Positions 1 to 64,000 of a DNA stretch of 64,000 nucleotides are shown here, in pieces. The stretch comes from Siphlonurus alternatus (lineage: Eukaryota > Arthropoda > Insecta > Ephemeroptera > Siphlonuridae). Each line of letters opens with the position of its first letter. Within the stretch, counting starts at the first letter, position 1. The notes beneath the pieces are model-generated. The model saw only the letters and a list, made by a program, of their open reading frames with translations, was not told the DNA's origin and made no database searches. A program made the position numbers and the translations under genes. The stretch spans positions 37,366,979-37,430,978 of the forward strand of contig OX463780.1 of NCBI GenBank assembly GCA_949825025.1, given 5' to 3'.

Positions 1-1135
1 TGACACAGCTAATTAGAGGTGCTGTAAATATATTTTTTGTTTATTTTTTTTTCCACTGCGTTATAATGATGAGCTGTCATCGAATTACCACGAATAAATA
101 ATGGCCTTTCTATCAATAATTGTCATCATATTTCCACCAACAATATGGTACATACACAACATAATAAAAATGTTCCTTTTTAAAATTATATTTAATATAT
201 ATTATCTATTAATCAGAATAATACAGTAATACAATTTTGGAGATACATTTTTCAAAACTATGCTCAAAAAGAATATTCATGGCAAAGCAAAATAGACGCC
301 TGATCTTTATTCTTTGTAGATTTTTACATATATATATTAAATATTCCATGTGATAGAGTTAAATTTTAGGTTGCGAGAGAAGGGGTTTAGATTGATTGTA
401 TGTATACGGTTGTCAATCAAACGCTCGTATAAATAAACATTTTTATACTTCTTTTCCGTATTAATGTAAATATTGTTTTGAAAGAGCTATTTTAAATATT
501 TCAATCATTTTTAAATCAATACATTATAACAATTAAACAGTGTGTCTTATTTTTAGGTTGTATTTGCATGTATTTTTGAAATAATTTGCAATTTATAAGT
601 CCTTACATTAAATTTGATTATTTGGTATTTCAGGACACATTCTAAACAAATTAGGGCTGCACAATTAAAAAAAATAGCATTTGAAAAATTCATATACATA
701 CAATAAAATTCATGAAATAATAATTAAAGTAAGTACAAATTACAATAACCATGAGGTTATTAGGCAGCTTGTTCAGCGTCCGGAATTGAAGACTCAATTC
801 AATTAAAAAATATATATTCAGGACAAACACATATTATAAAAAAAGTTTGGGTTTTACAATTAAGACTTTCCGTACTCCTTTTCTATGCATTAGTTTGATT
901 CTGATCAAATTGTCTAACTTAAGGACAAAATTTTATGATAAAATGGACATTCATTAATATTTTGAATGTAAATCTGTGTGCATTCAAAATTTTATAAATG
1001 TTTAGTTAATTAGCCGAACAGTACCTGATATAATACCGAAACACAATCTGTTGAAGTCTGCTCGACCTACAGCTTGTCTGACGTCACGTGCGTCTAACGT
1101 AAGGATTTAGTTTTTTAATCCAACCCTAATTGGGT
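1..1135. other. AT-rich stretch, no gene seen
   Basis: No convincing exon, RNA gene or repeat is visible here. One compact motif stands out: TGACGTCACGTG at 1079-1090, a CRE-type palindrome overlapping a CACGTG E-box. It lies about 1.6 kb upstream of the GC-rich promoter-like block at 2590, so a distal regulatory role is possible but unproven. Confidence 0.5.
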
Positions 1136-1404
1136 ATTTTTACTTACTAATTACTCACTAAGTTTGAAACCCTGAACCTTCCGAAAACCCTAACTTAAGC
1201 GTTTCCGGAACGAGGATGGCTACGAGCTTGCAATCCATCCCGGCATTTGCTGCGACTGAGGGAAACGTGAAAACCTCAGTCAGGATGGACGCTAAAGCTT
1301 TTGTCAATGAACCGTAAGTGCAATGCTTCAAAGCCAGGGGAGCCATGTGGTGGAAAAGTGAAATGATTTACATCTGGGTCAGAAACGTGTTTTTTGTTGA
1401 AAAT

Positions 1405-1474
1405 GGTCACCCACCCAATTTCTAACAAACTTCGGCGTTGCTTAATTGACTTCGGTGATCTGACGAGACCCGGT
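1405..1474 (-). repeat. 5S rRNA-derived segment (SINE3-like head or 5S pseudogene)
   Basis: Read on the minus strand, this resembles the internal-promoter half of 5S rRNA. It starts ACCGGGTCTCGTCAGATCAC, continues with the A-box-like CCGAAGTCAATTAAGCAACG, and ends in GGGTGGGTGACC, the 5S box C ending. The first 5S nucleotides and the 3' strand of helix I are not recognisable, so this is not a functional 5S gene. SINE3 elements are known to carry 5S-derived Pol III promoters. DNA from 1136 to 1404 could be the body of such an element, but that is inference. A second copy lies at 44350-44415. Confidence 0.62.
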
Positions 1475-1922
1475 CAAACGCACTGCACTACACTTTTCAC
1501 GGATAAAAATTATGTTAGAGGACAAAGGAGAAATTTCGTGACGTCAGGCAAGCAGTACACTGAATGGACTTTATACCAACACGCCCAAAAGGGTTGTATA
1601 ACAAGATGGATCAGATCGCCATAAATAAATTTCAACTATTTTTTTTATGAATTTTTATGCAAGCTTGCATCCAAATTAAATAGATTTTTTGGCAACCTAT
1701 ACTTTTCAATAAAATATTGATAAATAAAAAAAAATACACTGCAATATGAATATTGTAATGATGTGTGACAAATTTAGAGTCAAAGATCATAAATGTTTGG
1801 AGGACTTGATGTGGTTCAAGCTGTGAAGCAATAACTATAATTTCATTAATTTCACCTGCATGCTTATATAACTTAAAGCTCATTGCATGAATCGTTAATA
1901 TAATATATTTTGATGTACTGTA

Positions 1923-2260
1923 TAATGGACAACATACATGAAAATTTTTCATTGCAGAAATGAATAGAGGGCATACCAAATTATGATACTCTGAATTCTT
2001 TCAGATTTTTTTGAGACCCAGAACTATTTTTAAATAATTATTGAAAGTGCGGCCACGCCCCCTGGAGGCGTCAATAGGCGTCCAGTCTCTATTTTTTTTT
2101 ATTAAGGCTGCAGGGGTGCCAACTTAAATCACAGGACTTTCAATAATTATTTAAAAATAGTTCCGGGTTTCAAAAAAATCTGAAAAAATTCAGAGTAGCA
2201 TAATTTGGTACCATCTATTCATTTCTGCAATAAATTTTTTTCATGTATGTTGCCCATTTT
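1923..2260. mobile_element. Foldback MITE, family A, copy 1
   Basis: Two long arms form an inverted repeat. The left arm runs from about 1923 (TGGACAACATACATGAAAA, then TTGCAGAAATGAATAGAGGG) to the TAATTATTGAAAGT block near 2047. The right arm is its reverse complement, ending near 2260. The arms are roughly 125 bp each around a GC-richer centre. No open reading frame is present, as expected for a non-autonomous element. Other copies are at 8962-9285 and about 44445-44724. No target duplication is clear, so the superfamily is unassigned. Confidence 0.75.
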
Positions 2261-2589
2261 GCTGTAAATAAAGCCACGATTGAAATAAAGTATATTTAAT
2301 TTTTGAAAAGCTAGAATTTTGCCTATAGCATTTTATGATGCAATAAGTATATATGTGTAATTTTAATATGTTGTGTTGGTGTTGTTCTATCATTATACTA
2401 TACCAAAAAAATAAACACTAAAAGTATAATAAATTACATTGATATTATTATTCAAGGTAAAAAATATATATATATTATATGATAATGAATTTTTATATTA
2501 AATAATATTATTTTTTATAATCCTAATTATATATCTGATCTTGTCTAACAACAGATTTTTATTCTTGAAGCTACATTATACCTTTTTTT
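2261..2589. other. AT-rich spacer before the promoter-like block
   Basis: Very AT-rich sequence with short TA runs near 2467-2481 and a T-run at 2583-2599. I see no gene or repeat family. Confidence 0.5.
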
Positions 2590-2599
2590 TTTTTTTTTA

Positions 2600-3273
2600 A
2601 TATGTGGTGGAAGGTAGATACAAGACACTGCGGCACCGCGCGGCAATAGCAGGAAACTCGGTTTACTTGGTCGGCGCGCGCGTCCCACCGATGCCGACGT
2701 CTCGCGGTGCTAGTCAGTCGCGTTGCGCACGTCGGCTGTGCGGTCGCTGCCTCGTCGCTCTTACCGGCAACTCCTCGCGTAGTTGCCGATATAATGTGAA
2801 CTGGCTTCGGACTTAACAAAAAAAAACAAAAAACAATAAACATTCGAATATATATTTTTTAAACCATGTGGTTACCACCATGGAAAATATATTAGATCAA
2901 ACTTAAGTGTAATGTAATTTTAATAATAATAATATATAATAATCTTCCAAAGTTTATACGTGTTCGTGTTATAATATTTATTAAAGTATAATATAAAAAA
3001 AATAAGTGACTAGTCTTTTAAAAAAAATATAATTATATTAAAATATAGTAAAATAATTATCTTGGTGTTTTTTAGATGTTAATTATTATACAAAAAAATA
3101 TATATTATATAAGTGCGTGTATAAGTGTTTTAGTTGTGCTTCTATTATAAATAATTAGAATATTTAAACAAACAAAAAAAGAAAAAGTGTTTAAAATATA
3201 TTAAATATTTGAATATGAATGGATAAAATTTATTATTGTTATTTATTATTAATAAAAAATAACAAAAAAAAAT
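2600..3273 (+). promoter_or_regulatory. Probable promoter and 5' leader of a host gene
   Basis: 2600-2815 is a sharply bounded GC- and CpG-rich block in otherwise AT-rich DNA. It contains TCAGT at 2714-2718, the arthropod initiator consensus. With the A at 2716 as +1, GGTCG lies at +27 to +31; this resembles a DPE but is one base off the canonical +28, so the start site is tentative. From about 2816 to 3273 the sequence is an A-rich leader full of short A runs, as in long insect 5' UTRs. It leads into an A-rich context before the ATG at 3274. A promoter is inferred from composition and position relative to the signal-peptide exon, not from transcript data. Confidence 0.45.
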
Positions 3274-3415
3274 ATGAAGTGTGTTCGTAATTGGAACAGA
3301 CCAATTTACCGTAAAGGTTTTCGTCGGACATGGTTACCTGTATTTTGTTTATATCATCTTATTCTGATTGGAGCTATTGGAAACGCCGATGAGCTCACCG
3401 AAGTCGATAAGCCAA
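3274..3415 (+). CDS. Probable first coding exon of a secreted or membrane protein (partial)
   Basis: The exon encodes 47 residues from ATG to KP and then one base of the next codon, ending at AA|GTGAGT (donor GT at 3416-3417), a strong consensus donor. The N-terminus has a basic region (KCVRNWNRPIYRKGFRRT, residues 2-19). A hydrophobic core follows at about residues 20-36 and a good signal-peptidase site after residue 38 (GNA|DE), so the mature chain would begin DELTEVDKP. A signal peptide followed by a phase-1 intron is typical of genes for extracellular domain proteins. The A-rich context before the ATG fits insect initiation. I do not recognise the protein family. No following exon in the correct phase was identified, so the rest of the window may be intron 1. 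The frame runs on to 3495 past the donor, but that part is AT-rich and looks intronic. Confidence 0.5.
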
Positions 3416-5036
3416 GTGAGTTTAATTTATTTATATTCTTAATGTCTTTTTTTTTAATATATTTGAGTTATTACCGGTGTATTATGATTATATAATAAAA
3501 AACTTTTTAAAGGTAATATTACAATGATAATTATACAGGTATTACAACAGTTATTAAAGTTTTTTTACGTTATGAATGTGACTTTCATCTGCATAAAAAA
3601 GTTATATTAAAAAAAAGTTTTATCACAAGGCAACTTGTGGTTATTATATAATATAATCTCTATGCATAAAAATATTAACAAAAAGTTTGAAACAAAAATT
3701 TATAAAAAATATAACATGTATATTTTTTTTTTTTGTTAAAAAAATGTCAATTAAAATTTCAAGATATTTTTTAAACCTGAAGTATGTAACTAAAAATATA
3801 ATAATTTTTACTGAAATAACCGTTATAATATATATACAAACGTTAATATTAAAAATACAAAGTTAATTATAAATATATTATACCATGAATTAAGGTTGTT
3901 TAATTCATTTATCAATACAATGACAGGTAAAAAATAGCAGGAAATTGAGTTGAGATTTTACTGATTGAATGATAAAAATTCCTCATTTTTTATATACTCA
4001 TATAAAATTACAGAAGACCTTTTTTTTACATTTTCTTTTCAATCTTTTCGTTGAAACATTTGCAAGTTATTTTAGCAGCTTCTCCATGGATAGTTACTAA
4101 ACCTTTAGTTTCTGAAGTGTAATTTGTACAGTTGCTACAGAACAACGCAAGATCTCTATATACGCATAAGCACACACGTTTTACAATTTAGATTATCACA
4201 ATTTTGAACTTGTAGCCCGATACGCTTGAGTTTATCTTGCTAGCTGAGACCTCAATTAACGACATCCAATTATAATTTACTATAATTTTGTCACGTATAA
4301 TTATAATTTCTTGTCATCTTACATGACTTTGACATTTAATTTGTCATAAAATGTAAATATTATTTATATAATAAAATTTTAGCGTTAGGAAAATTATGCT
4401 ACTTGATAATAATCGGTATAAATTTTATTTTTCATTTCTTAGATTTTAATCAAATATAATAAACTTATTATAAAGATTACATGATATTATATTTTAATAA
4501 TTATACTATTGGTGATCTGTAGAAACGTGGAACTTAAACATAAGTATATAAATTTAGAATTGAATTTAAAATATTAACAGGTATAGAAAGACGGAAATCT
4601 ATTTAAAGTATAATAATTATTTTTGAGGAGTTAAGTTTCAAAACTAAATATTTAAAATTAAAGTTTTAATAATCAATTTATTTAATTATTGACTCCTAAC
4701 CTTATAAATTCAGTTTTAATACCATTAATCAATATTATTGTAATTAACTCATTCATTATATATTTGTTTCTATTACAAAAAAATCTAACCATTTCTATAA
4801 AAATTATATGAAGATATAATTTAATAATTAATTTATCTAACACTTTTTTTATAACCTATCATCATATTTGAACCTTTTGGTAACAACATTATTTTAATAT
4901 TTTAAAAATAAAAAAAAAATAACCACAAGCTTAATTTTTCATAGAATAACCAATTAGGATATTTTCTTAGTAAATTCTGATGATTTCAACAACATTGTGG
5001 TTTTATATTTTGCGGTCTAATTGGGACATATATATG
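3416..5036. other. AT-rich stretch, probable intron start
   Basis: Begins with the GTGAGT donor of the proposed first exon. The rest is AT-rich with frequent homopolymer runs, and no exon, RNA gene or repeat family was recognised. Confidence 0.45.
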
Positions 5037-5175
5037 ATATTGGATCTCGTGGTGGCTGGTTGAGCCCGCGGCTATACAATCTACGTGCGGAATCACGAGG
5101 TGGCTGCCGCAGCTCGTCGAGCTGACGAGGAAACGATCCCCACGTCTGCGGCAACCCTCGGCAGACGTGTAATCG
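5037..5175. other. GC-rich island with nested short hairpins
   Basis: A GC-rich patch in AT-rich DNA. It contains the inverted repeat CACGTCTGC (5141-5149) / GCAGACGTG (5161-5169) and a shorter CTCGTC (5113-5118) / GACGAG (5124-5129). CACGAGGTGGCTG also partly repeats an earlier TCGTGGTGGCTG. No frame looks coding and no tRNA fold was found. It could be a regulatory element or a repeat remnant. Confidence 0.4.
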
Positions 5176-6014
5176 AGACAAAAGTGTGTCGTTACTCAGC
5201 CAGAAAATGTGCTAGATAATGCTTAATTTAGCTGTGTTGAAAGTTACTTCTTGCAGGTAATTTGCAAGTAGATGTGCGCCACAGACATATATTTACGTAT
5301 TATATATCATGTAACGAATCAGAGGTGTTTGGAAAACTTGACGCCATTAAACTCGAATCTCCATTTTCAACTGATATTTGATACTGTATAATCAGAACTA
5401 TACAGAAGTCTCTTAAAATAAGAATAATGTATTAATTATTGCTAAAATTGCCATCATAAAGTATCATAACTAATAGATTGAGCTTAAAATTTAATGCTGT
5501 CTATAACATTCTTGAAATTAGTATATCAATGAACTTTTAACTTGATTTTTTTTTCTTTACCTTGAAAATTTATTACTTTTAGCACAAGACTTGAGATATT
5601 TAAGATATAATGTTTGTAGTCTACGATAAACTATACAAAGATATTAAGCTAGATATAAAATAACCTGCAGAGCCCACGTGTCTTGTACTGGGCACATTTT
5701 TTTCTTACTTTTTAATACATATCATTATACCATCTATAGCTTTTGACTCCACCTTCCTCAATTAACTTTGTAAAAAGTAATTACCAAATAACTTATAAAA
5801 ATGAAGCAATTTATAATATACTTTTATTTCGTAATCCGCATGGAAATACATCTTTCGTTTCAACTTTTTATTTTACATAACTTAACAGATTAAAATATTA
5901 ATAATTTTAACACTATGGTTCTATCTTTTAAGAAAAAAAAATTCACGGTCATTCTTGTGTATTTTTTTTATTATTATAATTTAAATTCAACAATTTAAAA
6001 GAACCTGTTTTTCT

Positions 6015-6305
6015 TGACATGACTAACGGCCCACTGCGCGCACAGGTAGGTAAAGTGCGGGAGCCTAAGGCGACGTATCGCGAGAAGCATCTCATCTTAC
6101 AGCGGTTCGACCTTATGATGCAAACGTCGCACTCTCTAGATGCACTTTATAAGATGCAAAAGAGCGGCATGCTATCATCTCGACAGGGTTTCGCAATCTG
6201 TGATAGCTTTAATGTAAACTTTCAATATATTTTATGTCAAATACTTTATAGTAGCATAAAATCACTATCTGTAATGTGTGGGAAACAAATTTTCAATTCA
6301 CTCTG
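6015..6305 (+). other. Isolated open frame in a GC-richer patch, coding status unknown
   Basis: A 95-codon frame (6019-6306) whose first 60 residues lie in GC-richer sequence than their surroundings, with mixed composition (for example REPKATYREKHLILQRF). I recognise no domain. The tail after about residue 62 is AT-rich and probably not coding. A CAG|GTAGGT sequence near 6045 could act as a splice site. It may be an exon, a decayed transposon fragment or chance. Confidence 0.2.
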
Positions 6306-6535
6306 AGAAAAGATTGTCATTGTGAATAAATGTTAAAATGCAGCCTTTGCAGATAGAAAAGTTTATTCCTTGAGTGATTTTTCTAATATGCATTTTTAAT
6401 GATAATTCTATGCAGAAAATTAACAAATTTCCACAATATTAAAATTACATTCATTCATAAAAAATTCTAGTTGTTAAATTCAAAAGGTAGACAAATTTAG
6501 CATTCAAAAGAAGATGTTTAAGAAATTTTGACTGC

Positions 6536-6842
6536 GATCAATTGCTTAGACAAATAGATGTGAGGCCGAGAGTGCGGTCGAGTGAAATGAAGACTAGCGG
6601 AAAGTCCTCGAGAAGAGGACGGGAGAGTTGACACCCGACGTGCCCTTCTTTCCATCAAGACAAGGGACAAGTCATCGAGGGGGTTGGTATAGTCTTCGAT
6701 CAAAAGGGAGAGGGACGTCGGACGAACCCCGAGGATTCTCACCCTTCTACTGCGGTGGTGACAGCGTAATATGGGATGCCAGTGACAGTCAGATCACTCG
6801 CGCAGAAACTTTCAGCAGGCAGGGAGAAACGTCTCAATAAAA
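6536..6842. other. GC-rich island
   Basis: About 300 bp of GC-richer, non-repetitive sequence with short open frames on both strands, none recognisable. The AT-rich flanks make it distinct. It is a candidate conserved non-coding element or unidentified exon. Confidence 0.3.
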
Positions 6843-8961
6843 ACGTTCCTCTTTCCACCAATGTTTTGTCTGATGACTTGATATAACCCTCTTGTAATAT
6901 AAAGAGTGTCAAATTAACATCTACGCTTTAAATTTATGTCCACCATATTTTCAAAATTATTTTGACAACTGATAATTATATAATTTTTTATAATATTGAA
7001 TTGAATATTTTCTATTGAATTTATTTACATAGATTAAGATTAAAGTGATGCTGTAATATATTTTTTACTGACATGAACTGCATCTTTCCTTTGTAAAGCT
7101 TTGTATTGATATGGTTAAAAGTGGCTGCTGATGTGATAGGCTGATATTACAGTATATTAAGTTGATATCCAGGTATTTTTTAGCTTGCTAAGAAGAAAAA
7201 AAAATACCTGGATATTTTTGTCTGATTACACATTTCGCAATTAAGTATTAAAAATAGGGCGCGATCAAAGATGATCAAAAGACGCATGTTTACTAAAAAT
7301 TTTTAGATTACATATGATATTTATGTTTTTTTACTCTATTAATTGAATGCATAAATTATTAGTTTGATCATAAATTAATATATTAGCCGGCTCTGTTCAT
7401 CTAAAAATAAAGTTATACACGTATTTTACATGTTGAATTTTTAAAGTTCACTTAAACAATTGTAAATTTCTTTGTTACTGTTGAACATGTCATGTCAATA
7501 TTTTTGGAAGCCTTATAGGTGTTGAAACTTAATTGTTAATAACAAAAAGTATTTTTACACATAGAAGTATAATTGCCTGAATCTAAGCCAGTGTCATAAA
7601 AAAAAAGTACGTATAATATTATTTTATAAAATACAAAGATAAAAATTAAATAGACTTTATACATAATAACTCAAACGAACAATACAAAATTAGATTTTTT
7701 TAGCGCATGGATATTTGTGTGGTTAAAAATGTTTTAATTTGTTAACCACATAGAAATAACGTTCCCTCACTCGAGTAATTTTTGTAGGATTTTCATTTTA
7801 TAAAGCATATTGTTTTATCATATATACACATTTTCCTGGTCCATTATTAGATATGAAACGAATAAATATGTCATGAGGTTATGGTATATGTCAAAAGGTC
7901 AAATGTTTTAAAACTTTTAGCTTGAAGTTTTATTGATAAATAAAAAAAATAAATTGAAATAGGATTTAGCTTCTTGAACTTTAAGAAATGGAATTATCTA
8001 CTGTATTTTATAATATAATTTTTATAATATTTTTTTTTCATAACTTTCAAACTGGATATATGTTGTACTAGGTATTGTCCTATATATTATATGCAAAAGA
8101 ATTCTACGTCTATTGCATGGATTGCATATCCGAAGCATTTTTTTTTTAAATTTCACTGTAGAAAATACTGCGTCTTTGATTTTTTTATATCCTTTGTACT
8201 ACAAACTTTTTTAATCTTTGATTTTAAAAAATATCTTAACAATACAAATGTTGTGAATTTTTTGTTTTTATTTTTGTTATTAAAGACAATATACAAAAGG
8301 TTAGAAAAAAACTATACATTGTCTATATAAGTTAACACATTTCACAGTGAAGAGTGCTATAGTACATAGAATAAAGGTTTCATGCATGCTTTGGGTGTGA
8401 GTTTTGCTATATAAGCTTGTATGAGCCTCAAGGCATGGGCAATAACACTTTTGCTGTTATATACACTATATGCTAGCAAGAGACTGCTGTGCTACTAGCC
8501 ACAAGCACATCACGATTCACAGACTACGTAGCACTAGGTATTTCTTCTCTTTTTAAACTCACCGCTCGCTGTTGATGGTAGCTGCTGTGGTGAAGATGTG
8601 CGTCGACGTATATAGTAGACATACACACCAGAAAAAAAAAATGAAGAGGAAAAAAATATGTTTGCCTTGATGTTTTCATGTAGACTGACCATCAAAACCA
8701 CACCTCAGAATAGCTATGAGAGAGTTCACACGTTATAATTATTAAAATAATGTTTTTCTTAATTAAAATGTAAAATGGTAATAATTGTTGTATTTGCATG
8801 TATGTAAATATATTCAAAGGACAACGTTCTTTGCTGCTAATTAATATGGTTTATATCAATTGTTTGTAAATATTTGTTTTATATATATGACTCAACGTTC
8901 TAAAGTAAACCTTTTGATATTTATAAATTTCATAAACTTTATCTTTATTTTAAAAAAGCCA
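6843..8961. other. AT-rich stretch with one short hairpin
   Basis: No gene recognised. The short inverted repeat at 7165-7215 is listed separately. Sequence at 8340-8620 is less AT-rich and non-repetitive but has no clear coding frame. Confidence 0.45.
7165..7215. repeat. Perfect short inverted repeat (hairpin)
   Basis: Arms of 17 nt, ATATCCAGGTATTTTTT at 7165-7181 and its exact reverse complement at 7199-7215, flank a 17-nt loop. It is shorter than a typical animal miRNA precursor. It may be the remnant of a small foldback element. Confidence 0.7.
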
Positions 8962-9285
8962 AATGGAGTATTGACCTCATTTTTTGTTATTATTGCAGAA
9001 AAGGATAGAGAGTGCAAAGTTATGCTACCCTGTTTTTTTTAGATTTTTTGAGACCGGGAAATATTTTTAAAAAATTATTGAAAGCCCTTTTTGTGACGTC
9101 ACGAGGCAGCAAGTCTTATCTTTTTCTTAAGGAGCGGCGTCTTATGACGTCACGAAAAGGACTTTCAATAATTTTTTAAAAATAGTTCCGGTCTCAAAAT
9201 AAATCTGAAAAAAAATCAGGTTGGCATAGCTTTGCACCCTCTAATCCATTTTTGCAATGAAAAAAATTGAGTTCGATACTCCATT
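8962..9285. mobile_element. Foldback MITE, family A, copy 2
   Basis: Long inverted arms of about 140-150 bp run from AATGGAGTAT near 8962 to ATACTCCATT near 9285. They carry the family blocks TTGCAGAAA, GAGACCGG and AATTATTGAAAG. The centre differs from copy 1 and has two TGACGTCA palindromes facing each other, near 9094 and 9144. No coding capacity. The arms are imperfect, so the insertion is not very recent. Confidence 0.75.
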
Positions 9286-10720
9286 GAAGTGACGTTATAC
9301 ATCAAGTTTACATATGAAGATTATGAGGGCCCGGTGCTTAATTATGTATTCTTTGACGACGGATAGTGTGTTATTCTTATGGATCTGTATTAAATACCGT
9401 CATGAAATTATTTTCACTGTGTCGCAGCTTTTGATTTTTAAAGTGTTGGTAAAAAATCTGAACAAGAATATAGCCAACTTGAATTCTTCTAGCTATTTGT
9501 AATAAAAAATTGGGTTGTCATTTTTTTAATGTAATATAGCATTGAAGGATGGTTTTAAGTGTTTTTTGTTTTTTTTCACTAATAGAAGATGAAAAAAAGA
9601 TAGCATTATGACACGTACTATTGCTTGGTTCTTAATGTCTAATCTCTTTTAATTTATAGCTTTGATATTATATATTGTTCCCTCTATACAAGTCAGAAAC
9701 ACACCCTTTTAATATAAGTTAGGGGAAGAACATGAAATTATTGTGAACACGTTTAAGCTGTATATCATAGGAAATAGCACATTTGTAATATTTAGTAATT
9801 TTAATTTATATTATCTGTTCATATTGCGCTATTATTTACTACTTAAAAAAAATACAAAGATTAAATAAACTGCGCTGATGTTGAAGGAAAAACTCATAAA
9901 TATTGTATTAATAACCTGATCTTGGGCTTTTTATGACAGCTTATGCATATTCATAACACATAAAACACGTGTTATGACAACAACAAAACATTGCATATGC
10001 TCAACACGGTTTTCAACTTTTTTACCATATTTTTTTTTGTGTTCTGCTTATTAATTATTTTCCTGAGTGATTTGCTAACCATCTCTGCAGCATCCAGCCC
10101 ATCCAGATATTATAAATTTAATATAGAGGATATAAATGAAAGAATAATTAATTATCTTCTAAATTTTTACCTTAAATTTTATGACACATTCGCAGGTAAA
10201 GTGTTGTTTTCTTTTGCAGAAAATATAAACCCCCTGCTTCAAATATCTCAAGGCGTTATAATACGTTACATAATAATTATAGAGGTGTTTAAACTACCAA
10301 AAAAATGTATCATATTATGTAACTTTAATAAATACTTTTTTTTGCTATCCCTGCATGAACATATAATATTTTAAAAATGGAAAAGATTTTCTTTAATCCG
10401 TAAAATATATCGAGGTTATAACTTGCAAATTTTAATAAAGGAAGAAATAATGAAAATTTTTATCAAGATATTGCTTTATTGTAAAAAACTTCCTTGCTCA
10501 GCAGTTTCAGCACTATATATTAACTCTGATGTATAGTCATTTATGGCAAACACATTAATATCTGGCCCTATTTCTCCCATTAAATATATTCCTGTGCATG
10601 TTTGGTACTAAAGGTGATTTCTCCATGTAATTAAGTGAATTAAATATCTAGTAGTAGTATTATTATAACAGGTATATCAATCAAAAAAGCATCATATTTT
10701 TTTATAATTTAACTACTACG
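9286..10720. other. AT-rich stretch, no gene seen
   Basis: Contains a 127-codon open frame at 9991-10374 with extreme F/I/L/N bias, typical of AT-rich non-coding DNA, so it is not called. No repeat family was recognised. Confidence 0.45.
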
Positions 10721-10915
10721 TCCCATTGAAGGTACATCAATAGTACGACCTCAGTACTATGACGTCACCCTAATTCCACGAAGATCTCAGTGTACTCGCG
10801 GGAGAAAGACAATCGATCTCAATGACCGGCAAGAAAACATTGAACAAGGTGAAGGTGTCATTGCGTCGTCGCGATGGATGTCCCGGGGAAGGTTTTAATT
10901 AAAGAACGTAAGGCA
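10721..10915. other. GC-rich island with a CRE-type palindrome
   Basis: Non-repetitive GC-richer patch with TGACGTCA at 10760-10767 and a CpG-rich GTCGTCGCGATGG segment near 10866. No coding frame recognised. A regulatory element is the simplest guess. Confidence 0.3.
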
Positions 10916-15825
<4,910 letters not shown>

Positions 15826-15950
15826 GAGTGGGTCACCGCAAGGGCCTGTCAGTCAATACTGTGATCGTTACTAATTCAGTGACTAGCCCGTCAGTCTCTC
15901 GTGTCACCGCGTCATCACAGACGACGCCCCAATTACAACCTCAGCATGTA
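15826..15950. other. GC-rich island
   Basis: A short non-repetitive patch rich in GTCAC/GTGAC motifs (for example GGGTCACCGC near 15840 and GTGTCACCGC near 15900). No coding frame recognised. Candidate regulatory element. Confidence 0.3.
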
Positions 15951-16949
15951 TCATAAAACTGACCTGCCTTAATGCAAATTTAACTATGAAAATCTTATTA
16001 AGAATGAATTACATTAAGTGTATTTAAATGAAGAATTGAAAGTTGTAATATTTTGTTTTTCAGCTACCATTGAATGTAATACACTAAATTAAATATCGAG
16101 TAGTATGAATATGATTGTAATGTAAAATTGATTGTTTATTACAGTATTGTAGCCAAGCATTTCATTTAACACTTATTTTTGCAATTTTCAAGCTTTTATG
16201 AAAGTTAACTATTAATTCAGCAAATCAGCAAGAACAAACTGTTTCTATTCTAAATTATTTCCCTACAAAAAACATATCACTGTCAGTTATTTGAAATAAA
16301 TCAAACAAATGTTCTGTTTACTAAATCAATCAAGCTGCTATATATTGTAAAAAAAATAATAAATATATAATCTGTCATAACTAATTTATTTCAAAATAAA
16401 AAAATCAACATTTACAATGGTATAATTTTAACATTTTAAACTCTTGATATTTATAAAATTAAAAGCAATTTGTTTAATGTAAATTTCAAAATCGTTTTAT
16501 CCACTATATTGGTTTTATTATGAAGATAAATAAATAGGTGTGAATATAACACGAGGTTATAGTAGTATTATTGTAATATAAACAATATCCATTAAAATAA
16601 AATGTTTGCGATAAATTTATTTTAAATTAAAACAAAACAACATGCAATATCACTGACCTTTCAAATATTTAAATATACAATGATGAGATAAAATATTTTT
16701 TATATCATTGTAATAATAAAATAGCTTATAATGTTATTCTATAGTCGATGTATGTTTTCATTTAGAATGAAAAAAACAACCTTTTTGTACTTTATAGCAT
16801 AATATATTTTGTGTGTTAGGTTTCTATGTAATTCCACATCGATTTTATTCATTCATTGATCGACCCCCTCTACTCTCTCTGTCAGTCCACCAACTATTAG
16901 GTAAAAATATTACACAAAGCATCGGAAATCGACAAGAGGAAGAAGAAGC

Positions 16950-16980
<31 letters not shown>

Positions 16981-18496
16981 GATAAAAGTTACTAACATGA
17001 TGGTTCAAGTAAGCATATGCCACGGGAAGGAACGCCGGTGATGGAAACACCTACTACTATATATTATAGTAGATAGAAGTGTTATATACTTTTATATCTG
17101 TGAGTTCAATATAAAGAAGAAAAAAAAAATGAGAATGACAAAATTTCACCTGCTGTGCTTTAATATGGTTCGACGTTTATTTCAAATAGCATATTTTTTA
17201 TATAACATTATATATAAAGTGTTTAAATTTGTAAGTTTTTTTGTAATACTACACTCTACATCTTTTAACTTCTTTATGCTTTTATATGAAGTGAACACAA
17301 GCTGTTAAACTCTATTAAATGTTTAGAAGAAAAAATATATATATTCTACTCTCCTTATTTTTTAGAGCAATAGCATTAGTGCTAATGGTAGAGGGTTACA
17401 TTATTTTATTGAGTACAATAAGAGAAAATATCCTCCCACCACCTCCTTTCCTATCATCATCATCATCAACATCCCTATGAGACTATTATACACCTATTGG
17501 GTGTGGCCTGAATCCATAGAAAGTATAAATATGAGGTAACGTTATAACAATCAATATTATAACATATTGTTACTGGCTGAAAATAAGAAAAGATTAAGTG
17601 TGAAATATAAATCAAATATGAAAAATTAGCTCATTAAAATGATAATAAAAAATAAGTTCAAAAGAAATAAGTCTTATATAGAATATTTTCTTGAATTCTA
17701 AATATTTGTATTGCCTAATATTATTATATTTAGAATAGAAATTATCAAAACATTCTATAATATAATATAGTTCACTACCGTTGAACGTAGGAGGAATATC
17801 GGGGGAGTGTATTTTGTATAACCACGCATATAATTATGTGTATACCTCCACTCTATTATATTATTAAAGTTCGTACACTAATACTCTATAATTGCTTAGG
17901 TATAATTAATAATAGTATAATAAAATAACGTTTTACTAATTAACCATAAACTTTTTCAATGGTGATAAAAGTTAAAAATTAATTAAGATTTTATACGTTA
18001 CATTTTATAGAACAATAACGTGATTAAATTAATTGAACTTTGTTATTTATTTAAGAAAAAGGTATACACGGGATTGCAGAATCGAAATAGGTTATATCGT
18101 GATGGACTTATGTGTTTTTCTGCAATTCTATGTTGTTATACACAATACATTTTTAATAAAGCTGTGATGAAAAATAACGTTTTATTTTTATATTATTTAT
18201 ATGTAGTTCAACTAAAGCGGAAATTATTTGCTATTTTTAAATTTCGATCAATCAACTTTTTTTGTATCGTGTGATAGACTTGCTGACTGGTACCACCTTC
18301 TTTTAAGATAAAAATATTTAAAATATTTGCAACAATTTATTATCAATTTTAAAATATGCCTATACTCCACTCCTTGTTTTAGAGGATCTGGAACTCATAG
18401 CTAAAATGTTAAATATTTTGTTATTTAAAAAATGTAACACCACATGCATACTATTTTTATTTTTTTTTATGAACAAAGCCACTAATAAAAAAAATA
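15951..18496. other. AT-rich stretch with a poly-A tract
   Basis: No gene recognised. A run of 27 A at 16950-16976 follows an AGAGGAAGAAGAAGC sequence and could be an old retroposon tail, but no source transcript is apparent upstream. Short ATC triplet repeats occur near 17453-17467. Confidence 0.45.
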
Positions 18497-18651
18497 CAGG
18501 GTTCGATTCACGAAAAAGTTAGCCAGGTTTCTAACCACGTTTAGCTTAACCACGTCTAACTATACCTGTTTTACGTTTTAAACCACCTAGTTAAACGTGG
18601 TTAAGCTGAACGTGGTTAGAAACCTGGTTAACTGCTTCGTGAATCGCCCCC
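18497..18651. mobile_element. Palindromic MITE, family B
   Basis: A 155-bp near-palindrome. The left end reads CGATTCACGAA...CCAGGTTTCTAACCACGTTT, and the right end is its reverse complement closing with TTCGTGAATCGCCCCC. ATA at 18494-18496 and again at 18652-18654 may be a 3-bp target duplication. No coding capacity. Related CCAGGTTTCT arms occur at 52140-52218. Confidence 0.75.
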
Positions 18652-19178
18652 ATAGTCTTCAATTATTTAAAAAACAACAGACTTCTTTAAAAGTGAACAT
18701 AATATGAAAATATGAAATTTATAGCTCATGTTAAATAATTATATAGGCGCATTTAATTGCTCCTACCCCACCCCAAAACAACAAGAAAATAATAAAGTCA
18801 CAACATTTCCAAAATTAAAATTTGTTCATCATGCATAATTAAACTTATTTGACAACTCAATTAAGCAAATTATTTATACCATAATATTTTATTTGTTTCA
18901 ATCCAAATTATACCTTTCATGAAAATACCCGACATAAGTTTTATACATTTTAGTAATAGAAAGTAATTCAAAACGTGTAATAATACATTTTCTGTGAAGT
19001 TGAGACAAGTTAACAGCTCAATTCACTTCACTAACAGGGTAGCACATGCTTGCAATTGCGTTCTACACATTTGGAATGGGGTGATAGGCCTGCAGCTAAA
19101 CAGAGCGAGGGGGGGGGGCTCTCTGCAGTGTGGCGGAGAGCATAGGCACAAGAAGGTGTTGAGAAAATCGATGGTCTA
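18652..19178. other. AT-rich flank of the transposon
   Basis: AT-rich to about 19010, then a GC-richer patch with a run of ten G near 19111. The DNA immediately left of the transposon ends in the TA target at 19177-19178. No gene recognised. Confidence 0.45.
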
Positions 19179-19780
19179 CTGTCGTCGCCAAAAGTCGGGA
19201 CACCTGAACTTTGTTATTTTGCTGTGTACGAACAAAAACTCGTACAAGATGCAAAAAAATATTACAATAAACCTGCATTTCTTAGCTATTAAATAAAAAT
19301 AATTTCACGTTGTTTTATTTGAAAGTAAATTTGTTAAAATTAAATTAGTGAAGCAACCTACCCTAAAAAGTGACATTTTACAGAGACACTAGTCTTTGGA
19401 ATTTTGCAAAAAATACAGTTTTTAAATTATCACTTTCATTTTTTTTTCTCTAATAGCCTACTAGTTCAAGACACGATATAATTTTTAATTTTTCAAAAAT
19501 TACATGTTCTCTAATTTTAATTGCATTAAACACAAAATTAAACTCTAGTTTTTCAAATTTGGTGCTACAACCACGATAAATACATCATTATATTAAGAAA
19601 AAAAATCAAAAATTTTTGGTGGTTTTACTTTTTTTAAAAAATTAAACAATTAATTAATTAAAATTAAAATTGTTTGTGAGCTATTGCGACGTTGCCACTT
19701 CCGCCTCTCACCGCGCGCGAGAGTTTTAAACTTATCGGAAAAGCTGCGGAGGCGAGCTGGACGCACTTGCCGGCCTGATT
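19179..19780. repeat. Left terminal inverted repeat of the transposon
   Basis: 602 bp, reverse-complement match to 21870-22471. The outer end is CTGTCGTCGCC. The inner 100 bp are GC-rich (GCGACGTTGCC to GCCGGCCTGATT) and could hold promoter or transposase-binding sites. The two copies diverge immediately inward of CCTGATT. Confidence 0.92.
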
Positions 19781-20046
19781 TCTTTTGTAATTTCTTAAAC
19801 TATGTCCACCAATGGAACCAAGTCTTGCTTTTTAAATATATTTCTTTATGATCGTTTTGTATTGAGTTCTGAAAGCTCTGCACTGATTGGGAAATACGAA
19901 AAATCTTATCAGAGAAGTTGACAGAGAAACAAAGAGTTGATCTTTGGACCAATCACTCCTCAGGTCATTAGTCTCACATACCTGCTCCCTGCAAGCAAAG
20001 CAGGCAGTTTTGTGCTCGCCGACTCTCAGTACAGTACGTGTGAAAT

Positions 20047-21570
20047 ATGCCTTTCCCAAAGCGAAGTGTTTTGAAACAAATTAATAATATCAATAAAATG
20101 ACAAGAAAGAAAAGTGAAAATGTTGAAAACAATGTCGAGTGTGAACGAAGGAGCAAGTTACGAAGCTATGAAAAGGACATAATATTTAAGGCAAGAGATT
20201 TTTTTCAAAAAGTGAGAAATGGTGAAATTATAATTGATGTGGAAAAAGTGGTAGAGAACACTGTTCAGTGTACAGGTGTGAGCAAAAGCACAGTGTTGCG
20301 AGTGTGCAAAGAGTGCCATGAAGAAAATGAAAATGCGAATGTTTCATTTAGTTCCCCCCAAAAAAGCAGCGGTCGACCAAAAATTGTGCCCGACGATTTC
20401 ATGCAAGGCGTAATACGTCGCAAAGTACATGCTTATTATGTGAAAAAAGAATTTCCTGTCGTTGCAAATATATTAAGTGAGCTGAAAGCAGATTACCCTG
20501 ATTTTCCCAATATTAGTGAGAGAACGCTTTTGCGCTGGCTTCGACAAATGGGATTCCGATTTAAAAAATTTAATAAAAAACCAGTTTGCTTCGAAAATCC
20601 CCGCATCGCAGACCAGAGAATAAAGTTTCTGCGGGTTACTCGCCAGCTTCGAAGACGGGGATACAAGATATTCTACACAGATGAAACGTGGAGTGGCGCC
20701 AACCATACAATGACGTATGGCTGGCAAGAAGACGTTAGTCAACTGCCCAAGGATAGCGTGGACTTTCATCGTGGTGTGGTCCAAGAAGTCAATGGGTGGA
20801 AGGGTGGCATTATAACGCCCTCTGGGGCTGGCAAGCGAGTGATCATAGTGCACATCGGAAACGAAGATGGATTTTTAGAGCCTGAGGAGGACAGCATGCT
20901 CGTTTTCGAGGGTAAAAAAAACGAGCAAGATTACCACTCCGAGATGAATGCGCTGCACTTTGAGGAGTACTTCCGTCGAGTACTGCAAATTTTACCATAC
21001 AAGAGTGCTGTTGTGATCGACCAAGCACCATATCATACCATGCAAGACCCAGAGACCAAGAACCCCAACATGAATTGGAAAAAGGAAGAAATTATTGATT
21101 GGCTAATTAGAAATGAAATCGAGCCCCCCATTGACGATGATGGCTGGCAAGATTTGTACGAGTCCTTGACTAAAACAGAACTCATTGAAATGGGTCAACA
21201 CAAATTTAAGCCATTCAAGTACCTCCTGGAAAAGATTATTGAAGAAAGTGGCAGAAATGTGAAATTGATCTGGACCCCGGTAGCACACTGCGAGTTGAAC
21301 GCTATTGAACTCATTTGGGCCTGGGTTAAAAACTACATTGCTAAGCACAACAAAACGCACAAGGTCAAGGACGTCTTGGAGCTTAGCAAGGAGGCAATGC
21401 GGGTCATGCCTCCGGAAGTGTGGAAAAATGCAGTGGACCACGTGAAGAGGGTGGAGAACCATTACTGGACCAAGGAGGGCCTGATGGAGTCCTTCGTGGA
21501 ACCTCTGATCATCCATCTCGGTGACGACAGTAGTGACAGTAGTAGCGAGGAAGAAGAGGAACCTCAGTAA
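20047..21570 (+). CDS. DDE transposase, IS630-Tc1-mariner superfamily, DD95E type
   Basis: A 507-aa intact protein expected to bind the element's ends, excise it and insert it at TA. Residues 41-90 form a first helix-turn-helix (ending GVSKSTVLRV). GRPK at 109-112 matches the GRPR-type linker, and a second helix-turn-helix spans about 115-175 (SERTLLRWLRQMGF). The DDE domain has D212 in TDETW, D325 in VIDQAPYH and E421 in CELNAIELIW, followed by the usual WAWVK. There are 95 residues between D325 and E421, against 34-41 in common families. The extra segment (about 341-405) includes KKEEIIDWL and TKTELIEM, which look like paired helices. The N-terminus is basic (nuclear targeting likely) and the C-terminus (492-505) is a Ser/Glu-rich acidic tail. 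ATG at 20047 is the first in frame; Met18 is an alternative start. AATAAA at 21697-21702 is a plausible poly(A) signal. No intron is needed. Confidence 0.93.
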   Translation: MPFPKRSVLKQINNINKMTRKKSENVENNVECERRSKLRSYEKDIIFKARDFFQKVRNGEIIIDVEKVVENTVQCTGVSKSTVLRVCKECHEENENANVSFSSPQKSSGRPKIVPDDFMQGVIRRKVHAYYVKKEFPVVANILSELKADYPDFPNISERTLLRWLRQMGFRFKKFNKKPVCFENPRIADQRIKFLRVTRQLRRRGYKIFYTDETWSGANHTMTYGWQEDVSQLPKDSVDFHRGVVQEVNGWKGGIITPSGAGKRVIIVHIGNEDGFLEPEEDSMLVFEGKKNEQDYHSEMNALHFEEYFRRVLQILPYKSAVVIDQAPYHTMQDPETKNPNMNWKKEEIIDWLIRNEIEPPIDDDGWQDLYESLTKTELIEMGQHKFKPFKYLLEKIIEESGRNVKLIWTPVAHCELNAIELIWAWVKNYIAKHNKTHKVKDVLELSKEAMRVMPPEVWKNAVDHVKRVENHYWTKEGLMESFVEPLIIHLGDDSSDSSSEEEEEPQ

Positions 21571-21869
21571 GGTAGGTGTTTTTTTTATTAATATTTATTG
21601 AAATGTAAATTTTCTCACTCTCTCTCTCTCTCTCTTCCTATATTGCTCTTTTTGTTATAAAGCTATGTGTTTGAACTTTCTTTATAAAGTGCAAAAAATA
21701 AACGAGGAATATAAGTTAAACCATATTTTATTATGTACACTAACATTTGAATAGTTGAACTTTTTTTTTCATTACCCGCAAATTTTCATTTAAACTCTTT
21801 TAGTTCGTATAATTATATTTCAATTGTTTGTAGTTTTGTATTAAATTCGTATTATTTCCACTTGACTGC

Positions 21870-22471
21870 AATCAGGCCGGCAAGTGCGTCCAGCTCGCCT
21901 CCGCAGCTTTTCCGATAAGTTTAAAGCTCTCGCGCGCGGTGAGAGGCGGAAGTGGCAACGTCGCAATAGCTCACAAACAATTTTAATTTTAATTAATTAA
22001 TTGTTTATTTTTTTAAAAAAAGTAAAACCACCAAAAATTTTTGATTTTTTTTCTTAATATAATGATGTATTTATCGTGGTTGTAGCACCAAAATTGAAAA
22101 ACTAGAGTTTAATTTTGCGTTTAATGCAATTAAAATTAGAGAACATGTAATTTTTGAAAAATTAAAAATTATATCGTGTCTTGAACTAGTAGGCTATTAG
22201 AGAAAAAAAAATGAAAGTGATAATTTAAAAACTGTATTTTATGCAAAATTCCAAAGACTAGTGTCTCTGTAAAATGTCACTTTTTAGGGTAGGTTGCTTC
22301 ACTAATTTAATTTTAACAAATCTACTTTCAAATGAAACAACGTGAAATTATTTTTATTTAATAGCTAAGAAATGCAGGTTTATTGTAATATTTTTTTACA
22401 TCTTGTACGAGTTTTTGTTCGTACACAGCAAAATAACAAAGTTCAGGTGTCCCGACTTTTGGCGACGACAG
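21870..22471. repeat. Right terminal inverted repeat of the transposon
   Basis: 602 bp, the mirror of 19179-19780, ending GGCGACGACAG before the TA at 22472. The differences from the left copy are scattered single bases (for example in the A-run near 22394), so the pair has begun to diverge only slightly. Confidence 0.92.
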
Positions 22472-22473
22472 TA

Positions 22474-25888
<3,415 letters not shown>

Positions 25889-26078
25889 AGACGGATTCAG
25901 ATGGCGATTTTGACGTAAAAGCTGTGAAATCCTATACGGTGGCAAATTCGCTGAGAATCGCGTTAATTACGATGCTCTTTTTCTTTTAATCGCCAAATAT
26001 GGCCGCCAATGGATGTTACAGCAAGTGCGCGTTATTCGCTTCGCATCGCAGGCTAGAAATCGCCATGTGAATCCGCCT
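25889..26078. mobile_element. MITE with TTA target duplication, family C (PIF/Harbinger-like)
   Basis: A 190-bp element with ends AGACGGATTCAGATGGCGATTT and, inverted, AGGCGGATTCACATGGCGATTT. It is flanked by TTA at 25886-25888 and 26079-26081. A 3-bp TTA duplication is the PIF/Harbinger signature. Sub-terminal AATCGCC motifs recur inside. No coding capacity. Confidence 0.8.
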
Positions 26079-26081
26079 TTA

Positions 26082-26319
26082 TGGAGATTCCAGAAAACAG
26101 CAGATGATATACTTTTTCTATGTATGTGACATTTTATTATTTTAACATTATATCATGTGAAGCATGCCGTTAGGTAAGTATGGTAATATAATGACCAAGG
26201 AGTTCTCATGGTGTCGATGTCAGCTGGTCACACGGAGATCTCGCCACCACGTGTGACAGACCTCCCAGTGTGGTCATCATCACCTGGCACACTTGCAACA
26301 ATGAGCTCTCAGGGTGTTA
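26082..26319. other. Spacer between two MITEs
   Basis: Contains a short inverted repeat GTCACACG (26227-26234) / CGTGTGAC (26250-26257) in a GC-richer patch. No gene recognised. Ends in the TTA target at 26317-26319. Confidence 0.4.
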
Positions 26320-26532
26320 GGGGGGTCGCAGACAGACTTCGCATCGCATGATATGGTATCGTATGACTTCGTATGATAAAAATTTAGAACCGGTTCTAAA
26401 TGAGAAACTTACAATGTCATATATACCATACGATACCATGCGAAGCTGTGTGCGCGCGCATACCTGATCGCATGGTTCCTTAAATTTTTTATCATACGCT
26501 GTGAAATCATGCGATTCTGTCTGCGACTAGCC
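26320..26532. mobile_element. MITE with TTA target duplication, family D (PIF/Harbinger-like)
   Basis: A 213-bp element with ends GGGGGGTCGCAGACAGA and, inverted, GGCTAGTCGCAGACAGA. It is flanked by TTA at 26317-26319 and 26533-26535. Inner arms repeat CGCATGAT and ATCATACG motifs. The ends differ from family C, so it is a separate insertion of the same target type. No coding capacity. Confidence 0.82.
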
Positions 26533-29500
26533 TTACTGTACACCGACGTTCAGTAGCACAACTATACTTTTGAATTCTCATGTTCTAATTACGTATATTG
26601 CTTCCATTTTAATTGTATTTCTTTTAAATCAAATGTCATGAAAGTAATAAATATATTAATAGAGTAGGAAGGGAATTTTAATTAATGTAATTTTATGCTA
26701 AATAATAATAACAAAAAATTAATAGGAATATTTTAAAATATTTAATTTTTTCAACTGAAGTTTTTTAGTCTCATTTTACAGCACTATTACACATATAACA
26801 TTTAATTTGAATTCGCAATTAAAATTTTAATGAACAGTAGTAAAAAAAAATGAATTTATTAAATCAATTACCATAGGAATTAGTTATCTATTAGCATTTT
26901 ACATTGATGTAGTAATATATATAATTTTAATATAAATTTTATAATTATTGTACAGTATATACAATAAATTCCCACAAGGTTTAAAACGTAGTAAACTTTT
27001 ATGTCTTTTACGTTTAGATGTTATTTTTCGATATAATTATAAAATATATGTAAATTTGACATTTGAAACATAAAAAGTATTAATTCAATTATCATTTATA
27101 TAATGTAATTCAGTAACTACTATAACAGATTATAAATAAAAACTAAAAGTTTATATTGTTAATTTTTGAATATATTAATAAAGTCGTAATTATTGATTAT
27201 ACGAAAAACATTTTTACTGCAGATATAAAACGATTTGTATATACTATAATTTTATATTATTTCCGTTGACATGCAAACTTATAAAGAAATTCTTGCAATA
27301 AATCATTATAAATTGCAGGGAGACAGCACGATGTTCTGGGCACAAAATAATGCTTGTCTTTTACCTCCCTATAAGAAAAAAAATATCGCATGTATTTTCC
27401 CTCCCATTATTATAGGTAAAATACAACGATTTTTCTTCATATTGTAAATACAATTAAATTTAATAATATTGAATTTACAAACAATTTTGATAATAATTTA
27501 TATTTAGTACTAATTTTACAGTTTATGCAGCTAGTACGTACTTTATGGGTAATAAAAAATAATGGTCGTGATTCACGAAAGAGTTATATCCAGAAAAAGA
27601 TATTTACGTTTCTTGATATCAATGGTTAGCTTCATTGATTTAGGCTTGACACTAAATGTGGTTAGTGAGAATTCTGGATACCTTCCTTTATGATTTGTGC
27701 TCCAATATACTACATATAAAGTACACCATTCTTTTTTTTTACCACTCTTCTTTACTGAGATTGTTCGTGTATAAAGTGTAATCACTTTATAAAGTATCCT
27801 TTTACGCCAGAGTGCAAAGATTTCGTAAGTGCATGACTCGTTCACTTTGAGAAAACCTCTGTTAAAGTTGGGCGGATCCTTTTTTGTCCTCTATATAATT
27901 TTTATTGTTATTCACTAAAACTGATTTTTAAATAATGGTAATAATAAAACAAAATAATCCACAGCTTTTTCATTGAATTTCACAACACCAAGCAAAATAA
28001 ATGTCATGCTGATTTTCATGTATTTAAAAATTATTAATTTATTTTATAACGTAATTTTAGAGGTGTAAGAACATTTAGAGAAAAATTAAGCTAACAGACA
28101 TAAATAAATTGTTTAGACTACAAGAGAATTCATTTATTGTTTTTTTAAAAAGGCAGTGTTTCGTATAGACGTAAACCCCCAGAAGGCATTTTAGAAATGT
28201 TTCAATTACTTTTTTAACTTGTCATATTTCATTTTTGCTGTCATAAAAATAAACGAATGTTATAAATATATAAAAGTCAAATTTATATCATAGAGCTATA
28301 AATAATCATGATGGTCTTTGTCAGTATCAAAAGTATTATACAATTTATTAATCATTCTTAATAACAATGCAAATAATTATAAAGTTCAATTATATTGTTC
28401 TCATTTAGATGGCGGAAAGACAGTTATTAATTGAATTTGTGAGGATGTATTAAATTGTAGTATGTTAGTAGCTTCAATCATACTTTTTTATCAGAAAAGG
28501 TTAATCAAAAGGCTAATTAACAAAGATTCTTTGGAAAAATACTTATAAATTATCTAACATTGCTTCAATATCATGTTTCCTAAGGTTTTGAAATATTACT
28601 CATTTTTCACATATTTCAACAGGTATAAAATTGTTTCATACATTTTTTTTTATGGGAAAAGAATGTCTTTACTAAAGCATTACATCCTTGTCTGATGGCT
28701 CAAATCGCTTGAGACTAGAATTTTCAACAAATTAATTTTATGTGAAATTCATTCAAAATCAGTAATAAAAGTTTTCAATATATAATAATTGTAAGGTGTT
28801 AACGTGGGAAATATATAGTTCTTACACAATTAAACTAGGTACTTCCAAGGTGCATAGAGGTCTATACACCTTGGGTACTTCTTTTGAAGCTGAAAATGAA
28901 GTTTTAAATTGACATTTTCAATTTTTATTAAGAGCCTAGTGACTCAGACTCAAACATTTCCAATTGTAATTTGCCTCATAATATATAGACAGTGTTTCCA
29001 TTCATAGTTATGACAATTTTTGTATTTCTTTTCATTGTACTAAATAAAAAAATTATTAATATTTACGATAGTTTTTACACCTGGTTGTGACAATATCATA
29101 AGTTCTTATTACTTCTATATATTACTATGAATATTGCTGTGGTAACCCTAGCCAGTGCTGCTGGTGAGAGGGAGTGAGATATCTGGTTGCATGACGCCAG
29201 ACTTGCCTCAGGTAGTTCTGTTGGTGTTCACCTGTCACGGTTTATGACGAAGTCACTCCCACAGTGGCAGACAGCTAGCGGTCAGGTGACAGTCTCTCTG
29301 ATTACCAATCTCTACATGCATCGTGGATCCCACAACCAAGATATTATGTGTACTGTAATGTCACTCGCGTGTGATCTTTTCTCTGGACATCTACTGTGGC
29401 TTCTTAAATTCTCTCTACGAGGGAAATCACATTTAAATTGTTTAATCGTGTCTACTCGGGATTCTTCGTCCTGTGTTCAGCCAATGAAAAAGGTTGTTAG

Positions 29501-29624
29501 AAAATACACGAATGACTGAATGGTCACGAATGGTGAAAATCACAGTTTTATATTAATAACGTGATGGGTAGCAGGGTAATATTATGAAACTTTTAAATTT
29601 TATTTTTACGGTAAAACCAAATAT

Positions 29625-29627
<3 letters not shown>
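26533..29627. other. Mostly AT-rich stretch with a hairpin and a GC-rich island
   Basis: No gene recognised. A GTGATTCACGAA sequence near 27566 resembles a family B end but has no clear partner. A 14-bp inverted repeat lies at 28845-28874. A GC-richer, non-repetitive island spans about 29140-29480, with a 110-codon frame that looks non-coding. Confidence 0.4.
28845..28874. repeat. Short inverted repeat
   Basis: CCAAGGTGCATAGA at 28845-28858 pairs with TCTATACACCTTGG at 28861-28874 with one mismatch and a 2-nt spacer. The loop is too small for a miRNA precursor. A cruciform or protein-binding dyad is possible. Confidence 0.6.

Positions 29628-29711
<84 letters not shown>
29628..29711. repeat. 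(CT)n microsatellite
   Basis: About 84 nt of uninterrupted CT. Confidence 0.98.
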
Positions 29712-29714
<3 letters not shown>

Positions 29715-31534
29715 GTATACGTACTTTTAAGCATTATTAATCCCTGACGTTAAATAAAGCTCCAAGGTAGTAAAAACAAAGAAAAAAAGAGATACAATAT
29801 TAAAAATTTAAGATATTTCTTATTTTTCTTATAAAATATAAAAGCGTAATTTTTCAACATTAATTAAATTTGTTAAATTATCTGGTTCAAACAAAAGCTC
29901 ATGTTATTTATTTTAAATTTATACTTAAAACATAAAAACTCTAATAATACTGTTTCTATTATGTGTGCGTCGATTCACTATACATGTGTAAAACAAGCAA
30001 AAAAACAGCAGTCCAAATAACATAGGTAGACGAATATACAGATATAATGCTCGCTTGCGGGTAGCAGAGACCACCAAGTAATTTTCACTTAACAAAAAAA
30101 AATGAAATAAAAATGCGGAGATGAGCCTTGAACGCTGGCGGGAGTTCCCCCTCTACTCGCCGGTCAAGATGATTCCAAGGATCTCGCGCTAATACACGTT
30201 GTTGCCAACACGATAGAATATCTTCATGATAATTCTCTAAAAAGGATTCTCGTCAGAAACCAGTTTTCATTGTTTATGTAGACTTGAAGTAAACCATAAA
30301 CAGGTGATTGTGACTCTAGTCTTTCTAATTAATTGCCGGGACATTGCGTGATCAAAAATACCCACAGGATGAAAAGAAAATTAGCTTCATTAGTTTTTAG
30401 AATTTATTTATTCTTATACCGTAAAATGTATTTTTTTTTCTGGTAATAAAATTACAAAATTATAGGACTATAGAAATTCAAAGGTAGACAAATAAGTCAA
30501 GAAGAAAAATTATAAAAATTAAGTAACTTGAATTTTTAATATAAAAATGACTAAGTCTTACAGTAAATATTGTGTTTATAAATTCTTACATTTAAAAAAA
30601 GCATTCTTATTATTTAATTAAATTATATCATATTTTATAAACATTAATTGTAAAAAATAAATAAGCTTTTTAGTATAATTGAAATAAAAATAACACCAAG
30701 AAGAAAGAGAACATTAAAATAACTCACTTATAATGAAGTTATATTCTTTCATACTATATACAATATTGCACGTTTCAAAGATTTAGAGCAAAGTAAAATT
30801 ATGTGTATACTTATATTATAATACTATTGGTCTTTGTTAAAGTTGGCGTGAAAAGTTTCATTCTCCACTATAATATTATGCTTATATGCGCTGCTAGTTG
30901 CAGTGTTTTTAAATAAGTGGAAAACGGTTCTATATATATTATAATTATTATGCATAATGATATATATGAAGCCATCACTCGTTGAAATTGATGTAGTTTT
31001 AAATTGAATATTAAAAAATAATAATTTAGAATCTACCATAATATGATATGCTTTATTAAAAATAATAAAAATACATAAACAAATTAAGGTAGAGATAATA
31101 CGGATCAGCTGACCCAATGGTAAAATAATTCCATTCAAAGTTTAATACTGAGTCCTATAATTTATACCACAAATTATAAATTTGTAATCACGTAAATAAT
31201 CCACCATAAAAAATTATTAATGAATCCAAAACTTACATCCTATCTTATGATCAAAAATATTTAGTATCTGGCTGAATAAAAAAATAAATTACTTGAAGTA
31301 AAATTTGAACAACATTATATTGTTGAACAACAAATAGAAAAATATTCTATCTTTTTTCAAAATTTTTAAAATTGAAATCTGCTGGACGATGATAAATTTT
31401 TAAAAAAAAAGTAAGCAACTGTGGGACTGAATCATTTTGTAGTCCCTCCTTATAAATAAAGCGAGTTTTCAAAATAAACTAATTTAGCTAAAAATGCCAA
31501 AGCGGATAATTAAAAAATAATTTATTACATTTTA
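29712..31534. other. AT-rich stretch, no gene seen
   Basis: A small GC-richer patch near 30115-30190 is non-repetitive and has no tRNA-like fold or coding frame that I can support. The 104-codon minus-strand frame at 30824-31138 has AT-driven composition and is not called. Confidence 0.45.
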
Positions 31535-31682
31535 AGACGGTATTACACGATACAATTTTGCATACAATTTTTCCTTGCAAGAAAATTTAATCTCCATACA
31601 AACAAATGGAGTTGAATTTTTCTTGAAAGGAAAAGTTATATACAATAATTAGAAAAATTGTATCGTGTAATATATACCGGCT
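31535..31682. mobile_element. MITE with TTAA target site, family E
   Basis: A near-palindromic element of about 148 bp. The ends read GACGGTATTACACGATACAAT and, inverted, GCCGGTATATATTACACGATA. TTAA occurs at both junctions (31532-31535 and 31682-31685), the piggyBac-type target. The ends are not the classic piggyBac CCY...GGG, so the superfamily is tentative. No coding capacity. Confidence 0.72.
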
Positions 31683-31756
31683 TAAGATACCTTCAACATA
31701 CAATATATATTTTTTGTGAAAAATTTTGTAAAAAAATTATCGTTTATTTGTACTTC

Positions 31757-31925
31757 CAATTGTTTTGTTTCTTCGTACTGAAGGGTACAAATAACACAAT
31801 TAATAAGAGGAAGGTCCTTTGTGCCACTGAGAGAGTCTAACTCAGAGCACGTTCGAATGCAATTAACGTGCACAATAGCTTCATGTTTACGAACAAATCA
31901 CGAGAGACGAAGCAAAAAACATTAA
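31757..31925. repeat. Diverged duplicate, copy 1
   Basis: Shares ordered blocks with 32716-32905: GTACAAATAACACAATTA, a GAGAGTC block, CAATGCAATTA/CAATGTAATTA, GCTTCATGTT and AAATCACRRGA. The copies are about 960 bp apart in the same orientation and clearly diverged, with a TA-rich insertion in the second. It could be an old dispersed repeat or a local duplication of a regulatory segment. Confidence 0.65.
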
Positions 31926-32715
31926 CTTAGTTTTTCTGTACATATATAATGATCACATACAAATAATTCCAGCAGCTGCATTAATTATTTCTTGTTTAAC
32001 ACATTAAAACTTTGTTACTACGGTGTCGCCCTCATTTATTATTTTAATTATATTGCGGCCAATTATTTAACTAAAAGATTTTAATTGCAGTTAACATTGA
32101 TATAATAAATAAAAAAAATAGTACTTTAAAAATTTATTATAAAAACATTACAATTAATTCATTATTAAAAATATAAGTAACTGAATCCACAATATTAAAA
32201 TAGTTATGAAAATATTATAATATCTTAAATGATAATCACATTAATTATTTAAAACATTACAACTTTTTTAAAAACAACACTCATTCTATAAAAAATATTT
32301 TTAAAAATTTGACAAATATCCCCTCTGGTTTGTCTTCTTTTTTTTTCTTGTTTTTTCTTTTTTGTTTTTGTTTTTGTTCTGAGGCTACCATGTGGTATAT
32401 TAAGGTGGTGCAATTTTGTTGATAACAGTTAATAAACATAAACAACATAATAATTAAAACCTTTAATTTGCACCATACATTTTTAAATTTTTCTAACTTT
32501 AAAACATTATTAATGTAACAATTTTAAGTACACTTTCATAAAAAAAATAATATGTAATATATATGAAAAATCTTAAAAAAAATCATTTACGGTCATGAAA
32601 TTTTAATGTAAAGTTATAGCTTACAGAAATTAGGGAAAATACTATTAATGTAATATTTGTAATGTTTAGTAATTATTGTATGTTCGATAATTAAAAAGTG
32701 ATACTACAACTATTT

Positions 32716-32905
32716 TGTTCGTACTTGTTAGCACTGGAGAGTACAAATAACACAATTAGGAAGAGAAATACCCTTTGAGCGGCTGAGAGTCGACCCCAGA
32801 CGATGTTTCAATGTAATTAGCTGCTGCACTAATATATATATTATTTATATTGCTTCATGTTCACAAAGAAATCACAGGATACGTAGCAAGAAATATAAAC
32901 TTGAA
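32716..32905. repeat. Diverged duplicate, copy 2
   Basis: Same-orientation partner of 31757-31925, with an extra ATATATATTATTTATAT-like insertion near 32832-32851. No coding frame is shared by the two copies. Confidence 0.65.
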
Positions 32906-35634
32906 TCAGTATCTAATTATCCAAGAATTTAATTAATGTCAAAATAATTATATAAAATTACATTTTATCATAATTATAGAAGTGAAACAGAAACTACAAA
33001 TATTTCAAATTATAACATTGAGGCACCAGTATCAAATTTCACTCTTGTTAAAAAATCATACACACATTGATATATTATAAACTCTATATAATTACTGGAC
33101 AAATATGAAAATACATTTTTTAATACTGATACGACACAGAAATATTTTTTTACATCATTTAATATAACATGACAGCTATATAGTATAATGGAAGTATGCT
33201 CTGCTTGAATTATTATTAATAACCACCATCATGATATATTATCATCATGAATAATACAGAAATTTATTGATCATGGCATAATGTTATTATTATGATAAAT
33301 AAGTCGGAAATATTTGTAAAATGGTGTTTAAATACATAAACATTGAAAATGGTCTTTATTCAATTCGATCCAACTTAACCGTACTATGAAATTACTGAAG
33401 TACTTTAAATTTCTACAGGAAGTCTCAACTTCCTGAAGGGGTATTTAAACTGAATTAACTGTCACGTTACCTTGAGGTCAATGACCTGGAGAGTTCGTGA
33501 CAAAAGTCATTAACAAGATGTTTACTCTCTGTATGGATCTACTAAAATCCCTGCAAATATCATTGTCTTCTTTACCTTGTAAATGATTAATAATAATTCA
33601 GGTGAGAAAATAGTACCTGTATTATTAATTTAATGGAATATATTTTATTATGATTTTAAATCGTTAATATTTATCATGGTCCCAAAAAACTTCCATCTAA
33701 AAAAACAACAACATTACATGTTATCATAAAAAGAGCTTCTCTATGATATATGTATTTTGTATAGTGATATATTTAATATTGGTATTGACTTGTTTTAGCG
33801 TATAAAACATATATTGCTACTGTATAGTGACTTTATTAAAGTAAATGCATGGAAAGTAGTTTTCATGGAATTTGAGACAAAAAGCCAAGTGTATTACACG
33901 TGAAATATCATAATAATTAAGTTGGTATTATGCAAAACTGTATACCTAAGTAATTTACAATCAATTCATGTTGCAATGTTGTGATATACACTATATGTGA
34001 AACTGTAGAACTGCACAATATTCACATGATTTTGTATAATATACTGTGTAGTAAACTATACACAATTTATAATCCTATATATATATATATATATATACAT
34101 AATAAATACAATGTATATTAAACTAAATTTATCTTAAGATTATATGTATATTTATACATATAAAGATAGTTTAGAGTTTTAAAGCTAATTATCTTTAATT
34201 AAACAAATTAAACTCCATTTTAGTACAATAGTTAAGAGAATAAGTAGTATCTCTGTCTACTCTATATAGTTCTATATATATACATTTAGACACGGACAAA
34301 AACCATTACTCGTCTTGCTTGCCTTCTCAACTAGATGGACAAACGGTTTAGGTTCAACTTCGATCGCAACTACTACCACCTTTCAAAGACGACATGGTTG
34401 GTCTACTACTACATAGGGACTACTGCATGGTTGTAGAGGGTGTGTTCACATAGTCTGCTCACGTTTACGACGCTGCCAGTGCAGATTACCTTGTTATACC
34501 CAACCCAGTCAAGTCACTAGACATGGGAGAGATGGGCAGCAGGACTTATGGCTTGTCATGCTGTACTCATCCACTACTTCACAGCATTACATAAAAAGAA
34601 ACTTAAACAAAATTCTATATGTACTTTTGTTTATTAAATGTTGATAAATTAATCATCGTGTAATAAAATATTTTATGACACTTTTTTATTCATGTACACT
34701 GAAGTTGTTGAATAATAATCAGATTTAAACACCTGAGTTATCTGAGATTTTGTGATATAAAAAAGTGGACAGTTCGGATAATAAAGCATTTTTATGTATA
34801 AAACTAAATGTATTTTTAATGTTGTTGTTTTAACTCTAAAGTAGTTCTCAATGTCTTTTAATTTTTTCACTCTATTGATTTTCTGCCGTACAGGTTGCCT
34901 ATATTGTAAGGCGTTTTACACCTGCAAAATTAAAATATCGTTGGATTTTTTTTAACTTAAAAAACTTTGGACTACTCATTAAGTAATATTTGAACATGCC
35001 ATGCCACTATTCTTTCAATTTATATAAAACAATAACAATATTTACTGTGCCAATTAAGTTTTTTTCCCCAAAGTAGCAAGTAGCAAAAAAATATGGTTTT
35101 TACTTCATTTCTCCAACTGCATTTTCAATTAAGAAATGACCTTTTACTTCGTATCAGAGTAAAAAAAATTCTTATTTTTTTTTCTTTTCTACTTCTTCAT
35201 TTTGCTAACTGTCCTTATTTGCGACTTTGTGAAATGAATTTTTTCTTAATATTTTGCGTCAGGTTGTAAAATTAAAACACTTATTTTAATGTAATTAACA
35301 TAAAATTTCTTACTACAAAATTTAATTATATAATTTTGTATTTTTATTATGAAATAATTTTGTTAATAGGAAATGAAAATACCATAAATATAATTAAACC
35401 AATTGAAAATCATTGTAGCATATCACCTATATATAAAATTATTAAACCATGAACACATAACGTAAATTATTTTATATTAATAGAACATAAAGCAATATGT
35501 TTCCCATTTATACTTATCAGGTATATACTATTGTATATGAATAGCATTACGACGATACATTAATAATAATTTATGATTGGGAAGTTTCAAGTTTCTATAT
35601 ACCACTTGCTTTCTGGTCTAGCCTGCTTTGTTAT
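32906..35634. other. AT-rich stretch with a GC-richer island
   Basis: No gene recognised. (TA)n occurs at about 34076-34097. 34300-34575 is a non-repetitive, GC-richer patch without a supported frame. A T-rich tract just upstream of the second duplicate (about 32338-32378) could be a reversed poly-A tail. Confidence 0.45.
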
Positions 35635-36977
35635 AGTAACCCTTAGTTAAGCGGCACTTTTCGCGCGTAGGGATCCTCGTAAGAAACGCCCGCGAGATTT
35701 TCTTTTCGCGTGGCAGAGGTGTTCCCGTCCGGAATCGACCCGGGAGACGGGGGCGCGGGGTGGGGGGCCTCCCGAGGTTTCCGGAACCGCCTCCCTAAAA
35801 TCGAGTTTCCGTTCGGGAGGGGCGCCGGAGGGCGAGAGAGGGCGGAAATCTCGAGCCGGGGACGAGATTTCGGGGAAGTTGCGGGCCTCCGGGGGCCCTC
35901 CCCGGCGTCCGTCCTCGGCGCCGCGGGAGGGGCGGACCGGTCCTCTCGGAGGTTCATGAAGCCCTTTTTCCACTTTCGTCCCTCCTCCGACGGGGCGGGG
36001 GCGAGACCGCCCCCGACCCCGCGGGACGGTGCGGCGTCTGTCGGACCTCGCGGTTCTCGTGGCACGCGACCGGCGGCCCGCCGACGCGCCTCGAGACGAA
36101 GCGACCGATCCGTCGCGTCTCTCGCGCGTCTCGCCGCGAACGCGCGTCCCGTCGGGGGGTCGCTGGGGGCGGGGGAACCGCGGAAACTTTATCATCGGGG
36201 TCGCCCCCGACGTTTGCTAACTCGTCCGGGCACGAGAGTAGGTTAGGTCCGACGTCGGTCGATTGACACGGCCGATCGAGCGGACCACAAATGAGCAGAG
36301 AGCTTTTTTCGAAAGCGGGCCTGCTTTCCGTCAACGGGGACGTCAAAGTCGCGCCCACCTCTCTTTGAGCAACGTCGGGTGCCATTTCGCGATTTGAAAT
36401 CCTGCCTCCGTTCGAGGGGCGTGTTCGCGAGAATGACGTCGCGACACCTTTCCATCGCGATTTTAATAGTTTTCGTACTTACTCGATTGAAACGCTCCGT
36501 TTCCCGAGCTGACCGTGCGGTCGACGGGAAAAAAGTTAGGTAGTGGCATTCAGACGCGCCCACATACGGACGGATCTACATGACGTTGACAGCCATGACA
36601 GGGCGTAATGCCGCGTCGTCGCTAGGTCTACGTCTCACTCGCTTCATCCGAGAGGCGGAAGCGTGACTCTCGATAGAGACTTCCTGGGGGAGTCTCGTGC
36701 CGGTCCGACACAAGGGTGCACTATTTATCATACATTCTGGAAGGTTCCGGGGCGGTACGAGAAAAGGCCACCAGGTGGCAGCACGGCTCGGAGAATCACC
36801 AGATATAGTGGCGATCGCCGTCGAAATACTTCTACACTAAGTTCACAGATGGCGCGCAAATCCATTTTTATGACACGTGCAATTTTTGGTCATCACCACG
36901 TCGTCGCGACTCTCCTTCTCAAAAAGAAAATAAAAAAAAAAACAAAAAAAAAAAGGCCGGCGACCACCCGCACCCCT
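35635..36977 (+). repeat. Array unit 1 (1,343 bp)
   Basis: Left boundary abuts AT-rich DNA (TTTGTTAT). Carries CCACCAGGTGGCAG at 36768-36781, an exact match to the CTCF consensus CCASYAGRKGGCRS, and CAGATGGCGC at 36846-36855, a shorter CTCF-core-like site. An ACACGTGC E-box lies just downstream. GGTCGACGGG at 36519-36528 is loosely like a Sal-box terminator core. Private variants include GGTAGTGG near 36539. Confidence 0.9.
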
Positions 36978-38269
36978 AGTAACCCTTAGTTAAGCGGCAC
37001 TTTTCGCGCGTAGGGATCCTCGTAAGAAACGCCCGCGAGATTTTCTTTTCGCGTGGCAGAGGTGTTCCCGTCCGGAATCGACCCGGGAGACGGGGGCGCG
37101 GGGTGGGGGGCCTCCCGAGGTTTCCGGAACCGCCTCCCTAAAATCGAGTTTCCGTTCGGGAGGGGCGCCGGAGGGCGAGAGAGGGCGAAAATCTCGAGCC
37201 GGGGACGAGATTTCGGGGAAGTTGCGGGCCTCCGGGGGCCCTCCCCGGCGTCCGTCCTCGGCGCCGCGGGAGGGGCGGACCGGTCCTCTCGGAGGTTCAT
37301 GAAGCCCTTTTCCCACTTTCGTCCCTCCTCCGACGGGGCGGGGGCGAGACCGCCCTCGACCCCGCGGGACGGTGCGGCGTCTATCGGACCTCGCGGTTCT
37401 CGTGGCACGCGACCGGCGGCCCGTTGACGCGCCTCGAGACGAAGCGACTGATCCGTCGCGTCTCTCGCGCCTCTTGCCGCGAACGCGCGTCCCGTCGGGG
37501 GGTCGCTCGGGGCGGGGGAACCGCGGAAACTTTATCATCGGGGTCGCCCCCGACGTTTGCTAACTCATCCGGGCACGAGAGTAGGTTAGGTCCGACATCG
37601 GTCGATTGACACGGCCGATCGAGCGGACCACAAATGAACAGAGAGCTTTTTTCGAAAGCGGGCCTGCTTTCCGTCAACGGGGACGTCAAAGTCGGGCCCA
37701 CCTCTCTTTGAGCAACTTCGGGTGCCATTTCGCGATTTGAAATCCTGCCTCCGTTCAAGGGGCGTGTTCGCGAGAATGACGTCGCGACACCTTTCCATCG
37801 CGATTTTAATACTTTTCGTACTTACTCGATTGAAACGCTCCGGTTCCCGAGCTGACCGTGCGGTCGACGGGAAAAAAGTTAGGTCGTGGCATTCAGACGC
37901 GCCCACATACGGACGGATCTACACGACGTTGACAGCCATGACAGGGCGTAATGCCGCGTCGTCGCTAGGTCTACGTCTCACTCGCTTCATCCGAGAGGCG
38001 GAAGCGGGACTCTCGATAGAGACTTCCTGGGGGAGTCTCGTGCCGGTCCGACACAAGGGGTGCACTATTTATTATACATTCTGGCAGGTTCCGTGGCGTA
38101 CGAGAAAAGGCCGCCAGGTGGCAGCACGGCTCGGAAAATCACCAGATATAGTGGCGATCGCCGTTGAAATACTTCTACACTAAGTTCACAGATGGCGCGC
38201 AAATCCATCTATATGACACGTGCAATTTTTGGCCACCACCGCGTCGTCGCGACTCTCCTTCTCAAAAAG

Positions 38270-38301
<32 letters not shown>

Positions 38302-38321
38302 TGGCGACCACCCGTACCCAT
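36978..38321 (+). repeat. Array unit 2 (1,344 bp)
   Basis: CTCF-like sites at 38111-38124 (CCGCCAGGTGGCAG, one base off the consensus) and 38189-38198. Shares a block of variants with unit 3 (CCCGTTGACG, GCGACTGATCC, AACTCATCC, CAACTTCGGG), pointing to recent duplication of one from the other. It ends with the longest A tract of the array. Confidence 0.9.
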
Positions 38322-39652
38322 AGTAACCCTTAGATAAGCGGCACTTTTCGCGCGTAGGGATCCTCGTAAGAAACGCCCGCGACATTTTCTTTTCGCGTGG
38401 CAGAGGTGTTCCCGTCCGGAATCGACCCGGGAGACGGGGGCGCGGGCTGGGGGGCCTCCCGAGGTTTCCGGAACCGCCTCCCTAAAATCGAGTTTCCGTT
38501 CGGGAGGGGCGCCGGAGGGCGAGAGAGGGCGAAAATCTCGAGCCGGGGACGAGATTTCGGGGAAGTTGCGGGCCTCCGGGGGCCCTCCCCGGCGTCCGTC
38601 CTCGGCGCCGCGGGAGGGGCGGACCGGTCCTCTCGGAGGTTCATGAAGCCCTTTTCCCACTTTCGTCCCTCCTCCGACGGGGCGGGGGCGAGACCGCCCT
38701 CGACCCCGCGGGACGGTGCGGCGTCTATCGGACCTCGCGGTTCTCGTGGCACGCGACCGGCGGCCCGTTGACGCGCCTCGAGACGAAGCGACTGATCCGT
38801 CGCGTCTCTCGCGCCTCTTGCCGCGAACGCGCGTCCCGTCGGGGGGTCGCTCGGGGCGGGGGAACCGCGGAAACTTTATCATCGGGGTTGCCCCCGACGT
38901 TTGCTAACTCATCCGGGCACGAGAGTAGGTTAGGTCCGACATCGGTCGATTGACACGGCCGATCGAGCGGACCACAAATGAACAGAGAGCTTTTTTCGAA
39001 AGCGGGCCTGCTTTCCGTCAACGGGGACGTCAAAGTCGGGCCCACCTCTCTTTGAGCAACTTCGGGTGCCATTTCGCGATTTGAAATCCTGCCTCCGTTC
39101 GAGGGGCGTGTTCGCGAGAATGACGTCGCGACACCTTCCCATCGCGATTTTAATACTTTTCGTACTTACTCGATTGAAACGCTCCGTCTCCCGAGCCGAC
39201 CGTGCGGTCGACGGGAAAAAAGTAAGGTCGTGGCATTCAGACGCGCCCACATACGGACGGATCTACATGACGTTGACAGCCATGACAGGGCGTAATGCCG
39301 CGTCGTCGCTAGGTCTACGTCTCACTCGCTTTATCCGAGAGGCGGAAACGTGACTCTCGATAGAGACTTCCTGGGGGAGTCTCGTGCCGGTCCGACACAA
39401 GGGTGCACTATTTATTATACATTCTGGAAGGTTCCGGGGCGGTACGAGAAAAGGCCGCCAGGTGGCAGCACGGCTCGGAAAATCACCAGATATAGTGGCA
39501 ATCGCCGTCGAAATACTTCTACACTAAGTTCACAGATGGCGCGCAAATCCATTTATATGACACGTGCAATTTTTGGCCACCACCGCGTCGTCGCGACTCT
39601 CCTTCTCAAAAAGAAGAGAAAAAAAAAACGACCGGCGACCACCCGCACCCCT
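38322..39652 (+). repeat. Array unit 3 (1,331 bp)
   Basis: Closest to unit 2 by shared variants. CTCF-like sites at 39465-39478 (CCGCCAGGTGGCAG) and 39533-39542. The A tract is the shortest (AAAAAGAAGAGA and a short A run), which accounts for most of the length difference. Confidence 0.9.
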
Positions 39653-40992
39653 AGTAACCCTTAGTTAAGCGGCACTTTTCGCGCGTAGGGATCCTCGTAA
39701 GAAACGCCCGCGAGATTTTCTTTTCGCGTGGCAGAGGTGTTCCCGTCCGGAATCGACCCGGGAGACGGGGGCGCGGGCTGGGGGGCCTCCCGAGGTTTCC
39801 GGAACCGCCTCCCTAAAATCGAGTTTCCGTTCGGGAGGGGCGCCGGAGGGCGAGAGAGGGCGGAAATCTCGAGCCGGGGACGAGATTTCGGGGAAGTTGC
39901 GGGCCTCCGGGGGCCCTCCCCGGCGTCCGTCCTCGGCGCCGCGGGAGGGGCGGACCGGTCCTCTCGGAGGTTCATGAAGCCCTTTTTCCACTTTCGTCCC
40001 TCCTCCGACGGGGCGGGGGCGAGACCGCCCTCGACCCCGCGGGACGGTGCGGCGTCTATCGGACCTCGCGGTTCTCGTGGCACGCGACCGGCGGCCCGCC
40101 GACGCGCCTCGAGACGAAGCGACCGATCCGTCGCGTCTCTCGCGCGTCTCGCCGCGAACGCGCGTCCCGTCGGGGGGTCGCTCGGGGCGGGGGAACCGCG
40201 GAAACTTTATCATCGGGGTCGCCCCCGACGTTTGCTAACTCGTCCGGGCACGAGAGTAGGTTAGGTCCGACATCGGTCGATTGACACGGCCGATCGAGCG
40301 GACCACAAATGAGCAGAGAGCTTTTTTCGAAAGCGGGCCTGCTTTCCGTCAACGGGGACGTCAAAGTCGGGCCCACCTCTCTTTGAGCAACGTCGGGTGC
40401 CATTTCGCGATTTGAAATCCTGCCTCCGTTCGAGGGGCGTGTTCGCGAGAATGACGTCGCGACACCTTTCCATTGCGATTTTAATACTTTTCGTACTTAC
40501 TCGATTGAAACGCTCCGTTTCCCGAGCTGACCGTGCGGTCGACGGGAAAAAAGTTAGGTCGTGGCATTCAGACGCGCTCACATACGGACGGATCTACATG
40601 ACGTTGACAGCCATGACAGGGCGTAATGCCGCGTCGTCGCTAGGTCTACGTCTCACTCGCTTCATCCGAGAGGCGGAAGCGGGACTCTCGATAGAGACTT
40701 CCTGGGGGAGTCTCGTGCCGGTCCGACACAAGGGTGCACTATTTATCATACATTCTGGAAGGTTCCGGGGCGGTACGAGAAAAGGCCACCAGGTGGCAGC
40801 ACGGCTCGGAGAATCACCAGATATAGTGGCGATCGCCGTCGAAATACTTCTACACTAAGTTCACAGATGGCGCGCAAATCCATTTTTATGACACGTGCAA
40901 TTTTTGGTCGCCACCACGTCGTCGCGACTCTCCTTCTCAAAAAGAAAATAAAAAAAAAAACAAAAAAAAGGCCGGCGACCACCCGCACCCCT
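39653..40992 (+). repeat. Array unit 4 (1,340 bp)
   Basis: CTCF-like sites at 40786-40799 (exact consensus) and 40864-40873. Shares CCCGCCGACG, GCGACCGATCC and AACTCGTCC with units 1 and 5, but GTCTATCGG and CGCCCTCGACC with units 2 and 3. It is therefore a mosaic. Confidence 0.9.
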
Positions 40993-42337
40993 AGTAACCC
41001 TTAGTTAAGCGGCACTTTTCGCGCGTAGGGATCCTCGTAAGAAACGCCCGCGAGATTTTCTTTTCGCGTGGCAGAGGTCTTCCCGTCCGGAATCGACCCG
41101 GGAGACGGGGGCGCGGGGTGGGGGGCCTCCCGAGGTTTCCGGAACCGCCTCCCTAAAATCGAGTTTCCGTTCGGGAGGGGCGCCGGAGGGCGAGAGAGGG
41201 CGGAAATCTCGAGCCGGGGACGAGATTTCGGGGAAGTTGCGGGCCTCCGGGGGCCCTCCCCGGCGTCCGTCCTCGGCGCCGCGGGAGGGGCGGACCGGTC
41301 CTCTCGGAGGTTCATGAAGCCCTTTTTCCACTTTCGTCCCTCCTCCGACGGGGCGGGGGCGAGACCGCCCTCGACCCCGCGGGACGGTGCGGCGTCTGTC
41401 GGACCTCGCGGTTCTCGTGGCACGCGACCGGCGGCCCGCCGACGCGCCTCGAGACGAAGCGACCGATCCGTCGCGTCTCTCGCGCCTCTTGCCGCGAACG
41501 CGCGTCCCGTCGGGGGGTCGCTCGGGGCGGGGGAACCGCGGAAACTTTATCATCGGGGTCGCCCCCGACGTTTGCTAACTCGTCCGGGCACGAGAGTAGG
41601 TTAGGTCCGACATCGGTCGATTGACACGGCCGATCGAGCGGACCACAAATGAACAGAGAGCTTTTTTCGAAAGCGGGCCTGCTTTCCGTCAACGGGGACG
41701 TCAAAGTCGGGCCCACCTCTCTTTGAGCAACGTCGGGTGCCATTTCGCGATTTGAAATCCTGCCTCCGTTCGAGGGGCGTGTTCGCGAGAATGACGTCGC
41801 GACACCTTTCCATCGCGATTTGCAAACTTTTCGTACTTACTCGATTGAAACGCTCCGTTTCCCGAGCTGACCGTGCGGTCGACGGGAAAAAAGTTAGGTC
41901 GTGGCATTCAGACGCGCCCACATACGGACGGATCTACATGACGTTGACAGCCATGACAGGGCGTAATGCCGCGTCGTCGCTAGGTCTACGTCTCACTCGC
42001 TTCATCCGAGAGGCGGAAGCGTGACTCTCGATAGAGACTTCCTGGGGGAGTCTCGTGCCGGTCCGACACAAGGGGTGCACTATTTATCATACATTCTGGA
42101 AGTTTCCGGGGCGGTACGAGAAAAGGCCACCAGGTGGCAGCACGGCTCGGAGAATCACCAGATATAGTGGCGATCGCCGTCGAAATACTTCTACACTAAG
42201 TTCACAGATGGCGCGCAAATCCATTTTTATGACACGTGCAATTTTTGGTCACCACCACGTCGTCGCGACTCTCCTTCTCAAAAAGAAAATAAAAAAAAAA
42301 CAAAAAAAAAAAAAGGCCGGCGACCACCCGCACCCCT
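40993..42337 (+). repeat. Array unit 5 (1,345 bp)
   Basis: CTCF-like sites at 42127-42140 (exact consensus) and 42205-42214. Private variant GATTTGCAAAC near 41818 where the others have GATTTTAATA. It runs directly into the unique GC-rich segment after CACCCCTAGT. Confidence 0.9.
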
Positions 42338-42970
42338 AGTCCTTATTATTAAACATCACTTTCGGGACCCCAAAATTAACCAGCGTTTTCCTATGCTGGG
42401 ACGCACTTCCTTTGGGCGAGCGTCTGGGTTCGTCGGAACCCGACGAAACTTTTCCTGGGGGTTCCCGGGGGTGGCCGCCGTAACCGGGAAAATAATAAAA
42501 AATCCACGTCCGGGGGGGGACTGGGGGTGAATTTTTTTATCTAGATTTTTGGGGTTTTTCGGCCTCCGAGCTCTTCCGGTGCCCTGCGCTGGCCTTGGCC
42601 GGTGGAGGTCTTTGCCCGGTGAACTTTTGTTGCTGCCGAGTCGTGTTCGGTTCCGGACACCGGACACCCTTTCGGCAGCGCACGCCGCCCGTGAGGTTAC
42701 GTTTGGAAATTTGGGCTCTTCGGTGTCGTGTGGTCTGTGTTTCGAATCACCGTGTGTTCGAGTGTTGGTGCGTGGTGTGTTGTCGTGGCCGTGTAGTGAG
42801 GACGTCATGCTATTGCGACGTATTACGTGTCACTTTGATGTGTTACGGCCCTCTATCATGCACTTTGAATCACAAATGTGGACATCGTGGACACGGGGTG
42901 ACCTTGTGCCGCGTGACTCCACGGCTAGGGGATCTCCTCCCTGAGTTCATCTTTTCGTTGGTTTCGATTT
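42338..42970 (+). other. Unique GC-rich segment after the array, possible rDNA promoter/5' ETS-like DNA
   Basis: Single-copy continuation of the array. A GC-rich stretch ends in a T-rich/AT box (TTTTTTTATCTAGATTTTTG at about 42533-42552). About 400 bp of GC-, TG- and C-rich sequence follows, without a coding frame I trust. In ribosomal spacers the order is subrepeats, Pol I promoter, then 5' ETS and 18S, which this mimics. No 18S start follows, and AT-rich host DNA resumes by about 42970. The Pol I interpretation is inference. Confidence 0.4.
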
Positions 42971-43524
42971 GTGTTTTCTGATACGTAGACATGTAACGCA
43001 CAACGTTCTAGTGCTACTTTTTCCATTTTTTATACATACAGTGTTTCCTGCCATTGGAAAGTTTATGGTTACCAACTTCAACAGCTTCTTTGTCGTTTAA
43101 GTTTGAATGTTGGTGGAAAAAGGCAAGTATACCATTGGTAGAAAGAGTTCTGCTAACTGGGATTGGCTGAAGCTTTTGCATATCGTCAATGCTTTGAAAT
43201 TATTATACTTTATTAATTTTCTTTGTGTGACTGCTGCCATCCCATTGGCTGCTTCCGTTTAGAGGCAACATTGCAAAAGGGGATCTGACTGCTCAGTGCA
43301 GTGATGTGAAATTCGCGCGAAGATTGGTCCGCGAAAATGCGCATGCGAATATCCGCGCAAGTGCGCGCATATGTGCGTAAGATAGTTTCAAGATGGTGGC
43401 CGCCCGCAAATGGAATCACGTGAGCACAGATATTGTAGACATTCAGAAGTTCGATATTTTTCCCATAGGTGGAGATGCCATGGTAGCACATTCCAAGCAA
43501 ACTACTTCCAGGTGTGACTTAATT
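42971..43524. other. Intermediate-GC stretch with a YY1/PHO-like site
   Basis: 43213-43500 is GC-richer and non-repetitive, with clustered GCGC motifs (CGCGCAAGTGCGCGCATATG near 43353). AAGATGGTGGC at 43390-43400 is close to the YY1/Pho core AAGATGGCGGC, followed by AATCACGTGA (E-box). No coding frame recognised. It looks more like a promoter or enhancer than an exon. Confidence 0.35.
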
Positions 43525-43900
43525 ATTATAACTTTATATAAAATTGATTATTTTCGTAAATAATGCTCGGATTTACTCCCAATTAGGTCTAGGGGGGGTT
43601 ATAAAATTAAGGTGCAAGTAATGCGGGTTGCATACTTTCAGGGGCATGTAGGTTGTGGTTGCATACTTTCAGGGAAAGTTTGGTTGGGTTGCATACTTTC
43701 AAGGGCATGTAAGTGAAGGTTGCCTACCTTTAGGGGTAACTTATAATAACTTTATATAAAAACGAATATTTTCGTAAATAATGCTCGGATCATCTCCCAA
43801 TTAGGTCTAGGGGGGGTTATCAAATTAAGGTGTAATTAATGCGGGTTGCATACTTTCAGGGGCATGTAAGTTGTGGTTGCCTACTTTCAGGGGCAATTTG
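43525..43900. repeat. Tandem duplication, 218-bp period, with internal minisatellite
   Basis: TTTTCGTAAATAATGCTCGG and CCCAATTAGGTCTAGGGGGG occur twice, 218 bp apart. Within each copy GGTTGCATACTTTCAGGGGC recurs in degenerate form (43626, 43658, 43688, then 43843 and 43874). A nested duplication of an already repetitive segment; no coding role seen. Confidence 0.85.
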
Positions 43901-44048
43901 CGTTCGGTACATCATAGCATTACGAGGTTTAATTACAACTGGCCACCTCTTTGTGTTGAAGATGGGCAGTGTCCGGAGTAAGCCCATTGCCTTGCTCGCT
44001 CGAACACGACCGGACGCTAAGAAAATAATTAACTCGAATCTCCCCAAA

Positions 44049-44196
44049 CTCCTTAAAAAAATTATTAAATAAAATAAAATAAATAATAATAAAAATAGTA
44101 GGGGCCTAACAACTGCGTCTGACTCCTTAAAAAATTATTAAATAAAATAAAATAAATAATAATAAAATAGTAGGGGTCTAACAACTGCGTCTGAGT
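44049..44196. repeat. Tandem duplication, 74-bp period
   Basis: Two copies from CTCCTTAAAAAA through an A/T-rich (AAATAAAAT) stretch to AACAACTGCGTCTGA, differing at a few positions. Adjacent to the 218-bp duplication. Confidence 0.85.
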
Positions 44197-44349
44197 CGTT
44201 ATCTGAGCCTGTTCATCTTCGCTAATTTAGAACACTATAATATCTGTCAACATATGGCTGAGAGATTTTTGGAAGTGCATCACTGCACTGGGTGGAAAGC
44301 AAGACGAATTTATCCCAGGGAGGGAGCGGCGTATTTTTATACTTGAAAT

Positions 44350-44415
44350 GGTCACCCATCCAAGTATTAACCACGCTTGACGTAGCCTGACTTCAGTGAT
44401 CTAACGAGAACCGGT
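44350..44415 (-). repeat. 5S rRNA-derived segment, second copy
   Basis: On the minus strand this reads ACCGGTTCTCGTTAGATCAC through GGTTAATACTTGGATGGG to GTGACC. The box C region is nearly identical to true 5S rRNA, while the A-box region is degenerate. The sequence after GTGACC departs from 5S, so this is a 5S-derived SINE head or pseudogene. It is better preserved than the copy at 1405-1474. A family A MITE follows within about 30 bp. Confidence 0.7.
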
Positions 44416-44444
44416 CAATGCATAACGCCACGCTCCACCTCTAC

Positions 44445-44724
44445 TCTGAATTACTCTGAATTTTTTTAGATTTTTATGAGTCCTGCAACTATTTCTAAAT
44501 AATTATTGAACGTTCTGTAATTTAAGTTGGCACCCCTGAATCGTTAATAAAAAGGATAGGACAGAGACGCCTGTTGACGCCTCCAGAGGGCGTGGCAGCA
44601 CATTTAATAATTATTTAAAAATAGTTCTGGGTTTCAAAAAAATCTGGAAAAAATCAGAGTAGCATAATTCGGTACCTTCAAATCATTTCTGCAATAAAAA
44701 TTTTTCACGTAGGTTGTCCATTTT
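44445..44724. mobile_element. Foldback MITE, family A, copy 3 (left end truncated)
   Basis: The right arm is complete, ending TTGTCCATTTT near 44724 (compare TTGCCCATTTT in copy 1). The left arm starts only at TACTCTGAATT, so about 60 bp of the outer arm are missing. The centre matches copy 1 in the opposite orientation (AAGTTGGCACCCCTG, GACGCCTCCAGAGGGCGTGG). Confidence 0.72.

Positions 44725-48845
<4,121 letters not shown>

Positions 48846-48925
<80 letters not shown>
48846..48925. repeat. (GA)n microsatellite
   Basis: About 80 nt of pure GA, the only long tract in the window with purines on the + strand; the other six have TC/CT. Confidence 0.98.
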
Positions 48926-48926
<1 letters not shown>

Positions 48927-51900
48927 GTGTCGTACGTTCACTCTCCAAACACGATCGATCTTCACACTTGAGTAACTTCCCATCAATCTGCCTAGACTAC
49001 TAAGACTGGTGTTTTTTTCTCTCTCCTTTCTTTTTACTCGAATCCTTCAACATTTGCAGGCAGCAGGAACACTCAAGTCTAATGTAGATTGAAATGTCGT
49101 AAATCATTTCGTTACGAGAAATAACAGACAGTAGTGCATCGTATCACGCCACCCTCAGGTTATATAATGCGAAAGGCCAAGATAATAAACATAACAAGGT
49201 AACATAATTATAAATTATACCTGAGATTTCTAAGAAAATAATATTTTGTTATTTATATTAAGATATAATAATATTTTTACTTATAATTTTTCACACTTTT
49301 CTATGTTTTATAAAATATGTAATATTTTTTTTTCTTTGTAGATATAAAGAATTTCATAATGTTTTTTTGCATAAATAATTAAGGCAATAACCCTGTTTGT
49401 GATTTGCATATAAATTATAAGAAATTGGAATGTAAATTATAAGTCTCAAAGGTATAGTGCCGTGGTATGTAGATTTCAAAATGTGCGTGACGAATTTACA
49501 TTTTTTTAGGGTATAAAATATACTTCATAATCCACCAACATATTTCTCAACCCTTACTTCAAAATTGAGCTGCATGGAAATTTATAAAACTCACATTTTT
49601 TTTTATCATCAATATATAACATGGTGAAGTTAGAAATATTTCAAATTCTTTAGCTTAAAATTAAAATAAAGTGCTTTTCCACGAATCATAATTTCATAAT
49701 TATACATAAGGATTTAATTTAAGACATTAAAATAAAAAATTCATCGGGTGCACTTACTCAATGCTGGAACAAAGAGCACACTGCATGGTATATAGATTTT
49801 ACGGTATTTTCACAATTACAGTACAACCTTAGAAAAAACTAGCCTTACATGGGTTTCTTTTTAAAGCCGTGTTGTACAAAAAGTAACAAATTGCATTGAG
49901 TTATTAAATATATGAGAGTGACAAAGCAAGTTTGTTACTTTTGTTTTTTTACTAAAAGTCACTACTTCACCGGCAATATAAAGAAATTGAAATATTAAAT
50001 ATTTAAATTCATTAAATGTCTTGTTGCGTAATTGCAGTAATCACGAAACTTTGTTAAGCTAGTAGAGGTCAGCTCGGCTCTTTGCAAGCTTTTTCTGAGG
50101 CTGCTGTTACTGCGGCGATGGAGGCGGGTCGACAGGAGGGGAGTGAGTGGGCGGAGGCGGCTGATTGCGCCTTCTCGTGCCGCAACGCAACATTTCAACT
50201 TCCGGTCTACCAAGCTCCGCGAGCGTAATACCACCGCCTCGCACGGTCATCTCTCTTTTTCTTTCTCTCATTTTCATCCTAACTCATTTTCCCTCAGCAA
50301 TCATAGGTGCAACCACAATTTCATGAAATGAGTCACATGGCGGTAGCTAAAAACTCCTAACACAATCAAATTACAAAATGACGTCAATCATACATCATTA
50401 TATATAGCCATTCTTCCACTTGCAACATTAGTATCAAAACGTCATTTTTTTTTCCAACAGTGATTATAAAGCCTTGACAAGGAAAAATGTGGTAGAAAAA
50501 GAAAAAATATCAACGTAAAATACTATTTTTTTTAAGTCTCTCAAAAAGAAATAAAACATTCAATGTTTTTTGTACGTGTGAAAAATTAACTGCACGTAGT
50601 TTTTGTGTTTGCTCTGACTCAATGAAGAAGTACACAAGTTAAGTTCATTCATAAAAACATGTGTTTTGTGTTCCCCTTTTCTGCATGTTGTATTATGTAA
50701 ATCATTTTATGAAATGAACGTATTGTATATATACTAGCCTGGCTTCTTCCAGAATATTACCTACTAAATTTACGCTATATATTTTAATAAATGCTTTATT
50801 CTCTAAATTTTTATTTTATATTCTTTTATTCTTTTGGATGAAATATGGTTCATGGAAGTAATATTTTTTTATTATAAAGAAATATACTTTGAGTGTGTCA
50901 TATTTAAAACACGCTACTGAATAGAATGTATGGAGAAAATACTAAACTTTTACACGTAATCTTCATTGTATTATAACAAAGTGTATTGTATATTATATTA
51001 TTATAAAAAAAGTATATTTAAGTATACTTCATGATTTTTATAAAATATTTAGTATGGAATATTTACCTATTTTATTTATCAATATTCCGCGTGATTTTAT
51101 AAAATTAAATTTTTATTATTTATGATATTTTTTTACCTTTAATATTATGCAATTTTTATGTAAAAAAATGAAATGTGTTTAAAGGAAATCGTTATAAAAA
51201 AAGACGTATACGTTATCCTCAGCATTGAAGAACTCCTTTGAGTTAATAAGCTGCGTTTTGACTTCACTGGTTGGTGTCGTTATAAAATTCCTCACACTAA
51301 CTCTACTTGGGGTGAAAGATCGTGTAAGATATGACAGAATTTAACCGCACAATGTGGTGGGCGGTCAATGCATGCAATGTGACACATTGTAGTACATTAT
51401 ATTACATAGAAACCTTGATGGAAATTGTTAGATAAATTTAACCTGGCCACAAGTATAACCAATATTGGAAAATCTGTACACCCAACAAACATTTTTTTTT
51501 CCAATAAATAGAATTATATGTTGATTTTTTTCCTTCATGTAATGTGAATTTTGCACAGTAAATAATATTTTTTAAGCTAAATGATTGTATATATGAATAA
51601 AATCAATACATAATTTTAAAAATAAATCAATGTTATATATAAAAAAAAAATAATTGCAAGGAAAAGTTAATGTTAAATCTGAAAGCTTGAAGGGCGGTAT
51701 TTTGAATAGGGTGGATCACGTGACTTGATGAGGTTTAGTCCTTATATGGATTCTCTAACTACTACTCTATATATCATACATAAATTTGCTGCTACTGCAT
51801 AAGGTAGTAGTTATACTTGGTAGTATCAGACACATTATCTTGTCTCAGTATGGCTAGCTTGTAATTAGTTTTAGATATGAACTAGGCAGGGTCCACCACC

Positions 51901-52139
51901 CCTACCGTCGCACCCTTGAAGCCCCAGCTATAGCGCCTATGTCACTTTTGCCATTCCCGCTCACCTTTACTTCCCAACACGTTTCTACAAAGTAAGTAAG
52001 AAAATGGAGGTGAGACAAATTATAGCAGATATTAATTAAAATTGTGCTACACTGAAAGAAAAATGCGATTAATAAGTTCAATGAAATAAAGTATGCATAA
52101 TCGGTGAGATACACGTATGCATGGTAATAAGATGAAGAT
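48926..52139. other. Mostly AT-rich stretch with one GC-rich island
   Basis: 50040-50260 is a clear GC- and CpG-richer island (GGCGATGGAGGCGGGTCGAC near 50114) with short frames on both strands, none recognised. 51885-51970 is another small GC-richer patch and could be a dispersed repeat fragment. The rest is AT-rich without features. Confidence 0.4.
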
Positions 52140-52218
52140 AACCCAGGTTTCTCACTAACCGTGGTTAGTATCAACCTTGCTCAATAACCATGCCTATGTT
52201 TAGTGAGAAACCTGGTTT
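52140..52218. mobile_element. Small palindromic element related to MITE family B
   Basis: Inverted arms ACCCAGGTTTCTCACTAA and TTTAGTGAGAAACCTGGTTT enclose about 40 bp. The CCAGGTTTCT...AACC arms recall the inner arms of the element at 18497-18651, but the outer ATTCACGAA ends are missing. It is either a truncated copy or a short relative. Confidence 0.6.
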
Positions 52219-55200
52219 TATATCCTTCAGGTCATCGTCTCAATAGTGTCAGGAAAGAGAGATGAATCTCTCATCCCTGATAGTACCAACATTATTAGCA
52301 TGTGATTCATTATTTTTTATTGTATTACGAGATGGAGCTATTTACATGTTATGATTAATCGTAACAATTTAATCAATTAATCAGAAACATATAATCAGTA
52401 TCAGATTAATCGTGTTAATTAAATCTATACAATAACATGTTTTTGTACGCATTTGTTGAATTTTTTAATTAACTATTGCGTTCCGTAATTGATAAAAAAT
52501 ATTATGTGGAAAATGTTTTATCTGTGTAGAGTTAGTGAGTATAAATTCAAAATTAATTAGTAATAATGATAATTATGGTTATATGGCTTCCATTAAATTC
52601 ATAAAGGGTTTCATATGTATTCATACATTTTGTATAAGTTTATCATGCAACATTTGTAATTAAAATCCATTAGAAAATACTCACACTAATAAAGTAAAAT
52701 TAATTACTATAATTTCATTCAAACAGGAAATTATTATATATTGCAATGAGTTACGTTTAATATTATAGCAAAAATTAAATTAAGCTCAAATAAAAAATAA
52801 TGATACATTTTGCCTACATGGATTAATTATAATATTTCTAAAATACTTTTTAATAAAAAACTTTTTATAAATTCATATGTTGATAAAATTAGTTTCGTAA
52901 AAATAAAATCTTATATTCCGATTTTTGTATTCAATATTTCACTCTCTTTTATTATTAAAATTCTTGGAATCTTTGTGAAATTTGATCATTTAATTCAATT
53001 GGGGTAACATTTTTATATCTCTGACACTTTCCAGTATTCTGTAAATAAGTCAGTTTTGAAACCTTATACTTCTATGATGCAGCTGTGTTGGAAGTCTTTT
53101 ACATATGAAACCTGATTTGTATATTTTATTATTTTGTACTTAACTGTCCCAATCAGTACCTTATTTCTAATATTACATTTCATCTCGAAGAAATTGCTTC
53201 GCTTATATCAGAGGTATAAAATTTCATGACAAATATCATTATGACAATATAAAATCAATATGTAAAAATAGAATTTATAAATAATTTGTTTACAACTTTT
53301 CCTGTTGGAGAAAACCTAAAATATTTAGAAATTATAATTAATTTAATTTACCAATATTTGTAAATATAGAAGTCAATGCAATATATGATTCATTGATCAA
53401 AATAACCATAAATAAATTATTAATGATACAGCTTTATTACTTTGAATTCAAATGCTATTATTCATTAATTAAAATGTTGACAGTATTTTACAACCAAGCA
53501 GGATGCTGCTCGTACATCATAATATTTAAGCCTTGACTTAAGAGTTCAAGTTCTGTCAAGGTTGTAAGTTAGAACTGAACATGATGATTACTCTGTTACT
53601 TATTTTAATTTTCCCTTATATACAGAAGACCATGCTATAACGTCGACCATTATAACTAAGGTTTCCATGGTTCCTTTAATTAAATTTTTTAAGTAACTGA
53701 ATGAAATAATATAATTTACTGACCATTCTAACTAAGATTTCCATGGTTCTTTTAGTTAAAACATTCCATAAAAATGTTTATTTTTGTATCACCTATCGAT
53801 AAACAATTTCTTGGCAGGTGAAAACAAACAAGAGCAACAACATATTTCACGGTCACCTTCATGTTACGGAACCGTAGTAATTTGTATTGTTATCCTCCCC
53901 CTTCAATGTTTAAACACCCTCTTTGTTTACCTGCTCTAACCTACCTCGTGTTTTGAGGAGCACCTTGCCGCCTGCACCCTCGTACCTCCATGGCCCCGAT
54001 ATCACGGCTCACGCACGCAACTGGGGGAACCGATACGAAGAGTCTCTGGTTCACCTCTCGCAGAAGCTTATTATACTCTATAGTCTATATAAACACCATG
54101 ACGCAAATCAATTTCATTATATATATATAATAGAAATGGGGTTTATTGATAATTATAAAGTTAAAAGTCATATAAATCTAACATTTTAATGTACAGCAAA
54201 TATTGAATTTACCACTGACATGTGTACTTTATATAAGATAGTATAAAGTACAGTTTTGCTGCTGAAAAGCACTTCTTCCAGGTGCATTTTTTTACATACT
54301 TGTAGTTTTCATATTATTTTTTTTTTCTATTATTTGTGCCAATTAAATCTTAGCACAAACAAACAAATAAAAAAAACTTGATCATTTTATAATCCAGTAG
54401 CAACTCTTTTGTATTTTTTTTTTTTAAATACCCAGTACTTTTTATAAGCCATAAAGATCATTCAACTCAACAGCAGAGCCTTCATGGTCAAACATTTCAT
54501 CCTCAAATCACAGTTCATGGACTTAATTGCCTCTACGGAATTCCTCAACAATTTGGATTTATAATTATACATAATTATAATGTCATAGCATCAAGATTTT
54601 ATTTATTTAATTTTGCACCGAAATATAAGCCATGTGTTATATTGCGGGTCTCGACATTTCGTTGACTTCGACTTTATCTGCGGAGTGATGAAATAAAAAA
54701 AGGTTCAGCACAGCGGCCGTGAGTGCTCACGAATATAAAGAAGTCATAACTAATTACCTGGCATGACGGATGACTTTCCTAACTTCATTTTCTAATCACG
54801 CACTTTAATATTTCTAACTAACTTGTCTCCCTCCAAATAACCACTACCTGCATGTATGGATATATTAGATTCTTAATATTGATATTTTCTCTCAAAACCC
54901 ACCCTCCTAACTACATGCGTGTAAAGTTAAATTGCTATGGCGAGACCATAATTAAGTAGCTCATTTCTCATAAACAAGTGAGAATATTATTATTTTAACA
55001 TCTAGTTGTATATGAGTTGGAATAATTATATAATTCGTAATTCATATAACGATATGATAAAATATGAATTTTATAATGAGAATTTATACTTTTAATTAGT
55101 GCATGGGTATAATTACTATATTTTAATATTTTAATTAAAATTTTTGACAGTTAAGATGAAGTTAAAATTAGAACAAAAAATCCTAATGTTGATTCGTCTT

Positions 55201-55394
55201 TTCAGAAAGAATAATTAAAAAAAAATAGAACTATAAATAAGCTTCGTAATTTCTAACGCTATCGATACAAATTGATGGTGGCATATAACATAGTGTAGTA
55301 TTTTCACAACTTACATCTTAACAAAATACTTTAAGGAGGATAAAACTTACTGCAATGATAATCAAGTATATTTTAAACATGATTTTTGCACATA
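52219..55394. other. AT-rich stretch with a duplication and a GC-richer island
   Basis: A 76-bp-period duplication is listed separately at 53645-53764. 53930-54070 is GC-richer, non-repetitive and in an 88-codon frame that looks non-coding after its first half. No gene supported. Confidence 0.4.
53645..53764. repeat. Tandem duplication, 76-bp period
   Basis: GACCATTATAACTAAGGTTT (53645) recurs as GACCATTCTAACTAAGATTT (53721), each followed by CCATGGTTCYTTTARTTAAA. Diverged at several positions. Confidence 0.8.
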
Positions 55395-55496
55395 CAGTCG
55401 TCGCCTCGAAAAATTTACCAGCCTGGGAATCAGGCTATAACCTGAAATAACCGCTGATTTTTTTTTCATAATTGAAATTTTCCAAAGCGCCGACTG
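55395..55496. mobile_element. TA-flanked MITE with ends similar to the large transposon
   Basis: A 102-bp element flanked by TA at 55393-55394 and 55497-55498. The ends read CAGTCGTCGCCTCGAAAAAT and, inverted, CAGTCGGCGCTTTGGAAAAT. The outer CAGTCGTCGCC differs by one base from CTGTCGTCGCC at the tips of the 19179-22471 transposon. Both TA target and end similarity fit a non-autonomous IS630-Tc1-mariner element, possibly mobilised by a related transposase. No coding capacity. Confidence 0.7.
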
Positions 55497-56289
55497 TACA
55501 GTTTTTCCCCCAAGGTTGTGTGGAGTTATTCATAAAAAGTGGACACGAATGCTTAAAAATGCTTGTACACTATCCATTTTACTAAGTCTGTACAGTTTTG
55601 CTTTGAAAAAATACAAAATTGAAGCAAACTTCCTTTAGATTTTATAAGGATGGATTTTTAAGATACTGCGTGTTTGATATACATTTCATCTCTGTGAGGC
55701 AGCCTCCATTTCCATCCCTACCATGGACGATGCTTCTCTGTGAGACATACCCTCTCACTGCCGCGTATTCAACACGGCTTGCCATTGATACCGGTCGCCT
55801 CTGTAAGTGCTGAGAAAATTGCTTCGAGAGTCTCATTAAAGCTTTCTAATAGAATTCTTTCCTTGGAGATAAAACTATTTACGTGTTTGATAGCCAATGA
55901 CTTAGCACAATAATAAAATCTTAACCCTCATAGAAGAAGTAAATTACTTGCTTTTAGTCATTAAGAATTATCAGGATATAATAATGACCAATCGTTTATT
56001 AATTTAATCTTTTTGTGTTAACAATTGTATTAATTGATTACATTGAATCTTTTTAATTCAATCGATCGTAAAAGTAATCAATTTAAAGTTTTTTATGACT
56101 TCATTAAACTTGAAACGTTTCAAATTTTTTTGTAAAGTATTTTTAAGAATTTTCAATGATTTCCATTCCATTTATAAATAATTAAATTGTAAAAAAACAG
56201 ATGAACGTGAATTTAATTTTTGAGAAATATATGTAAGTATAGTCCTGAGTTAATTAATACAGAAACAAACATAACAAAATACGTTCTAT
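55497..56289. other. AT-rich stretch with a weak island
   Basis: 55680-55830 is GC-richer and open on both strands for 64 codons, with no recognisable domain. The rest is AT-rich. Confidence 0.4.
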
Positions 56290-56400
56290 CACTACGTTTA
56301 CATGACGGTGTTACATGCGTATTCGTTGACGACGCCTCATAAGAATAACATTAGCCGTCGTCAACGAATACGCATTAAACATCATCATGTAAACGTAGTG
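56290..56400. mobile_element. CACTA-type MITE, near-perfect palindrome
   Basis: A 111-bp element whose two ends both read CACTACGTTTACATGA inward and whose arms continue to GCGTATTCGTTGACGACG. It is flanked by TAT at 56287-56289 and 56401-56403. CACTA termini with a short target duplication are typical of the CMC (CACTA/Mirage/Chapaev) group. It can form an almost complete hairpin. No coding capacity. Confidence 0.8.
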
Positions 56401-58566
56401 TATGTTCTTTTTATGTCATTTGTTTGGAAACAAAAAATATGCAGCCATAAAAATAAATTTTTTTTTTCTTTGATCAAAATTAAAAAAAAAAAAAAATACA
56501 TTAACTATAAAAATATCATAACACCATTACAATGAAGAGCTATAATAAATGTAATACTTTTCTTTAATATGTTGTTGTATATTAAAACACCTTTGTATTG
56601 TATATAAAATTTTGCAATGTTAGTAAAAATAAATTCATAATAATATTTAATAAACACGTTAAAAATTCTCCCCTTCTTTTTTTCGTTATTTAACGTGCTA
56701 AAACTAACTTAAATCTTACATAATATCACTTAAGTACCCTGTTTAAATTTAATGTATGAATAATTAGTGGCTATAAAACAATGGGGGTCAAGCGATGACC
56801 CTACATGCTGACAGAATAACTTAAATATTATTATAGATTGAATTCGTTCTTGATTACTACATAGAAAAATTTACGATGAAACAAAAGTATAGTTTTATTA
56901 TGTAATATAAAAAAAAAATCAGAACATTTAGTGCTTTTTTTTTTTAAACTATAATATAACACGCTAAGTTTTATGCTAAAGACATGCTCGACATACATAA
57001 TAATAATGACACATTTAAAATTCTTTAAGTAAGGGAAACATTTTAAATTTTTAACAGTATTGCAGTGTGAACATTGTATTACATACAAACTTTAGTAAAT
57101 ATAATATAATCAACTATTTGTCTTTTCCAAACAAATAACAATGTATCATAAGGCATTTCCTACTAACCTATAAGATAAGAAACCCTTTTATTTCATCTTT
57201 CTCCCTTTCTTTGTCGTATGCAAACTATACTTAAATTTTATACTATAATAGGTATATACATCTGGTGCAATATTATTCTAAAGTCGACGTGAAAATTGCT
57301 TTGCTATAACATTATATAATGTTCCATTTTATAGCCATACATATATAATATATTATAACATACTAAAGGGAAGAGGGGGGGGGGAGTTCTTATACATCAC
57401 GTAACGTAGCGTGCTATACATTTTTGCGTTCTTTTTTAGTTTTCGATAAGGTTAGAGAGTGTATAAGTAAACCTAAAGCTTGTAGCTTCTATATAGCACT
57501 ATAGTTATAATACACACTATAATATCGAGTTATTATAATGGCATGGCAGCAGTTCGCAAATCTTATTTATCATTATAATAATAAAGAAAAAAATATATAA
57601 CAGTAACTTTAAGTACTTATAATGCTGACATTGCTCAATAATATTCAAACACGCTCCCTCCCATAAGTAATAAAAAGTCAAATCATGCTTCATATGTTTT
57701 GAGTTATGACAGGGTAATCACAAATTACTACAGTAGTATAATTTAAGGGAGAAAGATGGGGGAAGTGATGATTCCGATTTTACAAAACATTGATTGATGA
57801 CTAAAAAGCAATCGGGCTTATTATATTTCCGTTCAATAAATATTATGGGAATAATGTCCTATCATAAAATTATACCACAACCATTTATTTAATATAAATT
57901 CTGCATAATTAGAGTTTAGAGGTCAAAAAAGCATTAATATTGGTTGAGAAAACTTTCATTGATGTTATTAAAACATTGATTAATACTAACTTAGACTAAC
58001 TAATTGCTACATTATTTTTAGTTAATACTCTGTAGATAATTATTATTAATATATAACATTCAAAAGGGTTACTTAAAATATAAAGTAACCATAACATGTA
58101 ATTATTTCATTCGTGTTCTGTATATTAAAATTCTATTCATAAAAAAAAACATTCAGTGAAGATTAATTTTCTTTCATTAATATAATAGCGTGAGATTTTT
58201 ATGTATAATGTTATATATACAATGCAATTCTCATGTTATTTTTAAAAGTGAAAGAATTGGTCTCTCTCTCTCTTACCTTTTAGTGTTTTGTTTGTAAGTA
58301 TAATACTTTATTACAAAATGAAAAATCTATCTTGTTTTTCTACAGAGTGTCGAACCAAAGTTCTTTTGTAACTTGAGGCAACGATGGTGCTTTCGTAAAA
58401 TTTTATAAAGAATTTATTTTCATTGTGTTTTCGGAGAATTTCATTCGCCCTCCTTTGCTGTATGAAATGTTTATATTTTACTTATTTTATGTAGTACTGA
58501 TGTTTTCGTTTTCCCCCATCTCCTGTAGAACTCTTTTTACTTTACATTTCTACACGTTAGTCCAAA
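56401..58566. other. AT-rich stretch, no gene seen
   Basis: AT-rich with many homopolymers, a G-run near 57376 and short CT runs near 58260. No exon or repeat family recognised. Confidence 0.45.
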
Positions 58567-58581
58567 CTCTCTCTCTCTCTC

Positions 58582-58635
<54 letters not shown>
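58567..58635. repeat. (CT)n microsatellite, interrupted
   Basis: About 69 nt of CT with a GTCTGT interruption near 58585. Confidence 0.97.
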
Positions 58636-58638
<3 letters not shown>

Positions 58639-60990
58639 ATTTTGTCATTAAGCATTATATTCCTTCTTTCCCACAAATATTAACGGTATATGATGTTTAT
58701 TTCTTTTAGTATTTTAAAACATTGTGATTTTTTTATGTATCAAATTAAAACTTTAAATATTAATGTAAATCGAATTAATTGATAAATTATGCCTAATGAT
58801 CAATTTGTATTCATATTAATGTAATAAATAATACAATTTGTTGCAGTAGAAGTAGGGAGTATTTAATTAATTTATTGATTTTGGAGAATAGAACTTGTTC
58901 TTTTAAAGATATATTAACATTGAGGATTTACTTGGTCTCAGCCAAATGAAAGTTCCCTAACAAAATGTACTGAAAAGAAGCTTCAAAGAGCTTGGGGATA
59001 AAAGGAAATGTTCTAAGATTAACCCATTACTATAAGTTTATTTAAAACATTTTCAAATCCAATCAGCATAACTTTTAATCTAATTATATATATTACACGA
59101 TAAGAATTTTCATTCAAATAAATTGTATTTTAACTTAAGTATGTACATTAAATAAGTTAGTTTTATATTCACAGATATCTGGCACAAAAAATAGTAGTAT
59201 GCTTTTAATTTAAATAAATGTATTTTAAATCCTTTTTAAAATATTTATACTCTATAATATACCTTATAACTTTTGATTTTTTTTCTATAAAAAATATATG
59301 GTTAATACTCCTGCATTACTTTCTGATATTATACTTAAATTTCTAGAATAGTACATACTGAATATGTTATAAGATTTGTTATTATCAAAAATTTTTGAAG
59401 CGAAAATTTCAAGAAATTATTCAAGCCTTTTTAACTTTTTTTTTATACATACATTTATAATACAACTAAAAATATATAAAATATAATATGATATATTTTA
59501 TAAATAGAAGTCGACAGCTTAAAATGTTTCATTTTAACAAATAAATGTGGTGGTAAGATGGCGTCGGAGCGCACGGTCGGCGAGTGACAGCTCGGCTGCT
59601 GACAAAGCTGGTTCCACACTCAAACGTAATATGCTAATTTGCATCCCTGCTGTCAGACATCAAAAATCAGACCACGCCGGTCAAAAGGAGCAGTCACTCT
59701 AAATATATTCACGTACAAAATGTGACAGATACAAACCAAAATTTCAAAGAAACTCTTTATTGTACATGGACAACATTACATCACATACATTTTAGTGTGT
59801 GTTTTAATATTAATATATTTATAAAGGTTTTGTAAGAAAGGGAAAAAAATCTTGTATATTTAAAATTTTTATATGAATACGGTACAGAACTCCAGTAAAT
59901 ACTATAAACGATATTTAATACAGAAAAATATTCTTACAGCCATAACGTTATCAACATACATATTTGATTTGCTTATATAGTATCCTGTACTAATGATTTA
60001 TTAGCCCCTGAAATACAGGCAATATAAATACATGCTTGAAGAACAGGTTGCATACTTTTTAGGATATGACAAACAAATCTAGCAGTTCAATCTAGCGTGT
60101 TTTTCATCGAGTTTGTAATATCTTCGGTAATTGGTAGACACTTTATAACAACATTGGTGCATGTAATATTTTGTGGAAGGACTTCTGAATATTCACCGAT
60201 GAAAAATACGTTAAAAGTTTATGTAACTCAAATTTTATCACCTACAATTACAAAATTGTCATCAATAAATTTTTCATTCGCTTTTGAGCCACTCACTTGC
60301 TATTTTTTTTTATACCAACCTTTTACTTTCCAATATTGCTATGCAGTTTTTTGTATTCATCGTTATTTCCAACTCGCTATGTGCACTCATTCAGAAATAC
60401 AAAATTTGTCCATGCTTTGACATATAAAAAAAAATAATAAACTGAAGATATTTAGAGCAAAAAGTGCTCTTTTTATAACTTAAAACTTTCACGTCGAAGT
60501 TGTGTATATTATAGTTGCAGTAAGTAAAATGTTAACTCACCGAAATATTTATAAAATTTTGCAGTGCTAGTCTAAAAAATTATTTATTAATTGAATTTTT
60601 ATTTTTCAAGATAGATTTTATATATTACGTATATTATCATGATTACAACTATATCTCTGTTCTAAAATAAGTTAAAATATATAAATAATTTATTGCAAAA
60701 TTTCATTTTCTTAAAACATTTTTTTTTTCATTAATGAAACGAGCAGTGTTTCACATAAAAAAAATAGTGCAGGAAAGTTTTGTCCAAATTCTCTCTTACT
60801 CTCGCTTTCTTTTTCTTCCTCCCCCTATTTTCCTTTTCATTTCTCCCTAGTACAGTATATCTTAAAGATACTACAACTTTAAGTTTAAAAAAAACAAACA
60901 AAAACACGAAGAATGTTTGTTTCTAAAAAACAGCACATATTTCAAAACATATTTCTTCATTAAAATTAAATGTTTACATATTCCTAACTT
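58636..60990. other. AT-rich stretch with a short regulatory-like island
   Basis: 59548-59695 is GC-richer and holds AAGATGGCGTC at 59555-59565 (YY1/Pho-like) and ATGCTAATTTGCAT at 59631-59644, which contains an octamer ATTTGCAT in a palindromic arrangement. No coding exon seen. The rest is AT-rich. Confidence 0.4.
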
Positions 60991-60999
60991 GATATATAT

Positions 61000-61240
61000 T
61001 GGTTGTACCAGCAGTAAGAGGAGCGGTGGTGGCTTTGCTCTATTTCCCGCGTGACTTGGCGACATCCATCAGTCTAGGAGGTGACTCTGTAGATGTGCTA
61101 CTATCCAATTTGGTGCTTGGTCCCGTGGGACTCGCTGTGCGTCTTCTTATCTGCACGATGACAGCCCTAGGCAAACCGAGCGTCCCACTTGACATACTCA
61201 CTTTTATTATAAATATACTCATGGAGATACGTGTTTTCAT
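61000..61240. other. GC-rich island open on both strands, possible exon
   Basis: About 200 bp of markedly GC-richer sequence. On the minus strand it encodes a Ser/Thr/Pro-rich frame (TASPTGPSTKLDSSTSTESP) of 66 codons; on the + strand an 84-codon hydrophobic frame. Neither has a recognisable domain or clearly good splice sites at both ends. It could be an exon, a transcript end or a regulatory element. Confidence 0.25.
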
Positions 61241-62597
61241 ACACCTTGATTAACTTAACTTAATAAGAAATGTTATTTTTAAGTATTATATTAAAATTTA
61301 ATGTGAATTTAATAAAATTTTATTCATGTTTTTTATAAAGATCATTTAAATGTTCACTCATTTTTGTGTTATTTATTTAGTAATTTTATTTTGAAGTAAT
61401 TAAGATAAAAAAGGTTTATTTTTTTTTAATTCCATTGTTTAAAAATTTTGCAAGCAATTGACTATTGTTGTTACATTTATATATATAACAATTGAATTAT
61501 TTAAAGACAGTTTATATTGTTACTGACATTTCCTACACATTGAAAATCGAACATCATATTTCTCGAATGCTTCAGTAATTTTTTATTGGTACATTGATTT
61601 AGAACTTCAAATGATTGATTAGTATATTGACAGCTTTCTCTAAATTTTATGAAGCAATATTTTGTTATTTAAACATATTTTAAAAATAAAATAAATAAAA
61701 TTATATGCAAAATTAAATGCCACATTTAAATATATCACAAAATAAAAGTAAATAACAGGGTTAGGTTGTATAGTAAAACAAAAATGAAGAAAAAAGAAGT
61801 GTTACGACCTTTCATAATATATCTCCCATTTATTTTACTTTAACAATATAATTATAATACTTTTGCGCGTTTAGCTGTAAAAACCTGAAATGGAGATAAT
61901 ATTTTATGATGCTGGATGTTGCTATTTTATAATTTACAACGTTACCAATGTATGTATAAAAAAAATGCTCATAAATTAAACAAATGCTATTATGCTACAA
62001 ACACAACATATAAACACTACCATAAAATCAAATAAATAAAATTAAATTTATATTCAACATATTGATGTTTACTCAAATAATATGATCAATAATATTGATG
62101 CAAACAAACATTTATTTAGAAAACCTTAGTTTACATGTAAACACTGTGCAATATTTGTAAGCATTAAAATATTATGAAATGAAATAAACAAAAATGTAGA
62201 TGGAACAGTTTCCTTCTCAAATAACACATTCGTGTAAATTTATAAATAAAGTAAATATTAAAAAAATGCAATTCATTGTATAGATGGTTTATTTTCTTTT
62301 TTTATTATTTATGAAAAATATTTAATATTATAATGGTCTGCACTTAAATATTGCAAATATAAAATATACTGATATATTATTATTTTACTTATAATATTAA
62401 ATGCAACGAATTACACCGATCACTATCAAAACATAAAAGAAAAAAAAATGAATCAGTACATAAATCATTTATGCAAAAAATCATTATCGACTCGTGTATA
62501 ATAATAATGGCAAAAAACTTGACAATTGATAACATATATATTTGAATAGAAAAGGTTAGAAAAGTTTACAAAACTCACACACATGATGATGTGAGGG
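61241..62597. other. AT-rich stretch, no gene seen
   Basis: Very AT-rich, no exon, RNA gene or repeat family recognised. Confidence 0.45.
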
Positions 62598-62825
62598 TAC
62601 TATTATGATGCTGTCACCCGCACACTATAATACTCATCGTTTGTGGAATACGTCGCTCCCTTCTTTGAGTTTGTCTGGTTACACGGTGGCGGCAAGTTGC
62701 GTGCGTGCACGAGTGTGTGTGTGTGCAAGGTATCAAATGCATCCTCACGAACACACAATGATACTGAAGGGAGTCGAGGAGCGGGGCTCCCCCACACTCA
62801 ATGCTCTCCAAGAGAACTAACGTGC
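62598..62825. other. GC-rich island
   Basis: GC-richer patch with a short GTGT run near 62714. Four overlapping frames on both strands are all open for 60-80 codons, which argues for composition rather than coding. Candidate regulatory element. Confidence 0.3.
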
Positions 62826-63344
62826 AGGTTACCCAATTATAAAAGAAGGGGGGAAAAAAAAGTCAGGAAATGTAAGTGTTAATGGTATGTTTACATGAAA
62901 AAAAAAATTAAATTAAAAAAAAAAGAGGATTATTAATTTTATAAAGGTATATACAATGTGGTGAGATTCTTTTTGTAGATAAACTTTAAGTATTTTTTTT
63001 TGTTAACATTATTTCCCACTGGAATCATTGATGTTATCTAACAAAGGAAAAACCACAACAAACGAAACCAGAATCTCAACTAATTCTACACACATACAAA
63101 TGGTTTTGGTAACATATTATTGTGTACAGTCATTTTTAGTGGTTTATTAATTAAAAAAAAAATGAAATAAAAAAGGGTTGTATTGGAATTTTGTACGTAT
63201 TATTTATGTTATTATTGCATATATTTTTGTTATCAGTAAACTCTTAACTCAAAAAGTGGTGATTATTTAATATTTAATAAATACGAATATCCTATGTATT
63301 TTCTATTTTAACCAACTATTTTCTCTACTCAAAATTTGCCCTTT
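62826..63344. other. AT-rich stretch, no gene seen
   Basis: Poly-A-rich and AT-rich; nothing recognised. Confidence 0.45.
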
Positions 63345-63530
63345 GACATTCAATTTGACAGTTCTGCGCAGGTGTGGATCCAGGGGGAGGCTAGGGGGCT
63401 GCAGTCCTCCCCCCTTTCCCCGAAATTTTGGATTTAACATGCGCAATAGAGGCATTTTTCCAACTTCATTTTTTTTTAACATTGTCCTTATGGAGATAGC
63501 CCCTTCCGAAATTTGGTTTTGAATGATGCA
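63345..63530. repeat. Probable dispersed-repeat fragment
   Basis: Contains GTGTGGATCCAGGGGGAGGC, then CTAGGGGGCTGCAGTCCTCC, CCCC and TTTCCCCGAAATTTTGGATTT. G/C-run-rich sequence around a TGGATCCAGGGGG core is of a type common in repetitive DNA of invertebrate genomes, but I cannot name the family and no second copy is in this window. Confidence 0.35.
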
Positions 63531-64000
63531 TGTGCTACATACGTAACCATAAATGGAGAAGGCATTAAAAATAATATCGTGCTTTGCTTTGCTGTTATAC
63601 GACAATTTTATTACTTTTTGCACGTAAGTAATTTGTAAGAACGTTATAATTGTCATAACTTCTATTTACAAAGATCTAAAACCTCGGTTATTTTAACAAC
63701 CTCAAATTATAGTTATTGCAACATTTAAAATGTTAAACGAAAGAACATTTTTCAGTACAAAGAATTAAATAATATCATTACTTCAAATTACTGAAAATAT
63801 TTTTATTTGTTTTAAGCGTTTAGAATTTACATAATATTTCTTTGAAAATCTTTTATATAATTAACTTGAACGTTTTTTTTTTTTTAAAAAAATAAAGATC
63901 TTATCGTTAGTTTTCTTCATTATTTTCTCAATCTGCCAACTCAATCAACGACATACATAATGTGATGAAAATGAATAAAATAATGCACAAATGCAGACTC
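63531..64000. other. AT-rich stretch to the window end
   Basis: No exon, RNA gene or repeat family recognised. Confidence 0.45.

What the first reader, a model, noticed from the sequence alone, without database searches (positions are those of the whole stretch)
19179..22471. Intact transposon with DD95E transposase and 602-bp inverted repeats
The catalytic residues are D212, D325 and E421, giving 95 residues between the last two. Known IS630-Tc1-mariner families mostly have 34-41; a longer DD82E group (Sailor) has been described. A DD95E spacing with 602-bp ends and clean TA duplication may define a separate lineage. The intact frame and near-identical ends suggest it is young and possibly active.
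Basis: partly seen in the sequence, partly recalled or inferred. Interest (0 to 1): 0.75.

Follow-up and report, generated by a model that had tools for sequence, protein, structure and literature searches.

The report
Intact DD95E Sailor-type DNA transposon
This is an intact, fairly young jumping gene of the already named Sailor group, from a sub-branch with an unusually long catalytic core, and the extra piece in that core may be a small DNA- or chromatin-binding module that the paper naming the group did not recognise.

Summary
Element 19179-22471 has 602-bp inverted ends (594 of 602 identical), TA on both sides and an uninterrupted 507-aa transposase with D212, D325, E421: DD95E. Comparison with Mos1 and Sleeping Beauty confirms an IS630-Tc1-mariner enzyme and the third acidic residue.

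The lineage claim is half right. The Sailor paper (PMC8533490) gives DD78-111E, so DD95E lies inside it. My trees put the protein in a DD95E subclade of a long-spacer clade nested among DD79-86E relatives. It departs from the published majority in TA rather than TATA duplication, CT termini and long ends. Paralogous empty sites show TA duplication for two related insertions, not for the window copy, whose site is unique. The genome holds five uninterrupted frames of this kind and many young short copies sharing this element's outer 28 bp.

New here: in DD81-83E relatives the D-E insert matches HeH/Ish1 (LEM/SAP-like), twice above Pfam's cut-off. Against it: the window's own insert matches neither, and fold search of the insert alone found nothing. 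Activity was not tested.

The parts
19177..19178 (.). left TA of the target-site duplication
   Evidence: TA on both sides in 35 of 37 copies with this type of end
19179..19780 (.). left terminal inverted repeat, 602 bp
   Evidence: 594 of 602 identical to the right arm
19179..19213 (+). outer end block, candidate transposase binding site
   Evidence: conserved in the alignment of five repeat types; first 28 bp identical to the short copies
19353..19374 (+). middle block (holds ACCTACC), candidate binding site; mirrored at 22276-22297
   Evidence: ACCTACC kept in all five repeat types aligned; binding untested
19596..19624 (+). inner A/T-rich block; mirrored at 22026-22054
   Evidence: conserved in four of five repeat types; binding untested
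20047..21570 (+). transposase gene, 507 aa
20164..20325 (+). predicted first helical triad (residues 40-93), likely HTH
   Evidence: AlphaFold2 helices 40-58, 65-76, 80-93; function inferred
20395..20547 (+). predicted second helical triad (residues 117-167), likely HTH
   Evidence: AlphaFold2 helices 117-132, 139-149, 158-167; function inferred
20680..20682 (+). catalytic D212
21019..21021 (+). catalytic D325
21037..21219 (+). insert of about 60 residues (331-391) relative to DD34E enzymes
   Evidence: profile alignment with Sleeping Beauty; L045 IS630-type frame without insert; exact borders are my choice
21082..21204 (+). helix-loop-helix of the insert (residues 346-386), proposed HeH/LEM/SAP-like
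   Evidence: model helices 346-355 and 376-386; HeH/Ish1 matches in relatives; none for the window's own insert
21307..21309 (+). catalytic E421
21870..22471 (.). right terminal inverted repeat, 602 bp
22472..22473 (.). right TA of the target-site duplication

Best explanation
An intact, apparently autonomous cut-and-paste DNA transposon of the Sailor group (DD78-111E) of IS630-Tc1-mariner elements, in a long-spacer sublineage. Its transposase binds the ends through two helical (HTH-like) triads, cuts the element out with a D212/D325/E421 RNase H-type core and inserts it at TA, which is duplicated. The insert of about 60 residues between D325 and E421 is probably a helix-extended-loop-helix (HeH/LEM/SAP-like) module that contacts end, target or chromatin DNA. 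A transposase of this type probably also moved, in trans, the many short copies that share its outer 28 bp. Shown: anatomy, family placement, TA flanks in 35 of 37 copies, TA duplication at two related insertions with empty sites, near-identical related copies. Inferred: the enzymatic steps, movement in trans, and the nature and role of the insert (my odds for HeH-like: about 0.5-0.6).
For: Ends, ORF, triad; fold and profile kin Mos1 and Sleeping Beauty; spacing inside the published Sailor range and HCELN.IEL motif; trees; TA in 35 of 37 copies with window-type ends, TATA on both sides in 0 of 37, TA/TA in 6 of 6 other coding copies; empty sites; five uninterrupted frames; L003-L005 99.5-99.75% identical at three places; 160 ends; short copies median 1.6% apart; HeH/Ish1 in inserts of relatives and not in control segments.
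Against: No paralogous empty site exists for the window copy in this genome. The insert folded alone found nothing, the window's insert has no HeH or Ish1 match, PDB profile searches gave no significant hit, and on whole proteins HeH and Ish1 are no commoner than some unrelated families. The ends of the window copy differ at 8 of 602 sites, more than those of L002, L004 and L005, so it is not the youngest copy.
Confidence: 0.85

Rival explanations
1. A separate superfamily beside Sailor, defined by DD95E, long ends and TA duplication.
For: Long-spacer clade with 100/98 support and consistent TA duplication, CT ends and long ends in the copies seen.
Against: DD78-111E is published for Sailor; the clade is nested among shorter-spacer relatives, next to a DD82E group at 89/92, when rooted on IS630 rows; the two classes share the insert.
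Confidence: 0.08
2. The insert is not a HeH-type domain but another small helical fold (for example SAM-like) or a lineage-specific helical expansion that only supports the core.
For: Fold search with the insert alone: nothing; best PDB profile match of the DD91-95E inserts is 2d8c, which I recall as a SAM domain, E 0.028; SAM_PNT matches 1 of 24 at 0.0038 and the window's own insert matches neither HeH nor Ish1.
Against: HeH above Pfam's cut-off in two relatives, at the place of the insert; HeH 6, Ish1 4, SAP 1 of 25 systematically sampled inserts, none in 25 control segments. The fold search used a single-sequence model of pLDDT 73.8.
Confidence: 0.4
3. The window copy no longer moves; the short copies were spread by another, perhaps lost, copy or relative.
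For: Its ends differ at 8 of 602 sites; the repeats of the short copies are only about 75% like its own beyond the ends.
Against: Open 507-aa frame; outer 28 bp identical to the short copies, against 22 of 28 for L002 and 19 of 28 for L004; the only other locus with close ends that I saw, C3:8138092, is 84% and degraded.
Confidence: 0.3

Closest known systems
Sailor (DD82E; range DD78-111E), Shi et al. 2021, PMC8533490 (parts 1-4 of 6 and passages seen)
   Same: Spacing in range; HCELN.IEL and DET motifs; insert between D and E; element and transposase lengths in the published ranges; low copy number of coding copies
   Different: TA instead of the predominant TATA duplication; ends start CT, not GT or CC; ends of 374-602 bp in the coding copies against 23-57 bp in most published species; VIDQA instead of VIIMDNA
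Tc1/mariner (Mos1, Sleeping Beauty)
   Different: DD34-41 spacing and no insert; this protein has 61 more residues than DD34E between the last two acids
IS630-type transposases (L045)
   Same: DET and DNA motifs and PD/CELNP.E ending of the core
   Different: No insert in L045; used only as a distant outgroup here

Membership tests
Sailor (DD82E) | D-E spacing DD78-111E | tested here: met
   DD95E; range
Sailor (DD82E) | HCELNPIEL around the third acid | tested here: met
   HCELNAIEL in the window, one residue different
Sailor (DD82E) | I/VVYLDET and VIIMDNA around the first two acids | tested here: inconclusive
   IFYTDET and AVVIDQA: partial agreement
Sailor (DD82E) | Phylogenetic position within Sailor | tested here: met
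   Nested among relatives with published motifs; the published sequences themselves were not available
Sailor (DD82E) | TATA duplication (reported for the majority, so not strictly defining) | tested here: not met
   TA; TATA on both sides in 0 of 37 copies
Sailor (DD82E) | Ends start GT or CC (reported as usual, not strictly defining) | tested here: not met
   CTGTCG
Tc1/mariner | D-E/D spacing 34-41 | tested here: not met
   95
Tc1/mariner | TA duplication | tested here: met
HeH/LEM/SAP-like domain (insert) | Match above Pfam's curated cut-off | tested here: inconclusive
   Met in P0096 and P0099; no match for the window's own insert
HeH/LEM/SAP-like domain (insert) | Fold match to a solved member | tested here: inconclusive
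   Single-sequence model, pLDDT 73.8, no match

The most novel reading that the evidence does not exclude
Sailor transposases carry a HeH/SAP/LEM-like DNA- or chromatin-binding domain inserted inside the RNase H catalytic core, an architecture I found described in none of the papers searched; in the long-spacer sublineage its loop has lengthened and the element uses TA, so the insert may help set the target.
Probability: 0.45. Interest if true: 0.65.

Novelty: new variant of a known kind. Interest (0 to 1): 0.45.

Why it matters
Sailor was published with an unexplained insert in its catalytic domain. If the insert is a HeH-type module, the long spacers come from an acquired domain whose removal or swap can be tested. 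The same genome holds a TA-using DD95E group and at least one TATA-flanked DD81E-type copy, which makes it possible to ask what sets the duplication. Five uninterrupted transposase frames and a young non-autonomous partner family offer material for a transposition assay of this group.

Tried and rejected
Rejected: a new superfamily (spacing inside the published range, nested tree). Rejected: TATA duplication (0 of 37). Rejected: a misplaced third acidic residue. Without result: viral-contig scan, no relative; genome-contig scan, 6 loci, of which L044 (3.3-kb contig named for a Bathymodiolus symbiont, perhaps host contamination) is Sailor-like, L045, L048 and L049 are IS630-like and the others unclear. 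Host mariner copies showed none of the motifs I looked for in six loci, so they could not serve as outgroup. Single-sequence PDB comparison gave nothing significant. No second copy of the outer 30 bp inside the element at 10 or fewer mismatches. No tandem array found at 34-45 kb by TRF, whose longest period is 500. Paper searches: DD83E-DD96E spacings found only the Sailor paper (six spacings asked); HeH, LEM, SAP or insertion domain with transposase found none. No paralogous empty site for the window copy: only its own two halves match. The host species was not identified.

Full report
Observation. The element lies at 19179-22471 with TA on both sides. Its arms are 602 bp and differ at 8 sites. 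One ORF, 20047-21570, encodes 507 aa. D212, D325 and E421 give DD95E and are conserved at 90% or more in an alignment of the window and 75 of the 109 relatives.

Relatives. A search of 5.8 billion proteins gave 109 relatives; the named ones come from mayfly, damselfly, parasitic wasps, firefly, springtail, moths and a butterfly, beetles and a clam, while most are unnamed metagenome proteins. Of 110 proteins including the window, 67 could be measured by my motif search: DD91E 21, DD82E 15, DD92E 10, DD95E 9, others 12 (one of these, P0097, ambiguous); 43 could not. A search with a DD82E-type profile gave 952 relatives with 120 listed, and only the 7990 candidates sharing most words were scored. 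An alignment of 100 of the newly listed ones has the consensus YYLDET, VIVMDNA, HCELNPIEL, close to the published Sailor motifs.

Tree. In a 90-row tree, 42 rows with spacers of 88 or more lie on one side of a branch with 100/98 support; 39 rows are shorter and 9 unmeasured. The window is in an 11-row clade (100/100) of ten DD95E rows and one unmeasured row; it holds four rows of this genome and two Ephemera danica proteins. A second tree used 44 of these rows chosen by hand and two partial IS630 rows as outgroup (42% and 33% of columns filled): the long clade is nested, beside a DD82E group at 89/92.

Print. Of PMC8533490 I read parts 1-4 of 6 and two sets of passages, not its supplement. It gives DD78E-DD111E, spacers over 90 in arthropods among others, TATA duplications in the majority, ends usually starting GT or CC, ends of 23-57 bp in most species and up to 1362 bp, and inserts without a recognised domain. 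The window element fits the spacing and length ranges and departs in duplication, end letters and end length. A TA-using arthropod Sailor may be in its supplement.

Duplication and empty sites. Of 37 distinct copies with window-type ends in fetched loci, 35 have TA on both sides, 0 have TATA on both, and 2 (L054, L056) lack the right TA. The six other coding copies L002-L007 are TA/TA. For short copy L062, which sits in a repeat, the joined flanks gave 27 matches, two of them its own halves; of the other 25 I fetched 8, and 7 have a single TA at the junction and one TG. L006 lies in a tandem repeat of mostly 53-54 bp, and taking out the element with one TA restores the period. The joined flanks of the window copy match only its own two halves, so its own empty site was not seen. 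In the same genome three DD81E-type copies have short inverted repeats around the frame: L072 with TATA on both sides, L071 with TAAA and TATA, L070 with TA. TATA is therefore not universal in the shorter-spacer group either.

Copies and age. The genome (455.7 Mb, 102 contigs) gave 13 protein matches: five uninterrupted full-length frames (window, L002-L005), one with a stop (L006), two halves of one split copy (L007, L008), two fragments (L009, L010) and three distant DD81E-type copies (L011-L013). L003, L004 and L005 are 99.5-99.75% identical at three places, L006 and L007 98.9%. The end pattern has 160 hits, of which 100 are listed; by my reading these hold 41 facing pairs, 37 of them about 1.62-1.68 kb apart. 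Among fetched loci, 32 short copies differ by a median of 1.6% and at most 2.3%; four more carry other inserted sequence. The repeats of the copies printed are about 74-76% like the window's, and the centre of the five short copies printed matches nothing in the window element. Yet the outer 28 bp of one short copy, taken as representative, equal the window's at both ends, against 22 of 28 for L002 and 19 of 28 for L004. I infer movement in trans by a window-type transposase.

End blocks. An alignment of five repeat types keeps parts of the first 35 bp, a block with ACCTACC about 180 bp in, and in four of five an A/T-rich block about 420-445 bp in. These are candidate binding sites, untested.

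The insert. I scanned 16 relatives singly, some chosen because a HeH domain was already listed for them; 6 show HeH or Ish1. HeH is above Pfam's cut-off in P0096 (30.3 against 28.9 bits) and P0099 (30.1). Below cut-off are HeH in P0094 and P0101 and Ish1 in P0048, P0069, P0096, P0099 and P0101, all between the second D and E; one weak Ish1 hit in P0094 is elsewhere. Of 27 inserts of the DD81-83E type, chosen by hand from the 76 rows, 12 match Ish1 and 9 HeH at E up to 1, and the next families 2 each. Of 24 DD91-95E inserts, also hand-chosen, 4 match Ish1, none HeH, and the window's own neither. In a systematic sample, every fourth of 100, 6 of 25 inserts match HeH, 4 Ish1 and 1 SAP, while 25 control segments of the same proteins match none of these. 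On whole proteins the signal is weak: HeH 4 and Ish1 9 of 76, 5 and 5 of 100 with some unrelated families as frequent. The two insert classes match each other at 99.4% probability, which only shows that they correspond. The full model has helices 346-355, 376-386 and 393-401 at high confidence. Against: the insert folded alone (one sequence, pLDDT 73.8) found nothing of note in the PDB; PDB profile searches had no significant hit, the best for DD81-83E inserts being beta-lactamases at 0.037-0.055 and a Mu-like phage protein at 0.064, for DD91-95E inserts 2d8c at 0.028, which I recall as a SAM domain. That HeH, LEM, SAP and Ish1 are related folds is recalled. I put the domain claim a little above even.

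Verdict. A well-preserved variant of Sailor. The insert is the part worth following.

Noticed in passing
window 35600-42800: GC-rich island (60% at 36001-40000, 54% at 40001-44000) in an otherwise 26-34% GC window, with similar ORFs recurring about every 1.3-1.4 kb (minus-strand ORFs starting at 35647, 36990, 38262, 39665, 41005). Looks like a repeated, perhaps ribosomal-spacer-like block, but no Rfam match in the window.
   Followed up: no
proteins of alignment A1: 4 of 76 Sailor-type transposases also match the OTU cysteine protease family (best E 0.00057), which suggests fused proteins; which members was not shown.
   Followed up: no
L072, L071, L070 (same genome): DD81E-type copies with short inverted repeats: TATA on both sides in L072, TAAA/TATA in L071, TA in L070.
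   Followed up: partly
L044: DD83E Sailor-type ORF of 425 aa on a 3.3-kb contig named as a Bathymodiolus gill symbiont; host contamination is possible, which bears on claims of bacterial Sailors.
   Followed up: no
L050: A short copy interrupted by sequence with a 332-aa frame that reads like a reverse transcriptase (motif by eye).
   Followed up: no
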